Assembly: GCA_029882975.1 (NCBI GenBank)
Contig: JAOUJW010000023.1
Span: 1 to 64,000, forward strand
DNA length: 64,000 bases
Source: Gammaproteobacteria bacterium
GTDB taxonomy: Bacteria > Pseudomonadota > Gammaproteobacteria > SZUA-152
Reading direction: 5' to 3'
Part shown: positions 1-64,000 of the stretch, in pieces
How positions within the stretch are numbered: position 1 is the stretch's first letter
How the letters are laid out: each line of letters begins with the position of its first letter
The notes under the pieces: generated by a model
The model's database searches: none
Told to the model about the DNA's origin: nothing
The model's input: only the letters and a program-made list of their open reading frames with translations
Made by a program: the position numbers and the translations under genes

Positions 1-806
1 GCTATAAACGGAACGATGACATGGCACACCTCAAGCTGGATAATGGTCAATCCGTGAAAACCCGACTCCTGGTTGCCGCCGACGGCGGCCAATCCTCAGT
101 AAGAACCCTGTGCAACATCGAGGTCAAGCAGCGGGAATACCACCAAAGCGCTGTCATTGCGAATATCAGTTGCTCCCACCCTCAAGCTCATACAGCCTAT
201 GAACGCTTCACCCCACAAGGTCCGTTAGCGTTGTTACCCATGGGCGTTGAACGCTACTCCCTGGTATGGACTCACAATCAAAGAGATGTGGAGGCCGTGA
301 TGGCATTGCCAGACACCGACTTCCTGCAGCAACTGCAACAGGCATTCGGTAATCGTCTGGGACAATTGATTAAAACCGGAAAGCGTGAAGCCTACCCTTT
401 GCGTCTGACTCAGGCCTGTGAACAAATTCGCCCCCGAATAGCATTGATTGGCAATGCAGCCCATACCCTGCATCCGATTGCAGGCCAGGGTTTTAACCTT
501 GGCTTGCGTGATGTGGCCACATTAGCCCAAGTGATTGTGGACGCCCGGCACAACGACCAGGATATAGGCTCTTTGGAAACCCTGAAACAATATGCACAAT
601 GGCGCCAAAAAGACCAAAATCACATTATCACTCTGACAGACACTTTAGTACGGCTTTTTTCCAACCGTTTCAAGCCCTTGTCCCTGGCGCGTAACCTCGG
701 ACTGATTGGCATGGACTTACTTCCACCGCTGAAACGCCAATTTAGCAAACACACCATGGGAGTCGCAGGACGATTACCCAGGCTGGCTAGAGGCCTGCCC
801 TTATGA
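1..806 (+). CDS. ubiH: UbiH-type FAD-dependent ubiquinone hydroxylase, 5' truncated by the window
   Basis: This is the C-terminal two-thirds of a flavin monooxygenase that hydroxylates the ring of a ubiquinone precursor (UbiH/COQ6 family, inner membrane). The frame is open from base 1, so the N-terminal FAD Rossmann motif lies upstream of the window. The second FAD-binding motif is visible as GNAAHTLHPIAGQGFNLG. The Asn in place of the Asp seen in UbiI/UbiF relatives is, as I recall, usual for UbiH and supports the symbol. An internal VAADGG stretch is the DG motif of this family. The stop overlaps the next gene's start by four bases (ATGA), so the two are translationally coupled. The family is certain; the exact ring position is inferred from gene order. 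Confidence 0.9.
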   Translation, partial: YKRNDDMAHLKLDNGQSVKTRLLVAADGGQSSVRTLCNIEVKQREYHQSAVIANISCSHPQAHTAYERFTPQGPLALLPMGVERYSLVWTHNQRDVEAVMALPDTDFLQQLQQAFGNRLGQLIKTGKREAYPLRLTQACEQIRPRIALIGNAAHTLHPIAGQGFNLGLRDVATLAQVIVDARHNDQDIGSLETLKQYAQWRQKDQNHIITLTDTLVRLFSNRFKPLSLARNLGLIGMDLLPPLKRQFSKHTMGVAGRLPRLARGLPL

Positions 807-2011
807 ATTCGCCATCACATCATCATTTCGATATTGTGATAATCGGCGGCGGCATGGTGGGCACCACCCTGGCCTGCGCCTTGAATTCCAGTGGACTCTC
901 CGTCGCCCTGGTTGAAGGACAACAACCGCAAGAACCAATGGATACCGATTTCGATTTGCGAGTCAGCGCCATCACTCGCGCCTCCGAGCGTATTTTTCGC
1001 AATCTGGATGTATGGCCGATACTGGAATCCAAACGCATCTGTCCCTTTCGAGAAATGTTTGTCTGGGATGCCGGCGGCTCAGGCGCCATCCATTTTGACA
1101 GCGCACAGATCGGAGAAGCCACTCTCGGCCACATTATTGAAAATCGGGTCATGCAATGGGCTTTGTTTCGCAAAGCGGAATCCTTAGACTGCATCACCCT
1201 ATTTTGCCCTGATCGCCCACAACAATTGCGCAAACTCTCGGATGGCTATGAAGTGGGTTTGGAAAGCGGACAAACCCTGCGTACCGCTTTGATCGTTGGC
1301 GCTGACGGAGCTCAGTCCTGGGTACGACAACAAGCAGGGATATCTCAAACACAACATGATTATCATCAAACCGCTTGCGTCTGCACGGTACGCACGGAAC
1401 AACCTCACAAAGAAACGGCCTGGCAAATATTTCGACCCAGCGGACCCCTGGCCTTTTTGCCTCTGGGCAAGGGTTACAGCTCCATTGTCTGGAGCACCAG
1501 CCCAAATCACGCCAACGCTCTAATGGAAATGGAAACGCAGGATTTTAACGCAGAACTGCAACAAGCATTTGAGAACAAACTGGGCCCCATTGTGGAATCG
1601 GGCCCCAGGGCAACATTTCCACTGATGAGTCGACACGCGAAACAGTATGTACTACCTCACCTCGCACTGATCGGTGATGCCGCCCATACCATACATCCCT
1701 TGGCCGGACAGGGAGTCAACCTGGGACTGGCTGACGCCACCGCCTTGGCCCAGGTCATCACACAAGCAAACGGCTTTTCCCACTATAAAACCTTAAGGCG
1801 CTACGAGCGCTGGCGCAAAGGGGAAAACCACGGCATGCAAGCGGCAATGAGCGGATTCAAATACCTGTTCAGCAATAACAACGCTCTATTGCATCTGGCA
1901 AGAAACTGGGGCTTAAATGCGGCGGATGCAGCCACACCGTTAAAAAACCGGATTATTCGTCACGCTATGGGATTGAGCGGGGATCTACCGGAGTTGGCCT
2001 CCCACAAATAA
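803..2011 (+). CDS. ubiI: UbiI/VisC-like FAD-dependent ubiquinone hydroxylase
   Basis: A complete 402-residue flavin monooxygenase of the UbiH/UbiF/UbiI family, acting in aerobic ubiquinone synthesis at the membrane. The N-terminal FAD motif is IVIIGGGMVGTTLA (about residues 11-24), the DG motif is IVGADGAQSWVR, and the C-terminal motif GDAAHTIHPLAGQGVNLG binds the FAD ribityl/phosphate. It is paralogous to the upstream ubiH fragment and overlaps it by four bases; pairs of this kind are typical of gammaproteobacterial ubiH-visC loci. Length is normal for the family. Between UbiI (C5 hydroxylase) and UbiF (C6) I choose UbiI from position next to ubiH; sequence alone does not settle it. Confidence 0.88.
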   Translation: MNSPSHHHFDIVIIGGGMVGTTLACALNSSGLSVALVEGQQPQEPMDTDFDLRVSAITRASERIFRNLDVWPILESKRICPFREMFVWDAGGSGAIHFDSAQIGEATLGHIIENRVMQWALFRKAESLDCITLFCPDRPQQLRKLSDGYEVGLESGQTLRTALIVGADGAQSWVRQQAGISQTQHDYHQTACVCTVRTEQPHKETAWQIFRPSGPLAFLPLGKGYSSIVWSTSPNHANALMEMETQDFNAELQQAFENKLGPIVESGPRATFPLMSRHAKQYVLPHLALIGDAAHTIHPLAGQGVNLGLADATALAQVITQANGFSHYKTLRRYERWRKGENHGMQAAMSGFKYLFSNNNALLHLARNWGLNAADAATPLKNRIIRHAMGLSGDLPELASHK

Positions 2012-2040
2012 AAGGAGCCATGCACGAAAAGAGCACAATA

Positions 2041-2105
2041 GTCACCGCCTACAAGCAACCATCCTGGTAAAATCGCGCATCCCTGCGCTGCTTGTAGACG
2101 GTGAC
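2041..2105. repeat. Branched 65-bp imperfect palindrome (three-way-junction fold)
   Basis: Outer arms of 17 bp (2041-2057 and 2089-2105) are complementary at 16 of 17 positions. The 31-nt interior folds into two further hairpins: ACCA-tcc-TGGT at 2058-2068 and GCGCA-tccc-TGCGC at 2075-2088, separated by six unpaired bases. There is no T-run on either strand, so it is not a classical Rho-independent terminator. It sits 29 bp after the ubiI stop and about 110 bp before the octanucleotide tract. It could be an RNA structure, a REP-like palindrome or a non-autonomous element remnant. I see no second copy in the window. Confidence 0.7.
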
Positions 2106-2214
2106 CACCGTACTTCACATCACTACAGTTACTACCTTGGGTACTTCTTTAACTACAGATACTGCATACAACCGATACTGCCCGTCTCACATCAATACAA
2201 CATATCGCCAAACT

Positions 2215-2486
2215 GCTTTACCGCTTTACCGCTTTACCGCTTTACCGCTTTACCGCTTTACCGCTTTACCGCTTTACCGCTTTACCGCTTTACCGCTTTA
2301 CCGCTTTACCGCTTTACCGCTTTACCGCATTACCGCTTTACCGCTTTACCACTTTACCGCATTACCACTTTACCGCATTACCACTTTACCGCATTACCGC
2401 ATTACCACTTTACCACTTTACCACTTTACCACTTTACCGCTTTACCGCTTTACCGCTTTACCGCTTTACCGCATTACCGCTTTATA
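2215..2486. repeat. Octanucleotide tandem repeat tract, 33 units in perfect register plus a partial unit
   Basis: From 2215 to 2478 there are 33 consecutive 8-bp units with no indel, followed by a degraded unit at 2479-2486. The first 14 units are all GCTTTACC. After that GCTTTACC is interspersed with GCATTACC and ACTTTACC. The three variants differ only at unit positions 1 and 3. The tract lies between the end of the ubi operon and the 3' end of the converging cupin gene. Because 8 is not a multiple of 3, every plus-strand frame cycles through the same 24 bases and stays open, which creates a spurious 148-codon frame over 2101-2547. I treat it as non-coding. Confidence 0.95.
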
Positions 2487-2512
2487 CAACACCCACACAA
2501 CGAATGATTCAA

Positions 2513-2929
2513 CTAGCAGGCTTCCGCAAAATCGTCAGGGACGATAACATCTTCAAACTCATTGGCGTCATTACGCACTACTATGGCCTTGGCTGGAGCG
2601 TCGGCGTTTAGGTTGGTCGGCCGATGCAACAAGTCCGGCGGAATAAACACAAAATCCCCTGCCTGGTTGATGACCGAATGCTCTAAGTTATCGCCATACC
2701 GGGTTTCAACCCGGCCTTCCAGAACATAAATGCCTGTCTCGAAGGTTTTGTGAATATGTGCTTTGGCAGTTGCCCCCGGCGGTATGACCACCAAATTCAT
2801 AGATATGCCTTTAGTCCCCGCAGTATCCTCAGACAAACCGACGAAATAAGGTAACCCTTGTTGGGTATGAACGGTATTGGGGCTACGCACCGTTACGATT
2901 TTTGACTGCTGTTTGGAATCCATTCCCAT
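2513..2929 (-). CDS. Small cupin-domain protein
   Basis: A 138-residue single-domain cupin. The conserved cupin motif 1 is visible as HIHKTFETGIYVLEG, giving two His and a Glu as likely metal ligands, and motif 2 ends in GDFVFIPPDLLHRP, giving the fourth ligand His. Such small cupins are often metal-dependent dioxygenases, isomerases or sensors, and no substrate can be read from the sequence. No signal peptide is evident, so it is probably cytoplasmic. It stands alone on the minus strand, and its 3' end runs into the octanucleotide tract. The start ATG at 2929 has no strong Shine-Dalgarno; an internal ATG at codon 3 is an alternative. Confidence 0.8.
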   Translation of the reverse strand: MGMDSKQQSKIVTVRSPNTVHTQQGLPYFVGLSEDTAGTKGISMNLVVIPPGATAKAHIHKTFETGIYVLEGRVETRYGDNLEHSVINQAGDFVFIPPDLLHRPTNLNADAPAKAIVVRNDANEFEDVIVPDDFAEAC

Positions 2930-3076
2930 TATCTAATCCTCCGCTTAATTCCATCTCTTGTTTTATGTTTTGGTAATAGCAGTTTACCTGCCACTTTAAA
3001 CCATGAGCCGCGTCCCATTACCACGCTCGACACCATAACCAACTAAATATTAGAAACTTTTATCGACAAACCACAT

Positions 3077-3136
3077 TGTCACAGCAGTGCAAACTTGCTG
3101 TGACAGCCACAGGCGGCCTGTACCACGCCGAGGTAC
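3077..3136. other. Cluster of three adjacent hairpins
   Basis: Three inverted repeats are packed into 60 bp: TGTCACAGCA/TGCTGTGACA (3077-3086 and 3096-3105, perfect 10-bp arms, 9-nt loop), ACAGGC-g-GCCTGT (about 3110-3122) and GTACC/GGTAC (3120-3124 and 3132-3136). They lie in the region between the divergent cupin gene and the small membrane protein gene. They may be operators or a structured leader; no T-run follows. Confidence 0.5.
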
Positions 3137-3174
3137 AGCTAAAACCCGGCACATAGGTTGCTTACACAGTATCC

Positions 3175-3459
3175 ATGCAAACATTACCTGTAAGCCTTAC
3201 CCATATTGCCAGTCTGATTTTCAGCGCAGCCGTGCTATTGTTGCACCCGCAATTTGCGGGCATAGTATTGTTTTTAGCGGGATTTAATCTGTCCTTTACT
3301 TTGATATCGGTGGTCGGGCTGGGGCTGTGCTATATAAAAGGGCATTTTCCATCACCTGCCGGCCCCTTTAACGCCTTAATGGGAACCCATTTTGGCAGCA
3401 TGCTTTGTTATATCATCACCATCAACTACGCCATCCACTACAGCAGCAACCACAGCTGA
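3175..3459 (+). CDS. Small hydrophobic membrane protein of unknown function
   Basis: A 94-residue predicted integral membrane protein that I do not recognise. Two clear hydrophobic segments (about residues 8-28 and 30-52) and a third weaker one (about 68-85) suggest two to three inner-membrane helices. The Shine-Dalgarno is weak. The frame is hydrophobic and plausible rather than an antisense shadow, and no other gene competes for the interval. The hairpin cluster at 3077-3136 lies just upstream, and a CCTAATC/GATTAGG hairpin follows the stop. It could still be non-coding. Confidence 0.45.
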   Translation: MQTLPVSLTHIASLIFSAAVLLLHPQFAGIVLFLAGFNLSFTLISVVGLGLCYIKGHFPSPAGPFNALMGTHFGSMLCYIITINYAIHYSSNHS

Positions 3460-3471
3460 TACAGCACCTGA

Positions 3472-3491
3472 CCTAATCGTTACGGATTAGG
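3472..3491 (+). terminator. Short hairpin after the small membrane protein gene
   Basis: CCTAATC (3472-3478) pairs with GATTAGG (3485-3491) across a 6-nt loop, 12 bp after the stop at 3459. There is no U-run, so termination would be weak or factor-dependent. A TATAAT at 3512-3517 just beyond it could be the -10 of the antiporter promoter. Confidence 0.35.
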
Positions 3492-3581
3492 CAGTTACCC
3501 CCGGATCAGTTTATAATGCTCCCTCGGTTTTACCTGGCCTGATAAACTTTGAATAACTACCGCTAAATAAAACGAAAAATC

Positions 3582-4817
3582 ATGGAAATTCTTAATATTG
3601 CTGCACTTTTGATTACTGTCTCTGCGGTTTTCAGCTATATCAATTATCGATATATCAAACTGCCAACCACCATAGGATTGATGCTCATCGCATTATTCTT
3701 TTCCTTAGTTTTAATCGTGTTGGGGAATTTCAACGTGATTAGCACGGCGGAACACACGCGGCAACTACTGAATAAAATTGATTTCAATACAACGCTTATG
3801 CACGGCATGCTGAGTTTTTTGCTATTCGCAGGTGCCTTGCACGTCAACATTAATGACATGGCCAAACAAAAATGGGTAATCGCCAGCCTCGCTTCCATTG
3901 GCACCCTTACGTCCACCTTTCTTGTGGGCGGCATCAGTTTCTACGTTTTGTCCTGGCTGGGGATGCAGATATCTTTTATGTATTGCCTGTTATTTGGCGC
4001 CTTGATCTCCCCCACAGACCCCATCGCCGTATTAGGTATACTAAAAAACATTGGAGCTCCCAAATCACTGGAAATGAAGATTGCGGGAGAATCCTTATTT
4101 AATGACGGTGTGGCTGTCGTCGTGTTTATCGTTCTACTGGGAATAGCCACCGGCGCTCAACAAGCGGATGCCGGGCACATCGCCTTGTTGTTTTTGGAAG
4201 AAGCCGTCGGCGGTGCAGTATTTGGCCTGCTAATCGGTTATGGTACCTATCAAATGATCAAAAGTGTGGATAACTATCAAGTCGAAGTGTTACTCACTCT
4301 GGCTCTGGTCATGGGGGGCTACGCCATGGCCAGTGCCATCCATGTCTCCGGCCCCATTGCTATGGTGGTAGCCGGTCTTCTCATTGGCAACCACGGCCGC
4401 AATTTCGCCATGTCAGAAAAAACCCGGGAACACCTGGACACCTTTTGGGAGTTAATGGACGAAATCCTCAACGCCGTTCTGTTTGTGCTGATAGGCCTTG
4501 AAGTGTTGATCCTGAGCTTTACCCAGAATCACTTTATTGCGGCGTTGATCCTCATTCCACTCATCCTGCTGGCTCGTTTTATCAGCGTGGGCGTGCCCAT
4601 CAATATTTTGCGTATGAAACAAGAATTCAGCCCTCATGTGATCAAAATTCTCACCTGGGGAGGATTGCGCGGAGGTATTTCTGTGGCTTTAGCTCTTTCC
4701 ATCCCTGCTGGACCCGAACGTGATGTTATTCTGGCCATCACCTACGCAATAGTCATTTTTTCCATTTCTGTTCAAGGACTTACAATTGGGGCTTTAGTAA
4801 AAAAGGCAGTCCGATAA
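3582..4817 (+). CDS. CPA1-family Na+/H+ antiporter (NhaP type)
   Basis: A 411-residue polytopic inner-membrane protein with about 12 hydrophobic helices, exchanging Na+ (or K+) for protons. The family signature is present: LISPTDPIAVLG in the middle of the protein and GESLFNDGVAVVVF about 30 residues later, with the Asn-Asp pair typical of electroneutral CPA1 exchangers. Near the C-terminus the motif TWGGLRGGISVALAL carries the conserved Arg. There is no long C-terminal regulatory domain; length matches short bacterial NhaP proteins. It is a single gene with its own likely promoter (TATAAT at 3512-3517). Ion preference cannot be told. Confidence 0.9.
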   Translation: MEILNIAALLITVSAVFSYINYRYIKLPTTIGLMLIALFFSLVLIVLGNFNVISTAEHTRQLLNKIDFNTTLMHGMLSFLLFAGALHVNINDMAKQKWVIASLASIGTLTSTFLVGGISFYVLSWLGMQISFMYCLLFGALISPTDPIAVLGILKNIGAPKSLEMKIAGESLFNDGVAVVVFIVLLGIATGAQQADAGHIALLFLEEAVGGAVFGLLIGYGTYQMIKSVDNYQVEVLLTLALVMGGYAMASAIHVSGPIAMVVAGLLIGNHGRNFAMSEKTREHLDTFWELMDEILNAVLFVLIGLEVLILSFTQNHFIAALILIPLILLARFISVGVPINILRMKQEFSPHVIKILTWGGLRGGISVALALSIPAGPERDVILAITYAIVIFSISVQGLTIGALVKKAVR

Positions 4818-4848
4818 GGGCTGTTTAATCAATATTTTAAATAAGGGT

Positions 4849-4880
4849 TTGCATTTCTAAATGATAATGATTATCATTTA
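4849..4880 (+). promoter_or_regulatory. Fur box overlapping the fbpA promoter
   Basis: A perfect palindrome TAAATGATAA-tga-TTATCATTTA occupies 4858-4880 and matches the Fur consensus core (GATAATGATAATC type) closely. A plausible sigma70 promoter is embedded: -35 TTGCAT at 4849-4854, 17-bp spacer, -10 TATCAT at 4872-4877, so Fur would occlude RNA polymerase directly. The start codon of the iron-binding protein is 33 bp downstream. Confidence 0.9.
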
Positions 4881-4912
4881 GATTAAGATTGCAAAATTGA
4901 AGGAAGCCTGAA

Positions 4913-5914
4913 ATGAATATGCGTCAATTTTTTGCCGTTACACTTTCCCTAATCGGGAGCAACCTTGCCCATGCTGCCGATACTCTGACCGTGTTTTCCG
5001 GGCGTAGTGACAAGTTTGTCAAACCCGTCATTGAACACTTTACCCAGGAAACCGGTATCCAAGTCCAATTGCATTCCGGAAAATCCACCGGTCTACTCAA
5101 CAAACTCCGCACGGAAGGCAAGCGCACCCAGGCTGACCTGTTTCTCAGTAATGACGCGGGTACATTGCAAAAAGGCAGTGATCTTGGCCTGTTTGCCATA
5201 TTGCCGGACAGTGCTCTGGAACCCATACCGTCCAACTACGCCGCTAAAGACAAAACCTGGGTGGGTCTGTCGGCACGTGCCCGGGTGTTAGTAGTGAACA
5301 GCAAAAGCAAATCAGCCAAAGCTGTCCAGTCGGTGTTTGACCTGGCAAAGCCGGAGTTTAAAAACAAACTGGCTATTACCAACAGCACCAACGAAAGCTA
5401 TATAGCCGGAGCTACCGTCTATATGCTGGCAGCGGGCAAAAAGAGAACCCAAGCTTGGCTGGAAGGCATGAAATCCAATGTAGACGGCAAGGTTTTTGAC
5501 AAACACAGCAAAATCGTCAAAGCGGTTGCCTCCGGTAAGAAAAGCATTGGACTGGTCAACCACTACTATGTCTATCGGCATCTGGCTAAACACCCCAAAG
5601 ATCCTGTCTCCGTTCTTATTCCTGATCAGGGTAAAGACGGTATGGGTGTCGCCTGGAATGTTGCGGGAATTGCCATTTCCAAACACAGCAAGAAAAAACA
5701 ACTGGCACAGAAACTGGTTGAATACCTGGTGTCCGAGCAGGGACAGCAACAATTCGCCGAAGAGAATCGCGAATACCCTACTCGCAAGGGTGTAGCGGCA
5801 AGCGCCGAAGTACCCGCTGCCGGGAGTTACAAAGTAGCCGACATCCCCATGTACCAATTAGGTACTCAGCGCAATGCAACCATTGATCTTCTGGAGGCGG
5901 TGGGCATGCCATAG
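4913..5914 (+). CDS. fbpA: Periplasmic ferric iron-binding protein (FbpA/FutA family)
   Basis: A 333-residue substrate-binding protein of the ferric iron ABC importer class. Residues 1-22 form a signal peptide (cleavage after NLAHA). The mature protein starts LTVFSGRSDKFVKPVI, the usual start of the family (YS-x-R), and the iron-coordinating tyrosine pair is seen in NHYYVYRHL. The start is preceded by AAGGAAG. A Fur box lies immediately upstream, so expression should rise on iron limitation. The permease gene follows after an intergenic hairpin, but no ATPase gene is adjacent. Confidence 0.93.
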   Translation: MNMRQFFAVTLSLIGSNLAHAADTLTVFSGRSDKFVKPVIEHFTQETGIQVQLHSGKSTGLLNKLRTEGKRTQADLFLSNDAGTLQKGSDLGLFAILPDSALEPIPSNYAAKDKTWVGLSARARVLVVNSKSKSAKAVQSVFDLAKPEFKNKLAITNSTNESYIAGATVYMLAAGKKRTQAWLEGMKSNVDGKVFDKHSKIVKAVASGKKSIGLVNHYYVYRHLAKHPKDPVSVLIPDQGKDGMGVAWNVAGIAISKHSKKKQLAQKLVEYLVSEQGQQQFAEENREYPTRKGVAASAEVPAAGSYKVADIPMYQLGTQRNATIDLLEAVGMP

Positions 5915-5952
5915 GCAGGTATCTGCTATAGAATTTAGCCGAAAATTTTATG

Positions 5953-5980
5953 GAGCGATTGCTCTTACGGGCAATTGCTC
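5953..5980 (+). other. Intercistronic hairpin between fbpA and fbpB
   Basis: GAGCGATTGC (5953-5962) and GCAATTGCTC (5971-5980) pair with one mismatch around an 8-nt loop. Hairpins at this place often protect the binding-protein mRNA and lower permease output. Its presence argues that fbpB starts at 5998 and not at the in-frame ATG at 5950. Confidence 0.5.
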
Positions 5981-5997
5981 AGGCATGTTGTAACGAA

Positions 5998-7566
5998 ATG
6001 ACTAACAAAAAACTTGGCCCTTTGGCCATCACTGCCATCGCCGTAGTATTTCTGGCGGCCATACCGTTGCTGTTTGTAATCTACAATAGCCTGCAACTGG
6101 ATGCCTCCCAATGGGCCGGGTTATGGTCTAAACGCTTGCCGGAATTGCTTTGGAACACTCTGGCACTAGCGCTCTTGGTAGCTATTGGATGTTTCATTTT
6201 AGGCGTTAGTGCTGCGTGGTGGATAGCCCGCTATGAGTTTCCGGGGCGGGAAATTGCTGCATGGCTTATGATTCTGCCCCTCACCATCCCTACATACGTA
6301 TTTGCCCATATCTACACCAGCATCCTGGAAGACGACGGTTGGCTCGGCCGTTTCTGGCATTTCATAATGGGGGCAAATACAGCGACTCCTGATATTTACA
6401 ATATAGGCGGCGCCACCCTGGTGTTGTCCTTGGCTGGATTTTCCTATGTGTTCCTGATGGCCCGCTCAGCATTGTCGCACTCCACTCGCACTTTGGAGGA
6501 AGCGGCCAGGATTCAAGGCGCCAACAAATTGCAGGTGTTTTTTCAAATCAATTTGCCCTTGTTACGCCCGGCTATCGCCGCCGGTCTGGCAGTAGCCGTG
6601 CTGCATGTTTTGTCTGATTTCGGAGCAGTCAGCATGCTGCAGTACCAAACATTTACCCTGAGTATTTATCTACAAATGAGCGGCCGTTTTGACTACCAAG
6701 GAGCCGCCGGGTTGTCTATGGTTCTGGTACTGCTCAGCCTCACCTTTCTGGTGACAGAGCGGTTTTTCCGAGCCCAGCAACGCTACTACAGCGCTCGGCA
6801 GGCCCGTCGCCATATACCTCAAAAAACGTCCACCACCGTCACCGTATTAATTTGGTTTTGGTTGGGTCTTATCACCCTGTTTGCGTTTATTCTGCCACTG
6901 GCGTGGATGTTACACTGGAGCCTGGATGCCTGGTTGCAGGATGCCATTGACAGGGAATTCTGGACCTATACCACCAACTCAATCACCGTAGCTATATTAG
7001 CAGCAACGGCGGCGGTGATCTGCGCCTTTCCTATTGCATTCTACAATGCCAGAAAGAGATCCATGGGCAGCAGCCTGATCCTACAACTTTCCAGTGTAGG
7101 ATTTGTGTTGCCCGGTCCGGTTATCGCCCTGGGCATTATTAGCTTTATACTGGCCCAGCTTCCCGTGCTATACGGAGGGATGACGGCATTAATACTGGCT
7201 CTGGTGGTACGATTTCTACCTCTGGCGGTACAGTCTCAAGATGCCACCTTGCAACAACTGACACCGTCCATAGAGCAAGCGGGTCGAAACCTAGGGGCGG
7301 GCCCCCTGGAAAACCTGTGGTTGGTGATTTTACCAATGATACGTTCCGGTATGGCCACAGCCTGGGTGTTGGTCTTTATCGACGCTTTGAAAGAATTACC
7401 CGCCACTCTCATATTGCGTCCTACGGGTTTTGATACCTTGCCTGTGCGTATCTGGATAGAGGCCAGCGAGGAAATGTTGGAGCTGGCAGCTCCGGCCGCT
7501 CTGATGCTTGTCGTTGGCACACTACCTATAATTTGGGTTTTGATGAAAAATAACCAAAAGACGTGA
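5998..7566 (+). CDS. fbpB: Ferric iron ABC transporter permease (fused double permease)
   Basis: An inner-membrane permease of about 522 residues, built from two homologous halves of roughly six helices each, as in FbpB/AfuB/FutB. Both ATPase-contact (EAA) loops are visible: EEAARIQGANKLQVFFQINLP in the first half and IEQAGRNLGAGPLENLWLVILP in the second. It would pass Fe3+ delivered by the fbpA product. The frame extends to an ATG at 5950, but that ATG sits on the intergenic hairpin; the ATG at 5998 begins MTNKKLGPLAIT and leads straight into the first helix. Shine-Dalgarno is weak for both. No fbpC ATPase follows. Confidence 0.9.
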   Translation: MTNKKLGPLAITAIAVVFLAAIPLLFVIYNSLQLDASQWAGLWSKRLPELLWNTLALALLVAIGCFILGVSAAWWIARYEFPGREIAAWLMILPLTIPTYVFAHIYTSILEDDGWLGRFWHFIMGANTATPDIYNIGGATLVLSLAGFSYVFLMARSALSHSTRTLEEAARIQGANKLQVFFQINLPLLRPAIAAGLAVAVLHVLSDFGAVSMLQYQTFTLSIYLQMSGRFDYQGAAGLSMVLVLLSLTFLVTERFFRAQQRYYSARQARRHIPQKTSTTVTVLIWFWLGLITLFAFILPLAWMLHWSLDAWLQDAIDREFWTYTTNSITVAILAATAAVICAFPIAFYNARKRSMGSSLILQLSSVGFVLPGPVIALGIISFILAQLPVLYGGMTALILALVVRFLPLAVQSQDATLQQLTPSIEQAGRNLGAGPLENLWLVILPMIRSGMATAWVLVFIDALKELPATLILRPTGFDTLPVRIWIEASEEMLELAAPAALMLVVGTLPIIWVLMKNNQKT

Positions 7567-7596
7567 CCGGATCAGCTGATTTGTTACTGCGATATA

Positions 7597-7896
7597 TTAC
7601 TGCCCGAGTTCGTGCTTCTCATAAAACTCCACTTGCCGCTGTAGTACATCTCTGTCCACAGGTGACATGACTTCTTCTACCATGGTATTAAGCTCCACCG
7701 GTTTAGTATCCATCTCGGTTTTTTTCCACGGCACTATATACAACACTTTGGGTAATTCAGTAGCCCCCCGAACCTTGATCTCCTCCAACTCGATACGTGT
7801 TTCTGCCTGCAACGTTACAGGCAAGCCTAGCCCAGCAATGGAAATAAGCACAATAATCGAAACGGATTTAAACGGGTTCACCACCATTGACCTCAT
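7597..7896 (-). CDS. Small secreted protein, last gene of the envelope cluster
   Basis: A 99-residue protein with a signal-peptide-like N-terminus (hydrophobic stretch IIVLISIAGLGLPVTLQA, cleavage near residue 31). The mature part is about 68 residues, polar and acidic, with no motif that I recognise. An internal ATG at codon 4 is an alternative start. It follows the 983-codon TPR lipoprotein frame by 14 bp and is evidently the promoter-distal gene of the same transcript. Function unknown; a small periplasmic accessory of the TPR proteins is a guess from position. Confidence 0.65.
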   Translation of the reverse strand: MRSMVVNPFKSVSIIVLISIAGLGLPVTLQAETRIELEEIKVRGATELPKVLYIVPWKKTEMDTKPVELNTMVEEVMSPVDRDVLQRQVEFYEKHELGQ

Positions 7897-7910
7897 ATCA
7901 TCTACCCCAA

Positions 7911-10850
7911 TCAGTTCATGTTAACCGCATACACATCACTGCGCTCGGTCTTACCATACCTTACCGGATTCAATTTTTTCAAAGCCGAAAAACTTTTTTC
8001 CACCCATTCATCGTACACACCATCAGAAGCTCTACCTGTGTTGGTTTCATGAATCTTGATGGCTTTTTCCTCAAATGGATATGCCTGTTCTTCAATCAAT
8101 AAATCGTACTCTTCCAATTCTTCCGGACTTAATCCTTTAGGCCGCTCTGAATCAAACAAGCCTCTACTGAAGTCCCTATAAACTTCGGCAATGCGATAAG
8201 TCGATGCGGTGGTAATCTTTTGCACACCGTAGTTTGCAGCGTTGGTATAAGCTTCTATGGTCAAATTCAGCAACTTTTTCTTCTTTTTCAGGTTTTCTTT
8301 TAGAGGTAGTACCAATTTAACGTTTTGGTATTTCTTGAACGTGGGCTCCGCCAGTTCCAGGGTTGCATTGGCGGCGAGAAAGCGTGTACGTTCTGTGCTT
8401 TTTCCATCTTTATCCGCAGTAATAATCTCATTCAACCAATAACGGCGTTTATTCAACTTCGACTGTGCTTTATATATGTCCGCGAGTTTCAACCGAGTTT
8501 CCACTGCCTCTTCTGTAGGGTCTGGGAACAAAGAGATGTATTCTTTATATATCCCTACCAGCATGTCTATTTTTTTGACTTTTTCATACATATCGGCGGT
8601 TTGCAGGATCATCAGGCGTTTTTTCTCCGGATCTTTCTCCCTACGATAAATATCCACATACACTGCCGCTGCATTGGTCAATTTTCCAGTCTTCTCATAA
8701 GCCAAGGCGAGATACCGGGTGATATTACCCGCAAACTCGTGATAAGGATATAACTGCAAAAACCGGTTAAACACGGGGATCGATCTATCCCAGTTTTCCG
8801 ACTTTGCCAGCACCACTGCAGCATCGTACTCTGCGGTTACCCGGATGGAAGCGCCCGGCGCCAGATCGGCAATGCGTAAAAAATGTTTCGCTGCCAGTTC
8901 TGCATCACCGGCTTGCCGTGCAGCATCACCCTGCTGATATACCGCCGCAGCCAATCGCTCAATGTGGTCATTACGATCAGGGTCATTACGTTCACCCAAG
9001 GCTAAACGCTTTAGGGTGGCGCTTTCCGCTGCCTCATAGTCTTTCAACTCAAAATAGGATGCCGCCAATATTGCCCAGGACTTCAAGTACAGTTTTTTAT
9101 GCTCTCCCGGCTGTTTTTCTTTCAGCTTTGTCAGGCGCATCCCCACCGTAATCGCATCTTTATATTGTTTTAAATTGACGAAATCCTCCGCCACCTTAAG
9201 CAAAACCGTCGGTACGCGCTTATCCTCCGGATAGTGATCAGAAAAATTCAAAGACGCGGTGATAATTTCCATTTGCTTATCTTGTCGCGCCCGATCATCG
9301 CGCATTTCACTTAATTGCTTTTTGTAAGCAAGTATGGCGGCATAACCCGCCTCGGCACTTTTATCAAACGCGCTGTAATTGTACGAAGTCTTTTCAAATT
9401 CCGAAGCGGCAGCACCGTAATCCCCCACTGCAAGCAGACTTTCCGCCAGTAGAAAATTCATCTCCGCCGCTTTCTGATCCCGCGGGAAAGAACGAATGTA
9501 TTCTCTATACCAATGAATAGCATTTTTCAAATTACCCACACCGCTATCCTTGAGACCCAAAGCCAAGTAGTGCTCCGCCAAATCCTCAATGTTTTTCTTG
9601 ATATGCGGGCTGATAGTCCCTAGTAATTCCCTGTCTTGGCGCGACCAGAAGGGCTTGCCAATGCCGTATTGACTTACAAACTCTTCCTTGGCCTCAGTGA
9701 CCGCTTTGGGAAATCCACCCTTCTCAAATATCTCTATCACTTTTACAAAAAATAATGGTGCTTGCACGGAACTTGGAAAACGCGCCGTGTAGGATTTTAA
9801 AGTGGCCGCGGCGTCTTCGGTTCGATCCTGCCGCAAATACAACTCGCTTAAACGTTCGTATAATATGTGCTCGTAAGGTTTTTGGCCAAACTTACGTGAA
9901 AAACGCTGAATGGATTCAGACCCTTGTTGATATGAATGTGACAAACTGACGACGCGAAAAGTATCGTCTAAAATCTCTTTTTCACTACGAGTGAACTGCT
10001 CATATTGTTTACCATTTTGAAAATGATAATCCAGCAAGCGGTAAAAATATTTCGAAGCCTCATCGAGGCGATTCAGCTTAAACTGCGCCCAACCCTGTTT
10101 GTACAAGGCCCGCTCATAATATTCAGACTGTCGATTATGCAAAATGGCACGGTAGGCCTGTACAGCTTTTTTGTATTTTCGCAACGAAAACAAAATTTCA
10201 CCACGGCGAAACTCCACTTCTTCAATGCGCTTGGTTTCAGGAAAATCCCGAATCAAGTGAGTCAAAGCCGCCAAAGCTTTTTCCGACTCTCCGGTCAAAT
10301 CGTATGCCCGGGCCAACTGATACAGTATACGTTCATTATCTTTGCTATGAGGAAAACGATTGATAAGTTCTTCATACTGACCCGCAACATTTTGATAGTT
10401 TTCATCGTCAGCAGACACCATCCTGTTGTTCAACCCCGGTTCCACGTGCTCGCGTTTGGGAATCGTTTTTTGGTTGATACTCGTGGTTGGTGTAAATACC
10501 TTGCGTTCCTCGGCAACAGAACGTTTTTCCTGCTGACGCTCTAACTGCAAATCCGCGAGCCGCTCCATGGCTCTTGCACGCAATTCCTGGTTGTCTGTGG
10601 ATTCCAAAAAACGTTGATAACTGAGCCGGGCCTCCTGTACTGATGCTTGAGGCAAAGGTTCCGCTTTTACTAAAATAACATCCTGAGACAATGACCCCAG
10701 AGTGGCTTCTTTCTTACCACCGGTACTTTTACAAGCCGTCAGCACTGCCATCAGCACCACAGTCAGCATTATCATTTGCAGCGCCGCTTTTGCGCCCGTT
10801 ATGCCAGTTTTGAACTCAACACCAGCCATCTTCCTACCCCGTATTGTCAT
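7911..10850 (-). CDS. Large TPR-repeat lipoprotein
   Basis: About 979 residues. An N-terminal hydrophobic segment ends in the lipobox LTAC, followed by KSTGG, so the product is a lipoprotein facing the periplasm. The rest is a long alpha-helical solenoid of TPR-like repeats, for instance ALAALTHLIRDFPETKRIEEVEFRRG and AIPVFNRF-type elements, in the style of YfgC/BamD/Tol-Pal-associated scaffolds. The frame extends to a GTG at 10862; I prefer the ATG at 10850. It lies 20 bp after a second TPR gene. TPR proteins of this size are typically scaffolds within envelope machines; partners here are probably the other cluster products. The specific function is unknown. Confidence 0.85.
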   Translation of the reverse strand: MTIRGRKMAGVEFKTGITGAKAALQMIMLTVVLMAVLTACKSTGGKKEATLGSLSQDVILVKAEPLPQASVQEARLSYQRFLESTDNQELRARAMERLADLQLERQQEKRSVAEERKVFTPTTSINQKTIPKREHVEPGLNNRMVSADDENYQNVAGQYEELINRFPHSKDNERILYQLARAYDLTGESEKALAALTHLIRDFPETKRIEEVEFRRGEILFSLRKYKKAVQAYRAILHNRQSEYYERALYKQGWAQFKLNRLDEASKYFYRLLDYHFQNGKQYEQFTRSEKEILDDTFRVVSLSHSYQQGSESIQRFSRKFGQKPYEHILYERLSELYLRQDRTEDAAATLKSYTARFPSSVQAPLFFVKVIEIFEKGGFPKAVTEAKEEFVSQYGIGKPFWSRQDRELLGTISPHIKKNIEDLAEHYLALGLKDSGVGNLKNAIHWYREYIRSFPRDQKAAEMNFLLAESLLAVGDYGAAASEFEKTSYNYSAFDKSAEAGYAAILAYKKQLSEMRDDRARQDKQMEIITASLNFSDHYPEDKRVPTVLLKVAEDFVNLKQYKDAITVGMRLTKLKEKQPGEHKKLYLKSWAILAASYFELKDYEAAESATLKRLALGERNDPDRNDHIERLAAAVYQQGDAARQAGDAELAAKHFLRIADLAPGASIRVTAEYDAAVVLAKSENWDRSIPVFNRFLQLYPYHEFAGNITRYLALAYEKTGKLTNAAAVYVDIYRREKDPEKKRLMILQTADMYEKVKKIDMLVGIYKEYISLFPDPTEEAVETRLKLADIYKAQSKLNKRRYWLNEIITADKDGKSTERTRFLAANATLELAEPTFKKYQNVKLVLPLKENLKKKKKLLNLTIEAYTNAANYGVQKITTASTYRIAEVYRDFSRGLFDSERPKGLSPEELEEYDLLIEEQAYPFEEKAIKIHETNTGRASDGVYDEWVEKSFSALKKLNPVRYGKTERSDVYAVNMN

Positions 10851-10870
10851 TATCCAACCCACCCGCTCAT

Positions 10871-12742
10871 CTATTGGTTGGAACCCAAATCTTGCAAATG
10901 CGCCACCGCAAAATGGGCCTGATCCAGATAACCCCGCAAACGCTGCTTGAGCCAGTTCAATTCGTTAATCACTTGTTGTTGTAATTGCGCTTTTTGCGCA
11001 ACAATCAAAGTGTCTACCCTTTTATCCAAACGCGTTACACGGCGCTTGTATTTGTCAATCTTCTTGCTGTACCCATCAAACTGCCGCGGCGCCATCACCT
11101 TGGCCCGCTTCACAGTTTTTTGCTGCGTAATGGTTTTATTAAGCTCCGTATCCAAATCCCTTAATGCTCTCTTGAATTTCCACAAACGCGGTTTAATGTT
11201 TGTGCCAATGCTCCACTCCAGCAATCCGCTGTACAAGCGAAACTTGTCCGCCATTTGGTTGTACTGATCCTTAGGCATTATTGATTTGTTACGTCGAAGG
11301 AAATCTTGAATTTTATCCAAACGACCGATTGAGATCCGCTCTGCCGGAGTAGCCAGTGCCCGCAAATCCCCTTCGCTCTCGATTCGATCCAACTCTTCTT
11401 TGTAAAAGTTTCTCTCGTCACGTAACACGGCGACGCGATGATTATTTTTCTCCGGTGCCAGTTGTGGCAGGCGGCTTTCGTAATTTTCCTTTCGGCTTTT
11501 CAGGATGTAGCGAAACGTCTCCAAATCCGAGGACCGATTCCGCAATGTGCTTTTCAAATATTGTAAATGTTTTAGGCTGTCAATAGATTGCTGAAAGCTG
11601 TTAGTTGCCACTAAATTGTACAAAAATCTCGCCTCAACATTATTGGGTAAATCCGACAACTCCCAACTGATCTTATTTTCATACTCGGTAATATTGCTTA
11701 ATAACTTTTTCCACAAGGCGCCGGTTTTGACCACCTTAATCGCATTATCCAACTTTTGCGTATCTTCCTCAAAAATTGCGATGGCCGATTGATAGGCATC
11801 AAAGGATTGCCGGTAAGCCTGCAACCGCTCATATGCATAGGGAACCGCCAGAAGTGCTTCATACACTGCACCGTCCGAACGCTCTTTCGCTGCCAAACGA
11901 GTCCAAGGCACAAGGGCTGCCTGGTATTCCTGTTGGAATGCCTCGCTCCAACCCAAACCCAGCAATGCCTTATTAGTAAACGGGCCGCTAAGCCGGACTC
12001 TCTGAAAAAACGCTCTGGCTTTCGAGTAACTGTCATTGGCTAACAAGGCAAACCCCAGGGCCATATTTGCCTTATCGCGTAACGCTTTCAGCTCCGGCAA
12101 GTTACTTTCCAGACGCCCCACGGCATCCAGATAATCCGTACCTTCCACTTCCCGTCGACTCTGATACAGAGCAACTCCCATATTGTATTTTACATACTGG
12201 GAAAACTGCCCCCGCTCCGGAAACTTACTAAGCATTTGTACTGCCTGCTGGTACTCTCCACGTGCCATGAGCACATTGGCTCTTTGCAGCTGCGTGGCAC
12301 CCATTAACTCGTCTGGGATGTCCTTCTGAATTTCCTCCAGAGCACGGATAGCATCCTCAAAAAGACCTTTTTGATACCGTACCTTGGCAATTTGATACCA
12401 GGCTCGATCCTGTATTTCCGGAGAGATCCCTTGTTTGGTCAGCCGCCGAAATACCTTTTCGGCTTCCACATGCATACCATAGGACAAATACATACTACCC
12501 AACCAAATGTCGACGTCACGCTTATGGTGGGGGACTTTGTCCAAATCTTGAGCCACTTGAAGTTTGACGATGGCATCAAAGTGACTACCGTTATAAAATT
12601 CGTACAGCACGTCACCAAAATAAGGGTCTTCAACCACTAATTCTTTTTTATCAAAATACTCCGCGTGTACAGACGAGATAAATACACACAAACACAATAT
12701 ACCCCAGTATTTGATTGTTTTTTCTATTATTGATTTAGTCAT
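10871..12742 (-). CDS. Periplasmic TPR-repeat protein
   Basis: A 623-residue exported protein. The signal peptide spans about residues 1-27 (cleavage after SVHA). Residues 40-330 contain TPR-type helix pairs (for example AWYQIAKVRYQKGLFEDAIRAL), and the C-terminal 300 residues are strongly charged and predicted coiled coil (many K/R/E/Q heptads around TELNKTITQQKTVKRAK). It precedes the TPR lipoprotein by 20 bp and is probably co-transcribed with it. I know similar tandem TPR genes next to Tol/Exb-like or gliding-type envelope clusters, but no named family fits with certainty. Confidence 0.85.
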   Translation of the reverse strand: MTKSIIEKTIKYWGILCLCVFISSVHAEYFDKKELVVEDPYFGDVLYEFYNGSHFDAIVKLQVAQDLDKVPHHKRDVDIWLGSMYLSYGMHVEAEKVFRRLTKQGISPEIQDRAWYQIAKVRYQKGLFEDAIRALEEIQKDIPDELMGATQLQRANVLMARGEYQQAVQMLSKFPERGQFSQYVKYNMGVALYQSRREVEGTDYLDAVGRLESNLPELKALRDKANMALGFALLANDSYSKARAFFQRVRLSGPFTNKALLGLGWSEAFQQEYQAALVPWTRLAAKERSDGAVYEALLAVPYAYERLQAYRQSFDAYQSAIAIFEEDTQKLDNAIKVVKTGALWKKLLSNITEYENKISWELSDLPNNVEARFLYNLVATNSFQQSIDSLKHLQYLKSTLRNRSSDLETFRYILKSRKENYESRLPQLAPEKNNHRVAVLRDERNFYKEELDRIESEGDLRALATPAERISIGRLDKIQDFLRRNKSIMPKDQYNQMADKFRLYSGLLEWSIGTNIKPRLWKFKRALRDLDTELNKTITQQKTVKRAKVMAPRQFDGYSKKIDKYKRRVTRLDKRVDTLIVAQKAQLQQQVINELNWLKQRLRGYLDQAHFAVAHLQDLGSNQ

Positions 12743-12772
12743 AACTCTAGAGCCGCCCCTGTATTCAGCTCC

Positions 12773-13318
12773 TTACTCCCATTCTTTAACCACAAATTCC
12801 GGCTGTAACTTTTGAGATCTATCGGTGATTTTCAGCTCAATATATTTGGTGCCCGCCGATTTTTGAAACACATACGTGGTAGCTCTTTTATACTCCCGCC
12901 CATTGGGACCCGGACCACGAAACGTAGCCACCAATTCGCGACGCCCCTTCTTTACATTCCCCATCCATAATCGTTGCACGCCTCCTCGTCCCAGAGCATC
13001 GGTTTCCTGCTTGGTATAGAGGTAGTTGGTCACTACTTTATCATCCAATTTCAGCTGCACCGAGTCCAAACGAAAAAAATTACCTACATCCGCTGACAAA
13101 AATACAGCGACTTGGGTACTGCTTGGAAACAACAACTCTTCCTCCAGAATGAATAGTTCCTTATTCAATTCCAACACTTCTTTCTTCAAAGCTTGAACTT
13201 TACCGTCTAAAGTTTGCGCTTTTTTGGAATTGTCCGCTGCCAGCGCGGAACTCACTGCCAACATGCTTAGCGCCAGAACCAGTGAAAGGCGCAATGTTGA
13301 TTTGATTTTATTACTCAC
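12773..13318 (-). CDS. Secreted coiled-coil/beta-domain protein of the TPR cluster
   Basis: A 181-residue protein with a clear signal peptide (residues 1-28, cleavage after SSALA). A short coiled coil follows (LDGKVQALKKEVLELNKELFILEEELL, first 20 residues of it alternate charged and Leu positions), then a compact beta-rich domain of about 110 residues (from TQVAVFLSADVG to the end). Homologues I recall are mislabelled as AraC-type regulators; nothing here supports DNA binding, and an exported protein cannot be one. It sits 30 bp upstream of the TPR gene. Function unknown, probably a periplasmic component of the same assembly. Confidence 0.75.
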   Translation of the reverse strand: MSNKIKSTLRLSLVLALSMLAVSSALAADNSKKAQTLDGKVQALKKEVLELNKELFILEEELLFPSSTQVAVFLSADVGNFFRLDSVQLKLDDKVVTNYLYTKQETDALGRGGVQRLWMGNVKKGRRELVATFRGPGPNGREYKRATTYVFQKSAGTKYIELKITDRSQKLQPEFVVKEWE

Positions 13319-13386
13319 TGTTTTACACTCCGACCATTCATATTAAATCAAAAAAACCCGGTTGCTTAAGTCTCAAATAACAGCAT

Positions 13387-14592
13387 TCAATACCACAAAG
13401 ACATATAGATTTGTAATATTTTTGCGGTAAAACTGTACCGGGGCGCATTGACTATTTGAGATTCGTCGGCCAGGCTCACATCCCGGACATCACGATAGTT
13501 GTCATAGTCAAAACGAACCAAATCCAACGATGTATTAACCGTACCCTTGTCGAATTTCCACCAGCCTTGATTCATAAACTCGTAAGAAACGCCGCCGCCT
13601 ATTGTGGTACTGCTAAATGAGCTCAATTCCTTGTCACGCGCCATAAACACTTTTTTAGAATCAAAGTAGTTGCTATAAAAGGAAGCAGCACCCTGAGAAT
13701 ATTGCCGAAAATGAAAATCCATAATGAGCGTTTGTCCCAGGGGCTGAGTAAAACCCAGGTCAAACATATTGGCCCGAATGTCCCAGGAATCGGTATAAGA
13801 GCGTACTTCGAATTTCATGGCTGCCCGCCAGGGCAAATGATATCGGGCCCGTAGCGACACGGCACTACTGGTTCGAGTACCAGGATACTGCTCCGTGGTT
13901 GTTAATACCGCCAAACTGGCATCTCGATAAAATACACTTCGGTAAGGATTATTCAAGTACCCTTCGTCGGTAATCACCTCTAATCCCAGGTTAGCGATAA
14001 GGTTTTTGCTTAATATTTGCGTTACGCCGAACCGAAATTGGTGCCGATCCACCGATCCCACGATTGCTGAGCCCTGCTTGTATTTTACCGGCCCCGATGT
14101 ATCGTAAATATTCCGTCGTACCGAATCAAAACCGCGAGAATAACCCAGTGAAACCGTCGTCAGATCACCAAAAATACTGTGACTTATCCCCAGGTGATAA
14201 CTACCCGCCACATAATCGCTTTCCTCGCTGGACGTGTAGGCCAGGCTCACATTGGAATTGTCATTTATGTGCTCCATACTGATACTGTATTCTTCCCGCC
14301 TTTCAGTATAAGGACTGGCAAAGGTTTCTACATCGATTGAGGCACTGCTAATGGAGTCGACATAATAATGAGCAGACATGGAGGTGTTTTTTCCAACCTC
14401 ACTACGTGCAGTGACAGAAGGTCCGTTGATAGATACTCCACCACCTTCATAGGAATGATATAAACTATCGACTTGATCCTCAGGCAAAATGGCTGCTGTC
14501 AAAGGCAAACTGCATAATAGGGCCGCCAGTAACATCACCCATAAGGGGGAGCGCCTGACTGGCTTGGATTTTTCCTTGCAAAGGTATTTCAT
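13387..14592 (-). CDS. DUF3570 outer-membrane beta-barrel protein
   Basis: A 401-residue exported protein with a signal sequence (hydrophobic core about residues 17-33) and alternating amphipathic strands throughout, for example YSFTAKILQIYMSLWY at the end. The terminal aromatic residue (Tyr) is the usual recognition signal for BAM-dependent barrel insertion. I assign DUF3570 from overall pattern and from the directly preceding DUF4266 gene, with which it overlaps by one base (TGATG); the two families commonly travel together with TlpA-type thioredoxins and sometimes ApbE. Function unknown; a link to extracellular redox chemistry is suggested by neighbours only. Confidence 0.8.
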   Translation of the reverse strand: MKYLCKEKSKPVRRSPLWVMLLAALLCSLPLTAAILPEDQVDSLYHSYEGGGVSINGPSVTARSEVGKNTSMSAHYYVDSISSASIDVETFASPYTERREEYSISMEHINDNSNVSLAYTSSEESDYVAGSYHLGISHSIFGDLTTVSLGYSRGFDSVRRNIYDTSGPVKYKQGSAIVGSVDRHQFRFGVTQILSKNLIANLGLEVITDEGYLNNPYRSVFYRDASLAVLTTTEQYPGTRTSSAVSLRARYHLPWRAAMKFEVRSYTDSWDIRANMFDLGFTQPLGQTLIMDFHFRQYSQGAASFYSNYFDSKKVFMARDKELSSFSSTTIGGGVSYEFMNQGWWKFDKGTVNTSLDLVRFDYDNYRDVRDVSLADESQIVNAPRYSFTAKILQIYMSLWY

Positions 14593-14837
14593 CAGTTACA
14601 CCCGCAACCACCGCCTTGTCCAAGCTCGGCGCCACGAGCCGCTTCCCTGGCTTGATACACATGATTCAAATAGGAATCTGAAATCGGATTACGTGAAAAA
14701 CTCATGATGGGATCGGATAAATTAGCGCGTTCATACGGTTTCACCCAAGGTTCTAAACCACAAGCGCTTAAGACCAATACCAGCAGAGTAATAACTGCAA
14801 CACGCATCTTGTTAAATGACTTTGACGTACTGGCCAT
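14592..14837 (-). CDS. DUF4266 small lipoprotein
   Basis: An 81-residue lipoprotein. The lipobox is LSAC at about residues 23-26, followed by GLEPWVKPYERANLSDPIMS, the conserved W-x-x-P-YER segment of DUF4266, and it ends in a glycine/cysteine-rich tail GGGCGCN. The tail cysteines are conspicuous next to a thioredoxin-like gene. It is packed tightly between tlpA-like (2-bp gap) and DUF3570 (1-bp overlap) genes, so the three are surely one translational block. No biochemical role is known to me. Confidence 0.85.
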   Translation of the reverse strand: MASTSKSFNKMRVAVITLLVLVLSACGLEPWVKPYERANLSDPIMSFSRNPISDSYLNHVYQAREAARGAELGQGGGCGCN

Positions 14838-14839
14838 AA

Positions 14840-15361
14840 CTATTCCTGTAACAACTCTCTAACCTGCTTCAGGTATTCGTCTTCATACCCTGGCAGATAC
14901 CCCATATGTATGTACCGGATATTGCCGTCCCGGTCCACGAGAACAGTTGTTGGCATGGCGTCGATGTCAAATTTTTTGCTGACAGTATTTTCCGAATCCA
15001 GCAAAATTGGAAACACGATTTTCAAATCCCGCACCATGATTTTGCCTTTACGGAAATCCTCTTCCACATTCACACCCAGCAGCTTGAAACCCTTATCGCG
15101 AAACTTAAGATAGATATCATTAAGCAAAGGCATTTCATCACGACAAGGCCCACACCAGGATGCCCAAAAATTAATCAGAACCACTTCACCTCTTAATTCA
15201 CTCAAGCGAATATTAGTTCCCTGATTGCTTTTTAACGTAAAATCAGGTGCTTCTTTCAAGGGTTTGATTTCGGCAGCGACCGGCAACACCACAAGTCCCG
15301 CCAATACAACCATCAACAAATTTTGGATAATTTTTTTCATTTGTTGTGCAGAATAATTCAC
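14840..15361 (-). CDS. TlpA-family periplasmic thioredoxin
   Basis: A 173-residue exported thiol-disulfide oxidoreductase. Residues 1-30 form a signal peptide; the thioredoxin fold follows with the active site WCGPC (Cys70, Cys73) in NFWASWCGPCRDEMP and the cis-Pro loop in DAMPTTVLVDRDG. This is the TlpA/ResA/AhpC-TSA class, which keeps periplasmic cysteines (for example haem-binding CxxCH) reduced. Its neighbours include a diheme cytochrome-like protein and a Cys-tailed lipoprotein, either of which could be its client. The start ATG at 15361 gives a normal signal peptide; the ATG at codon 8 is an alternative. Confidence 0.9.
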   Translation of the reverse strand: MNYSAQQMKKIIQNLLMVVLAGLVVLPVAAEIKPLKEAPDFTLKSNQGTNIRLSELRGEVVLINFWASWCGPCRDEMPLLNDIYLKFRDKGFKLLGVNVEEDFRKGKIMVRDLKIVFPILLDSENTVSKKFDIDAMPTTVLVDRDGNIRYIHMGYLPGYEDEYLKQVRELLQE

Positions 15362-15401
15362 TTGTTTACCTTTTATGCCTTTATAGTCAGCCAGGCAGCG
15401 T

Positions 15402-16085
15402 TTAGAAAAACCAACTCGCGCCTATGGTATATTCAATATTATGCTTGATTTCCGCATCTCCCATAATATCAGACTCAAAAATATGATCCCGAAAATCCAC
15501 TTGTGCCGCCATCCAATCGGTTAACACAATTCGATAGCCAATACCCCCTACCAGAGTAAAATAGTCATCTCCCGCAAACTGTGTGGATCCGGCGCCTACA
15601 CTCACATATAAGGTGGTAACAAAGGCGGTATCGTCACCCATAAATGCTTCACCCGGAAACAGGTTGTACCCGACGCTGACGTCGTAATACACCAGCTCTC
15701 GCTCCTGTTCCGTGAGTAAATCAAAATTAAACAGCTTTTCCGCAGAAGAAGGCCCTGCTTTTGAAAAACCCATGGTGGCATCGATAAAAAAAGTTTCTGT
15801 TAACAACAAACCCACACGGGCACCATAAACCGGGTGAACACCGAAGTCCTCAATGCTATAAGAACCCCCAAATATTCCAATGAGAAAATCTTCCGTATCG
15901 ATACGCGCCAATTTAATCTTGTTGCGTTTAACGGTCGGGGTTATCAAAGGCTCTTCCAATGGAGCCTCGGCATCACCGGAGGTTTCCTCAGTTATGTTTG
16001 CACCATCCGCCTCAGCGGCTGACACATTCCCCAATGAGAACCCCAAAGTTAAAACTAGTAGAAAAAGGAAAACCCGATTTTCCAT
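15402..16085 (-). CDS. Outer-membrane beta-barrel protein (OMP_myx_plus-like)
   Basis: A 227-residue exported protein: signal peptide to about residue 24 (cleavage after VSAA), an acidic linker rich in E/A/P, then an eight-strand-like barrel ending in ASWFF, a terminal aromatic as in BAM clients. The layout (linker, then IGIFGGSYSIEDFG and later strands) resembles the outer-membrane beta-barrel domain described from Myxococcales and some gammaproteobacteria (TIGR04565 as I recall). It overlaps the 3' end of the preceding barrel gene by 31 bp and is similar to it in architecture, suggesting an old duplication. Confidence 0.8.
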   Translation of the reverse strand: MENRVFLFLLVLTLGFSLGNVSAAEADGANITEETSGDAEAPLEEPLITPTVKRNKIKLARIDTEDFLIGIFGGSYSIEDFGVHPVYGARVGLLLTETFFIDATMGFSKAGPSSAEKLFNFDLLTEQERELVYYDVSVGYNLFPGEAFMGDDTAFVTTLYVSVGAGSTQFAGDDYFTLVGGIGYRIVLTDWMAAQVDFRDHIFESDIMGDAEIKHNIEYTIGASWFF

Positions 16086-16852
16086 TCCAGAAAATCTCCA
16101 TTATTGTTGTCGCTGATAAAAACTATGTTTTGTTTAACATCTGCCCGAAAAAAAACCCGTTTACTCATGTATTGCCTATAACCCAAACCCACACTGGCAA
16201 ACAAATCACTGGTGGGATTAGCAAAGACAAAGGAACTTTTTGGTTTGTTGCGCATATAGCCACCACCCAAAGTAAAAAAAGGCGCGCTGTCCCAGGTAGG
16301 AAAAGGGTTAGACAAAATATTTATCCGTGCCACCAAAGTTTCGGTAAATTGGCCCGTTGCTTTGGATATTTCCAATTCCGTTGCCAGATTGTCATTAAAA
16401 TTTAAACCTGCATATACTCCCATAATGGCGGAACCTTCAAAATCCCCAAAGTTAATACCTCCCTCGTAGGTTCTTGCACCAAAATGTTCTTTTTTAATTC
16501 GTTCGAACTGAGTGGTCACGCCGGGCGCAGACAGGGTTTTCTCCATTTCGTCAATCAGCACCCATCCTTCCTTACCCAAACGATCCCGAACCTTAAACCA
16601 ATCGCCTTGACGCACCAGCACTTCCACCCACTCATGCCGATCCACCACATGGTACACAGGATAACCCTTCCCTGCTCCCGTATGCAGCTCTATAAACGGC
16701 TCTGCGACGATAACCCGGGGATAACTCGCCGCATCATCGGTCGCCGCAGCAACGTGTGCCGCCCCCAGCATCATACAGATCCAGCAAAACGCAAAGAACC
16801 AAACCTGGATAACAGGCGGTTTCATACCAGAATTCAATATAACTCCTGTCAC
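16055..16852 (-). CDS. SH3-domain plus outer-membrane beta-barrel protein
   Basis: A 265-residue exported protein. After a signal peptide (cleavage near AAA at residue 37), residues about 45-105 form a bacterial SH3 domain (FIELHTGAGKGYPVYHVVDR ... WFKVRDRLGKEGWV), the type that often binds peptidoglycan or cell-wall peptides. The remaining 150 residues are a beta-barrel ending in KIGFSFFY with a terminal aromatic. It would anchor the outer membrane to the cell wall. It is the second gene of the cluster after the HzsA-like lipoprotein, and its 3' end overlaps the next barrel gene. Confidence 0.8.
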   Translation of the reverse strand: MTGVILNSGMKPPVIQVWFFAFCWICMMLGAAHVAAATDDAASYPRVIVAEPFIELHTGAGKGYPVYHVVDRHEWVEVLVRQGDWFKVRDRLGKEGWVLIDEMEKTLSAPGVTTQFERIKKEHFGARTYEGGINFGDFEGSAIMGVYAGLNFNDNLATELEISKATGQFTETLVARINILSNPFPTWDSAPFFTLGGGYMRNKPKSSFVFANPTSDLFASVGLGYRQYMSKRVFFRADVKQNIVFISDNNNGDFLEWKIGFSFFY

Positions 16853-16882
16853 TTTGTTTATGCCCGCCCTGCGGTCATTCCG

Positions 16883-19597
16883 CTACGGAATGTTAGAGTA
16901 CCGAGCTCCCTGATCAACCCATTCTTGAATCAGTAACATCTCGATAGGTTCCAGCATCATACTATGGTCCACAGTTCCGGCGCCCGATGTCATTTTTGCA
17001 AAGAACGGTCCATCTAATCGCGAGTTATTGGAAGGACGAATATGACGATCACGATCTACCGTACCATCACCACCGTTGGCGATAGGATCGGCGATGGGAT
17101 CACTATTATCCACCAATGGCACTGGATCCAGCGTGGTCACGCCGTTCACTGTGTTGGGAGACGTCAGACGAACCAAAGCTGTCCCCACAACCACCCTGAC
17201 AAAATCATCGTCCAGCAATTCATAATAAGATGCAAACCCGGTTTCGCCATCGACTTCAATACTGGCCGTACTGCCACCGCGAGTCAGCGTCAATTGCCCT
17301 GCAGGCACTTGCGCCGCCATCAAAGCATCCTGTTCAGCGTGGCAGGTAACACATGCACTGATAAGCACCGGATCCGGGTCACGATCACGTTCCCAAAGGG
17401 GCTGAATATGGGTTTCGTAGTCAATGATTGTACGGCAAACATTGCTTATGCAGTTGTTAATATCCACAGGCGCTGCAGTTGTCAGTGTCGCATAACTCAC
17501 TTGATAATTTAATGACGTAGTATCCGTACTTGGAAGCTCCGTTCCCATAGGATCACGCCAATAGTCCTTAAAGGCCAAGCCCTGATCCAGATCAGCATAT
17601 AATATATTCCATTGATGCAAAGTTTCCGCCAAAGTCTGCGCCACAGGCACCGGCGCATTCATGTCGGCATTGGGCACGGCACCGGTGGTTCCCAGATACA
17701 TGGGCGCCGCCTTAGAGTGATTTTCATGACAACCGACACATTCCACGGTTTTACCGGCTTTAACTTGCAGCCAGTTATTGTGGCTACGGAACTTACGCCC
17801 ATATATATCGGTCAACTCGATAGCAAAAGGCCAGTTCGCCGGCACTCGCATCACCACGGAGCCATCCGCCTCTACCTGTTGATAACCGCTGATTTCGCGC
17901 ATATTACGCACAGTACCTTGGTTCGCCACAATGATGGGAGCGCGCACAATTCTGGCAAACCGTACCGCGGGACGCTGAGGTAAGTTCAACGCCAACATGG
18001 CGGGAATATCCACCTGGGCACCGGCGGCACCGCAGCTGGCCGTGTTACAAAGCAATCGTTCATCCCCCATCAAAGCACCATTCCCGACCAAAGCCAAGTT
18101 GCTGGTATCGTAAACACTGCGTATTTTGATTAAGCCCATATTGTTATCCAAAACTTCACTGCTTACTTGGTCTGCTACCGTTTCCGGATAATTCCCCAAG
18201 GTCACGCGATCCACCAAGGCTACCGGATCGGTAATGGTCATTCCCGCTTCGGGTAGCACAATATTGCGCTGGGCACCGGTATTGGCGTCAAATATCCAAA
18301 CCCCATAGGCCGGGGGAGCCGCAAAATCCGGGTCACTTAAATCTACCCCACGCAGAGCACAGGGACGACGATTTCCGTTCACATCCTCGGATTCGCAAGG
18401 TGCCCAGGACACCAGTAGTCGGTTCGTATTGTCCCAAAGAGGAAACGGTGTGGTATAGCGACCACGGCGGGAATAGCCGCTTCCGCGGGTCACCTGGTTT
18501 CCCGTTAATGATATCTGGCCTGCAGTTTCGTCGCTTGTTGAGTTGTCACGTGGCTGATCGATATCTGCAAAATTTACGTAATCGATTCGTATTAGATCAC
18601 CGCCGCTAAAGGTATCCTGCACGTTCATGATGTTGGCCACCAATTGGCCGTTTTGTGTCTGCTTGGCGTTCAAAAAAACATCATCGCTGACGGCAGGATC
18701 ATGACTGTGGCCGCCATACAATATGTTGTTACCGGTCCCATCAGGGTTCACCACAAACAAATCAAAATTCTGACCGCGAAATTGTTCCCAGCGGGAATAG
18801 ACGATACGACCGTCACTCAACACACTGGGGTTCAACTCATGGCTATTATTAAAAGAAATCTGCTCCAAAGCCTGGTCACGGGGGTTAAGAATGTGCAAAT
18901 TGGCCGTCGGTTCGTTAACCCGCTCTGTAATCAGCGGTGTCGTATCCACGCTGATCCCTTCCAAAACCAGAACAACATCTGATTTACCGCTGACTCGATC
19001 AGAACTGAAAACCACCCGACCATCGGGTAAGTAAGCAGGATCAAAATCATTACCCCGTATAGCCACCGTATCCAGGGAAATCAAACGCTGTAGAGTTCCG
19101 TCTTCAATACCCCCATCTTCAGGAATGACGTACTCCCACAAATCCCACTTAGGCTGCCCAGTTGGAGGGGGGTTGGTATAATCTCCTTCTTTAGCGGCAA
19201 ACACGATGCGCTTACCGTCAAAAGAAACATCCGGCGTAGCCACATCCCCCGCCTGACGCACCACATTATTCCCGTTCATAACAGGTGCCAGTAGATTTAC
19301 TCTGTTGGGATTTGGATCATTGGGATAAAAAGGAATATTCGCGGTGACATTAAATTCCCGGGAATCGTTGGCGGCAAACTCGCGGATAAATAAATGGCCA
19401 CCGGGTTTATAACGGATGGCGTTAAATGGATCCTGACCATTATCGATGTCATCCAATGGACGTTTAACATAGGCAATGGGAACATCCAATCTGAAATTAC
19501 CCAGCAATTCCAGGTTTTGTTCCTGCCCGCAACCCAGTAACAACGCTATACTGAGAAAAACGATAAGCGCATAACGATAAATTGTTCTAACTTGCAT
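16883..19597 (-). CDS. HzsA-related diheme c-type cytochrome lipoprotein with beta-propeller
   Basis: About 904 residues. The start at 19597 gives a signal with lipobox LLGC (Cys23); an upstream frame to 19633 is less likely. The N-terminal half contains WD40/PD40 (TolB-like) blade motifs such as PDVSFDGKRIVFAA, DPAYLPDGRVVFSSDR and NPSVLSDGRIVYSRW, i.e. a beta-propeller. Two haem c motifs follow, CVGCH at residues 620-624 and CVTCH at 749-753. This architecture matches proteins annotated as HzsA-related (hydrazine synthase alpha-like), which are widespread outside anammox bacteria, so hydrazine chemistry is not implied. It opens the cluster. Substrate unknown; it is probably an outer-membrane-attached or periplasmic redox enzyme. 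Confidence 0.85.
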   Translation of the reverse strand: MQVRTIYRYALIVFLSIALLLGCGQEQNLELLGNFRLDVPIAYVKRPLDDIDNGQDPFNAIRYKPGGHLFIREFAANDSREFNVTANIPFYPNDPNPNRVNLLAPVMNGNNVVRQAGDVATPDVSFDGKRIVFAAKEGDYTNPPPTGQPKWDLWEYVIPEDGGIEDGTLQRLISLDTVAIRGNDFDPAYLPDGRVVFSSDRVSGKSDVVLVLEGISVDTTPLITERVNEPTANLHILNPRDQALEQISFNNSHELNPSVLSDGRIVYSRWEQFRGQNFDLFVVNPDGTGNNILYGGHSHDPAVSDDVFLNAKQTQNGQLVANIMNVQDTFSGGDLIRIDYVNFADIDQPRDNSTSDETAGQISLTGNQVTRGSGYSRRGRYTTPFPLWDNTNRLLVSWAPCESEDVNGNRRPCALRGVDLSDPDFAAPPAYGVWIFDANTGAQRNIVLPEAGMTITDPVALVDRVTLGNYPETVADQVSSEVLDNNMGLIKIRSVYDTSNLALVGNGALMGDERLLCNTASCGAAGAQVDIPAMLALNLPQRPAVRFARIVRAPIIVANQGTVRNMREISGYQQVEADGSVVMRVPANWPFAIELTDIYGRKFRSHNNWLQVKAGKTVECVGCHENHSKAAPMYLGTTGAVPNADMNAPVPVAQTLAETLHQWNILYADLDQGLAFKDYWRDPMGTELPSTDTTSLNYQVSYATLTTAAPVDINNCISNVCRTIIDYETHIQPLWERDRDPDPVLISACVTCHAEQDALMAAQVPAGQLTLTRGGSTASIEVDGETGFASYYELLDDDFVRVVVGTALVRLTSPNTVNGVTTLDPVPLVDNSDPIADPIANGGDGTVDRDRHIRPSNNSRLDGPFFAKMTSGAGTVDHSMMLEPIEMLLIQEWVDQGARYSNIP

Positions 19598-19633
19598 GCT
19601 ACCCCCGGGAGTCCACTCAGACCGAGCCCGCAC

Positions 19634-20083
19634 AAAATAGTAACCGGATGATCTCCGAATTGGTGTCGAAATATCGACTCATCGGGATAAACACTAGCCG
19701 GTATGCGCGGGCCTGATTGCGATGCAAGTCACAATATAAACACTTGGTTTTGCCTGCCCTGCATCCAACGCGCAAGCAAAATGCAATATTGTGACCACCT
19801 TCTCAATGATTGCAAAAGTTTGCCGGAACTCTTGCGGTCGGATCCATGGGGAACCCATGGCTGGTGTGAACCGTCCTCCCTGACTGTTGACGGGTAAACT
19901 GACTGCTTGGAATACGGCAAAATCTGCAAACTGGAAATGGAAGTCGGTTTCTTCCTCAATTGACCTCCATATATCTGCTTCCAAGCATACGGATTATTCG
20001 TATGCAGATCAATGGTATAATTCACATTTTGTGGATAAAGCTGACTCAATCCCCGGTCTCAACAACTATCCTATTGTAATTAC
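19634..20083. other. Intergenic region between the envelope cluster and the glycine riboswitch
   Basis: No convincing gene is seen in about 450 bp. It should hold the minus-strand promoter of the HzsA-like gene. At 19985-20005 a perfect 7-bp inverted repeat (GCATACG/CGTATGC, 7-nt loop) lies just before a TATAAT at 20015-20020, so a plus-strand promoter with an operator is possible there. Short open frames in the region have no ribosome site and overlap on both strands. Confidence 0.5.
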
Positions 20084-20112
20084 TTGGATTTGAATGCCTG
20101 TCGAGGTATATT
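20084..20112 (+). promoter_or_regulatory. Probable promoter of the glycine riboswitch/gcv operon
   Basis: TTGGAT at 20084-20089 and TATATT at 20107-20112 are separated by 17 bp and place a start site about 15-20 bp before the first aptamer. The -10 matches the consensus at 5 of 6 positions, the -35 only at 3 of 6. Confidence 0.5.
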
Positions 20113-20134
20113 ATGCGCTCAGCATTAGTGTTGC

Positions 20135-20405
20135 TGTGGGAGAGAGTAGGTTCTTTACTCGTTAAAGGCTTTAAAAGGGCTTTAGCCAGCTGAAGGCTCA
20201 AACCTACCGCCGAAGGCGCAACTCGTCCGGAATCGCTCAGGCACCAGGAACCATAGCAACCGTTGACTCTGGAGAGAGATCCTTTCGTGGATCCACCGAA
20301 GGGGCAGCTCGAAGAACAATCCCGAGCTTAACTCTCAGGTACTAAAGACAGAGGGGCGGCAACTCGTTGTTTTCTAACGAAGCGATTTGAGTTGCCGCCC
20401 TTTTT
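20135..20405 (+). ncRNA. Tandem glycine riboswitch with terminator, upstream of gcvT
   Basis: Two consecutive glycine aptamers are recognisable. Aptamer 1 (about 20135-20261) has GGGAGAGAG, CCGCCGAAGGCGCAACTCG and CGCTCAGGCACC; aptamer 2 (about 20264-20356) has CTGGAGAGAG, CCACCGAAGGGGCAGCTCG and ACTCTCAGGTA followed by AGACAGAGG. A short linker joins them, as in the cooperative gcvT riboswitch. The expression platform is a strong Rho-independent terminator at 20354-20405. Known members turn the glycine cleavage operon on when glycine is abundant; the same role is expected here. Aptamer 1 deviates slightly (CGCTCAGG in place of CTCTCAGG). Confidence 0.95.
20354..20405 (+). terminator. Rho-independent terminator of the glycine riboswitch
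   Basis: GGGCGGCAACTC (20354-20365) pairs perfectly with GAGTTGCCGCCC (20389-20400), with a small internal hairpin in the loop, and is followed by TTTTT at 20401-20405. Its 5' arm directly abuts the last pairing strand of aptamer 2, so ligand binding can prevent its formation. Confidence 0.92.
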
Positions 20406-20470
20406 ATTTTAGCGCACATAAATGTTGCGCAAATATTTAGCACAACTGACAGTTAGGACAAGGAGCAATC

Positions 20471-21556
20471 ATGAGCCAACAAACGGCGTTGTACCGGCAA
20501 CATTTGCGACAAAACGGTAAAATGGTGGATTTTGCCGGATGGGACATGCCTATTCACTACGGCTCCCAAATTGAAGAGCATCACCAAGTCCGCAAAGACG
20601 CAGGCATGTTCGATGTCTCTCACATGACCGTGCTGGACCTCACAGGTGATCGCACCCGTGAGTTTCTCGCCTACTTACTGGCCAACGATGTCAACCGACT
20701 AACCATTCCCGGCAAAGCCCTCTACAGTTGCATGCTCAATCCTCAGGCTGGAGTGATTGACGATTTGATCGTTTACTTCATGCACGAAACCTGGTTTCGC
20801 ATGGTCGTCAACGCAGCCACCCGGGAAAAAGATATTGCCTGGATACAACAACAAGCCGAAGCCTTCCAAGTCTCAATACAAGAACAAACTGATCTTGCCA
20901 TGATCGCGGTGCAAGGCCCCAATGCGCGCGATAAGGCCCATGCGGCCTTAGGCCCAATTTTGGACCCTGCCAAAGAACTAAAACCATTTTTTGCGGTTCA
21001 ATGCGGTGATTATTTCGCTGCCCGAACCGGATACACCGGCGAAGACGGATATGAACTCATATTGCCCAATACCCAGGCGGCCGATGCCTGGCAAGCGCTG
21101 GAACACCATGGGGTTAAACCCATTGGCCTGGGCGCTCGCGACACTTTACGACTGGAAGCGGGTATGAACTTGTATGGACAGGATATGGATGAGACCACCT
21201 CACCTCTGGAGTCAGCCCTGGGCTGGACCATTGCCTGGGAACCGGCCGAACGGAACTTCATCGGCCGTGCCGAACTGGAAAAACAGCGGGGTAATACAGC
21301 CTCTAAACTGGTAGGTCTGGTATTGAAAGAGAAAGGTGTGTTGCGGCCACAGCAAAAAGTGCTGACCGCAGCTGGAGAAGGCTGCATTACCAGCGGGACT
21401 TTTTCTCCCACATTAGGGTTTGCCATCGCCATGGCGCGGGTGCCGGCTGCTACCGGAAACACCTGCGAAGTGGAAATTCGTAAAAAAAATCTCACGGTAG
21501 AGGTGGTAAAACCGCCCTTCGTTCGCTTTGGCAAATCCTGCCTGGAGCAGCAGTAA
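20471..21556 (+). CDS. gcvT: Glycine cleavage system T protein (aminomethyltransferase)
   Basis: A 361-residue tetrahydrofolate-dependent aminomethyltransferase. It takes the aminomethyl group from the lipoyl arm of GcvH and forms 5,10-methylene-THF and ammonia. The start region [20 protein letters not shown] and the segment GMFDVSHM are family signatures, and the C-terminal motif [10 protein letters not shown] is the usual ending of the barrel domain. The start is preceded by AAGGAGC. It is the first gene after the glycine riboswitch and its terminator. Confidence 0.97.
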
Positions 21557-21600
21557 TACAAAACACGATTGTAGACATTAGATTCAAAGAGGAAATCAAC

Positions 21601-21996
21601 ATGAGCACAACACCTGAAGAACTCAAATACACCAAAACCCATGAATGGGTTCGCACCGAAAGCAATGGAGAAGTCACGGTGGGTATCACCCAACATGCCC
21701 AGGACTTGTTAGGTGATATGGTCTTTATCGAACTGCCTGATGTAGGCACCAACTTCGGCACGGGCGAGGACTGCGCTGTGGTGGAATCGGTAAAAGCGGC
21801 TTCCGATGTGTATTGCCCCGTTGCCGGCGAAATCACTGCAGTCAATGAAGCCCTGACCGATGCTCCTGAAACCGTAAACAAAGACCCCTTTGGTGACGGT
21901 TGGCTGTTCCGACTTAAACCGGAAGACGCCCAGGAAGCTGACGAACTGATGGACGCCGCTGCCTATCAGGAACTTGCTGACTCAGAACAACATTAA
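21601..21996 (+). CDS. gcvH: Glycine cleavage system H protein (lipoyl carrier)
   Basis: A 131-residue lipoyl-bearing shuttle protein connecting the P, T and L proteins. The lipoylated lysine is Lys65 in [12 protein letters not shown]. The N-terminus [11 protein letters not shown] is diagnostic of GcvH and separates it from other biotinyl/lipoyl domains. AGAGGAAA precedes the start. It lies 44 bp after gcvT in the riboswitch-controlled operon. Confidence 0.97.
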
Positions 21997-22029
21997 TCAC
22001 TGTTATTAACCGAAATAAGACGTAAAACT

Positions 22030-23394
22030 ATGCCCTTTATCCCTCACACTGAAACCGAAATCCAGGCCATGCTGGAAACCATCGGTGCCGATAGCATCGA
22101 AGCCTTGTTTGACGAAATTCCGGCTGCACTACGCAGTGCGGGATTACAGCAGGTCCCCCTGCGTGCCAGCGAAATGCAGGTCACCCGTTTGATGACGCAA
22201 CGCGCATCACAGGATGGCACGCCACTTTGCTTTATGGGGGCAGGCGCCTATGAACATCATATTCCAGCCGCCATTTGGCAATTAACCACACGGGGCGAAT
22301 ACTACACCGCATATACCCCCTATCAGGCAGAGGCCAGCCAGGGAACTTTGCAGCTGTTGTATGAGTTTCAAAGCATGCTGACACAACTGACGGCACTGGA
22401 TGTTTCCAATGCCAGCCTGTATGACGGAGCTTCCGCCTTAGCCGAAGCGGTGCTGATGGCCGTGCGCGCTAATCGCAAATCCAAAAGCCGGCGCATTCTC
22501 ATCGCCGACAGCCTGCACCCGGCATACCGGAAAGTCACTCATAGCATTGTCACTAACCAAAAAATCACCCTGGAAACTCTGGCCTTTGATAACCGCAATG
22601 GCACCACCAGCATCAATGATCTGCCGGCGGAGCCGGGGGATTTTGCCGCCCTGGTGATTCCTCAGCCCAACTTTTTCGGACAACTGGAGCAAGTGGATGA
22701 ACTCACCGACTGGGCCCACCGTCATGGCGCCCTGGTCATCGCTCAGGTCAACCCAACCGCCCTGGCATTGCTCAGCGCACCAGGTGAATGGGGTGAAAAC
22801 GGAGCCGATATTGCTTGCGGTGAAGGCCAACCCCTGGGCATTCCCCTGTCCTCAGGTGGGCCTTATTTTGGCTTTTTGTGTTGCACCCAAGCCTTGGTGC
22901 GGCAAATGCCAGGTCGCATCATTGGTAAGACGGTAGACCTGGACGGCAAGGAAGGCTATGCCCTGACTTTGCAGGCCAGGGAACAACATATTCGTCGCTC
23001 CAAAGCCACATCCAACATTTGCACCAATCAGGGCTTGATGACCACCGCTGCGACTATGTACATGGCTTTACTGGGAACCCACGGCTTGGAACAAGTGGCC
23101 GCCCATAGCATGCACAACACGGCATTACTGGTGGAAAAACTGTGCACCATTAAAGGTGTGGAAAGACTGTTTCAAGGACCCATCTTCCATGAATGCGCCC
23201 TGCGTTTACCGGTAGCCGCAGACACTGTGCTACAACAACTGGCACAACGTAACATCCTGGGCGGTTATGCTCTGGAGCAAGACTATTCCGATTTGAGCAA
23301 CACCATCCTGGTTTGCGCTACGGAAACCAAAACCGAACAGGATTTGGATGATTTTGCCAATGCATTAAGGCAAAGCATCGAAAATCCTGCGTAA
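22030..23394 (+). CDS. gcvPA: Glycine dehydrogenase (decarboxylating) subunit 1
   Basis: A 454-residue alpha subunit of the two-chain form of the glycine cleavage P protein, corresponding to the N-terminal half of one-chain GcvP. It starts with [15 protein letters not shown] and contains [15 protein letters not shown] and [14 protein letters not shown], the family signatures. It does not carry the PLP lysine, which is in subunit 2. Together they decarboxylate glycine and load the aminomethyl group onto GcvH. It follows gcvH by 33 bp. The split form is common in sulfur-oxidising gammaproteobacteria and in Gram-positives. Confidence 0.96.
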
Positions 23395-23417
23395 ACAAAG
23401 ACAGTAGGCAAACGATT

Positions 23418-24878
23418 ATGTTAATTTTTGAGCAATCACAAAACAATCGCTGTAATACGGCGCAAGCACCGCTGGAACCACGGGATACCAGCGCCATTCC
23501 GGAAAATTTGCGACGCAAGAAAAAACCGCGTCTGCCGGAGGTTTCCGAACTGCAGGTAGTCCGGCACTATACCCGGTTATCGCAAAAGAATTTTTCCATC
23601 GACACCCAGTTTTATCCGCTGGGTTCCTGCACCATGAAATACAATCCCCGCGCATGCAACTCTTTGGCCATGCTGCCGGGGTTTCTGGCACGCCATCCCT
23701 ATGCCGCCTTGGAACACAGCCAGGGTTTTTTAGCCTGTATGTATGATTTACAGGAAATCTTAAAAGATGTTACCGGCATGAAAGCCGTCTCTTTGACCCC
23801 CATGGCGGGAGCCCAAGGAGAGTTTGCCGGGGTCGCCATGATTCGCGCCTATCATGACGCAAACAACGAAGGCCGGCAACGCACCGAGATTTTGGTTCCC
23901 GATGCAGCCCATGGCACCAATCCGGCCACTGCAACCATGTGTGGCTTTAAAACCCGTGAAATCCCCACCGATGATAACGGTGATGTGGACATAGAAGCCT
24001 TGAAACAAGCACTGGGGCCGCAAACCGCAGGGATTATGCTGACCAATCCATCCACACTGGGAGTATTTGAACGCGATATTAAAACCATTGCGGAACTGGT
24101 GCACGCCGCCGGCGGCTTGCTATATTACGATGGTGCTAATCTCAATGCCATCCTGGGCAAAGTCAAACCGGGCGATATGGGATTTGATGTTATCCACATG
24201 AATCTACACAAAACCTTCTCCACTCCACACGGTGGCGGCGGCCCCGGAGCGGGTCCGGTTGGCGTCAATGAACGCCTGCTTCCCTACCTGCCCATCCCTA
24301 TCGTTGCTCGTGATGGCGACAAATATCACTGGCTCACTGAAAAAGACTACCCCAAGAGCATCGGACGCTTATCCGCTTTCATGGGTAACGCAGGCGTGCT
24401 ACTACGTGCCTACATCTACGCTCGTCTGGTAGGACGTGAAGGCATGACTCGCATCGCCGAGTTCTCTACCCTCAATGCCAACTACATGATGGCAAAATTG
24501 AAACAAGCCGGCTTTACCATGGCCCTGCCACAACGTCGCGCAACTCATGAGTTTATTCTTACCTTGAAAAAGGAAGCCAAAGAGTTAAACGTCAATGCCA
24601 TGGACTACGCCAAACGGCTGTTGGACTACGGTTTTCACGCACCCACAACCTACTTTCCCTTAATCGTTCCCGAGTGTTTGTTAATCGAACCCACGGAAAC
24701 GGAGGACAAGCAGACCTTGGACGGGTTTATTGATGCTATGGTGAGCATTGCCCAGGAAAGCCGTGAAAAACCCGAGTTTGTGAAAGGCGCACCCTACACC
24801 TTACCGGTAAAACGTCTGGATGACGTCAAGGCCGCCCGCGAACTGAACTTAGCCTGGAAACCCGGAAACACCCTGTGA
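23418..24878 (+). CDS. gcvPB: Glycine dehydrogenase (decarboxylating) subunit 2
   Basis: A 486-residue beta subunit of the P protein carrying the PLP cofactor. Lys265 in [20 protein letters not shown] is the Schiff-base lysine and the glycine-rich loop follows directly. The N-terminal [14 protein letters not shown] is another hallmark. It follows gcvPA by 23 bp and completes the gcvT-H-PA-PB operon; the L protein (lipoamide dehydrogenase) is not in the window and is normally shared with other complexes. Confidence 0.97.
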
Positions 24879-24894
24879 AGCCAGTAACGTCTTT

Positions 24895-25254
24895 ATGAAA
24901 CCTGGAAACAAGGGCCTCACCCGCATCATTAAAGCGGCCGGTTATTCCTGGCAAGGTCTACAGGCCGCCTTTAAACACGAAGCCGCCTTTCGCCAGGAAT
25001 GCGCCCTGGCATTGTTGCTGGGCCCTTTGGGTTTGTGGCTGGGCAATACCGGCGTGGAAAAAGCCTTGTTGACAGGCAGTCTGCTATTGGTTCTCATAGT
25101 AGAGCTGCTCAATTCCGCAGTGGAAAACACGGTGGACCGATTTGGCGGCGAACAGCATGAGCTGTCCGGTCGCGCTAAAGACATCGGTTCCGCCGCGGTG
25201 CTGCTGAGCCTGTTGAACGTGGCCCTGATTTGGGCAGCTATCCTATTGACTTAA
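24895..25254 (+). CDS. dgkA: Diacylglycerol kinase (prokaryotic DgkA type)
   Basis: A 119-residue inner-membrane kinase that phosphorylates diacylglycerol made as a by-product of osmoregulated glucan or lipid A modification, returning it to phospholipid synthesis. Three transmembrane helices are visible, with the signature ELLNSAVENTVDRF between helices 2 and 3 (the Glu-Asn-x3-Asp catalytic motif). It starts 16 bp after gcvPB and is probably read from the same transcript, although no functional link to glycine is known. Confidence 0.95.
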   Translation: MKPGNKGLTRIIKAAGYSWQGLQAAFKHEAAFRQECALALLLGPLGLWLGNTGVEKALLTGSLLLVLIVELLNSAVENTVDRFGGEQHELSGRAKDIGSAAVLLSLLNVALIWAAILLT

Positions 25255-25268
25255 AAGAAGGAACCTCT

Positions 25269-26201
25269 ATGTCCGCTCTGATTTGTGGCTCTTATGCCTA
25301 CGACACCATTATGGTGTTTCACGACCACTTCAAGAATCACATCCTGCCTGACAAGGTGCACATGCTCAATGTTTCCTTCCTGGTACCGGACATGCGCCGG
25401 GAATTCGGTGGTTGCGCCGGCAATATTGCCTACAATCTTAATCTGCTCGGCGGCAAGGCACTGCCCATGGCAACGGTTGGCAACGATTTTGGCCCCTATT
25501 CCCGTTGGATGGAACAATGCCAACTGGATCAGACGCATATTAAAGTCCTGGAAGATACTTACACCGGCCAGGCCTTTATCACCACCGACCTGGATGACAA
25601 CCAAATTACAGCGTTTCATCCCGGTGCCATGAGCCGTGCTCATGAAAACAAAGTCAGCGATGCCAGTGATGTGTCAATTGGTATCGTATCTCCGGATGGG
25701 CGTGACGGCATGATTCAACACGCGGAGCAATTTGCCGCCGATAATATTCCTTTTATTTTCGACCCCGGCCAGGGACTGCCTATGTTCGACGGTAAAGACA
25801 TCATCAATTTTCTGGAACAAGCCACCTGGGCTGCTTGTAACGACTACGAAGCCCAATTAATGCAGGAACGTACCGGCAAATCCCTGCATGAAATGGCCTC
25901 CATGTTGGAGGCATTGGTCGTCACTCTGGGAAGCAAAGGGGCCCACATTTACGCCGGCGGCCATCGTATTGACATTCCCACCGCCAAAACCCATAAAATC
26001 ACCGACCCTACCGGTTGCGGTGACGCCTTCCGCGGCGGCCTCTTATACGGTTTGATGAACGATATGGACTGGGAAACCACAGGTCGTGTCGCTTCACTTA
26101 TGGGGGCCATCAAAATTGAGCAACCCGGCACTCAAAATCACAGTTTCACCCTGGCGGAGTTTGAAGAACGTTTCCAGGATAGCTTTGATCGCCGCCTGTA
26201 A
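25269..26201 (+). CDS. PfkB-family carbohydrate/nucleoside kinase (adenosine kinase-like)
   Basis: A 310-residue sugar kinase of the ribokinase/PfkB family. The C-terminal signature DPTGCGDAFRGGLLYG contains the catalytic Asp in the GCGDAF anion hole; the N-terminal GGCAGNIAYNLNLLGG is the substrate-side motif. The pattern FGGCAGN with lid strand MLNVSFLVPDMRREF resembles bacterial adenosine kinase-like proteins, but substrate is uncertain. The frame extends upstream to 25230, inside dgkA; the ATG at 25269 has the Shine-Dalgarno AGAAGGAA and is preferred. A strong hairpin follows the stop. Confidence 0.9.
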   Translation: MSALICGSYAYDTIMVFHDHFKNHILPDKVHMLNVSFLVPDMRREFGGCAGNIAYNLNLLGGKALPMATVGNDFGPYSRWMEQCQLDQTHIKVLEDTYTGQAFITTDLDDNQITAFHPGAMSRAHENKVSDASDVSIGIVSPDGRDGMIQHAEQFAADNIPFIFDPGQGLPMFDGKDIINFLEQATWAACNDYEAQLMQERTGKSLHEMASMLEALVVTLGSKGAHIYAGGHRIDIPTAKTHKITDPTGCGDAFRGGLLYGLMNDMDWETTGRVASLMGAIKIEQPGTQNHSFTLAEFEERFQDSFDRRL

Positions 26202-26210
26202 CCCCAGCGT

Positions 26211-26235
26211 TGGAGCTTGCCGCCGGCAAGCTCCA
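26211..26235 (+). terminator. Hairpin after the gcv-dgkA-pfkB transcript
   Basis: TGGAGCTTGCC and GGCAAGCTCCA are perfectly complementary over 11 bp with a 3-nt loop, starting 10 bp after the stop of the kinase gene. There is no downstream T-run, so it is either a factor-assisted terminator or an mRNA stabiliser. Confidence 0.6.
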
Positions 26236-26391
26236 TAGACCCCTGTAATTCTTAATAATCTCCGCCAAAGCCCCGGCATGAGTAACCCCGGCCGATCCTC
26301 CTAAGCAACGGAAAAACTTCACTTTTGGTCTGCAACGGCCGACATTATTTATGGCAAAACCATGAACTAAAGCCCCAGCCAGGAGGGACGC

Positions 26392-28101
26392 TTGCCTACT
26401 CAAGACGACAAGAAAGCGCCGTTTAGTCTATCGATTAACGTTCTGTTAATACTCTGCTTCGGGCTTGTCGCCTGCCTGCCGGTGACAATATTCGGAATCA
26501 AAGTCTATAACGCTGCCTGGGATAACGCCTGGCGTGAAGTTCGCGAAAAACACCAATTGCTGGCCGAAAATCTGGCCAACCCCATTTCCATCTATGTCAA
26601 AAATCAAAAAGCCGTGCTGGCATTGACGGGAGAACATTTACGTATTAGAGAACTGCTGCAAAAACCCAACAAAGAAGCCACTGAACATTTGCTCTATGAA
26701 TCCCTATTGTACTCCGAAGGTTTAACTGCTTTGTTTCTATTGGATAACACCCAGTACGTTCTCAATCACATCACCGAATATCGTCCCCGTCAGGTTTTAA
26801 AAGACAACATGTTCACCCACCATACCTTCGTCGGCAAGGCATTGCACCACCAAACCAGTGTCAGTCCGGTACGGATTAACCCGCTAACAGGTCAACCCAG
26901 CGTATTTATCGCCACGCCCTTGTACAGCGGTGCCGGAGTGCCCAGCCACATTCTGGTGGGCGAGCTCAAGCTGGAACCGATCGAAAAATTACGTGCTGCT
27001 ATTCGTTTTGGGAAAGCGGGACACTCGGCCATCGTTGATAACCTGGGCCAAGTGCTGGCGCACCCCAATCCGGACTGGATGAAAACCCAGATTAAGAGCC
27101 TGTCGAATCTGGACATCGTTCAGAAAATGATGGCGGGAAAAACCGGGGTTACAGAGTTCTTTTCGCCATTTGTAAAAAGCCATATGGTTGCCGGTTATAC
27201 CAGCGTGCCCGAACTGGGATGGGGCATTATGGTGCCCCAGCCCAAAACGGAAATGCAGGCACAAGTCCGCACGATTCTGTATGCAGAATTTCGTTGGGCC
27301 TTAATGGGCCTGTTGTTAGCCATTGTGACCGCTATTTACCTGGGACGTTGGATCACTTCCCCGTTGAAAAAACTGGCAAAAGCAGCACAAAAGCTGGCCT
27401 CTGACGGTTTCAAACACAACCTTCCGGAAACTTTGTCCGCCCCCAAGGAAATCCAACAACTGGCCAAAACCTTCCGCGACGCGATTCAGGGCCTAAGCCA
27501 TTCCCGGGCGGAAATTCAAAAGCTGAATGAAGGCCTGCAACACAAAATCGACGCCGCCACCCATAACTTACAACAGGCCAACGAACAACTGAATGAGCTG
27601 GCACGCAGCGATCACTTAACCGGTTTAGCCAATCGATATCACTTCGAGCAAACCATTGCCAAGCTGTGTTCCCGACGTCAAGGAGATAGGGACCGTGCCA
27701 GCCTGCTATTGCTGGATTTGGATCATTTCAAACAAATCAATGACACTTATGGCCATGCAGCCGGAGACATGGCGCTGAGTAAAGTTGCCCGAATACTCGA
27801 CCATAATATGCGTCAAAGTGACCTGGCCGCTCGATACGCCGGTGACGAATTTATTCTGTTGATTCGAGCGGATGAAAAAATTGCCAGAGAACGGGCCGAT
27901 AATATTTTGGCCGAAATAGCCGCAGAGAAATTTCAATTTGAAAACCAATCGCTCTCCGTCACCGTAAGCATTGGTTTGTATTCCTTTGACATCAGCTCAC
28001 CCGGCCTGGATCTGAAAACTCTATTCACCAAGGTGGATGAAGCCATGTACCAAGCCAAAAACAGTGGCCGCAACAAGGTCATGGTGTTGGGACAGAACTA
28101 G
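26392..28101 (+). CDS. Membrane diguanylate cyclase with extracytoplasmic sensor domain
   Basis: A 569-residue c-di-GMP synthase. It has a transmembrane helix at about residues 12-34, a periplasmic double-Cache-like sensor domain (about 35-295), a second helix (about 302-322), a HAMP-like linker, a short coiled coil, and a GGDEF domain from about 400. The active-site motif is AGDEF (residues 483-487), an accepted functional variant of GGDEF, with DLDHFKQINDTYGH as the metal/GTP site. An RxxD inhibitory site is not obvious before the motif. The start is a TTG preceded by AGGAGGG at ideal distance. It appears monocistronic. Confidence 0.93.
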   Translation: MPTQDDKKAPFSLSINVLLILCFGLVACLPVTIFGIKVYNAAWDNAWREVREKHQLLAENLANPISIYVKNQKAVLALTGEHLRIRELLQKPNKEATEHLLYESLLYSEGLTALFLLDNTQYVLNHITEYRPRQVLKDNMFTHHTFVGKALHHQTSVSPVRINPLTGQPSVFIATPLYSGAGVPSHILVGELKLEPIEKLRAAIRFGKAGHSAIVDNLGQVLAHPNPDWMKTQIKSLSNLDIVQKMMAGKTGVTEFFSPFVKSHMVAGYTSVPELGWGIMVPQPKTEMQAQVRTILYAEFRWALMGLLLAIVTAIYLGRWITSPLKKLAKAAQKLASDGFKHNLPETLSAPKEIQQLAKTFRDAIQGLSHSRAEIQKLNEGLQHKIDAATHNLQQANEQLNELARSDHLTGLANRYHFEQTIAKLCSRRQGDRDRASLLLLDLDHFKQINDTYGHAAGDMALSKVARILDHNMRQSDLAARYAGDEFILLIRADEKIARERADNILAEIAAEKFQFENQSLSVTVSIGLYSFDISSPGLDLKTLFTKVDEAMYQAKNSGRNKVMVLGQN

Positions 28102-28147
28102 GGAGAACCTCTGATTAATTCCTGGTTTAGTCCTCATAACCTGCCAT

Positions 28148-30229
28148 TCAAGGAGCTAGAGGTTCCCTAGTGTCCAAACGCTCCAATAGTGCCTGAAGAT
28201 CGGTGATCGGCAATGAACAGCTCCCGGCAGCGCACACATACGCCTTAACCTGCTCGCCCGGCTGTTTCAACGCTAAAGTTCCCGGTAGAAATTGAGCAGA
28301 CTCCGGAACGCATACAACCCAACGTTGCGCGTTGTGGCCCAGTTGCTGACGCCAGGATTGCATGGGCTCGGCTTTGCCACAAATAACGACTAACGCAGGC
28401 GGATATAAATACTCCTGCAGAGCAGTTAGTATTGCACAATGCGCCAATGGTAGCCGTTGTATGGATTCCCACGCATTTTGCAGCACCCGTTGCCCGGCAG
28501 TTTGGTATTTTTGCTCACCGGTCAGGGCTGCCAACTGTAACAATACCTTGGCGGCAACCCCGTTGCCGGCCGGTATGGCTTCATCCATATACACTTTGGG
28601 ACGTTGTATCAGGGTTTCGTGATCATTGGCAGTAAAGAAGAAACCGCCCGCAGTATCTTCGAAATGTTCCAGCAAGGTGTCCGCCAATTGTATTAACCAG
28701 CGCATATCTTGATCCCGCCATTGCAGACACAGTAACTCCAGCAAACCATCCATTAAAAACGCCGTATCATCCAAATAAGCTCTGAGGCGAGCCTGCCCTT
28801 GGCTATAACAAGCCAACAAACGCCCCTGATTCCAACAGTTTTCTTTTAAGAAATCTACGGCTTGTTGGGCCGACCGTAAGTACTCTTCACAATCCAACGC
28901 GCCGGCGGCAACCGCCATCCCCTTAATCATCAGACCGTTCCAAGCCGTTAACACTTTTTCATCCAGCCCCGGATGTGGACGTTGTCCGCGGTCCTGAGCC
29001 ATCTTATTCAATGCGGTTGCCAAAACTTGCTCAGCCTGAGACTGAGTTAAGGACAATTCAGCCGCCACTTGAGCCAACGTTTGCCGCTGCACCAAATGCC
29101 ACGCGGACGCAAAATTCGGCGCTTGATCCAAACCAAAGAGGCGCCGCACCAAACCATATTCTGATTCGTTTAGGATCGTCGTCAATTGTTCTAATTTCCA
29201 GACGTAAAACGCCCCTTCTCCGCCTTCTGAATCCGCATCCAGGCTGGAGTAGTAGCCACCCGCTTCGTTTTGCATTTGTTCCAATACCCAGCGCGCGGTT
29301 TTATGTGCCACTTGTGCAAACTCACTATCGCCACTTACCGCATACATCCAAGCGTACAAACCCAATAGAGAACTATTGTCGTACAACATTTTTTCAAAAT
29401 GGGGAATGGTCCAAGCATCGTCCACACAATAGCGAAAGAAACCACCCCCCAACTGGTCGAACAACCCGCCTCGCGCCATTTTTAGCAAACTGGTTCTAAC
29501 CATTTCCATCGCCTGAGACGTGCCCTCTTCAGCCGCTCCTTGCCGTAACAAGCGCTCCAGATTACTGGGATGGGGAAACTTAGGCGCTTTTCCAAACCCC
29601 CCGTGAACCTCGTCAAAACTCTGTGCCAACTGCTTATAGGCCATATCCAAAGGCGACGCATTGAGATCTTCCAAGGGCTGCACTGTACTCGCAACCGTTT
29701 GCTGTAACAGTTGTAGCACCTGTTGATTTTGTTGCTGCAACTCCTCAGGGTATTGGCGATAAAACTGCTCCACTTGTTGCAGCACCTGAGCGAATGCGGG
29801 CATTTGGTGAGCGGAATCCCGGCGCGGGGGATCTTTGGGAAAATAGGTTCCGGCAAAAAAAGGAATTTGCTCAGGAGTCAATATCACCGTTAATGGCCAA
29901 CCACCGCCGCGTTGCAACAGTATCTGGTGTGCCGTTTGATATATCCGGTCCAGATCCGGGCGCTCTTCTCGATCCACTTTAATATTGATGTAGAGGCGGT
30001 TCATCAATTCAGCAGTCGCTTCATCTTCAAAAGACTCATGCGCCATCACATGACACCAATGGCAAGCTGAATAACCTATAGACAACAAAATCGGCTTATC
30101 CAAGCGACGCGCCAACGCCAAGGCCTGTTCACCCCAGGGCAACCAGTGCACCGGATTGTGCTGGTGTTGCAACAAGTAGGGGCTGGTCTGACCGGCCATT
30201 TGGTTGGATGTTTGTAGACAGTCCTGCAT
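28148..30229 (-). CDS. Thioredoxin-domain protein of the YyaL/SPATA20 (DUF255) family
   Basis: A 693-residue protein with an N-terminal thioredoxin-like domain containing [14 protein letters not shown] (CxxC-like Cys-His-Trp-Cys) and a long C-terminal alpha/alpha-barrel resembling N-acylglucosamine epimerase or cellulase folds. Family signatures [15 protein letters not shown] and [12 protein letters not shown]-type sequence (here [24 protein letters not shown]) are plain. No signal peptide is seen. The biochemical role of the family is unproven. The 3' end forms part of an inverted repeat with 28100-28112, the end of the converging cyclase gene, which could terminate both. Confidence 0.93.
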
Positions 30230-30351
30230 GGGATTCGTCCTGAATGAAAACGCTTGAAAACACTTAACCTGAACCGGTGTTTACGGTATAAAGGCCCATG
30301 GCGCATTATAGCCACAAATCAGCAATTTAGCCGCACTACGGGAGCAACACC

Positions 30352-31548
30352 ATGGCAACACTGGCATTGAAAAAAAACGAAGAGAAGCGACTCAAGGCCG
30401 GCCATGTGTGGATATACAGTAACGAAGTCGATACACAAAAAACACCATTAAAATCTTTTGAGCCAGGCGAGACAGTGGTGGTAACCGATGCCCGCGGCAA
30501 GCCGTTTGGCAGCGCCTATGTCAACCCCAATACCCTCATATGCGCTCGCATGATCAGCCGCAAACCGGACACCGTACTTGACCAATCACTGATCACCCAT
30601 CGCCTCAAAATCGCCCTAACGTTGAGACAACGGTTTTTTTCCACTCCCTACTATCGCTGGGTGTACGGTGAAGCCGACGGACTACCGGGGCTGATTATCG
30701 ACCGATTTAACCGGGCTTTAGTGGTCCAAATCAGCACAGCGGGCATGGAAAAACACAAAGACCATATTGTGGCCGCTTGCAGTAAAGTCCTGGGGCCCGC
30801 TTGTGACTGCATTATACTGCGCAATGATGCCCCCATGCGCAGCACCGAAGGCCTGACGCTGTATACCGAAACGGTTCTAGGCCAAACACCGGAAACCCTG
30901 GACATTGAGGAAAACCAAACCCGGTTTCAAGCACCGGCTCTGGGAGGGCAAAAAACCGGCTGGTTTTATGATCACCGTATCAATCGTCACCATATGCGAT
31001 CATTGGTCAAAGACAAACGCGTTCTGGACGTATTCAGTTACCTGGGTGCATGGGGCGTACAGGCCGCAACAGCAGGTGCGGGCCAAGTTACCTGCGTGGA
31101 AACATCCTCCACTGCCTGCGATTGGATTGAACGTAACGCGCAATTAAACAATGTGACGCTGGATGTCATCCAGGGGGATGCTTTTGAAGCCTTAAAAATG
31201 CTGCAACATGAACAGCAAAAATTTGACGTCATCATTTTAGACCCACCGGCTTTCATTAAACGCAAAAAAGACCATTCGGAAGGACTCAATGCCTATCGGC
31301 GCATCAATCAGTCTGCCATGCAATTATTAGAAAAAGACAGTCTATTAATATCCGCCTCCTGTTCCTTTCATCTCAAATCAGAAGAACTGGTGGACGTTAT
31401 TCAAAAAGCCGCTCGTCACCTTGACCGCCAAGCCTGTCTCATTGAACAGGGCCACCAAGGACCGGATCATCCGGCACACCCCGCCATAGCCGAAACCAAT
31501 TACCTTAAATGCTATACCAGCCGCGTATTGTTTGACCGTAGCGCTTGA
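30352..31548 (+). CDS. Class I SAM-dependent rRNA (cytosine-C5) methyltransferase, RlmI-like
   Basis: A 398-residue enzyme with an N-terminal PUA RNA-binding domain (LALKKNEEKRLKAGHVWIYSNEV) and a C-terminal Rossmann methyltransferase. The SAM site is LDVFSYLGAWGVQAA, and the catalytic motif is IILDPPAFIKRK, with a Cys in SASCSFHL as the likely nucleophile. These features match RlmI/YccW, which methylates 23S rRNA C1962, and the related RlmO group. It follows GGGAGCAACACC. It stands alone, upstream of lgt. Confidence 0.9.
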   Translation: MATLALKKNEEKRLKAGHVWIYSNEVDTQKTPLKSFEPGETVVVTDARGKPFGSAYVNPNTLICARMISRKPDTVLDQSLITHRLKIALTLRQRFFSTPYYRWVYGEADGLPGLIIDRFNRALVVQISTAGMEKHKDHIVAACSKVLGPACDCIILRNDAPMRSTEGLTLYTETVLGQTPETLDIEENQTRFQAPALGGQKTGWFYDHRINRHHMRSLVKDKRVLDVFSYLGAWGVQAATAGAGQVTCVETSSTACDWIERNAQLNNVTLDVIQGDAFEALKMLQHEQQKFDVIILDPPAFIKRKKDHSEGLNAYRRINQSAMQLLEKDSLLISASCSFHLKSEELVDVIQKAARHLDRQACLIEQGHQGPDHPAHPAIAETNYLKCYTSRVLFDRSA

Positions 31549-31607
31549 AACCGGGGTAAGGGCGGATTATTTCCGGAGCGCCCTTTCCCATGATACACTT
31601 GCCGCCT

Positions 31608-32495
31608 ATGCTTACATTTCCAAATATTGACCCGGTCGCATTTCATCTCGGTCCCGTCAAAGTCCACTGGTACGGACTCATGTATTTATTCGGTTTCGCC
31701 GGCGCTTGGTGGTTAGGCGTTAAACGCGCCCGTCAAACAGGCTCCGGCTGGACCGAAGACCAAGTATCCGACATGATTTTCTACGGCGCCATGGGCGTGG
31801 TCCTTGGCGGACGCATTGGCTATACCCTGTTTTACAGTCTGGATAAATTTCTTGCCGACCCCATTATGATCCTACGCGTATGGGAAGGCGGCATGTCCTT
31901 TCACGGAGGCTTCCTGGGTGTATTGGTCGCCATGACTCTACTAAAAAAGAAACAGCAACGCAGCTTTTTCGGAATTATGGACTTTGTGTCCCCACTCGTC
32001 CCGATTGGTCTGGCAACCGGTCGAATGGGAAATTTCATCAACGGTGAATTGTGGGGACGTACCACCGATGTACCTTGGGCCATGGTATTTCCCAGTGGTG
32101 GATCACAACCTCGGCACCCTTCCCAGTTGTACGAGTTTTTTCTGGAAGGCATCATCCTGTTTCTCATCCTTTGGTTCTACTCTGCCAAGCCCCGCCCGGT
32201 GATGGCGGTTAGTGGTATGTTTTCTTTGTTTTACGGTTTGTTTCGCTTTCTGGTGGAGTTTGTACGCCAACCCGACGCTCACATGGGTGAGGGCGGGTTT
32301 ATTGCTTTCAGCTGGCTTACCACCGGACAGCTGCTATCCTTCCCCATGATTTTACTGGGGGCAGGACTTATTGTCTGGGCCTATAAACACAACGATGGTC
32401 ATTCTGCGACGGCATCAGTCACGCAGACCGAAGAAAAATCAGCTCAGCAGGCGGCAAAAAACCAAGGACAACAAGGCAAAAGAGGTAGTCACTGA
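31608..32495 (+). CDS. lgt: Prolipoprotein diacylglyceryl transferase
   Basis: An inner-membrane enzyme of 295 residues with about seven helices that transfers diacylglycerol from phosphatidylglycerol to the lipobox cysteine, the first step of lipoprotein maturation. The Lgt signature [14 protein letters not shown] is present, with the essential Arg and Asn/Glu. I use the ATG at 31608, giving the conserved start [26 protein letters not shown], and not the in-frame ATG at 31590. The C-terminal 30 residues are a hydrophilic Ala/Gln-rich tail. The stop overlaps thyA by one base. Confidence 0.96.
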
Positions 32496-33289
32496 TGCAA
32501 CAATACCTGGACCTGATGCGGCATGTGAAAGAAACGGGAGTTAAAAAGGAAGATCGCACCGGTACAGGCACCTTGAGCGTATTTGGTCACCAAATGCGAT
32601 TTGACCTTTCCCAAGGATTTCCCCTGGTCACGACCAAAAAATTACACCTGCGCTCCATCATCCATGAGTTACTCTGGTTCCTGCGTGGCGACACCAACGT
32701 ACAATACCTGCATGATAACAATGTCTCTATATGGGACGAGTGGGCTGATGAAAACGGAAGTCTTGGCCCTATCTACGGCCATCAATGGCGCTCTTGGCCT
32801 GCAGCATCCGGACAAACCATCGATCAAATCAGCCAAGTCGTCACCCAAATTAAGGCCAACCCCGACAGTCGTCGCATTATTGTCAGCGCCTGGAATGTGG
32901 GAGAACTGGAAAAAATGGCCCTGCCCCCTTGCCATGCATTTTTTCAATTCTATGTTGCGGAAGGAAAATTATCCTGCCAACTCTACCAACGCAGCGCCGA
33001 TATTTTTTTGGGGGTACCGTTCAATATCGCGTCCTACGCCTTACTGACTATGATGTTGGCGCAAGTTACCGATTTAAAACCCGGTGATTTTGTTCATACT
33101 CTGGGAGATGCTCATTTGTATCTGAATCATCTGGATCAGGCCGAGGAACAATTGTCTCGGCAACCGCACCCTCTTCCGAAAATGCGTATTAACCCCAAAA
33201 TCCATTCCATTTTTGAATTTTCTTTTGAAGACTTTGAATTGATTAACTATCAATGCCACCCCCACATCAAAGCACCGGTGGCGGTGTAA
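32495..33289 (+). CDS. thyA: Thymidylate synthase
   Basis: A 264-residue enzyme converting dUMP to dTMP with 5,10-methylene-THF, which becomes dihydrofolate. Catalytic Cys146 lies in [12 protein letters not shown], exactly the E. coli position; the dUMP-phosphate arginines are in [16 protein letters not shown] and in [11 protein letters not shown]. The length equals the E. coli enzyme. It overlaps lgt by one base (TGATG), and folA follows by 19 bp, so the dihydrofolate it makes can be recycled by the next gene product. Confidence 0.98.
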
Positions 33290-33308
33290 TCGATTTGAAC
33301 GCTTTAAC

Positions 33309-33800
33309 ATGAGCCGCGTCTCCCTGATCTGGGCCATGAGCGATGCCGGTGTGATCGGCATCGAAAACCGTCTGCCCTGGAAACTCTCCGGCGATATGAA
33401 ATGGTTCCGACAGCACACTCTGGGCAAACCCATTATCATGGGCCGTAAAACCTATGAATCCTTCGGCTCCAAGGCCTTACCACAACGAACCAATATTATT
33501 GTCAGCCGTCAAGCGAACTATAAAGCAGACGATGCCAATGTATGCGGTTCATTAGAACAGGCAATTGAGTTGGCGGGAGATACGGAAGAGATCATGGTGA
33601 TAGGTGGCGCTTCCATCTACCAACAGGCGCTGCCTCTGGCCGGACGACTGTATATGACTCTGGTACACGCCGATGTGCAAGGGGACGCACACTTTCCTGC
33701 ATTTGATACCCAGACGTGGGGTGAGGTGTTGCGGGAAGAACATCAGGCTGATGAGAAAAATCAATTTCCTTATACGTTTATCATACTCGAGCGTCGGTAA
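33309..33800 (+). CDS. folA: Dihydrofolate reductase
   Basis: A 163-residue NADPH-dependent enzyme that regenerates tetrahydrofolate after thymidylate synthesis. Signatures: LIWAMSDAGVIGIENRLPWKLSGDMKWF at the N-terminus (the Met20-type loop and substrate Asp) and IIMGRKTYESFG (NADP binding). It ends with TFIILERR. It is the last gene of lgt-thyA-folA and stops 9 bp before the converging two-receiver gene. Confidence 0.97.
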   Translation: MSRVSLIWAMSDAGVIGIENRLPWKLSGDMKWFRQHTLGKPIIMGRKTYESFGSKALPQRTNIIVSRQANYKADDANVCGSLEQAIELAGDTEEIMVIGGASIYQQALPLAGRLYMTLVHADVQGDAHFPAFDTQTWGEVLREEHQADEKNQFPYTFIILERR

Positions 33801-33809
33801 GACAAACGA

Positions 33810-34601
33810 CTAGACAATTCTTTGGATCAACTCCTTGACGGTCTGGAACTCAAACGGTTTGTCGCAGATTGCCGAGACACCGGACTGTTGTACCGACGCA
33901 ATTCGGCTGGTATCCGTCTCACTGGACACCATCAATATAGGAATGGAGGCCTGCTGACTGCCGGAGCGGACCAACTCCACCAATTCTCCACCATCCATTT
34001 CCGGCATATTGTAGTCGGTCACCAATAGATCAAAATACTGCTTACCTACCAGATCCAAAGCTTCTTTACCATTTTCCGCCGTCTGGATATTAACAATACC
34101 CATATTGTTCAAAACCCGACTAATATGTCGTCGCGCAGTAAAACTGTCATCAACAACCAGAACACGTAACTCATCAGCAACAAAGTCTTCCGTACTGATA
34201 TCATCGGGGTCTATGTAATACAAAGTAGACTCCACGGCTTTTTTCAGCTGCTCAAATGAGAAGGGTTTTTTAAGGATGGCAATCACGCCGGCCTGTCGAA
34301 TCGGCTCTAAATAACGATAGTTGGTTTCGCTGGAAATGAGCATAAAGGGCACATCGTTGAATTTGGCATCCATGCGAACCGTTTGTACCAGCTCGGTACC
34401 GGTCATATCCTCCATATGCATAGCACTGACCAGAAGATCCGGCTTGTGTGAGGCCATCCGTTCCAACGCCTCGGTGGCCGTGCTCACCCAGGTTCTGTTT
34501 TTTATGGACAGTTGGTCCAGATAACCATCGATGATCCGCTGTTGCGCTTTTGATGGCTCGACCAACAAAACATAGATGTCGCTAATGGTGAGATTGGACA
34601 T
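33810..34601 (-). CDS. Double receiver-domain protein with a degenerate first receiver
   Basis: A 263-residue cytoplasmic protein made only of two CheY-like receiver domains (about residues 8-128 and 145-263). Domain 2 is intact: acidic pair in VLVVDDSFTARR, phosphoacceptor Asp196 in LLVTDYNMPEMDGG and Lys in CDKPFE. Domain 1 keeps the Lys (ILKKPFSF) but has Ala60 where the phosphoacceptor Asp should be (LLVSAMHMEDMTG) and VEP in place of the acidic pair, so it should not be phosphorylated. No output domain follows. It could be a phosphate relay or a protein-protein switch, perhaps for chemotaxis or c-di-GMP systems. It seems monocistronic; no partner kinase is adjacent. Confidence 0.88.
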   Translation of the reverse strand: MSNLTISDIYVLLVEPSKAQQRIIDGYLDQLSIKNRTWVSTATEALERMASHKPDLLVSAMHMEDMTGTELVQTVRMDAKFNDVPFMLISSETNYRYLEPIRQAGVIAILKKPFSFEQLKKAVESTLYYIDPDDISTEDFVADELRVLVVDDSFTARRHISRVLNNMGIVNIQTAENGKEALDLVGKQYFDLLVTDYNMPEMDGGELVELVRSGSQQASIPILMVSSETDTSRIASVQQSGVSAICDKPFEFQTVKELIQRIV

Positions 34602-34714
34602 GGCATCATCCTTACCAAATTAAAATAGCATTCCAGATTTGCTATCGGCTTTGTATCGGTTTATTTTAGCAAAACGGCGGGAGCGACACCCGGGTTTTGT
34701 AAAATGTTTGTCAG

Positions 34715-35095
34715 TTATTCGTGTTTGGCTTGCTGTTGATAGGTATGTTTTCGGGCGCAATCATAAAAGACGTTGACGGCGTAGCTGTGCGGAGAATTTT
34801 CCCATAGATAGGCCGCCAATATCACATTGAGCAACTCGGAATCGTATTTTGCCACCTTGGCTTCTCGATTGAGCAATGACAAATCCAACGCGTGTTCCGC
34901 CGGAACGCCCAGGCGGGAATTAATTACCGAATCCATGCCTATCATAGCCTTAGCAAAACAAGCTTCCTGCTCACTATTACTGGGAACAAAGCCGTAGGAT
35001 AGGGCTAAACCCGGTAAAACCATATTGAGACCAACGAGCACAAACAAAACGTTGATCTGTTGCCCAAACACTGAAAGTCGCAACCGTTGCATCAC
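34715..35095 (-). CDS. Small exported protein of unknown function
   Basis: A 126-residue protein with a signal-anchor or signal peptide (hydrophobic core VLFVLVGLNMVLPGLALSYG, about residues 16-35). The mature part is about 90 residues, helical, and contains two cysteines (CFAKAMIG and FYDCARKH) that could form a disulfide bond in the periplasm. I do not recognise a family. An ATG at codon 2 is possible. It is flanked by the two-receiver gene and by a 470-bp region. Confidence 0.6.
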   Translation of the reverse strand: MMQRLRLSVFGQQINVLFVLVGLNMVLPGLALSYGFVPSNSEQEACFAKAMIGMDSVINSRLGVPAEHALDLSLLNREAKVAKYDSELLNVILAAYLWENSPHSYAVNVFYDCARKHTYQQQAKHE

Positions 35096-35461
35096 ATGTC
35101 TCCTTTACCTATAAGAGAAACAAGATTCGAGCCAAACCCTTGGAACTGAACTTGTGAGCCCACTTCCGAGGAAATAACTCTCCACTTCCCTCATACCGGT
35201 AAAACATAGTGGCCTTAGTGATGTTAACGGCACTTTTCCCTATTAATTCTGGTCAAACTCAGCAAATTTGCCAACTTGAATTGCCAATTGTTTGTAACCT
35301 AACATCCATCCGATTGATATTCTTATGTTTTTAAAAACATCTTCCATTTCGTTAAAACCCGACACAATACTGGATTTTAAGCATCAATTAAGCCATTCAC
35401 GGCAACTCTACCCCATTTGCCTAAGTTCTTTGCATTCCGTATATTCACTGAAGCGACACAG
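35096..35461. other. Intergenic region upstream of the histidine kinase gene
   Basis: I see no convincing gene in the first 366 bp of this 470-bp interval. It is AT-rich relative to neighbouring genes. It must hold the minus-strand promoter of the small exported protein; the right end carries the TGAC array described separately. Short open frames here lack ribosome sites. Confidence 0.5.
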
Positions 35462-35500
35462 TGACGGAAAAATGACAAAACCATGGCTGCCCGGTGACAA
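35462..35500 (+). promoter_or_regulatory. Array of TGAC-type half-sites, 11-bp period, upstream of the histidine kinase
   Basis: Half-sites start at exactly 35462 (TGACGG), 35473 (TGACAA), 35484 (TGGCTG, degenerate) and 35495 (TGACAA), all one helical turn apart. This is the usual geometry of OmpR/PhoB-family operators. The kinase ATG is at 35566. A matching array lies upstream of soxY at 38157-38195, which points to the adjacent OmpR-type regulator as the binding protein. Confidence 0.6.
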
Positions 35501-35565
35501 GTTTTCAAGCAACGGTAGCCTATGTTTTCTATGCTATTTATACCTTTGACGATAATTAAAATTAC

Positions 35566-37443
35566 ATGGATTGGCCAAAGCAAAAACAAATACCCGCCCT
35601 TATAGCCGCCTTTGCCGGCACGGTACTACTGCTCTGGGGACTGAGTAGCCTGCACACGATATTCAGCCGTGAATATTCTGACGCCACCAGCGAAGTTCTA
35701 TCGCGCCATGAGACCCTGGAGCAGTACGCCGTTCAGGCTTTTAGGCAATCTCTGACACAACAGCTGGCATTTACCAAGATCAATTTGGAAAACGTCTTAC
35801 GTGACCCCCTGCTCCCCAGTGACAGCGTCCTGTACTTTAAGAACCAGTCCCAAGTACTACCGCGCCCGGCTGTATACACCCAGAGGGAAAACAACCAACA
35901 GGCAATTGCGCTTTACGAAGAGCTGATGGCGGCCGATCCCATTGATCTCGCGACCCAAAACCCGGAACCCTGGTTGCGATTGCGCGATGGTTTAAGCCGT
36001 TTCAAACTGGCTGTAGAGAGCCACGACTCTACCAATATTCGCTGGGAATTTCGCGAAATCAATTTTCGACGCAACGTCAAGCCGCTACCGGGAGACAAAG
36101 ACATTCCCTATATGATGGCTCTGCTGGACTATCTTTTGGCTTTCAGTACCCCGGAAAAGTCTTTGGTGAGTAATATGCTGCGCACAGGCTCTATTATCGA
36201 GCAAGCCTATGGTAATTACGGTCTGCAACGCGCTCTAATCGCAAAACGTAACGAATTCACTCAGGAAGAGTTTGATTTCCTAAAAAACCGCATCTTGACA
36301 GTATCGAAAAGATTTGAGATACCCTACGAAGACTTTCTGGCTCAAGCCAACAATAACAACCCTTTACTTGGCATCGATGTAAGCTTGTATGAACGCCCGG
36401 TTTTGATTTCTGCTGCTAATTCCAACCTACAATGGTATATAGAACCTTATGAGGGAACAGACCACCTGGGCACCATAGTCAACAGTAATGTGATTGTTCA
36501 ACGTATTGAAGCCAATATGAAATCCTCAGGATTATTGCAAGAACAGGACACGCTGCAATTACCGGAAAATGCGCACACTGCCCAGCTGGAACATCTATCA
36601 TTATCGGTTCATACCCCGATCTTACGAAGCAAACTGAAGGCCGCTAAGGAACGCTATTGGTTGAAAACTCTGTTATTGCTTACCATTGCGGTACTCATCA
36701 GCAGTATCGCTTTCCTGGTCCTGTTGATCTTATACCGAAAACATCGATACCTGGCGCTCAAAGCTGATTTTGTCGCCACGGTTTCCCACGAGTTAAAAAC
36801 CCCCTTGGCATCTGCTCGGGTGCTTGCAGAAACCATACAACGCAAAACAGAACACAGTGACCTTGTCAAAGACTATCCTAAGCGTATCATTCACGCCATC
36901 GACAATATGTCTTTACTGGTGGACAACATTCTGTCATTCAATCGACTAACCAAGGACTCCTGGAATTTAAGAACCTCTACCGTTTCCATTGACGCCGTGG
37001 TTTCCGGACTGACTCCGGAGTTTATTCAATATACCAACAAACCCTTAAGCATTGATATGAACGGCCCGACTCAGACTGAAACACAAGCGGACGAAGAACT
37101 GATTAAAATACTGTTCCGCAATTTGGTCAACAATGCCTGTAAATACAACGACCGCGACACAGTGGATATCGAGATTCGCTCTGAAACCACAGCCAAAGGC
37201 GAGAGCGTCGTATATTTCTCCGATAACGGAGTAGGTATCGCAGCGACTGATCAAAGTGAAATTTTTAACGAATTCTCCCGCATGGGGGATAAACACAGAG
37301 AAGTTTCCGGTACCGGCCTGGGACTGGCCATCTGCAAAAAAATACTGCAACTTCACCGGGGTGACATCAGCGTATTTAAATCCGGTACCGAAGGAACCAC
37401 ATTCAAACTGATATTCCCCGCACCCGAACAGGAAATCGCATGA
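35566..37443 (+). CDS. Membrane sensor histidine kinase, linked to soxYZ
   Basis: A 625-residue kinase. An N-terminal helix (about residues 12-31) and a second helix (about 370-392) enclose a large periplasmic domain of about 335 residues of unrecognised type. The cytoplasmic part has a HisKA domain with His408 in VATVSHELKTPLAS and a HATPase domain with N (FRNLVNNACKYND), G1 (FSDNGVGI) and G2 (GTGLGLAI) boxes. There is no HAMP or PAS region. It overlaps the response regulator gene by four bases. Upstream is an 11-bp-period TGAC array; downstream, soxYZ. A sulfur-compound signal is an inference from context only. Confidence 0.93.
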   Translation: MDWPKQKQIPALIAAFAGTVLLLWGLSSLHTIFSREYSDATSEVLSRHETLEQYAVQAFRQSLTQQLAFTKINLENVLRDPLLPSDSVLYFKNQSQVLPRPAVYTQRENNQQAIALYEELMAADPIDLATQNPEPWLRLRDGLSRFKLAVESHDSTNIRWEFREINFRRNVKPLPGDKDIPYMMALLDYLLAFSTPEKSLVSNMLRTGSIIEQAYGNYGLQRALIAKRNEFTQEEFDFLKNRILTVSKRFEIPYEDFLAQANNNNPLLGIDVSLYERPVLISAANSNLQWYIEPYEGTDHLGTIVNSNVIVQRIEANMKSSGLLQEQDTLQLPENAHTAQLEHLSLSVHTPILRSKLKAAKERYWLKTLLLLTIAVLISSIAFLVLLILYRKHRYLALKADFVATVSHELKTPLASARVLAETIQRKTEHSDLVKDYPKRIIHAIDNMSLLVDNILSFNRLTKDSWNLRTSTVSIDAVVSGLTPEFIQYTNKPLSIDMNGPTQTETQADEELIKILFRNLVNNACKYNDRDTVDIEIRSETTAKGESVVYFSDNGVGIAATDQSEIFNEFSRMGDKHREVSGTGLGLAICKKILQLHRGDISVFKSGTEGTTFKLIFPAPEQEIA

Positions 37444-38159
37444 CAACAAACAACAACAGCCCGGCAAAAATTCTAGTCGTGGAAGATGATGAAAATCTCA
37501 GATTGGCCGTAAGCGACAACCTTGAAGACCAAGGCTATGACGTTGTCTCAACCGGAACCGGGGCCAAAGCAACGGATTACGTACAACGCTATGAGTTCGA
37601 CCTCATTGTGCTGGACATTATGTTACCGGATAACGATGGTTTCACTTTGTGCAGACAATGGCGCGAATCCAAAGTACAATCCATGATCCTCATGCTTACC
37701 GCCAAAGACCGGGAAGATGACATGGTGCAGGGCTTCAGTGCCGGAGCCGATGACTATATTGTCAAACCCTATCAATTGCGTGTATTCCTATCCCGCGTCG
37801 CCGCACTTTTGCGTAGACGCACCTCTACTACCCCCACGCTGAATAGCGCCACGGCGACCAGACTACCGGGCTATCACATCAACTATGAAGCACGAACGGT
37901 TAGCAATGACAGCGACCATACTGTGGAGCTGACCAAAATTGAGTATGATTTATTGCTCTACTTTCTTGAAAATGTGAATTGCGCTCTGACTTACGACGAC
38001 ATTCTTCATTCAGTCTGGGGTGAAAACATCATTGTCGTACAGGGCGCCGTTCGCAACACTATATCCAGCCTGCGCAAAAAGCTCAACGCGTCAACCATGA
38101 GCAGTTGGCGCATTGTCACATTGCGGGGGGTGGGCTACCGTTTCGAAGTGGACGAATGA
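37440..38159 (+). CDS. OmpR-family response regulator
   Basis: A 239-residue regulator with an N-terminal receiver (acidic pair in VVEDDENL, phosphoacceptor Asp59 in LIVLDIMLPDNDG, Lys in YIVKPYQL) and a C-terminal winged-helix DNA-binding domain (LTKIEYDLLLYF through IVTLRGVGYRFEVDE). Overlap ATGA with the kinase gene shows they are a pair. Proteins of this family bind tandem repeats 10-11 bp apart, the spacing seen both upstream of the kinase and upstream of soxY. The end of this gene overlaps the first half-site of the soxY array. Confidence 0.95.
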   Translation: MTTNNNSPAKILVVEDDENLRLAVSDNLEDQGYDVVSTGTGAKATDYVQRYEFDLIVLDIMLPDNDGFTLCRQWRESKVQSMILMLTAKDREDDMVQGFSAGADDYIVKPYQLRVFLSRVAALLRRRTSTTPTLNSATATRLPGYHINYEARTVSNDSDHTVELTKIEYDLLLYFLENVNCALTYDDILHSVWGENIIVVQGAVRNTISSLRKKLNASTMSSWRIVTLRGVGYRFEVDE

Positions 38160-38195
38160 CAAAAACATGACGGTAGTTTGATTTTAGCGTGACTC
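38157..38195 (+). promoter_or_regulatory. Array of TGAC-type half-sites, 11-bp period, upstream of soxY
   Basis: Half-sites begin at 38157 (TGACAA), 38168 (TGACGG), 38179 (TGATTT) and 38190 (TGACTC), exactly 11 bp apart, and a weaker TGCGTC follows at 38201 in the same phase. A -10-like TATGAT is at 38215-38220 and soxY starts at 38262. The sequence and spacing match the array at 35462-35500, so the same OmpR-type regulator probably binds both. Confidence 0.6.
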
Positions 38196-38261
38196 ATCGC
38201 TGCGTCGTTCATCCTATGATTTCATCACAGTAAACAAAAACCAACTCTGTGAGGAAAAACC

Positions 38262-38726
38262 ATGAATACGATTACCCGACGCAAATTCATAGCCAGTACC
38301 GCCGGTTGCAGCCTCGCCGGTCTATTTCTGCCAGGAAACTACGCATGGGCTCAGTGGCCTACTCAAGCCTTCGGTGGCAAAGACATAACCTCTGTTATAG
38401 AAAAACTCTACGGCAGCTCCAAAATGGAGGACAGCGCAGCCATCACCATTAAAGCACCCGATATTGCCGAAAATGGTGCAGTAGTGCCCGTCAGCATCAA
38501 AACCAAATTGACCGGTGTGGAATCTGTCAGCATACTGGTGGACGAGAACCCCAATCCTTTAGCCGCACAATTTCTTATTTCACCCGGGAACAGCGGTGAT
38601 GTCGCCACACGAATCAAGCTTGCAAAAAAATCCAAAGTTACTGCTGTTGTGAAAGCAAATGGCAAACTCTACACCAACAGTCGATTTATAAAAGTGACTC
38701 TTGGCGGTTGCGGCGGACCCGGTTAA
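38262..38726 (+). CDS. soxY: Thiosulfate carrier protein SoxY
   Basis: A 154-residue periplasmic protein. The N-terminus has a twin-arginine signal (TRRKFI, followed by a hydrophobic core and cleavage near AWA at residue 30). The C-terminus ends LGGCGGPG, with Cys150 as the swinging-arm cysteine that carries sulfur intermediates in the Sox pathway. The usual ending is GGCGG; two extra residues (Pro-Gly) follow here. It pairs with SoxZ, encoded 89 bp downstream. soxAX, soxB and soxCD are not in the window, which fits organisms with a truncated, reverse-Dsr-coupled Sox system. GAGGAAAAACC precedes the start. Confidence 0.93.
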   Translation: MNTITRRKFIASTAGCSLAGLFLPGNYAWAQWPTQAFGGKDITSVIEKLYGSSKMEDSAAITIKAPDIAENGAVVPVSIKTKLTGVESVSILVDENPNPLAAQFLISPGNSGDVATRIKLAKKSKVTAVVKANGKLYTNSRFIKVTLGGCGGPG

Positions 38727-38815
38727 ACCTCATGTGCCGACGTAAATCCACGGCAGTCACAGTTCGCACCAACTTTATTCAATCCAAGCAACCTGCAATC
38801 AATGGAGTCTTTGTC

Positions 38816-39118
38816 ATGAGCATTCGAATTCGCACAAAAAATCAAGGTAGTAAAACAGCGGTAAAAGTCCTGATCCGACATCCAATGGAAACCGGATTAC
38901 GTAAAGACAAATCAGGCGCGACAATACCGGTCCATTTCATTCGGGAAGTGGATTGCACGCACAACAGCATAACGGTATTTAAAGCCATCTGGGGGGTAGC
39001 GGTGTCAAAAAACCCGTTTGTTTCCTTTGTCGTGAATCAAGTGAGCCGTGGTGACAACATCACAGTCAGTTGGGTCGACAATCTGGGACAATCTGACAGC
39101 AAATCAGTAACAGTATAA
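38816..39118 (+). CDS. soxZ: Thiosulfate oxidation carrier complex protein SoxZ
   Basis: A 100-residue partner of SoxY, forming the SoxYZ heterodimer in the periplasm. It begins MSIRIRTKNQGSKTAVKVLIRHPMETG, the typical SoxZ start, and has the immunoglobulin-like beta-sandwich pattern ending in VSWVDNLGQSDSKSVTV. The frame runs upstream to 38708, but the ATG at 38816 has GGAG 7 bp before it and fits the family. SoxZ has no signal and is exported with SoxY. A Rho-independent terminator follows at 39153. Confidence 0.94.
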   Translation: MSIRIRTKNQGSKTAVKVLIRHPMETGLRKDKSGATIPVHFIREVDCTHNSITVFKAIWGVAVSKNPFVSFVVNQVSRGDNITVSWVDNLGQSDSKSVTV

Positions 39119-39152
39119 TTGAGCTGCTTTTCAAACGACTCTTCCTCGTTTG

Positions 39153-39182
39153 CCGGCAAGTCGCTCTTGCCGGTCTCTTTTT
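39153..39182 (+). terminator. Rho-independent terminator after soxYZ
   Basis: CCGGCAAG (39153-39160) pairs with CTTGCCGG (39166-39173) around a 5-nt loop, followed by TCTCTTTTT. It ends the soxYZ transcript 35 bp after the soxZ stop. Confidence 0.9.
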
Positions 39183-39210
39183 ATCCCGAACAACAGCCTT
39201 AATCAGAGCT

Positions 39211-39636
39211 TCAATTTAATGTATCTGCGAGCAACTCTTTTGCCCGTTTACATGCGGGATGATCCGGATATTTATCCACCAGCTCCTGCCAACAAGCCTT
39301 ACCTTTCACAGGCTCCATTTTGGCCCGAGACAACAGTAATCCCAGATTGATATAGGCGTTGCCGTAGCCGGGATTGGATTTCACCACAGACCTGAAACAA
39401 CGCTCAGCCAGAGAAACATCACCGTTCTGCCAGTACATGGTACCCAAATCAGTCATTGCACCCGGCATGTCAGGATTGATACGCAATGCCACATTGTAAT
39501 ACACAATGGATTGGGCCGCATCGCGATTATCGAAAAACAGATTCCCCAAGTTTAAAGCGGCTTCCAAATCATCCGGATTGTTATTCAGTCGAAGCTTAAA
39601 GGCATCAATCGCCTGTTGTGTGTCTTTCTCATCCAT
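39211..39636 (-). CDS. Small TPR-repeat protein
   Basis: A 141-residue soluble protein made of about three TPR units (for example ALNLGNLFFDNRDAAQSIVYYNVAL and TDLGTMYWQNGDVSLAERCF, positions 8/20/27 small). It has no signal peptide. It ends convergently with soxZ after the terminator. Such small TPR proteins act as adaptors; the partner is unknown. Confidence 0.8.
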   Translation of the reverse strand: MDEKDTQQAIDAFKLRLNNNPDDLEAALNLGNLFFDNRDAAQSIVYYNVALRINPDMPGAMTDLGTMYWQNGDVSLAERCFRSVVKSNPGYGNAYINLGLLLSRAKMEPVKGKACWQELVDKYPDHPACKRAKELLADTLN

Positions 39637-39823
39637 TGACCTTCCCCTCTTTAAGGCAGAACACTATAAAACAGGGACTGTGATTTTTCCAGGAAAACGT
39701 GCAGGACTGAAAACTGCTTGTATCGGGCATTTACATTATGATAGTGCATAGTGCCCACAAAATCGGCAGCTGTTTTTGACAGAGGTAAAAGTTTCCAGAA
39801 AATGCTCTCCATGAGCTTTAGCT

Positions 39824-39868
39824 GAAACTACAAGCGCTAAAACTACAAGCGCTAAAACTACAAGCGCT
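39824..39868. repeat. Three tandem 15-bp repeats at the zapE stop codon
   Basis: Units at 39824-39838, 39839-39853 and 39854-39868 are nearly identical (AAAACTACAAGCGCT; first base G in unit 1). The third unit contains the zapE stop codon (CTA at 39858-39860 on the plus strand), so the repeat seems to have multiplied the gene's last codons into the 3' flank. Confidence 0.85.
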
Positions 39869-40931
39869 CCTGAACAGCGATCTCTTGCAGGCGACTGGCG
39901 GTTCTTTGAAACTCATGCTGCAGCAGGCGGCCCTGGTATAAATGGGTCGGCATGACCTGAGCACCGATGATGACATGGCATTGCGCGTCATACAACACAT
40001 CAATTAGGTGAACAAAGCGCCTGGCCAGATCTTCCATGCTTTGGGTCAATGTGGGTATGTGGGTGACAGCAATGCAGTCAAACTGATTAGCCAGCTGCAA
40101 ATAGTCTGATGTGGCTCTCCCATCGCCGCAAATAGAATGGAAATCAAACCACACACAGCGTCGGCTCAAATACAGCGTCGCGATGTTACGACCGTTCAGA
40201 TGCACCGTGTCCTCTAAAGTTTGCTCAGGATAACGCCTGTACAAGTATTCCCGCAGGTCATGATAGCTCACTTCTCCGGTAATGAAATAGGAGGGGCGAT
40301 TGAGCAGGGAGCTACAGCGGTGATCCCGATCACCTTGCAAATTAATCACATGCGTGTGTTGCTTGATTAATTCGATGGCAGGAACAAACTGCTCCCTTTG
40401 CAGGCCGTTTTTGTAAAGTTCATCCGGTGCCAGATTGGATGTAACCACCAAAACCACGTTACGCCGAAACAGTTCCCGGAGCAAGCCTCGCATTAACATC
40501 GCGTCCGTGATATCGGTTACATGAAATTCGTCCAAACACAAAACCCGGCAACGATGGGCAATATCAGCGGCAATCGTCGTCAAGGGTTCCCTACCACGAC
40601 CTAATTGTGCCAGGGACTGATGCACTTCTTGCATAAAGACACTGAAATGTTTTCGGCGTTTTTCTGATATTCCCAAGGAATGGTAGAACAAGTCCATAAG
40701 CCAGGTCTTCCCACGGCCGGTACCGCCCCAAATATAGCAACCTCGCAACGGTTGTTTGGGAGAGGAGAGGAACTGTGATAGCACGCCCCCCCAAATTGAC
40801 CCGGTATAACCTGGGTCCGCGCCTAATTTTTCAGACAATCGCTCCAAGGCAGCAACAATTAAGCTTTGCCCCTCATCCAGGGTATAGCCGTTTTGTTCGA
40901 TCTGAGCATGGTATAAGTCTGACAAACCCAT
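39858..40931 (-). CDS. zapE: Cell-division AAA+ ATPase ZapE (AFG1 family)
   Basis: A 357-residue P-loop ATPase of the AFG1/LACE1 family, which in E. coli binds the Z-ring and promotes constriction, mainly under stress. The Walker A motif is GGTGRGKT (residues 69-76) and the Walker B region is CLCLDEFHVTDITDAM-like (VLCLDEFHVTD). YLSRRCVWFDFHSICG near the C-terminal third is another conserved block. It is a single gene facing away from the lipoprotein gene at 41087; the stop codon lies in a 15-bp tandem repeat. Confidence 0.94.
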   Translation of the reverse strand: MGLSDLYHAQIEQNGYTLDEGQSLIVAALERLSEKLGADPGYTGSIWGGVLSQFLSSPKQPLRGCYIWGGTGRGKTWLMDLFYHSLGISEKRRKHFSVFMQEVHQSLAQLGRGREPLTTIAADIAHRCRVLCLDEFHVTDITDAMLMRGLLRELFRRNVVLVVTSNLAPDELYKNGLQREQFVPAIELIKQHTHVINLQGDRDHRCSSLLNRPSYFITGEVSYHDLREYLYRRYPEQTLEDTVHLNGRNIATLYLSRRCVWFDFHSICGDGRATSDYLQLANQFDCIAVTHIPTLTQSMEDLARRFVHLIDVLYDAQCHVIIGAQVMPTHLYQGRLLQHEFQRTASRLQEIAVQERL

Positions 40932-41086
40932 GGGAATTCACTGCACCTCCAGCTGCAATAGCGGGTACCGGCGTATAAAACTTTACCCAAGCGGTCATAT
41001 TTTGCATATTTGTTGTGTTGAGAATTTGCCAGCCGGAGCAGCTTAGGGATAAACTCTGCGCTTCCAGTAACAAACGGGGAAACCAC

Positions 41087-41509
41087 GTGGTCTACAGAAA
41101 GCAACTCAGGCACCATTCGGCTGTAATTGTGGCACTATTGTTGGCCCTGGCCATGATTCTTGGCGCTTGCACGGATAACAGCGCCCCCCCCGCGCCCGTA
41201 AACAGCGAACCCACCTTGCAAAAACTGGCAACCGCCTATAACGAAGTCAAGGCGGAACTTCCGGTATCACCTGGAGGTTTAAACCCCAAAGGAAAACGCA
41301 AATTCGTAGAAAAAGTATTTGCTCAAGCCGGTTTTGATTACGCAAAAACGCTTTCCGCTTTGGGACAAACCGCCCCGGAGCACCGAACGCAACACTTCAA
41401 AGACTTGAAGCAACTGGCCCTGATGCCAAGTAATGGTTTGGCAAAAGACCAATGGAGTGAAGTCTTCAGCCAAGAGGAAATTACGGCGATCCAAAATATG
41501 GAAAACTAA
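41087..41509 (+). CDS. Small lipoprotein of unknown function
   Basis: About 140 residues. I choose the GTG at 41087, preceded by GGGGA, because it puts a signal of usual length before the lipobox LGAC; the open frame begins further up at 41015. After the lipid-modified Cys comes a Pro/Ala-rich linker, then about 100 helical residues with no motif that I know (FVEKVFAQAGFDYAKTL). It is divergent from zapE and followed by a perfect 12-bp hairpin. Confidence 0.7.
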   Translation: MVYRKQLRHHSAVIVALLLALAMILGACTDNSAPPAPVNSEPTLQKLATAYNEVKAELPVSPGGLNPKGKRKFVEKVFAQAGFDYAKTLSALGQTAPEHRTQHFKDLKQLALMPSNGLAKDQWSEVFSQEEITAIQNMEN

Positions 41510-41560
41510 TTCGGAATAGAATAAATAGAAAAAATCGAAAAGAAGGACCGGGACAAGGAA

Positions 41561-41588
41561 ACAGCCTGCTTCTACTGAAGCAGGCTGT
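41561..41588 (+). terminator. Perfect 12-bp hairpin after the lipoprotein gene
   Basis: ACAGCCTGCTTC (41561-41572) and GAAGCAGGCTGT (41577-41588) are fully complementary with a 4-nt loop (TACT). No U-run follows, so it may work as a Rho-assisted terminator or as a 3' stabiliser. Confidence 0.6.
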
Positions 41589-41950
41589 CCAGTATACCCA
41601 GTGATATACTTACGCTACATTAGATATTTATAAAATTTGCAAGTCTTGTATAAGCCTAGTCAGCTTATCTGGAATATGTAAATAATGTATTTGCGTAGTG
41701 ATAATTTTTGCGCTACAACCTCCTTACATCTAGTCGTACCCGCACGAATGCGGCTACTATTTACCCGTATCGTCTAATAGGTGAAAAACTTGATACAGAT
41801 AAACCCAAGAAACGTAACATAGATGTAAACAGATGCAAAAAGCACCTAGTTCCCGGTTTAAAGTTGCGGTTTTTACACTCCCAAGACCACATTTTAAATA
41901 GTGATTCTAATAAGTAGCTCAACGGAAACAGTTTCACTACAAACCAAACC
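41589..41950. other. AT-rich intergenic region before the formyltransferase gene
   Basis: About 360 bp without a credible gene. It is clearly more AT-rich than its flanks. A short hairpin CCGCA-cgaa-TGCGG lies at 41740-41753. A 69-codon frame from a TTG at 41708 has no Shine-Dalgarno and a basic, low-conservation-looking product; I do not call it. Confidence 0.4.
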
Positions 41951-42880
41951 ATGCCAAATACATTGTGTCTTTTTTTATCTGAAACCGTTATGTCCATGGC
42001 CGTTTTGCAATCTCTGTTGGCTAAGGGTATTCGTATAGATCAAGTAATATTAGCCAAACCCTCAGCTCAGCACTTTATGGATATCCCTGTACTGAACGCC
42101 GGTGAATACCATCGAGTTGAACTGGAATGCCGCCGACTGAATATACGGATCTCGACTATTCCCGACCCTGCAACTTTCAAGCTTGAAATATCCAAACTCG
42201 AACAGGGCAATTGCAACACTTTCTGGCGGCAGGCACCGGATTTTCTGGTAACCGCTTGCTTTCCTTATCTATTACCGCAGCGACTGATAAACATGGCACA
42301 AGTTGCCGCCCTCAATCTACACCCCTCACTTTTGCCCGGGTACCGAGGACCTCATCCGGTGTTTTGGCAACTGCGTCACGGCGCTAATACAGTTGGTATA
42401 AGCCTGCACTTCCTGGAACCGGAAGTGGACGCCGGCGCTCTACTGGCACAAAGTACCGTCGACCTGTCTTTCGATTGCTCTCATGACAATATTAGCGAGA
42501 AAATTGGTAAGCAAGGCGTCGAACTGCTGTCTGCCGTGTTGACTCGACCGCAGGATTTCACCCCAATTGCCCAAACTCATGGGATCTCGTATTACCCTGC
42601 ACCCACGGCCGTGGATTTTGAATTGGATTTATCCTGGACCGCACAACACGCTTTCAACTTCATGAGCGGCACCACTCACTGGTCCCACCCCTACTCACTC
42701 AAGCTAAAAGACTCAGGTCGGACAAGCAACTTGCAGACATCTATACAACTTTCTCGAGCTCTGGACTGCAAGCCTCAGGAGCATTTGCAACAAACCATTG
42801 AGCGAGAGGGAAATATTCTGAAAATACAATTTAGCCAAGGAGTTTTAGTCGCACGCGAACATAAATCTGACAACAATTGA
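41951..42880 (+). CDS. Formyltransferase-family protein (Fmt-like, not Fmt)
   Basis: A 309-residue protein of the formyltransferase fold that uses 10-formyl-THF. The catalytic Asn and His are seen in AALNLHPSLLPGYRGPHPVFW and the catalytic Asp in FLEPEVDAGALLAQ. The C-terminal 100 residues resemble the Fmt C-terminal domain in position (SWTAQHAFNFMSG). True fmt is at the end of this window, so this copy likely formylates a different amine, such as an amino sugar or a peptide. The substrate cannot be read here. It is preceded by an AT-rich region and appears monocistronic. Confidence 0.82.
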   Translation: MPNTLCLFLSETVMSMAVLQSLLAKGIRIDQVILAKPSAQHFMDIPVLNAGEYHRVELECRRLNIRISTIPDPATFKLEISKLEQGNCNTFWRQAPDFLVTACFPYLLPQRLINMAQVAALNLHPSLLPGYRGPHPVFWQLRHGANTVGISLHFLEPEVDAGALLAQSTVDLSFDCSHDNISEKIGKQGVELLSAVLTRPQDFTPIAQTHGISYYPAPTAVDFELDLSWTAQHAFNFMSGTTHWSHPYSLKLKDSGRTSNLQTSIQLSRALDCKPQEHLQQTIEREGNILKIQFSQGVLVAREHKSDNN

Positions 42881-42925
42881 TTCTGGACAGAATCCGAACG
42901 GAAAGTAATTACAAATAGTAACTGG

Positions 42926-43732
42926 CTAATGCAACACCGGTGCGACACAATGCTGAAAGTATTGACACAACAAACTTTTCACCTCGGCAGGATAGTTCAA
43001 CTCATCCATTTGCGTTAAGTTCTGCTCAAAAAACCGAGGTGCGTCTTCCGGAACATTGGCAATCAACTCATTAAAGACGGGTTCCATTATCGCCAGGTCG
43101 TGGGTTCGCGCCGCAATTATACCGCGGTTAATATTGAGAACACGCCAGGCATGAGCATAACTGTTATCGCCTCCGCGAATTTCGTGAGCCACCGCATTGA
43201 TCAGCTCACCCATGACATCGCTCAATTCAGACAAAATCAAGGGCTCATAGCAAGCGTTTGCCATGGATGCCAAGGTGTCCACCACAGTATCTAAATTGGT
43301 TAAGTATCCACCGCGTCGCGCAATCCACAGCGCCACAACTACCATGATCGTATGCAAATGCAACTTTTCTTCACTTAATTGCAGTTGCTCGGCCCATTCG
43401 CCCAGATTTTGCATTAGCTCCAGACCGTAGTTACCGATTTCCGACAACTCTGTCTTGTCCAGCGTACTTTGTTCCAAACCTTCATCAAAATTGATACGAA
43501 ATCTTTCCGGGGAATGATTAATAAGAATCTTGCTGGTGTAGTCCACTTCGATCATTTGCATGATATCCACAAACTGCTCCAACGCCTCGGCGATCTGGTT
43601 AGGCCGAAGCTCTGCATCATGCATATTAAAACTGCCGGTGGAGGTTTCATATGCGGCTAATACGTTACCGCAGGCCCGGTTCAGCGCCTCCGTGATCTCG
43701 TTCACATTCGTCGAGTTCAAATATAGTGTCAT
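42926..43732 (-). CDS. Conserved-looking cytoplasmic protein of unknown function
   Basis: A 268-residue, acidic, largely alpha-helical protein with no signal peptide and no motif that I recognise. Helical segments rich in Glu and Leu (ITEALNRACGNVLAAYET, IAEALEQFVDIMQMIEV) might form a bundle. The open frame starts at a GTG at 43744, but the ATG at 43732 has GGGG at good distance and is preferred. Four imperfect 14-bp repeats lie directly upstream (43754-43809) and may control it. Confidence 0.7.
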   Translation of the reverse strand: MTLYLNSTNVNEITEALNRACGNVLAAYETSTGSFNMHDAELRPNQIAEALEQFVDIMQMIEVDYTSKILINHSPERFRINFDEGLEQSTLDKTELSEIGNYGLELMQNLGEWAEQLQLSEEKLHLHTIMVVVALWIARRGGYLTNLDTVVDTLASMANACYEPLILSELSDVMGELINAVAHEIRGGDNSYAHAWRVLNINRGIIAARTHDLAIMEPVFNELIANVPEDAPRFFEQNLTQMDELNYPAEVKSLLCQYFQHCVAPVLH

Positions 43733-43753
43733 ATGTGACCCCACTTGAATTTA

Positions 43754-43809
43754 CCGTATTTAACCAACTGTATTTAACCTACTGTATTTGACTCACCCGA
43801 TTTAACAGC
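43754..43809. repeat. Four imperfect 14-bp tandem repeats upstream of a minus-strand gene
   Basis: Units start at 43754, 43768, 43782 and 43796: CCGTATTTAACCAA, CTGTATTTAACCTA, CTGTATTTGACTCA and CCCGATTTAACAGC. The shared core is TATTTAAC. They lie 22 bp before the start of the 42926-43732 gene, in its promoter or leader. They could be operator copies or a decayed minisatellite. Confidence 0.7.
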
Positions 43810-43956
43810 GGTAAGGCACATAGCAGCTAACGTTAATAAAGCAAGTATTGTTCCACTCCAGGTTAAAATTTACCCAGAGTCAAACATAGGTCCAAATCAC
43901 GGGGAACAAACCAGGTATCCAAAATCCGCCGAACGGAACCGGTATAAATACGACGA

Positions 43957-44504
43957 CTATTGACGCAGAGTCAACGTGTCGCCTTTTTGACTAAACTCAT
44001 TTGTTTAAGAAAGGCCATACCTAACAAGATACTGCTTTCCTGAACATTGGGATTAATGCTGCCACGCACATCGTTGAGCACGATATTCCCTAAGGCAACG
44101 CTATCCAACCGCGTTAAATAAACTTGAGCCGGACCTTTGGCTGTCTGATATGTCATCACAGCGCCACGTTTCAAACCCAGTCGCGCCGCCACATTAGCTG
44201 GAATAGAGATATCAGAAGCACCGGTATCCAACATAAACTCCACTCCATGACCATTGATCTCCCCATTGGCGACGTAATGGCCGAAACGGTTCCGCTGTAA
44301 TACCACCTCACGTACCCCCTGCTGAGTTACCCGGTTTGCCACGTTTTGATTGGGATTGCGTTCCGATTCACTCCAAAACCAAAAATAGGCACTAAAAAGG
44401 GATAACAACACCAACCACATAAGCATCATCATGCCCAAGCCAATTCGACTGGTATCGTTGGAATTGGTGGCGTTGTTATTGGGGTTTGAGGGTTCTGTAC
44501 TCAT
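43957..44504 (-). pseudogene. Retropepsin-like aspartic protease (clan AA, TIGR02281-like), C-terminal frameshift
   Basis: A membrane-anchored periplasmic protease of about 180 residues. A transmembrane helix at about residues 20-42 is followed by the retropepsin domain with the active site FMLDTGASDISIPA. As read, the frame stops at 43971 after MSLVKKATR. If one A is added to the A5 run at 43984-43988 (T5 on the plus strand), the frame continues GDTLTLRQ and stops at 43957-43959; that is the usual C-terminal ending of this family as I recall. So the gene has lost one base or the consensus has an error. The protease core is complete in either case. The ATG at 44504 is used; the open frame extends to a GTG at 44531. 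Confidence 0.8.
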
Positions 44505-44817
44505 AAAATGCGCGTACCCGGTTTTGGTCACTGCTGAAACAAAAGTTTGCCCTGCTTGGTCTGCTGATTATGACTGTGATAATCTCGCAACATTCCCAAG
44601 CTACTATGCAATCGCCGTCACAACCCTCAGTAACACTTGGTTTATTACGGGTTTACGGATTTGTTTGCAGCTTAACCATGCTGTCTTTATAATAAGGCTA
44701 ATCCTACGTAAATTGTTAGAGGAATCCCAACATTCCTTACGTAATCAACCGAAAAAGGTTGATCGATTATCCTATAATTATTATCAAGTATTGCAAGAAA
44801 ACCGCGAAAGGACATTA

Positions 44818-45702
44818 ATGTTTAAGAGTTACCCTAAGGCCTTGATTTGCCACTGTGCGGCAATCATGACCGTGCTGCTGACCCCGGCACTCCATGCAGA
44901 AAGTATCAACAATGTTATCCATTGGGCCGGGTGCGGTATTACCAAAAAAGCTTTTATGGCCGAATTGGCAACCGCTTACGAAACCAGAACCAGTATAAAA
45001 GTGGTATTGGACGGCGGTGGCGCTACAAAAGGCATACGTGACACGGTCAGCTTACGCATTGACATGGGTGGAACCTGCCGCATGACATTGCCGGAAGAGA
45101 ACAGTTCCGAGATGCACGCCACTCTACACCCGGTCGCCTGGGATGCTCTGGCCATTATTACCAATGAAACCAATCCGGTGAACAATCTCACTGAGGATCA
45201 AATTCGTAAAATTTATACCGGAAAGATCAAAAACTGGAAAGATGTTGGGGGACCCAATGCCCCGATACATTTGTATGTCCGGAAAGGAAGCATATCCGGC
45301 GTCGGTTACGCCATACGCCAGTATTTATTCCGCGATAGCTCAGTGCAATTTGACACCGAATACGTGGTCGCTTCATCCACTCCACTGGAAAAGGCGATTG
45401 AAAAGGACCGCTTTGCCATGGGTATTACCGGCGTCAGCAGCGCCCGCAAGCGGAACGTAAAAATTCTCAGCTTTGATGGCCGAGTGCCGAGCTATGAAAA
45501 TGTACGCAGTGGCAAATACGGTTTATTCCGACCACTTTATTTAGTCACCGGCCCTTCACCTACTAAAAAAGTTCAGGACTTTATTGAGTTCGCCACCAAT
45601 GAAGAAGGCCAGGAAATCATTCGCAACAACGGCACGGTACCCTATGCTGACGGCTTGGCCTTAATGCGCAAAATGCTCATTTACGGCTTTGGGGTTCGCT
45701 AG
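44818..45702 (+). CDS. Phosphate/ion-binding periplasmic protein (PstS-like, PBP superfamily)
   Basis: A 294-residue exported binding protein. The signal peptide spans residues 1-27 (cleavage after LHAE). The mature part shows the PBP_like domain: GCGITKKAFMAELATAYE at the start, VAWDALAIITNETNPVNNLTEDQIRKIYTGKIKNWKDVGG in the middle (the LT-x-x-Q-IYTG block of PstS-like proteins), and FVQDFIEF-like end (KKVQDFIEFATNEEGQEII). The frame is open to 44431 but the ATG at 44818 has GAAAGGA and a TATAAT at 44773-44778 upstream. No pstCAB genes follow, so it may have a sensory or accessory role; ligand unknown. Confidence 0.85.
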   Translation: MFKSYPKALICHCAAIMTVLLTPALHAESINNVIHWAGCGITKKAFMAELATAYETRTSIKVVLDGGGATKGIRDTVSLRIDMGGTCRMTLPEENSSEMHATLHPVAWDALAIITNETNPVNNLTEDQIRKIYTGKIKNWKDVGGPNAPIHLYVRKGSISGVGYAIRQYLFRDSSVQFDTEYVVASSTPLEKAIEKDRFAMGITGVSSARKRNVKILSFDGRVPSYENVRSGKYGLFRPLYLVTGPSPTKKVQDFIEFATNEEGQEIIRNNGTVPYADGLALMRKMLIYGFGVR

Positions 45703-45744
45703 TAGCTCAGCCACATTGTCCGCCAGCCACATTGGCAATTGCGT

Positions 45745-45761
45745 TGCGCCCTCCTGGCGCA
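45745..45761. terminator. Bidirectional terminator candidate between converging genes
   Basis: TGCGCC (45745-45750) pairs with GGCGCA (45756-45761) with a 5-nt loop, between the ends of the binding-protein gene and the DAHP synthase gene. GC-rich but without T-runs. Confidence 0.35.
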
Positions 45762-45773
45762 GTGGCCACTCGG

Positions 45774-46835
45774 CTAACGTTGACGCCGTTTTTCCACCGC
45801 TTCGGCAAACAATTCCAGCAGAGGCATCGTATCATCCCAGGACAGACAACCATCCGTGATACTCTGACCATACACCAGTGACCGGTCCGGAATCACATCC
45901 TGACGCCCACCCACCAGATGGCTTTCGATCATAGCACCCATAATGCGTTGATCACCGGCGCTGATTTGTGCCGCCACATCTTGCCCCACATCCACCTGAC
46001 GTTGAAACTGCTTACGGCTGTTGGCATGACTCAAATCGATCATGATGCGTGCATCTAATCCGGCTTTTTGCAAACCCGCAGCTGCTACCGCCACACTTTT
46101 TGCGTCATAGTTCGGTTCACGTCCGCCGCGCAGAATTACATGACAATCATCGTTCCCGGAAGTGGCAAAAATGGCTGATTTACCTTCCATGGTCATGGAC
46201 AGAAAATTGTGAGGCCGATTGGCCGCACGTACCGCATCAATGGCAATCGTTAAAGTACCATCCGTCCCGTTTTTAAAACCGATAGGACAGGACAAACCGG
46301 AAGCTAACTCGCGATGTAACTGGCTTTCTGTGGTTCGGGCACCAATAGCCCCCCAGCTCACCAGATCGGCTATATACTGCGGTGTAATTAAGTCTAAAAA
46401 CTCAGTACCCGCCGGCATACCCAGACTATTGATATCATTGAGCAAACGCCGCGCAAGACTCAGCCCCTTGTTGATTTCAAAACTGTTATCCAGGTTTGGA
46501 TCATTGATTAAGCCCTTCCAGCCCACGGTGGTGCGTGGTTTCTCAAAATAAACCCGCATGACCACCATGAGCTGCTGATCCAACTGATCTCTGAGCTGCT
46601 TCAGCTTTTGAGCATAATCCATGGCCGCATCCGGGTCATGGATGGAACAAGGCCCCACAATCACCAACAAGCGGTCATCCTGATTATGCAAGATACGGTG
46701 GATTTGCTGCCGCGCACCGGCCACGGTATCCACCACCTGCTCGCTCACCGGAAATTGCTGGTGCACCTGCGCAGGAGTAAGCACTTCTTTGATGTCTAGT
46801 ATACGTAAATCTTCGTTTTTGCTTTTCATTGGCAC
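45774..46835 (-). CDS. aroG: 3-Deoxy-7-phosphoheptulonate (DAHP) synthase, class I
   Basis: A 353-residue enzyme that condenses phosphoenolpyruvate and erythrose 4-phosphate in the first step of the shikimate pathway. Class I AroFGH motifs are plain: VIVGPCSIHD, MRVYFEKPRTTVGWKGLINDP, GARTTESQLHRELASGLS and DLSHANSRKQ. The isozyme (which amino acid inhibits it) cannot be decided; the symbol reflects the family. It is a single gene, 53 bp after metH in the same direction. Confidence 0.93.
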   Translation of the reverse strand: MPMKSKNEDLRILDIKEVLTPAQVHQQFPVSEQVVDTVAGARQQIHRILHNQDDRLLVIVGPCSIHDPDAAMDYAQKLKQLRDQLDQQLMVVMRVYFEKPRTTVGWKGLINDPNLDNSFEINKGLSLARRLLNDINSLGMPAGTEFLDLITPQYIADLVSWGAIGARTTESQLHRELASGLSCPIGFKNGTDGTLTIAIDAVRAANRPHNFLSMTMEGKSAIFATSGNDDCHVILRGGREPNYDAKSVAVAAAGLQKAGLDARIMIDLSHANSRKQFQRQVDVGQDVAAQISAGDQRIMGAMIESHLVGGRQDVIPDRSLVYGQSITDGCLSWDDTMPLLELFAEAVEKRRQR

Positions 46836-46888
46836 AACTACTTCGTCAATAAATTCATCAATAATTTAACGTTCCAACGGGAGTCCCG

Positions 46889-49800
46889 TTACTCATAACC
46901 TAAATTCGGTGCAAGCCAGCGTTCCGTATCCTGCAAACTCATGGCTTTACGCGCACTGTAAGAGCGAACCTGATCCCGGTTGATTTTGCCCACCGCAAAA
47001 TAGCTGGATTGTGGGTGGGAAAAATAAAATCCACTCACCGAGGCGGTGGGCATCATGGCATAAGATTCGGTAATAGATATACCAGTATTCTTCTCAACAT
47101 CCAATAACTGCCACAATAGCGCTTTTTCGGTGTGGTCCGGGCAGGCCGGATACCCCGGTGCCGGCCGAATGCCATGGTATTCTTCATGAATTAATTGCTC
47201 ATTGGAACAGGACTCCTGCGCTGCATAGCCCCAGACTTCCTTGCGCACTTTTTCGTGCAAGCACTCGGCAAAGGCTTCGGCAAGACGGTCCGCTAAGGCC
47301 TTGAGCATAATTTCGTTGTCAATTTCATGTTTTTGTTCAAAGATTTGCAGCTGTTTTTCAATACCCAAACCGGTAGTCAAGGCAAAAGCACCGAGGTAGT
47401 CCTTCAAACCCGTGTCGCGGGGCGCCACAAAATCACTGAGGCATCGATTGGGCTTACCGGCGGGTTTTTCCTGCTGCTGCCGTAAATGGTGCAAGCGCAT
47501 CAATACTTCATTACGCTGATCATCGGTATATAACTCGACATCGTCATCGTCGACACTGGATGCCGGGAAAATCCCCACCACGGCCCGAGCTTGTAACCAG
47601 TTTTCACTAATAAGCTGATCCAACATGGCTTGAGCATCCGCAAAAAGTTTCCGAGCCTGCTCCCCTTTGATGGGGTCATTCAACAACTTGGGATAGCTGC
47701 CTTTCAATTCCCAAGTATGGAAAAACGGAGTCCAATCAATATAGGGTCGAAGTTGTTCCAGGGGCATTTCGATCACTTGCACACCGCTTTGGGCCGGCAG
47801 CGGTGGCTTGTAGGTGCCCCAGTCCAGCGCGACTTTGTTCTGCCGTGCCTGTTCCAGACTAAGCCAGCGGGTTTGAGCCCGTTTCCCCGCCTGGTTCTTT
47901 CGTACCGTTTCATATTCCTGGCGAGTCTTCGCCACAAAATCCTGACGCAAATCGTTACTCAATAGCTGTTGCGCCACACCGACCGCACGCGATGCGTCTT
48001 TGACCCACACGACGGGATGTTCATAATTAGGTTCAATTTTAACGGCTGTATGAGCCTTGGAGGTGGTGGCACCGCCAATTAACAAAGGGATACTGAATCC
48101 CAGGCGGGCCATTTCCTTAGCCATATGAGCCATTTCCTCCAAAGAAGGAGTAATCAGACCCGACAAGCCGATGATGTCCACATTGTGTTCCTTGGCTGCG
48201 TCCAGAATTTTCGCAGCAGGGACCATAACGCCCAAATCGATCACTTCAAAGTTATTACATTGCAACACCACACCCACAATGTTCTTGCCAATGTCGTGTA
48301 CATCCCCTTTGACGGTTGCCAGCAGTATTTTGCCGGCGCTGGAGGAACCGGCGTCTTTTTCCGCTTCAATGTAAGGGATTAAATGCGCCACAGCTTTTTT
48401 CATGACCCGAGCACTTTTCACAACTTGGGGCAAAAACATTTTACCGTCACCAAACAGGTCGCCCACGGTGTTCATGCCATCCATTAAGGGGCCTTCGATC
48501 ACATGAATGGGTCGCTCAGCCTGCAAGCGAGCCTCTTCTGTATCCTGCTCCACATATAGATCCACACCTTTGACCAAGGCATGGGCCAAGCGCTGGGCGA
48601 CGGGTAGTTCGCGCCAGCTCAAATCTTCCTGGCGCGCTCTGGTACCACCCTCACCTTTAAATTGATCGGCAATTTCCAACAACCGGTCAGTCGCATCTTC
48701 GCGCCGGTTTAGCACCACATCCTCAACCCGCTGGCGCAACTCTTCCGGAATCTCCTCATACACCGTTAACTGACCGGCATTGACGATCCCCATATCCATA
48801 CCGGCTTTGACGGCGTGATATAAAAATACGGAGTGAATCGCTTCCCGCACAGGCTCATTGCCCCGGAAAGAAAACGACACATTAGAAACACCGCCTGAGA
48901 TTTTGCTGTGGGGCAATATCGTCTTGATGTCTTGGGTGGCTTCAATAAAGTCCATACCGTAGTTATTGTGTTCAGCAATACCGGTAGCCACCGCAAAAAT
49001 ATTGGGGTCAAAAATAATATCTGCAGGATCAAAGCCTACTTGTTCAGTGAGAATCCGGTATGCGCGCCGACAAATTTCCACTTTGCGCTCACGAGTATCG
49101 GCCTGCCCTTGCTCGTCAAACGCCATGACAATTACTGCCGCACCATAACGCTTCACCAGCGTAGCCTGTTCAATAAATGCCGGTTCACCCTCTTTCAAGC
49201 TAATGGAGTTCACCACCCCTTTACCCTGAATACATTTCAAACCGGCCTCTATAATCGGCCACTTGGAGGAATCGATCATAATGGGCACACGGGCAATATC
49301 CGGCTCCGCCGCGAGCAAATTCAGAAATGTTACCATAGCCTGCTCACCATCCAACATGGCTTCATCCATATTGACGTCAATGATCTGGGCACCGTTCTCC
49401 ACTTGCTGCCGGGCCACATCCAGTGCGGTGGCGTAGTCATCTTCCAGAATCAAACGTTTGAAGCGGGCCGAACCGGTCACGTTGGTGCGCTCACCCACAT
49501 TTACAAACAAGCTGGTCTCGTCAATATTCAAAGGTTCCAGCCCACTGAGACGGCATTGGGGCTTATGCTGCGGAACCTGGCGCGGTGTGTGCGGGCGCAC
49601 TGCTGCGGCGATAGCCTTAATGTGGGCCGGCGTGGTTCCGCAGCACCCGCCAACGATATTCAAAAACCCCTGTTGTGCCCATTCACCGATATGCTCCGCC
49701 ATGGACTCCGGCGTTTCGTCGTAACCGCCAAAGGCATTGGGCAAGCCTGCATTGGGATGTGCGCTCACCGGCACATCTGCCACTGCTGCCAATTCTTCCA

Positions 49801-50557
49801 CGTATTGACGTAATTCGGTGGGCCCCAGGGCACAATTCAAACCCACACTCACTGGCGCCGCGTGACGGACGGAATTCCAGAATGCCTCCACCACCTGCCC
49901 GGACAGGGTGCGTCCGCTTACGTCAGGAATGGTACCTGAGATCATCACCGGCAGCCGTGTTTGTGTCTGCTCAAAATATCGCTCAATGGCAAAAATCGCG
50001 GCTTTGGCATTGAGTGTGTCGAAAATGGTCTCCACCAGGAGAACATCCACCTTCCCTTTGACTAAAGCCGCCGTCGCTTCGGCATAGTCCTCTACCAAGC
50101 GATCAAAGGTGACATTACGCGCACCGGGATCATTCACGTCTGGGGAGATGGACGCAGAGCGTGGGGTGGGACCGAGAACACCGGCCACAAATCGGGGAAT
50201 GCCGGTTTGCCGCGCCACTTCATCAGCGGCTTCGCGCGCCAATTGGGCTGACGCTAAGTTTAACTCCACCACCAAATCTTCCATGCCATAATCCGCCATG
50301 GAAACGCGGGTACAACCAAAGGTATTGGTTTCAATAATATCCGCACCCGCCTCTAAATACTGGGTGTGGATTTGTTTGATAATTTTCGGTTGCGTCAGGG
50401 TCAATAGGTCATTATTGCCTTTTAGCTCTCTGGGATAGTCCTTAAATCGCTCACCCCGGTACTCAGCCTCGCCCAACTCGTGTTTCTGTATCATAGTGCC
50501 CATAGCACCATCGAGAATGAGTATGCGTTCTTTTATGAGTTGCTCAATGCTGGCCAT
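46889..50557 (-). CDS. metH: Cobalamin-dependent methionine synthase
   Basis: A 1222-residue enzyme transferring the methyl group of methyl-THF to homocysteine through cobalamin. Domains in order: homocysteine/zinc domain ([33 protein letters not shown] with the Zn cysteines), pterin domain ([16 protein letters not shown]), cobalamin domain ([14 protein letters not shown], with the Co-ligating His in D-x-H-x-x-G), and the SAM reactivation domain to the C-terminus. Length matches E. coli MetH. The ATG at 50557 has GGAA upstream and is preferred over a TTG at 50569. I found no recognisable SAH or cobalamin riboswitch in the leader. Confidence 0.97.
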
Positions 50558-50687
50558 TACCGATTCCAATTCCTATTGACAGAAAGAAAAGCCCGCTATT
50601 CTACCACGGAACCACAGACCTGCCGCTTAAAAGGGTAAAAAATCTTAAGTTTTGACCGAAATGGCGGGAACGGAAGCCGACTTGGAA

Positions 50688-50717
50688 CCCTGACCAACCC
50701 CAGGGTCTGAACCCCTG
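50688..50717 (-). other. Mutually exclusive hairpin segments in the rhodanese-metH intergenic region
   Basis: Three segments CCCTG (50688-50692), CAGGG (50701-50705) and CCCTG (50713-50717) allow two alternative 5-bp hairpins that share the middle strand. This is switch-like geometry but the stems are short and there is no T-run. Confidence 0.25.
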
Positions 50718-50722
50718 CCCCC

Positions 50723-51142
50723 CTAACACTGAGCCCAAGGTAAGTTATGGAAACGCCAGCCACCGACGGAACTGCGGTGATGATTATCGTCCAGCTCACC
50801 CTCAAAACCTTCCTCCACATTGAAGATTTCGGTAAACCCCGCAGCCAGCAAGGCCTCTCCAGCTTCCAGTGAGCGTTTGCCACTACGGCAAATAAGAATG
50901 ACCGGAGCGCTCTTACCACCTTCCTTATGGCTCAGACCGCCCAACATCACTTGACGTACCTGTTTGACAAAATTGGGGTTAATGTCCCAATCGGGCTCAT
51001 CAATCCAGGGCACATGAACCGCGCCCACAGGGTGCCCCACGAATAAAAATTCCATTTCCGAGCGCACATCGATCAAAACGGTACGAGGATCCGTTTGAGT
51101 CATTTCATACGCTTGTTTGGGACTTAAGTTTTTCACACTCAC
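50723..51142 (-). CDS. Single-domain rhodanese-like sulfurtransferase
   Basis: A 139-residue sulfurtransferase. The persulfide-forming Cys is in the active loop CRSGKRS (about residues 87-93); the N-terminal VLIDVRSEMEF is the rhodanese CH2-type signature. The C-terminal extension GGWRFHNLPWAQC is typical of a subgroup common in sulfur-oxidising bacteria. It is cytoplasmic (no signal). It is co-oriented with metH (166 bp downstream), which may be partly coupled to it. Donor and acceptor are unknown. Confidence 0.88.
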   Translation of the reverse strand: MSVKNLSPKQAYEMTQTDPRTVLIDVRSEMEFLFVGHPVGAVHVPWIDEPDWDINPNFVKQVRQVMLGGLSHKEGGKSAPVILICRSGKRSLEAGEALLAAGFTEIFNVEEGFEGELDDNHHRSSVGGWRFHNLPWAQC

Positions 51143-51259
51143 GATGACGTTCCTTAATGTTAACTTTCACAGACCCCGGCACCCCCACAACGACCTACCG
51201 GATGGACCCTGTATTTATCCAGTTTGAATAGAAATTCCCTGGGTTCCAGGTTAAACTAT

Positions 51260-51278
51260 AAACCACACGGCGTGGTTT
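51260..51278. promoter_or_regulatory. Short perfect palindrome upstream of the acyltransferase gene
   Basis: AAACCAC (51260-51266) and GTGGTTT (51272-51278) are perfectly inverted around ACGGC, 43 bp before the preferred start at 51322. It might be an operator or an mRNA hairpin in the leader. Confidence 0.35.
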
Positions 51279-51321
51279 GAACACAATAAAACGGCGCAGA
51301 CTAAACCTTTCAATACAAACC

Positions 51322-52194
51322 ATGCGCACAATTCTGTCCAAGTTTCTTCTGATGTTTTTTTCTTACATGCCCCTGCCTCTGGCGCACGGCTGCGGTTGGG
51401 TTTTTGGGCAAATATTGTGGTGGTCCAACAATCGCCTGAAAAGAATCACAGCAACCAATATTACCTGGTGCTATCCCCACTTATCACAGCAACAAAAAAA
51501 ACGACTCTGCCGCACTTCCCTCATCGAATTGGCAAAAACCGCCACGGAAGCCGGTATTTTATGGCGCCCGGACGGATCAGGCATCAAACGGATCAAGCGC
51601 ATCAGCGGTGAAGATAAGCTACGTGAAGCCATGAGTTTAAATCGAGGCGTGATTATTGTTCCCCCACATTTCGGTGCCTGGGAATTAATAGGTTTATATA
51701 TATCGTCTATTGGACCCATGACAGCGCTATATAAGCCGCCCAAATTAGACGGCCTGGAACAAACTACGGTACAAGGAAGACAAGTGTTCGGAGCTAAAAC
51801 CGTACCGACAGACGTCAATGGAGTACGGCAATTGTATCAAGCATTAAAAAATCAGGAGTTTATTGCCATATTGCCGGATCAGGATCCCGGTGACGGAGGG
51901 GTGTTTGCGCCGTTTTTTGGCATTCAGACCAACACCATGGTGTTGTTGCCCCGACTCGCCGCCAAATTTCACTCCCCAAGCTTTTTCGCAGCGGCGCAAC
52001 GCTTACCCTGGGGCCGAGGTTACCATTTACATTTTATCCCCTGTTCTGATGGCATCTACAGCAAAGACCTGCAACAAGCCGCGACACAGATCAACCGGGG
52101 AGTGGAACAAGTGATCGCCTTAAGTCCGCCTCAGTACCAATGGTCTTATAAGCGCTTTAAAACCCGCCCTAAAGGTGAGGCTCGACCTTACTAA
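51322..52194 (+). CDS. Lipid A acyltransferase, LpxL/HtrB family
   Basis: A 290-residue inner-membrane acyltransferase that adds a secondary acyl chain to lipid A. A single N-terminal helix (about residues 4-28) precedes the catalytic domain, where the HX4E motif is GVIIVPPHFGAWELIG (His and Glu); the PDQDPGDGGVFAPFFG block is the family's second signature. I use the ATG at 51322; the frame also opens at a TTG at 51277, inside a palindrome. The product is close to LpxL or LpxP but chain preference is unknown. Confidence 0.9.
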   Translation: MRTILSKFLLMFFSYMPLPLAHGCGWVFGQILWWSNNRLKRITATNITWCYPHLSQQQKKRLCRTSLIELAKTATEAGILWRPDGSGIKRIKRISGEDKLREAMSLNRGVIIVPPHFGAWELIGLYISSIGPMTALYKPPKLDGLEQTTVQGRQVFGAKTVPTDVNGVRQLYQALKNQEFIAILPDQDPGDGGVFAPFFGIQTNTMVLLPRLAAKFHSPSFFAAAQRLPWGRGYHLHFIPCSDGIYSKDLQQAATQINRGVEQVIALSPPQYQWSYKRFKTRPKGEARPY

Positions 52195-52218
52195 GGAACT
52201 TCTTTTTTTCCTGAAACA

Positions 52219-52971
52219 CTACTGCACCAGAGCCACCCCCTGACTCTTGCTTTGCAAGAATTCCCGGGCTTCCTTGTGGCCTTGGGCAGCGGCAGTCTGC
52301 ATCCAGTATTGCGATTCCTCCTTGGAATCCTGACGCAGCGCCAGCAGTCGACCCAAATTATATTGCGCCGTTACCAGACCCTGTTGGGCGGCGCGCTCAT
52401 ACCAGGCGACGGCTTTGTAGGGATTGGCAATCACACCAAATCCGGTTTCGTACATATACGCCAGATTGTTTTGTGCAGCGGCATGTCCTTTCTGGGCATG
52501 GACATCCAACTCTGAGGCGGCAACACTGAATAACTGTTGTGCATCCGTGTCACTGTGCTGCACACGGCCATGCTGCACTAATAAGGCTTGGTAAAAAATG
52601 GCATTTACGTACCCTTGAGCTGCCGCCACGGTAAACCACTCAAAGGCTTTGTTATACTCGCTCAGATTTCGATAATGCTGTCCTAATTGAAATTGCGCCG
52701 ATGCCATTCCGGCATTCGCGGCCTGCCTCAGCCAATGTAAGGATTTTTTTGTATCCACTGCGCCTCCTTTGCCCTGTGCATATAACTCGGCCAAAAGATG
52801 AGTAGCACCTACATCCCCTTTCAGGGCTGCTTTTTCCAGGTGGGACCGTGCTTGGGAAAAATCGCCACGAGTGTATGCGACCAAACCTTCATCATAGTAA
52901 TCAGCAACCGAAGCGCAGGAAAAAAGCGATGAAAAAACAATGACATTGACCCAATGACTTTTTTGACGCAC
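52219..52971 (-). CDS. Sel1-repeat lipoprotein
   Basis: A 250-residue exported protein with a lipobox (LFSC at about residues 15-18). The rest is Sel1-like repeats of about 36 residues, for example GATHLLAELYAQGKGGAVDTKKSLHWLRQAANAG and AQNNLAYMYETGFGVIANPYKAVAWYERAAQQG (four to five repeats). Sel1 proteins serve as adaptors in the periplasm. It converges with the acyltransferase gene (24 bp between stops). Function unknown. Confidence 0.88.
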   Translation of the reverse strand: MRQKSHWVNVIVFSSLFSCASVADYYDEGLVAYTRGDFSQARSHLEKAALKGDVGATHLLAELYAQGKGGAVDTKKSLHWLRQAANAGMASAQFQLGQHYRNLSEYNKAFEWFTVAAAQGYVNAIFYQALLVQHGRVQHSDTDAQQLFSVAASELDVHAQKGHAAAQNNLAYMYETGFGVIANPYKAVAWYERAAQQGLVTAQYNLGRLLALRQDSKEESQYWMQTAAAQGHKEAREFLQSKSQGVALVQ

Positions 52972-53234
52972 ACAAGCCTCCCAAACATGCTGACACGCAG
53001 AAACCGGTATTATTTGCCGGTATCATTAGTGTCGACGGTATGCGGGGGGATCTTGATATGGGAAATGACTGATGTGAATTATGTCACAGAATAAGTTGGT
53101 ATTTATTCAGTTTAAAAAAGACCGATAAAATCATAATATGGATTGTAGAAAAGTACATCACTAAATTATATTATTGCTTATATGGGTCTATAATACTAAT
53201 ATACCGTTTAATCACCGATTAATATAAAAAAGCC

Positions 53235-54167
53235 ATGAAACTACAACAACTTCGATACATATGTGAAGTAGCCCGCCGCGGCCTCAACGTCTCCAGCGCC
53301 GCCGAACGGTTACATACGGCCCAATCCGGAATCAGCACCCAAATCAGACTCCTGGAAGAAGAGCTCAACGTCCAGATTTTTGAACGCCATGGAAAACGAC
53401 TGGTAGATACCACTCCAGTAGGGCGCGCCATTATTGAGATGTCCGAACGCATTCTCACGGAAACGGAAAACATTCATCAAATCAGCGAACAGCTGAATGA
53501 TCAAAACAAAGGCACCCTGTCCATTGCAACCATTCAGGCATATGCACATCACAGCCTGCCGCCCATTATCAGTCGATTTTCCAGTGAGTTCCCCGGCATT
53601 CAAATGCGAATCCACCAAGGTGATCCGGAACAGCTGACCGATATGGTCATGTCTCGCAATGCCGATATTGCCATCACCACAGCACCGGAAAACGTGCCGG
53701 ACGAACTGGTGATGCTCCCCTACAAACAATGGAATCTGGCGGTTATCACCCTGGCGGATCACCCCTTGCAGAAAATCCAACCACTGACCCTGGAAGCCAT
53801 AGCCGCTTACCCTTTGGTAACTTACGATTACACTTTTATGAGCCGATCCTCCATTAACTCGGCGTTCGACAAAAAAGGCCTAATGACCAATATCGCCCTT
53901 ACGGCCATGAGCTCGGAAATCATCAAAACCTATGTAGGCTTGGGATTGGGTGTGGGCCTGGTGGCGGAAACTTCCATTGACAAGGAAGATGACAATCTCA
54001 AAGTCATTGATGCCAGACATTTGTTCGAGCCGGGGTCCACCTATATTTGCCTGCACCGCGGCCGGCATATGCGAGATTACGTATACACCCTCATCTCGGA
54101 ATTGGCACCGGAATTAACTCGAGAAGTGGTGGAGCAAGCTATGTATAGAGAATCCACTTCTTCTTAA
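53235..54167 (+). CDS. cysB: CysB-type LysR family transcriptional regulator
   Basis: A 310-residue LysR-type regulator. The N-terminal winged helix is MKLQQLRYICEVARRGLNVSSAAERLHTAQSGISTQIRLLEEEL (first 20 residues alone are diagnostic of CysB), followed by the linker helix and a periplasmic-binding-protein-like effector domain. CysB activates sulfur assimilation genes, with N-acetylserine as inducer and sulfide or thiosulfate as anti-inducer. Length is slightly short of E. coli CysB (324). It stands alone after an AT-rich leader (53045-53234). Target genes are not in the window. Confidence 0.94.
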   Translation: MKLQQLRYICEVARRGLNVSSAAERLHTAQSGISTQIRLLEEELNVQIFERHGKRLVDTTPVGRAIIEMSERILTETENIHQISEQLNDQNKGTLSIATIQAYAHHSLPPIISRFSSEFPGIQMRIHQGDPEQLTDMVMSRNADIAITTAPENVPDELVMLPYKQWNLAVITLADHPLQKIQPLTLEAIAAYPLVTYDYTFMSRSSINSAFDKKGLMTNIALTAMSSEIIKTYVGLGLGVGLVAETSIDKEDDNLKVIDARHLFEPGSTYICLHRGRHMRDYVYTLISELAPELTREVVEQAMYRESTSS

Positions 54168-54198
54168 AGTACTGGATTCATTCCTTATCCCGCTAAAG

Positions 54199-54281
54199 TT
54201 GCGCTTGCCCGCCACATAATTCCGGCATTCTCGCGCCTAACTCCGGCTTTCTTGCGCGTAATTTGGTTTTCTTGCCACTAA
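54199..54281. repeat. Four decayed 21-bp tandem repeats
   Basis: Units end in TAA and start at 54199, 54220, 54241 and 54262 (the last is 20 bp). The best-conserved pair, 54220-54240 and 54241-54261, share CCGGC and CTTGCGCG/CTCGCGCC-type cores. They overlap the restored 3' end of the methyltransferase frame (7 codons per repeat). Confidence 0.55.
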
Positions 54282-54856
54282 TAACGCTTCGTTGCGATAA
54301 CCACAGCTTGTATTCCCTATACTGCCCTGGTCGTGATAGACCAGGACATGCAGGGCGCAAAACAGCGCAGCTCGTTGGGCTGCAACAAAAAATGGGAATT
54401 GGAAGGACCTACGCTGGGATCCTTGTCCTGCACAAAGGTCTGATAAAAAAGTAGCCCCCCGGGCTTTAAGGCGGCCATGACAGCCTCACTAAGAGAGCGT
54501 TCCAGAAAACGACTAACGACTATTACATCAAAACTTCCGGGCTCCGGAGGCTGCTGTAACACATCTCTCACTTGAGCATGCAGCGTCAGTTTTTGTGTTT
54601 GAGCCTCCTGTTCCAGCTTGACAATAGCCGCCTCCGAAATATCCCAGGCATGAGTTTCAAAACCTTGATGCGCCAGATACAATGCATTGCCGCCCAAACC
54701 ACAAGCCAGATCCAAGACGACACACGACGACTCCTGCCGGGGTAGCAAATAACGGTAATCGTGTAAAACTGCACAAGCTTTGCCGGGCACTTGTGCCGCC
54801 TCATAACGACGGTTCCATTTCTCTTTAGTATTGGCGGCGTCTGTGTTCTGTTTCAC
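54237..54856 (-). pseudogene. SAM-dependent methyltransferase (TehB-like) with an apparent C-terminal frameshift
   Basis: A class I methyltransferase of about 206 residues when restored. The SAM site is VVLDLACGLGGNALYLA, followed by HAWDISEAAI and, for motif IV, FDVIVVSRFL. As read, the frame ends at 54317 with NELRCFAPCMSWSITTRAV, unlike the family. One missing base in or near GAGCTGCGCTG (about 54371-54381) restores a C-terminus reading LFCALHVLVYHDQGSIGN, then RNEALLVARK, the usual ending, with a stop at 54237-54239. Thus the gene has lost one base or the consensus is wrong. It starts 7 bp after trkH ends, on the same strand. Confidence 0.8.
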
Positions 54857-54862
54857 AAGCTG

Positions 54863-56314
54863 TTAACGCCGCCAGAATGCCGGACTGATAATGACTAACA
54901 AAGTAAATATTTCCAGGCGTCCCAATAACATGGCAAAACACAACACCCACTTCGCCGCATCATTAATACCGGCATAGTTAGCCCCTACATCGCCCAAACC
55001 CGGCCCCAGATTATTCATGCATGCAGCCACGGCTGAGAAAGAAGTGACCTGATTATGCCCGGTTGCCAACATCAGCAACATCAAAATCACAAAAGAAGCC
55101 ACATACAAAGAAAAAAAGCCCCAGACCGCGTTAATAACCCGCTCTGACAGGGCCTTGCCGCCCACCTTGACGGGAATCAACGCATTGGGATGAATCAAGC
55201 GGGTAATTTCCCGCACACCTTGTTTATACAGCAACAACACCCGGATAACTTTCATTCCACCACCGGTGGACCCGGCACACCCCCCCACAAAACTGGTAAA
55301 CAACAACAGCACCGGTAAAAACCCGGGCCAATAGTAATATTCCGCTGTACTAAATCCACTGGTCGTGCCGATGGACACGGCCTGAAACACTCCATGGTGA
55401 ATAGCGCCGTAAAGGGTGTCGTAAGTGTTGGTGATATACAAATAGGCGGAAGTTACGATAGCCACCAGAATTAAAATGAACAAATAGGCTTTAACTTCCG
55501 GATCCAACAAATAGGGCTTGACACTGAGTGAGCGCCATGCAACAAAATGTAACGCGAAATTCATTCCCGCCAGCAACATAAACACCACAGCAATGGATTC
55601 GATGAGCGGACTATTGAAATAGCCTATGCTGGCATCGTGAGTGGAAAAACCACCAATAGCCACCGTGGAAAAACTGTGGGCAACAGCATCGAACACATCC
55701 ATACCGCCGAGCCAATAAGCAAGTGCGCAAGCTACCGTCAAACCCAAATAGATGTACCACAAAGCCTTGGCGGTCTCCGTAATGCGAGGAGTCAACTTGC
55801 TGTCTTTCATGGGTCCGGGGGTCTCGGCACGATACAACTGCATGCCCCCTACACCCAACATGGGTAAAATAGCCACGGCCAATACGATAATACCCATGCC
55901 GCCCAACCACTGCAGTTGTTGTCGATAAAACAAAATGGAATGAGGCAACTCATCCAATCCAGTGATCACGGTAGCACCGGTGGTGGTTAAAGCAGATAAG
56001 GACTCGAATACGGCATCGGTAAAAGAAATCACAGGCGATTCAGACAACAGCAGCGGAATAGAACCGGCAATACCCCACACAACCCAAAACACCACCACGA
56101 TAATAAATCCGTCACGCAGACGTAAATCCTTCCGATAGGAACGTACCGGCAACCAGAAAATCACACCCGTGATCAAAATAAACAAAAATGCAGTCACGAA
56201 AGGAATAACTGCCCCGTCGCCGTATAACACACCAACCAACGCCGGTGGCAGCATGGTCAGGCTAAACAGCATTAACAGCAGCCCCATGATTCTTTGTATG
56301 GCAGGAAGTCTCAT
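54863..56314 (-). CDS. trkH: Potassium uptake protein TrkH
   Basis: A 483-residue integral membrane K+ transporter with four MPM pore repeats. Visible pore-loop segments: SALTTTGATVITGLD, STVAIGGFSTHDASIG, SIGTTSGFSTAEYYYW and NNLGPGLGDVGANYAG, each carrying the selectivity glycine(s). It works with TrkA, encoded upstream on the same strand, which gates it by NAD(H). The gap to trkA is about 120 bp. The end of the gene is 7 bp from the methyltransferase. Confidence 0.96.
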   Translation of the reverse strand: MRLPAIQRIMGLLLMLFSLTMLPPALVGVLYGDGAVIPFVTAFLFILITGVIFWLPVRSYRKDLRLRDGFIIVVVFWVVWGIAGSIPLLLSESPVISFTDAVFESLSALTTTGATVITGLDELPHSILFYRQQLQWLGGMGIIVLAVAILPMLGVGGMQLYRAETPGPMKDSKLTPRITETAKALWYIYLGLTVACALAYWLGGMDVFDAVAHSFSTVAIGGFSTHDASIGYFNSPLIESIAVVFMLLAGMNFALHFVAWRSLSVKPYLLDPEVKAYLFILILVAIVTSAYLYITNTYDTLYGAIHHGVFQAVSIGTTSGFSTAEYYYWPGFLPVLLLFTSFVGGCAGSTGGGMKVIRVLLLYKQGVREITRLIHPNALIPVKVGGKALSERVINAVWGFFSLYVASFVILMLLMLATGHNQVTSFSAVAACMNNLGPGLGDVGANYAGINDAAKWVLCFAMLLGRLEIFTLLVIISPAFWRR

Positions 56315-56436
56315 ATTTACCAGCAGTAGCCTTTGCGGATATTATTGTCGTTGAACCGGTTACGATCACAACGATGACCGTGATCGCGCTTGTGTTTGTG
56401 CATATTGTCGGTTCGGTTCACTGCTCACCTGCCAAG

Positions 56437-57810
56437 TTACAAGAAAGTTATTCCCACCTGGAACAGACGCTCCACTTCCGGGATACGCTTTTTGTCCACC
56501 AAAAACAAAATCACGTGATCGTCAGACTCTATGCAGGTATCGTGATGAGCAATGATAACCTCCTTATCGCGCACAATAGCGCCGATGGTGGTGCCTGGCG
56601 GTAATTTGATTTCGTCAATTGTCCGCCCCACCACCTTGGAAGAATCTCGATCGCCGTGCGCCACGGCCTCTATGGCTTCAGCGGCCCCGCGTCGCAAGGA
56701 GTGTACAGCAGAGACATCGCCCCGACGCACATGTGCCAACAAAGATCCAATCGTCGCTTGCTGAGGTGAAATGGCTATGTCAATAATCCCACTTTGCACC
56801 AGATCCACATACGCAGCCCGGTTGATCAGGGCCATTACTTTGCGAGCCCCCAACCGCTTGGCCAGCATGGAAGACAGAATGTTAGCTTCGTCATCGTTGG
56901 TAACAGCACAAAACACATCCGTATGTTCGATATTTTCATCCAGCATGAGTTCTTCGTCCGCAGCATCACCAAACAGCACAATGGTCTTTTCCAACTGCTC
57001 TGAAATTTCTTTGGAACGTTCGGGATTGTGGTCGATGAGTTTAACCTGATATTGCTGTTCCAAAGCGCGAGCCAGTCGAATGCCGATATTACCACCACCG
57101 GCAATAATCACCCGTTTCACCGGCCGGTCCAGACGCCGCAGTTCTTTCATCACCACCCGAATGTGACGTTTGGCAGCAATAAAAAACACCTCATCATCCG
57201 CCTCGATAACCGTGTTGCCTTCAGGAATAATGGGGGTTCCGCGCCGGAAGATAGCAGCTACCCGAGTATCAATACCCGGCATGTGTTCGCGCAGGGTTTT
57301 CAACTCATGCCCCACCAAAGGCCCCCCATAATAGGCCCGCACCGCTACCAGCTGGACTTTACCGTCCGCAAAATCCAGCACCTGCAAAGCACCCGGATAC
57401 TCAATCAGGCGTTGCACATATTCAGTAACCAGCTGTTCCGGGCTGATAAGCACATCAATGGGTAAAGCATCCTGGGTGAACAATTGTGGGTGTGCCAGAT
57501 ATTCCACACTGCGAACCCTGGCTATTTTTGTCGGCGTATGAAATAAGGTATAGGCGACCTGACAGGCCACCATATTGGTTTCGTCGCGGTCCGTCACCGC
57601 CAGGATCATATCTGCATCTTCTGCTCCCGCACGCCCCAGCACTTCCGGGTGTGCACCCTGGCCAATCACAGTTTGAATATCCAGGCGATCTTGCAGTTCC
57701 TGTAGTTTTTTTGCATCCATGTCTACAACGGTAATGTCGTTTTCCTCCTTTGCCAGTACTTCAGCCACCGAGGAACCTACCTGACCTGCGCCTAAAATGA
57801 TGATTTTCAT
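56437..57810 (-). CDS. trkA: Trk potassium transporter regulatory subunit TrkA
   Basis: A 457-residue cytoplasmic protein with two RCK_N/RCK_C modules that binds TrkH. Rossmann motifs are [18 protein letters not shown] at the N-terminus and [18 protein letters not shown] in the second half, both with Gly-x-Gly-x-x-Gly for NAD(H). It ends with [11 protein letters not shown], typical of TrkA. It lies between ntrX and trkH, a common gammaproteobacterial order (ntrX-trkA-trkH). Confidence 0.97.
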
Positions 57811-57871
57811 TATTCTTGTCTCTGTTTTCGCTCAGGAACTATTATTGCGGCCCCGCCCTTCGGCCAAGTCC

Positions 57872-59257
57872 TCAACTGTCCTTAAGCGATTGGGAAATAT
57901 GTTTAGTATCTATACCCAGTGAGCGCAACTTTCGATACAAATGCGTACGCTCCATACCGGCGAGCTTCGCCACCTTTCCCACGCTTCCATCCGTTTGATT
58001 AAGATGGTACTGCAAATAGGCTTTTTCAAACTGCTCCCGCGCCTGGCGTAATGGTAACTCATATTCCGGCAACACCAAAGAAACCCCGGACACCGATTCG
58101 GTGTCCAACGCAGACTCCACTTCGGTCAGCTCAACATTATCGTCTCCTCCCTGGATCAAGAGACGATGCACCAAATTTTCCAACTCCAGCACATTGCCGG
58201 GCCAACCGTGATTACGCAACCGATTCTGTGCCGCCATGGAAAAATTCCGATAACGCAACCGCTCCTGGTCAGAAAAAAGGCGCACGTAATATTGGATCAA
58301 CTCTGTCACATCCTCGCTGTGTTCACGCAAAGGACGTACGACTATGGGATACTCCTGTAGTACATGATACAAATCTTCACGGAAACGACCCGCCCTGACT
58401 TCCTGGGAAAGATCATAGCGGCTCGCTGCAATGACTCGCGTTTGCACTTTTACCGGCGCCTCACCGTCACAACGGAAAATCTTTCCCGAGGTTATAACGG
58501 CATACAACGCTGCCTGTCCTTCTGCGGGCAATTCCGCGATGTCATCCACATAAAGCGAGCCTTGATCAGCCTGCTCCACCGCACCCACACGGACCCCACC
58601 AGCCCGCTCCTGCCCCAACAACCACACCATCCCATGACGACCCCGGCTGGCAGATAGACTGGCCGTATGCACTTCGATGAACGGCCCCTGGCTATAAGCA
58701 CTGTGTGTATGAATATACTTGGCACAATGGGCTTTACCTACCCCCGGCTCTCCCAGTATCAGCACATTCACTGCGTGCCCGGCACAGGCATCCAAGCGCT
58801 GCCGCAATTGTAGCGCTACGGAACTTTTTCCCACCAATTCCACCGGCTCTATTACCGTATGATGGTACGCCATGGGGACCTCCGCCTTCGCGCCGGATGC
58901 CAGAGCGTTTTCAACCGTCAGTAACAGTTTGGATAATGACAACGGTTTTTCAATAAAATCAAAAGCCCCCAGTCGTGTCGCCTCTACCGCCGCCTCCACG
59001 GTTCCGTGGCCCGACATCATAATCACCGGGCAACGGATATTGTTTTCTTCAATGAATTCCCGCAATAGAGAAATCCCATCGACATCGGGCATCCAAATAT
59101 CAAGGAACATGAGATTGGGCATGCGATCCACAACGGCCTTACGGGCACTTTCTCCGTCTTTGGCCACAGCCACAGCATAGCCTTCGTCTTCAAGAATCTC
59201 CCGTACCAGCCTTCGTATATCGGGCTCGTCATCAACAACTAAGATCAATGGTTTCAC
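57872..59257 (-). CDS. ntrX: NtrX-like response regulator lacking the GAFTGA motif
   Basis: A 461-residue regulator with receiver (Asp53 in LMFLDIWMPDVDG), AAA+ central domain and Fis-type helix-turn-helix (VGKVAKLAGMERTHLYRKLRSLGI). The AAA+ domain is degenerate: Walker A reads GEPGVGKA (usually GESGTGKE), Walker B reads GSLYVDDIAELP (DD for DE), and the GAFTGA sigma54-contact loop is replaced by GGVRVGAVE (GQERAGGVRVGAVEQA). So it probably does not activate sigma54 in the classical way. Some alphaproteobacterial NtrX proteins are known to act on sigma70 promoters and also lack the loop. It follows ntrY, with an 88-bp gap. Confidence 0.88.
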   Translation of the reverse strand: MKPLILVVDDEPDIRRLVREILEDEGYAVAVAKDGESARKAVVDRMPNLMFLDIWMPDVDGISLLREFIEENNIRCPVIMMSGHGTVEAAVEATRLGAFDFIEKPLSLSKLLLTVENALASGAKAEVPMAYHHTVIEPVELVGKSSVALQLRQRLDACAGHAVNVLILGEPGVGKAHCAKYIHTHSAYSQGPFIEVHTASLSASRGRHGMVWLLGQERAGGVRVGAVEQADQGSLYVDDIAELPAEGQAALYAVITSGKIFRCDGEAPVKVQTRVIAASRYDLSQEVRAGRFREDLYHVLQEYPIVVRPLREHSEDVTELIQYYVRLFSDQERLRYRNFSMAAQNRLRNHGWPGNVLELENLVHRLLIQGGDDNVELTEVESALDTESVSGVSLVLPEYELPLRQAREQFEKAYLQYHLNQTDGSVGKVAKLAGMERTHLYRKLRSLGIDTKHISQSLKDS

Positions 59258-59345
59258 AGGCTCTCACTTAATTCTTAAATAAACTCGAAACGGATGCTTG
59301 TAACGCTTATAAATAATAATCACAGCCCAGAAGATTTATACAGCA

Positions 59346-61559
59346 TCAGCTCACAATCTGCTCGGGACTGTTCTGCAGCCGCTCATCGACGGGCATACGT
59401 ACTATTATAGATGCACCGCCCTCTACATTGTTTTCGGCAAAAACGTTCCAATTATGCTCCTCGACAATCCGCTTAACGACTGCCAAGCCCAAGCCTCCGC
59501 CCTTGTACTTGGTGGTGGTATAGGGTTCAAACAGCTGCCCTAACATGTCCTCCGGTATACCCGGCCCGTTGTCGTGAACCTGCAACTCCAAATACCCGGC
59601 TTGCTCGTGCGCCAATATTCTCTTTAAAGAAATCTCCACCGCCGGTTCTTCGCACTGCAGCGTGGACTCAATGGAATTTTTAATAAGATTATGTAATAGC
59701 TGTCTCACTCTGCCCGGATCCGCATCAATCAAGGGTAAGTCCGGGTCAAAAACCGTGTCAATACGAATCGCACTGTCTTCTCCACGGTACAAATCCAAAA
59801 CTTCTGCCACAATGGTTTCAAACTGTATGGCTTGGGTTTCCAACCCCGGTGTACGGGCATAATCGGAAAAAGCCTTGACCATGGCTTTCATGGACTCCAC
59901 CTGCTCCACGATGGTGTGGGTGGAACGATCCAACAACTCTCTATCTTCCGGGGGCATTTTATCCAGGTATTTACGCCGCAGCCGCTCTGCCGACAGTTGG
60001 ATGGGTGTCAACGGGTTCTTAATTTCATGCGCCAAGCGCCGAGCCACGTCACCCCAGGCCGCGTCCCGCTGGGCTTTTACCAAATTTGTGACATCATCAA
60101 AAACCACCACATAACCCGGTTTCAAACCTTGAACACTGGGTAGAGGCGCGCCCTGGCACATCAAAGTTTTATTGCCGCCTTTGCGCACGAATAGCACTTC
60201 TTCCCGCCACTCTTTGTCCTCCTGGGACAATTTACTTGTCAACACTTGGACAAACTCATCCAAGTTCGGCGCCAATTCAATAACCGCCTGTAAATGTTTC
60301 CCTAATGCATGTTCCATGTCCACTTCCAATATTTGGCTGGCAGACGTATTGACCACGCGTAAATTAAACTGGTGATCCATGGTTATGACGCCGGAAGACA
60401 GGCGGCCCAGCACAGCCCTAAGATAAGCCCGCTCCCTGTCCACTTCGAGACGGCTCTGTTCCGCCTCATCTCTGGCGATGGCAAGCTTGTGGGTCATCTC
60501 AGAAAACGAACTCACCAATTCACCCAACTCATCGTTATTACCCGGAGGTAGCTTTTTATCGTAAATACCCGCCGCTACTGCTCGAGTACCGATTGCAAGA
60601 ATGCGTATGGGCGCCATGAGTCGTTGTGCTGAAAACAGGGCTGCCCAAACTGCTGTCAGGGTGCTCACCAGCAACACCAGGGACAAGGTAAGTATAAAAC
60701 TGTTTTTTAAGGGTTCGCGTAAAAACATTTGCTTTTTGTATTGCGCAAACGTGACTTCCATACCATCCGTCAGTTCACCAATCCGTTCAGCGATAGGAAA
60801 CAACACATACAACACTCGGTCTTCCGAATCCGGGGCCGCAATACTCACCGCAACACGCACATGTAAACCCATGTCCCCCACCGGCGCCACATCGGCAAAA
60901 CTCTTGGAATCCCGAACCTGAACCATGACGGAATCATCGGGCCGGTTCGGAATTATAGCGGTGGTATCCTCACTGCTTGAAGCAATGATTTCTCCGCTAT
61001 TCTTTAACAAAGTAAGCTCATTAGCACCGTTATTCACGCGCAGGTCATTCAGTATAATCAGCACCTCATCATTGGGCACCCCTAATAGCGATTGCCCCAT
61101 ACCTCTGGCTCGCTTCAATTGCTCCCGCATATACAAATCCAAAGCGGCGCGACTCAGTTTCAAGGAATCGTCCATGGCCTGATCCATACGCACATCGAAC
61201 CAGCTATCTATTCCTTTTTGTAAAAAGCCTAAGGAAAAATAGTACACAAAAGTAACCGGAACCACAGACAGAAAAATGAATATAACCACCAGCCTCATGG
61301 TCAGGCGCGAACCGGCGGCATTACGGCGGTATTGCCGCGCCAAACGAATCAAATTTACGCCGATTAAACCCACCAGGATGATCAACCCCAAACCATTGAT
61401 CACCACCAACACCAGATGCATACGACCAAACTGGGAAGAGTTCTCGGTTGCAGCACTAAGCAAGCTCATGGACATAATCATGAACCCGGCCATCACCACA
61501 ACCGGAACCACGCTATCCGATAGTCGCTTCAGCCACAAAGTCAGGGATGTCATTGCCAT
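59346..61559 (-). CDS. ntrY: NtrY-type membrane histidine kinase
   Basis: A 737-residue kinase, partner of NtrX. Several helices at the N-terminus (about residues 15-110) and one at about 285-310 enclose a periplasmic domain, then HAMP (MAPIRILAIGTRAVAAG), PAS (VRLVVNTSASQILEVD-like), and HisKA with His511 in LAHEIKNPLTPIQLSAERL. The HATPase G boxes DNGPGIPEDM and GGGLGLAVV are present. The NtrYX pair has been linked to nitrogen metabolism and to respiratory or redox control, including via a haem-bearing PAS in Brucella; nothing here proves the signal. It lies 6 bp after the DUF4390 gene. Confidence 0.94.
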   Translation of the reverse strand: MAMTSLTLWLKRLSDSVVPVVVMAGFMIMSMSLLSAATENSSQFGRMHLVLVVINGLGLIILVGLIGVNLIRLARQYRRNAAGSRLTMRLVVIFIFLSVVPVTFVYYFSLGFLQKGIDSWFDVRMDQAMDDSLKLSRAALDLYMREQLKRARGMGQSLLGVPNDEVLIILNDLRVNNGANELTLLKNSGEIIASSSEDTTAIIPNRPDDSVMVQVRDSKSFADVAPVGDMGLHVRVAVSIAAPDSEDRVLYVLFPIAERIGELTDGMEVTFAQYKKQMFLREPLKNSFILTLSLVLLVSTLTAVWAALFSAQRLMAPIRILAIGTRAVAAGIYDKKLPPGNNDELGELVSSFSEMTHKLAIARDEAEQSRLEVDRERAYLRAVLGRLSSGVITMDHQFNLRVVNTSASQILEVDMEHALGKHLQAVIELAPNLDEFVQVLTSKLSQEDKEWREEVLFVRKGGNKTLMCQGAPLPSVQGLKPGYVVVFDDVTNLVKAQRDAAWGDVARRLAHEIKNPLTPIQLSAERLRRKYLDKMPPEDRELLDRSTHTIVEQVESMKAMVKAFSDYARTPGLETQAIQFETIVAEVLDLYRGEDSAIRIDTVFDPDLPLIDADPGRVRQLLHNLIKNSIESTLQCEEPAVEISLKRILAHEQAGYLELQVHDNGPGIPEDMLGQLFEPYTTTKYKGGGLGLAVVKRIVEEHNWNVFAENNVEGGASIIVRMPVDERLQNSPEQIVS

Positions 61560-61565
61560 TATTGC

Positions 61566-62165
61566 TTAATTCATAGGAATAGAATGCCAGGCGCTACCCA
61601 ACCACCATTTGCGCGAGGTATAGGCACTCAATTTCAAGGGTACTGGCAGGGAATCAAATTCAATGCTGACCTTTAGTTCCACTTCATGGGACCTGGATGC
61701 ATCCAACAATTGATGGTCAATTAAGGGCAGGTTTTTTATGTCGCGCAGACCGTACAATGCCGAATGTAGCGTGCGTGCTGTGTATTGGGCACCACTATTG
61801 ATGTTCTTGACTACGTATTGTTCGACCAAAGCCTGATAGTGTAAGCGAAAGCGTTGTTTCAGGCTGGCCACTTCTTTATTCATCCAAAAACGCCGGTATT
61901 TGTATACCCGGATATCCAGCAAGACCACCATGGGAACCCCGCTTTCGATAGCTTCGAGAACGGGTTCCGAAAACTCATACTCCAGGGAAAGTTGTAACAT
62001 ATGAACTTTGTCCACCAGGCGCGTCTCTGCTTCCTTGATGAAAAAACCCGGCTCGGCTCTCAGCGCATTTGAAAAAAACATCACGGTTAATAGCAACAAC
62101 AGCAGGAACAGCCAATTCAACCTCAGGTGTGGCCTCGGCTTTGCTGTTGTCATTATTATGGTCAC
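61566..62165 (-). CDS. DUF4390 exported protein
   Basis: A 199-residue protein with an N-terminal signal or anchor helix (LNWLFLLLLLLTVMFFSNAL) and a beta-rich periplasmic domain. The segment ESGVPMVVLLDIRVYKYRRFW is the conserved DUF4390 core. Its position between rsmB and ntrY is typical; it overlaps rsmB by four bases and may assist NtrY sensing, but the function is unproven. Confidence 0.9.
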   Translation of the reverse strand: MTIIMTTAKPRPHLRLNWLFLLLLLLTVMFFSNALRAEPGFFIKEAETRLVDKVHMLQLSLEYEFSEPVLEAIESGVPMVVLLDIRVYKYRRFWMNKEVASLKQRFRLHYQALVEQYVVKNINSGAQYTARTLHSALYGLRDIKNLPLIDHQLLDASRSHEVELKVSIEFDSLPVPLKLSAYTSRKWWLGSAWHSIPMN

Positions 62166-63520
62166 TGTTTCACCACGCAGCCATAGAAAAATCCGTCCAT
62201 ATTATCCTCACCTGCGAGGATTTGTCGGCCCGCCACCTGCGCCCGCCCCCAGGGCCCAACCAGGGGTTGATGCAGTGCACCCTCGGTTCGTTGCAGAAAT
62301 GCCTGTAACTGCACACTGTTTTCCCGTGGCCAAACCGAACACGTCACATATAAAAGCATACCGCCTGGACGCAATAAGGGCCAGAGCGCATCCAGAATTT
62401 TTGCCTGCAAAACACTGACCTGCTCAATATCTTGTCTTTTTTTCAACACTTTGGCATCGGGATGGCGACGCAGTACACCACTGGCTGTACAAGGCGCATC
62501 CACCAAAATCCGATCAAACTGCACGCCATCCCACCAAGTTTGAGGTGTTGCAGCGTCCCCTTGCTGCAACACCGCAGACAAACCCAGTCGCTGCAAATTC
62601 TCTGCGACTCGCTGTAAGCGTTCGCCATCCTGATCCAAAGCCACCACCTCTAACTCAGAGTGGGACTCCAGAATATGAGCCGTTTTCCCCCCCGGTGCAG
62701 CGCAAGCATCCAAAACTCGTTGACCCGGCGCCAATTGCAAGCATGGAGCAGCCAACTGTGCCGCCTGATCCTGCACACTGACCAGCCCCTGGGTAAATCC
62801 CGGCAGTTGTTCCACCCCACAAGGGTGCCGTAAAGTCAAACCTACCGAGCTGTGATCGCAGGCGACAGCCGCCAAACCCTGCTCCTGTAATAACTGTAGA
62901 TAGAGTGAAACATCCGTACGCTGTTGATTGACCCGCAAGGTCATGGGTGGACGTTGATTGTTGGCCTGAAGCACCAACTCCCAGTCGCGGGGCCACTGTT
63001 GCTTCAGTTCGTCTATAACCCACTGGGGGTGGGAATAACGGGCTGATTCCGTGTCGGGAGCGGATGAGCCCTTGGCTTTGCCTTGAGCCACTTCAGTCTG
63101 CCGTAACGCTTCAAGTCGCAAGAAACTGCGTAATACACCATTAACCAAACCTCTGGCCCAGTCTTTACGCAAGGCCTGGGTTACTTTCACGGTTTCCGTC
63201 ACAGCCGCATGTTGAGGAATGCGCATATATAACAACTGATACAAACCCAACAAGAGCAAGTAATGCACATCCTGATCTTTGGCTTTTAAAGGCTTACTCA
63301 GCAATAGAGCCAGGCGTGGGTTTAGCGTGTGATACCAGCGCAGCACGCCGTATACGAATTCCTGCAATAAAGCCTGATCGTCTTGAGAAACTCGAGATAA
63401 CCACAATGGCAATACCCGCGATAGAGAAGCCCCTGAAATCACCTCTGTAAGTACATGCACCGCAGCGGTCCGGGCATTTAAGCGATTCCCGGAGGGCCTA
63501 GCGGCCAAGGACAACACCAT
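62162..63520 (-). CDS. rsmB: 16S rRNA (cytosine(967)-C(5))-methyltransferase RsmB
   Basis: A 452-residue enzyme with an N-terminal NusB-like RNA-binding domain ([14 protein letters not shown] onward) and a C-terminal RsmB/NOP2 methyltransferase domain. SAM motif [16 protein letters not shown], catalytic region [18 protein letters not shown] (Pro-Cys) and [14 protein letters not shown] (second Cys). It methylates C967 of 16S rRNA. It ends [11 protein letters not shown], normal for RsmB. It overlaps fmt by 23 bp and DUF4390 by four. Confidence 0.97.
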
Positions 63521-64000
63521 TGAGCGAATGAGAATTGATAAAATCGGCCGAGTTTAAGGCTTTACCGCCGGGCAATTGGACTGTCAGCAAACGTAAAACC
63601 CCGGCACCGGTTAACACGTCAATCCCTTCGCGAGATTTCGATAACACTTGTCCTGCCACCTGATTTACAACCCCCGCGCTTACCTCGGATAAAACCCGGG
63701 CACTCCAAACCCGCAGAACTTTGTCGTTACAGGAAGTACTGGCCACCGGCCAGGGATTAAACGCCTGAATCTGCCGCTGTAATTCTGCTGCGCTCTTACT
63801 CCAATCCAGAACGGCTTCGGCTTTACTCAACTTGGCGGCATAACAAGCCCGGCTGTCATCCTGCCCTTCCCCGGTAATGCCACCTTCCTGAGAGATTCGA
63901 TCCAACACTTCCAACAAAGCCTGTGCCCCCAACCGGGCCAATCGGTCATGCAAAGTCTGGGCGGTATCTTCGGCCGATATTGGTGTGGTTTTAATCTTCA
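63498..64000 (-). CDS. fmt: Methionyl-tRNA formyltransferase, C-terminal part (gene continues beyond the window)
   Basis: The last 167 or so codons of Fmt, which formylates initiator Met-tRNA. The frame is open to base 64000 ([24 protein letters not shown]), so the catalytic domain mostly lies outside. The visible part contains [34 protein letters not shown], the linker and the OB-fold-like C-terminal domain, ending in SLNGVVLGR. The stop overlaps rsmB by 23 bp. A TTG at 63953 would be a false start. Confidence 0.95.

Follow-up and report, generated by a model that had tools for sequence, protein, structure and literature searches.

A ten-gene envelope operon with a redox module as a candidate motor-less half of a Glt/Agl-class machine

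Introduction

What might a dihaem lipoprotein, outer-membrane barrels, a thiol-disulfide oxidoreductase and large TPR proteins, encoded side by side in a gammaproteobacterial genome, be doing together? The ten genes concerned lie in a 64,000-nucleotide stretch of DNA, here called the window (positions 1 to 64,000 of contig JAOUJW010000023.1, assembly GCA_029882975.1). A previous sequence-only reading had proposed an envelope-spanning machine or a redox conduit, and had suggested a resemblance to Glt- and Exb-like loci. The Glt/Agl core (GltC, D, E and G together with AglR, Q and S) occurs standalone in Gammaproteobacteria, and its function was left open (Luciano 2011, PMC3169522); the main text of that paper names neither cytochrome nor thioredoxin. 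Our literature search found no later answer on the function of the standalone gammaproteobacterial core, and no description of a Glt-like core combined with a redox module.

Gene content of the locus

The region from 7597 to 19633 of the window contains ten open reading frames, all on the minus strand, separated in transcription order by 30, -31, 40, 2, -1, 68, 30, 8 and 14 nt (negative values denote overlaps), so that the largest gap is 68 nt.

P1, 16883..19633, minus strand: HzsA-like dihaem beta-propeller lipoprotein (PD40 and HZS_alpha, two CXXCH, lipobox Cys)
P2, 16055..16852, minus strand: SH3 domain and outer-membrane beta-barrel (SH3_3, OMP_b-brl, weak TIGR04565 match of 30 bits)
P3, 15402..16085, minus strand: outer-membrane beta-barrel (TIGR04565, OMP_myx_plus, 140 bits, cut-off 60)
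P4, 14840..15361, minus strand: TlpA/ResA-like periplasmic thiol-disulfide oxidoreductase (WCGPC, AhpC/TlpA match)
P5, 14592..14837, minus strand: small DUF4266 lipoprotein (75 bits), ending in GGGCGCN (CXC)
P6, 13387..14592, minus strand: DUF3570 predicted outer-membrane protein (141 bits)
P7, 12773..13318, minus strand: exported protein with a helix and a beta-sandwich, opening the Glt-like core
P8, 10871..12742, minus strand: TPR protein, resembling GltC in position and architecture (PMC3169522, PMC4488436)
P9, 7911..10862, minus strand: large TPR lipoprotein, resembling GltD in position and architecture
P10, 7597..7896, minus strand: small exported protein with a conserved LPKVLYIVPWK motif, last gene here

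Judged by eye, the N-termini of all ten proteins resemble export signals, with a lipobox Cys in P1, P5 and P9. The ORF calls thus bore out the earlier description of ten exported proteins encoded on one strand with short gaps or overlaps, and the domains it had named (HZS_alpha, PD40, SH3_3, OMP_b-brl, TIGR04565, AhpC/TlpA, DUF4266, DUF3570 and TPR) were all matched, TIGR04565 having been assigned to the right genes, above the cut-off for P3 and weakly for P2. The start given for P1 (19597) is an internal ATG, and the first start of the ORF is a GTG at 19633. From the spacing, the ten genes are likely to form one transcript; promoter-like and terminator-like matches showed no excess over shuffles. 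Convergent with the operon, at 4913-7566 of the window, lie genes whose products resemble, by eye, the binding protein and the permease of an iron(III)-type ABC transporter, and the permease is retained as a neighbour in several members of the family.

P1 gave an HZS_alpha match of 48 bits in Pfam, and its best Foldseek match was HzsA, the hydrazine synthase alpha subunit (5c2v, E 7e-25, over most of the length), from a model with a pLDDT of only 57. The two proteins share the propeller and the HZS_alpha middle domain, but P1 is a lipoprotein with about 15% identity to HzsA, the sequence match spans 66 residues, and its 57.6 bits fail the equivalog cut-off of 800. Lipobox C35 and both CXXCH motifs are invariant in 22 aligned relatives; haem binding and localization are predicted.

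The P2 and P3 genes overlap, both products match TIGR04565 (P3 being the genome's only match above the cut-off), and both precede the GltC-like P8; BLASTP found no similarity between P2 and P3. In Myxococcus, GltB and GltA are barrels that stabilize each other and bind the TPR protein GltC (PMC4488436). By this arrangement, P3 is possibly GltA-like and P2 possibly its GltB-like partner, the likeness of P2 to GltB being one of size, gene order and published description.

P4, P5 and P6 are adjacent and of the same types as the proteins of ApbE-DUF3570-DUF4266-thioredoxin-like flavinylation clusters, a known putative electron-transfer set (Meheust 2021, PMC8238504), including the DUF4266 CXC motif; the GGGCGCN C terminus is identical in every P5 sequence listed. 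The main text of that study names neither gliding nor ExbB. The two sets differ in that the thioredoxin family there is PF13899, whereas here it is AhpC-TSA/TlpA, and in that ApbE is found in many loci related to the window but not in the window operon, the genome's ApbE genes lying on contigs C8 and C9. At the two flavinylation positions of other DUF3570 proteins, P6 has SSAS and TFAS, which do not fit the consensus [S/T]GA[S/T]; flavinylation of P6 is therefore doubtful. A site alignment showed the site to be mostly diverged in relatives as well, whether or not their locus has ApbE. A separate DUF4266-DUF3570-ApbE set, on contig C9 of G000 around 135704-137811 (L037, L080), has a DUF3570 protein that keeps a TGAS flavinylation-type site.

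The remaining genes belong to the Glt-like core; no family was assigned to P7 or P10. P7 has paralogues in both of the genome's motor-bearing clusters described below (L004 and L005) and in nearly all cores; its AlphaFold model reached a pLDDT of 87.5, a fold search with it returned nothing below E 0.001, and a sequence search of the PDB returned chance matches only. P8 and P9 are paralogues of TPR genes in motor-bearing cores and are likened to GltC and GltD by their place in the cluster and their architecture. P10 sits just ahead of ExbB in motor-bearing clusters. No equivalents of AglR, Q and S (ExbB/ExbD/ExbD) were found past P10 in the window or in the family loci read, no GltG with an AgmX/PglI C-terminal domain was found in the window, and no GltE equivalent was found between P9 and P10 in loci of the window's family.

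Motor-bearing relatives of the locus

Searching the window's genome with P8 revealed two further loci, both complete motor clusters, on contigs C3 (L005) and C5 (L004). Their order is P7-like, P8-like, P9-like, TPR lipoprotein, P10-like (with VPWK), ExbB, ExbD, ExbD and a TonB-like protein. The TonB-like proteins contain the AgmX/PglI domain (NF033768, 64 and 66 bits, cut-off 40) and match the GltG model below its equivalog cut-off; the TPR lipoprotein of L005 matches the GltE model NF033758 weakly (41 bits, cut-off 225). The motor genes, the AgmX/PglI and GltG matches and the weak GltE match identify both clusters as Glt/Agl-like cores, like those that stand alone in Gammaproteobacteria (PMC3169522). 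The core on C5 is a different Glt-like system. It adjoins (L004, 1-16059) a gene for a 1398-aa protein and the start of one for a long surface-type repeat protein, which extends past the stretch read.

Within the window's GTDB family, the order P1 to P10 is kept: about a dozen relatives have the complete locus, and in the rest it is cut by contig ends. The order recurs in other families and is well beyond what chance would give. Where the contig reaches, the family loci adjoin gcvT and the ABC permease, with a few extra genes between in some species. Among the lineages examined, only this family has a locus that ends at P10, without GltE, motor and GltG. In a representative of another family (L064), P1-P6, ApbE, P7-P9, a GltE-like gene, P10, ExbB, ExbD, ExbD and GltG are contiguous, and the window genes are likewise contiguous with a motor in L107, L109, L115, L126, L135, L150, L151, L157, L172, L173, L176, L179, L207, L210 and L213. 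The statement that no motor genes are present therefore holds for the window itself but misleads, since the same genes run into ExbB-ExbD-ExbD-GltG in other lineages and two paralogous motor-bearing clusters occur in the window's own genome. The suggested Glt/Exb resemblance proved a correct lead, and the proposed check for co-occurring exbB, exbD and AgmX-PglI genes found them contiguous with the window genes in other lineages.

When 80 named loci and further genomes were mapped with profiles, this gene arrangement recurred as the consensus across many lineages, among them Piscinibacter, Aquabacterium and Sapientia. P1 is sometimes divergent, and the variable elements are ApbE, GltE and a second TlpA. 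Because the 10-kb flank truncates many of the 80 loci, missing P1-P6 genes there are not evidence of absence.

Co-occurrence and a partner operon

In a sample of 370 Gammaproteobacteria genomes, each at least 90% complete, about 90 gave a strong match to P9 and 55 to P1. All but one of the P1 genomes (54/55) also have a GltD-like P9 (Fisher p about 2e-39, with relatedness ignored), and the spread of this association over 30 families is a better argument for it than the p-value. The test proposed earlier, that the genes might not co-occur in other genomes, was thereby run, and the cluster survived it. P1 lies less than 19 kb from P9 in 41 genomes. Where the two are on different contigs (L161-L168), P1-P6 form an ordered module in 8/8 genomes, with no P4 seen in L164; all eight have P9 elsewhere, and the association therefore outlasts the loss of linkage. 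The only near case seen of a complete P1-P10 locus in a genome lacking any ExbB-ExbD-GltG set is G057 (C1, 1998599-2005715), in which P1 is in two pieces beside f3 (see below) and no P9 match was found in the genome; this is possibly a decaying locus. A 24315-aa frame in G010 contains a portion of a P9-like gene (C5, 87134-88000), which suggests withheld bases (N) next to it.

Clustering the unassigned neighbours of P1 yielded three recurrent proteins, encoded in the order f1-f0-f3. f1 has one CXXCH, with a PSD2/DUF1585 match in one of two sequences tested; f0, judged from 30 sequences, combines a LamG domain with two CXXCH; f3 has a twin-arginine-like start and no Pfam match. f3 was found in 52/370 genomes, 49 of them in common with P1. 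The window's genome has two f1-f0-f3 operons, on contigs C49 and C1, both unlinked. In G004, f3-f0-f1 directly follows the motor cluster; in the window's family such linkage was seen in one case (L070/L187).

A candidate motor in trans

By P9 search, a second core of the L005 type is present in the window's genome and in 23/23 other genomes of its family, and the window-type P9 occurs in about 20 of those 23, never alone. Motor genes were seen in all eight L005-type clusters whose contig allowed reading to the end (L005, L058, L070, L071, L072, L077, L192 and L195); the L196 contig ends before the motor, and the remaining L005-type cores of the family were recognized by P9 similarity alone. 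The L005-type motor on contig C3 is a candidate supplier in trans. That the family keeps both clusters would also follow from vertical inheritance alone, and the L005-type core keeps P7-P10 paralogues of its own, hence may be a separate machine.

In a tree of P8 and P9, the window type falls among Env-linked, motor-bearing cores, and the L005 type falls with cores lacking Env. Holding the two types together was mildly rejected (AU p 0.03) in a test that used 32 rows and a simpler model than the 48-row mixture tree and was chosen after the tree had been seen; support for the deep forks of the trees is weak (SH-aLRT 73-92). Given the placement and the AU result, local loss of GltE, AglRQS and GltG is therefore the simpler reading. 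A first P9 tree (support 82) had suggested duplication within the family followed by a split into envelope and motor halves, an idea that we dropped because the better-sampled P8+P9 tree, with its AU result, disagrees.

A precedent for a borrowed motor is Nfs of Myxococcus, which lacks a dedicated motor and relies on AglRQS instead (Wartel 2013, PMC3858216). Both are envelope complexes encoded without their own motor and paralogous to a motor-using cluster. Nfs, however, is a spore-coat machine with NfsE and NfsG, whereas the window locus has redox proteins and no GltE- or GltG-like gene; motor sharing was demonstrated for Nfs, whereas for the window locus we infer it.

Interpretation and alternatives

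Of the two functions proposed earlier, the envelope-spanning assembly is the better reading. We propose, with a probability of roughly 0.6, that the genes code for one half of a redox-equipped trans-envelope machine of the Glt/Agl class, the half in the periplasm and outer membrane, and that the motor acts in trans. Behind this proposal stand sequence comparisons, namely gene content, conservation, paralogy to motor cores, motor contiguity elsewhere and co-occurrence. The TPR proteins are arranged as in the Glt/Agl core (PMC3169522), of which the window's genome has complete motor-bearing paralogues; the window copy differs in having no GltE, AglRQS or GltG and in adding the six-gene barrel/redox module with its co-occurring cytochrome operon. 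The window's family would have lost the local motor, GltE and GltG genes, and the separate core on C3 would supply the motor. Proton flow through ExbB/ExbD would move a GltG-like arm, which would pull on P9 and P8, the TPR proteins, and these in turn on the P2/P3 barrel pair. Electrons would be handed on, either across the periplasm or at the surface, by P1 (dihaem), P4 (thiol), P5 (CXC) and P6, with the f1-f0-f3 cytochromes as probable partners, and this electron transfer may serve to modify or handle cargo moved by the machine.

The ten genes might instead form a complete, motor-free redox conduit, in which periplasmic electrons reach the dihaem lipoprotein at the surface by way of TlpA, DUF4266 and DUF3570, with the TPR proteins only as a scaffold. 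Such a conduit would fit the lack of a local motor, the occurrence of P1-P6 as an unlinked module, the two further co-occurring cytochrome-type proteins and the electron-transfer role proposed for DUF3570/DUF4266/thioredoxin clusters (PMC8238504). We nevertheless consider it unlikely: nearly all P1 genomes have a Glt-like core, the motor stands in the same gene run elsewhere, the two haems of P1 are few for a trans-outer-membrane wire, and the loci showed no multihaem protein of the MtrA/MtrC type.

The class relationship to Glt/Agl might also point to a gliding-motility apparatus, and the barrel pair ahead of a GltC-like TPR protein does resemble gltB-gltA-gltC (PMC4488436). Against this improbable reading, however, none of the genes identified in the loci resembles GltF, H, I, J or K. 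Nor, to our knowledge, have redox parts any role in gliding. Least probable, at slightly under one chance in ten, is that the cluster is a relic in decay, left over from a core whose motor was lost. The missing GltE, AglRQS and GltG and the diverged flavinylation site of P6 would agree with decay, but all ten ORFs are open, the haem, lipobox and CXC motifs are invariant, the gene order is kept across the family, and divergence of the P6-type site is common in relatives that keep both motor and ApbE.

More broadly, the locus may belong to a widespread, undescribed class of redox-coupled, proton-driven machines in Gammaproteobacteria and some Betaproteobacteria. We advance this broader proposal tentatively and rate it at somewhat less than even odds. 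The class would comprise some 18 genes (a Glt/Agl motor core, the six-gene barrel/cytochrome/thiol module and the three-gene cytochrome operon), would link mechanical work with outer-membrane electron transfer, and could share its motor in trans. The co-occurring redox module and cytochrome operon define a gene set and point to the kind of work to be sought. One carrier of a complete locus, although no GltE-like gene was detected in it, is a named strain in culture, Sapientia aquatica SA-152 (L150), and the question therefore becomes testable.
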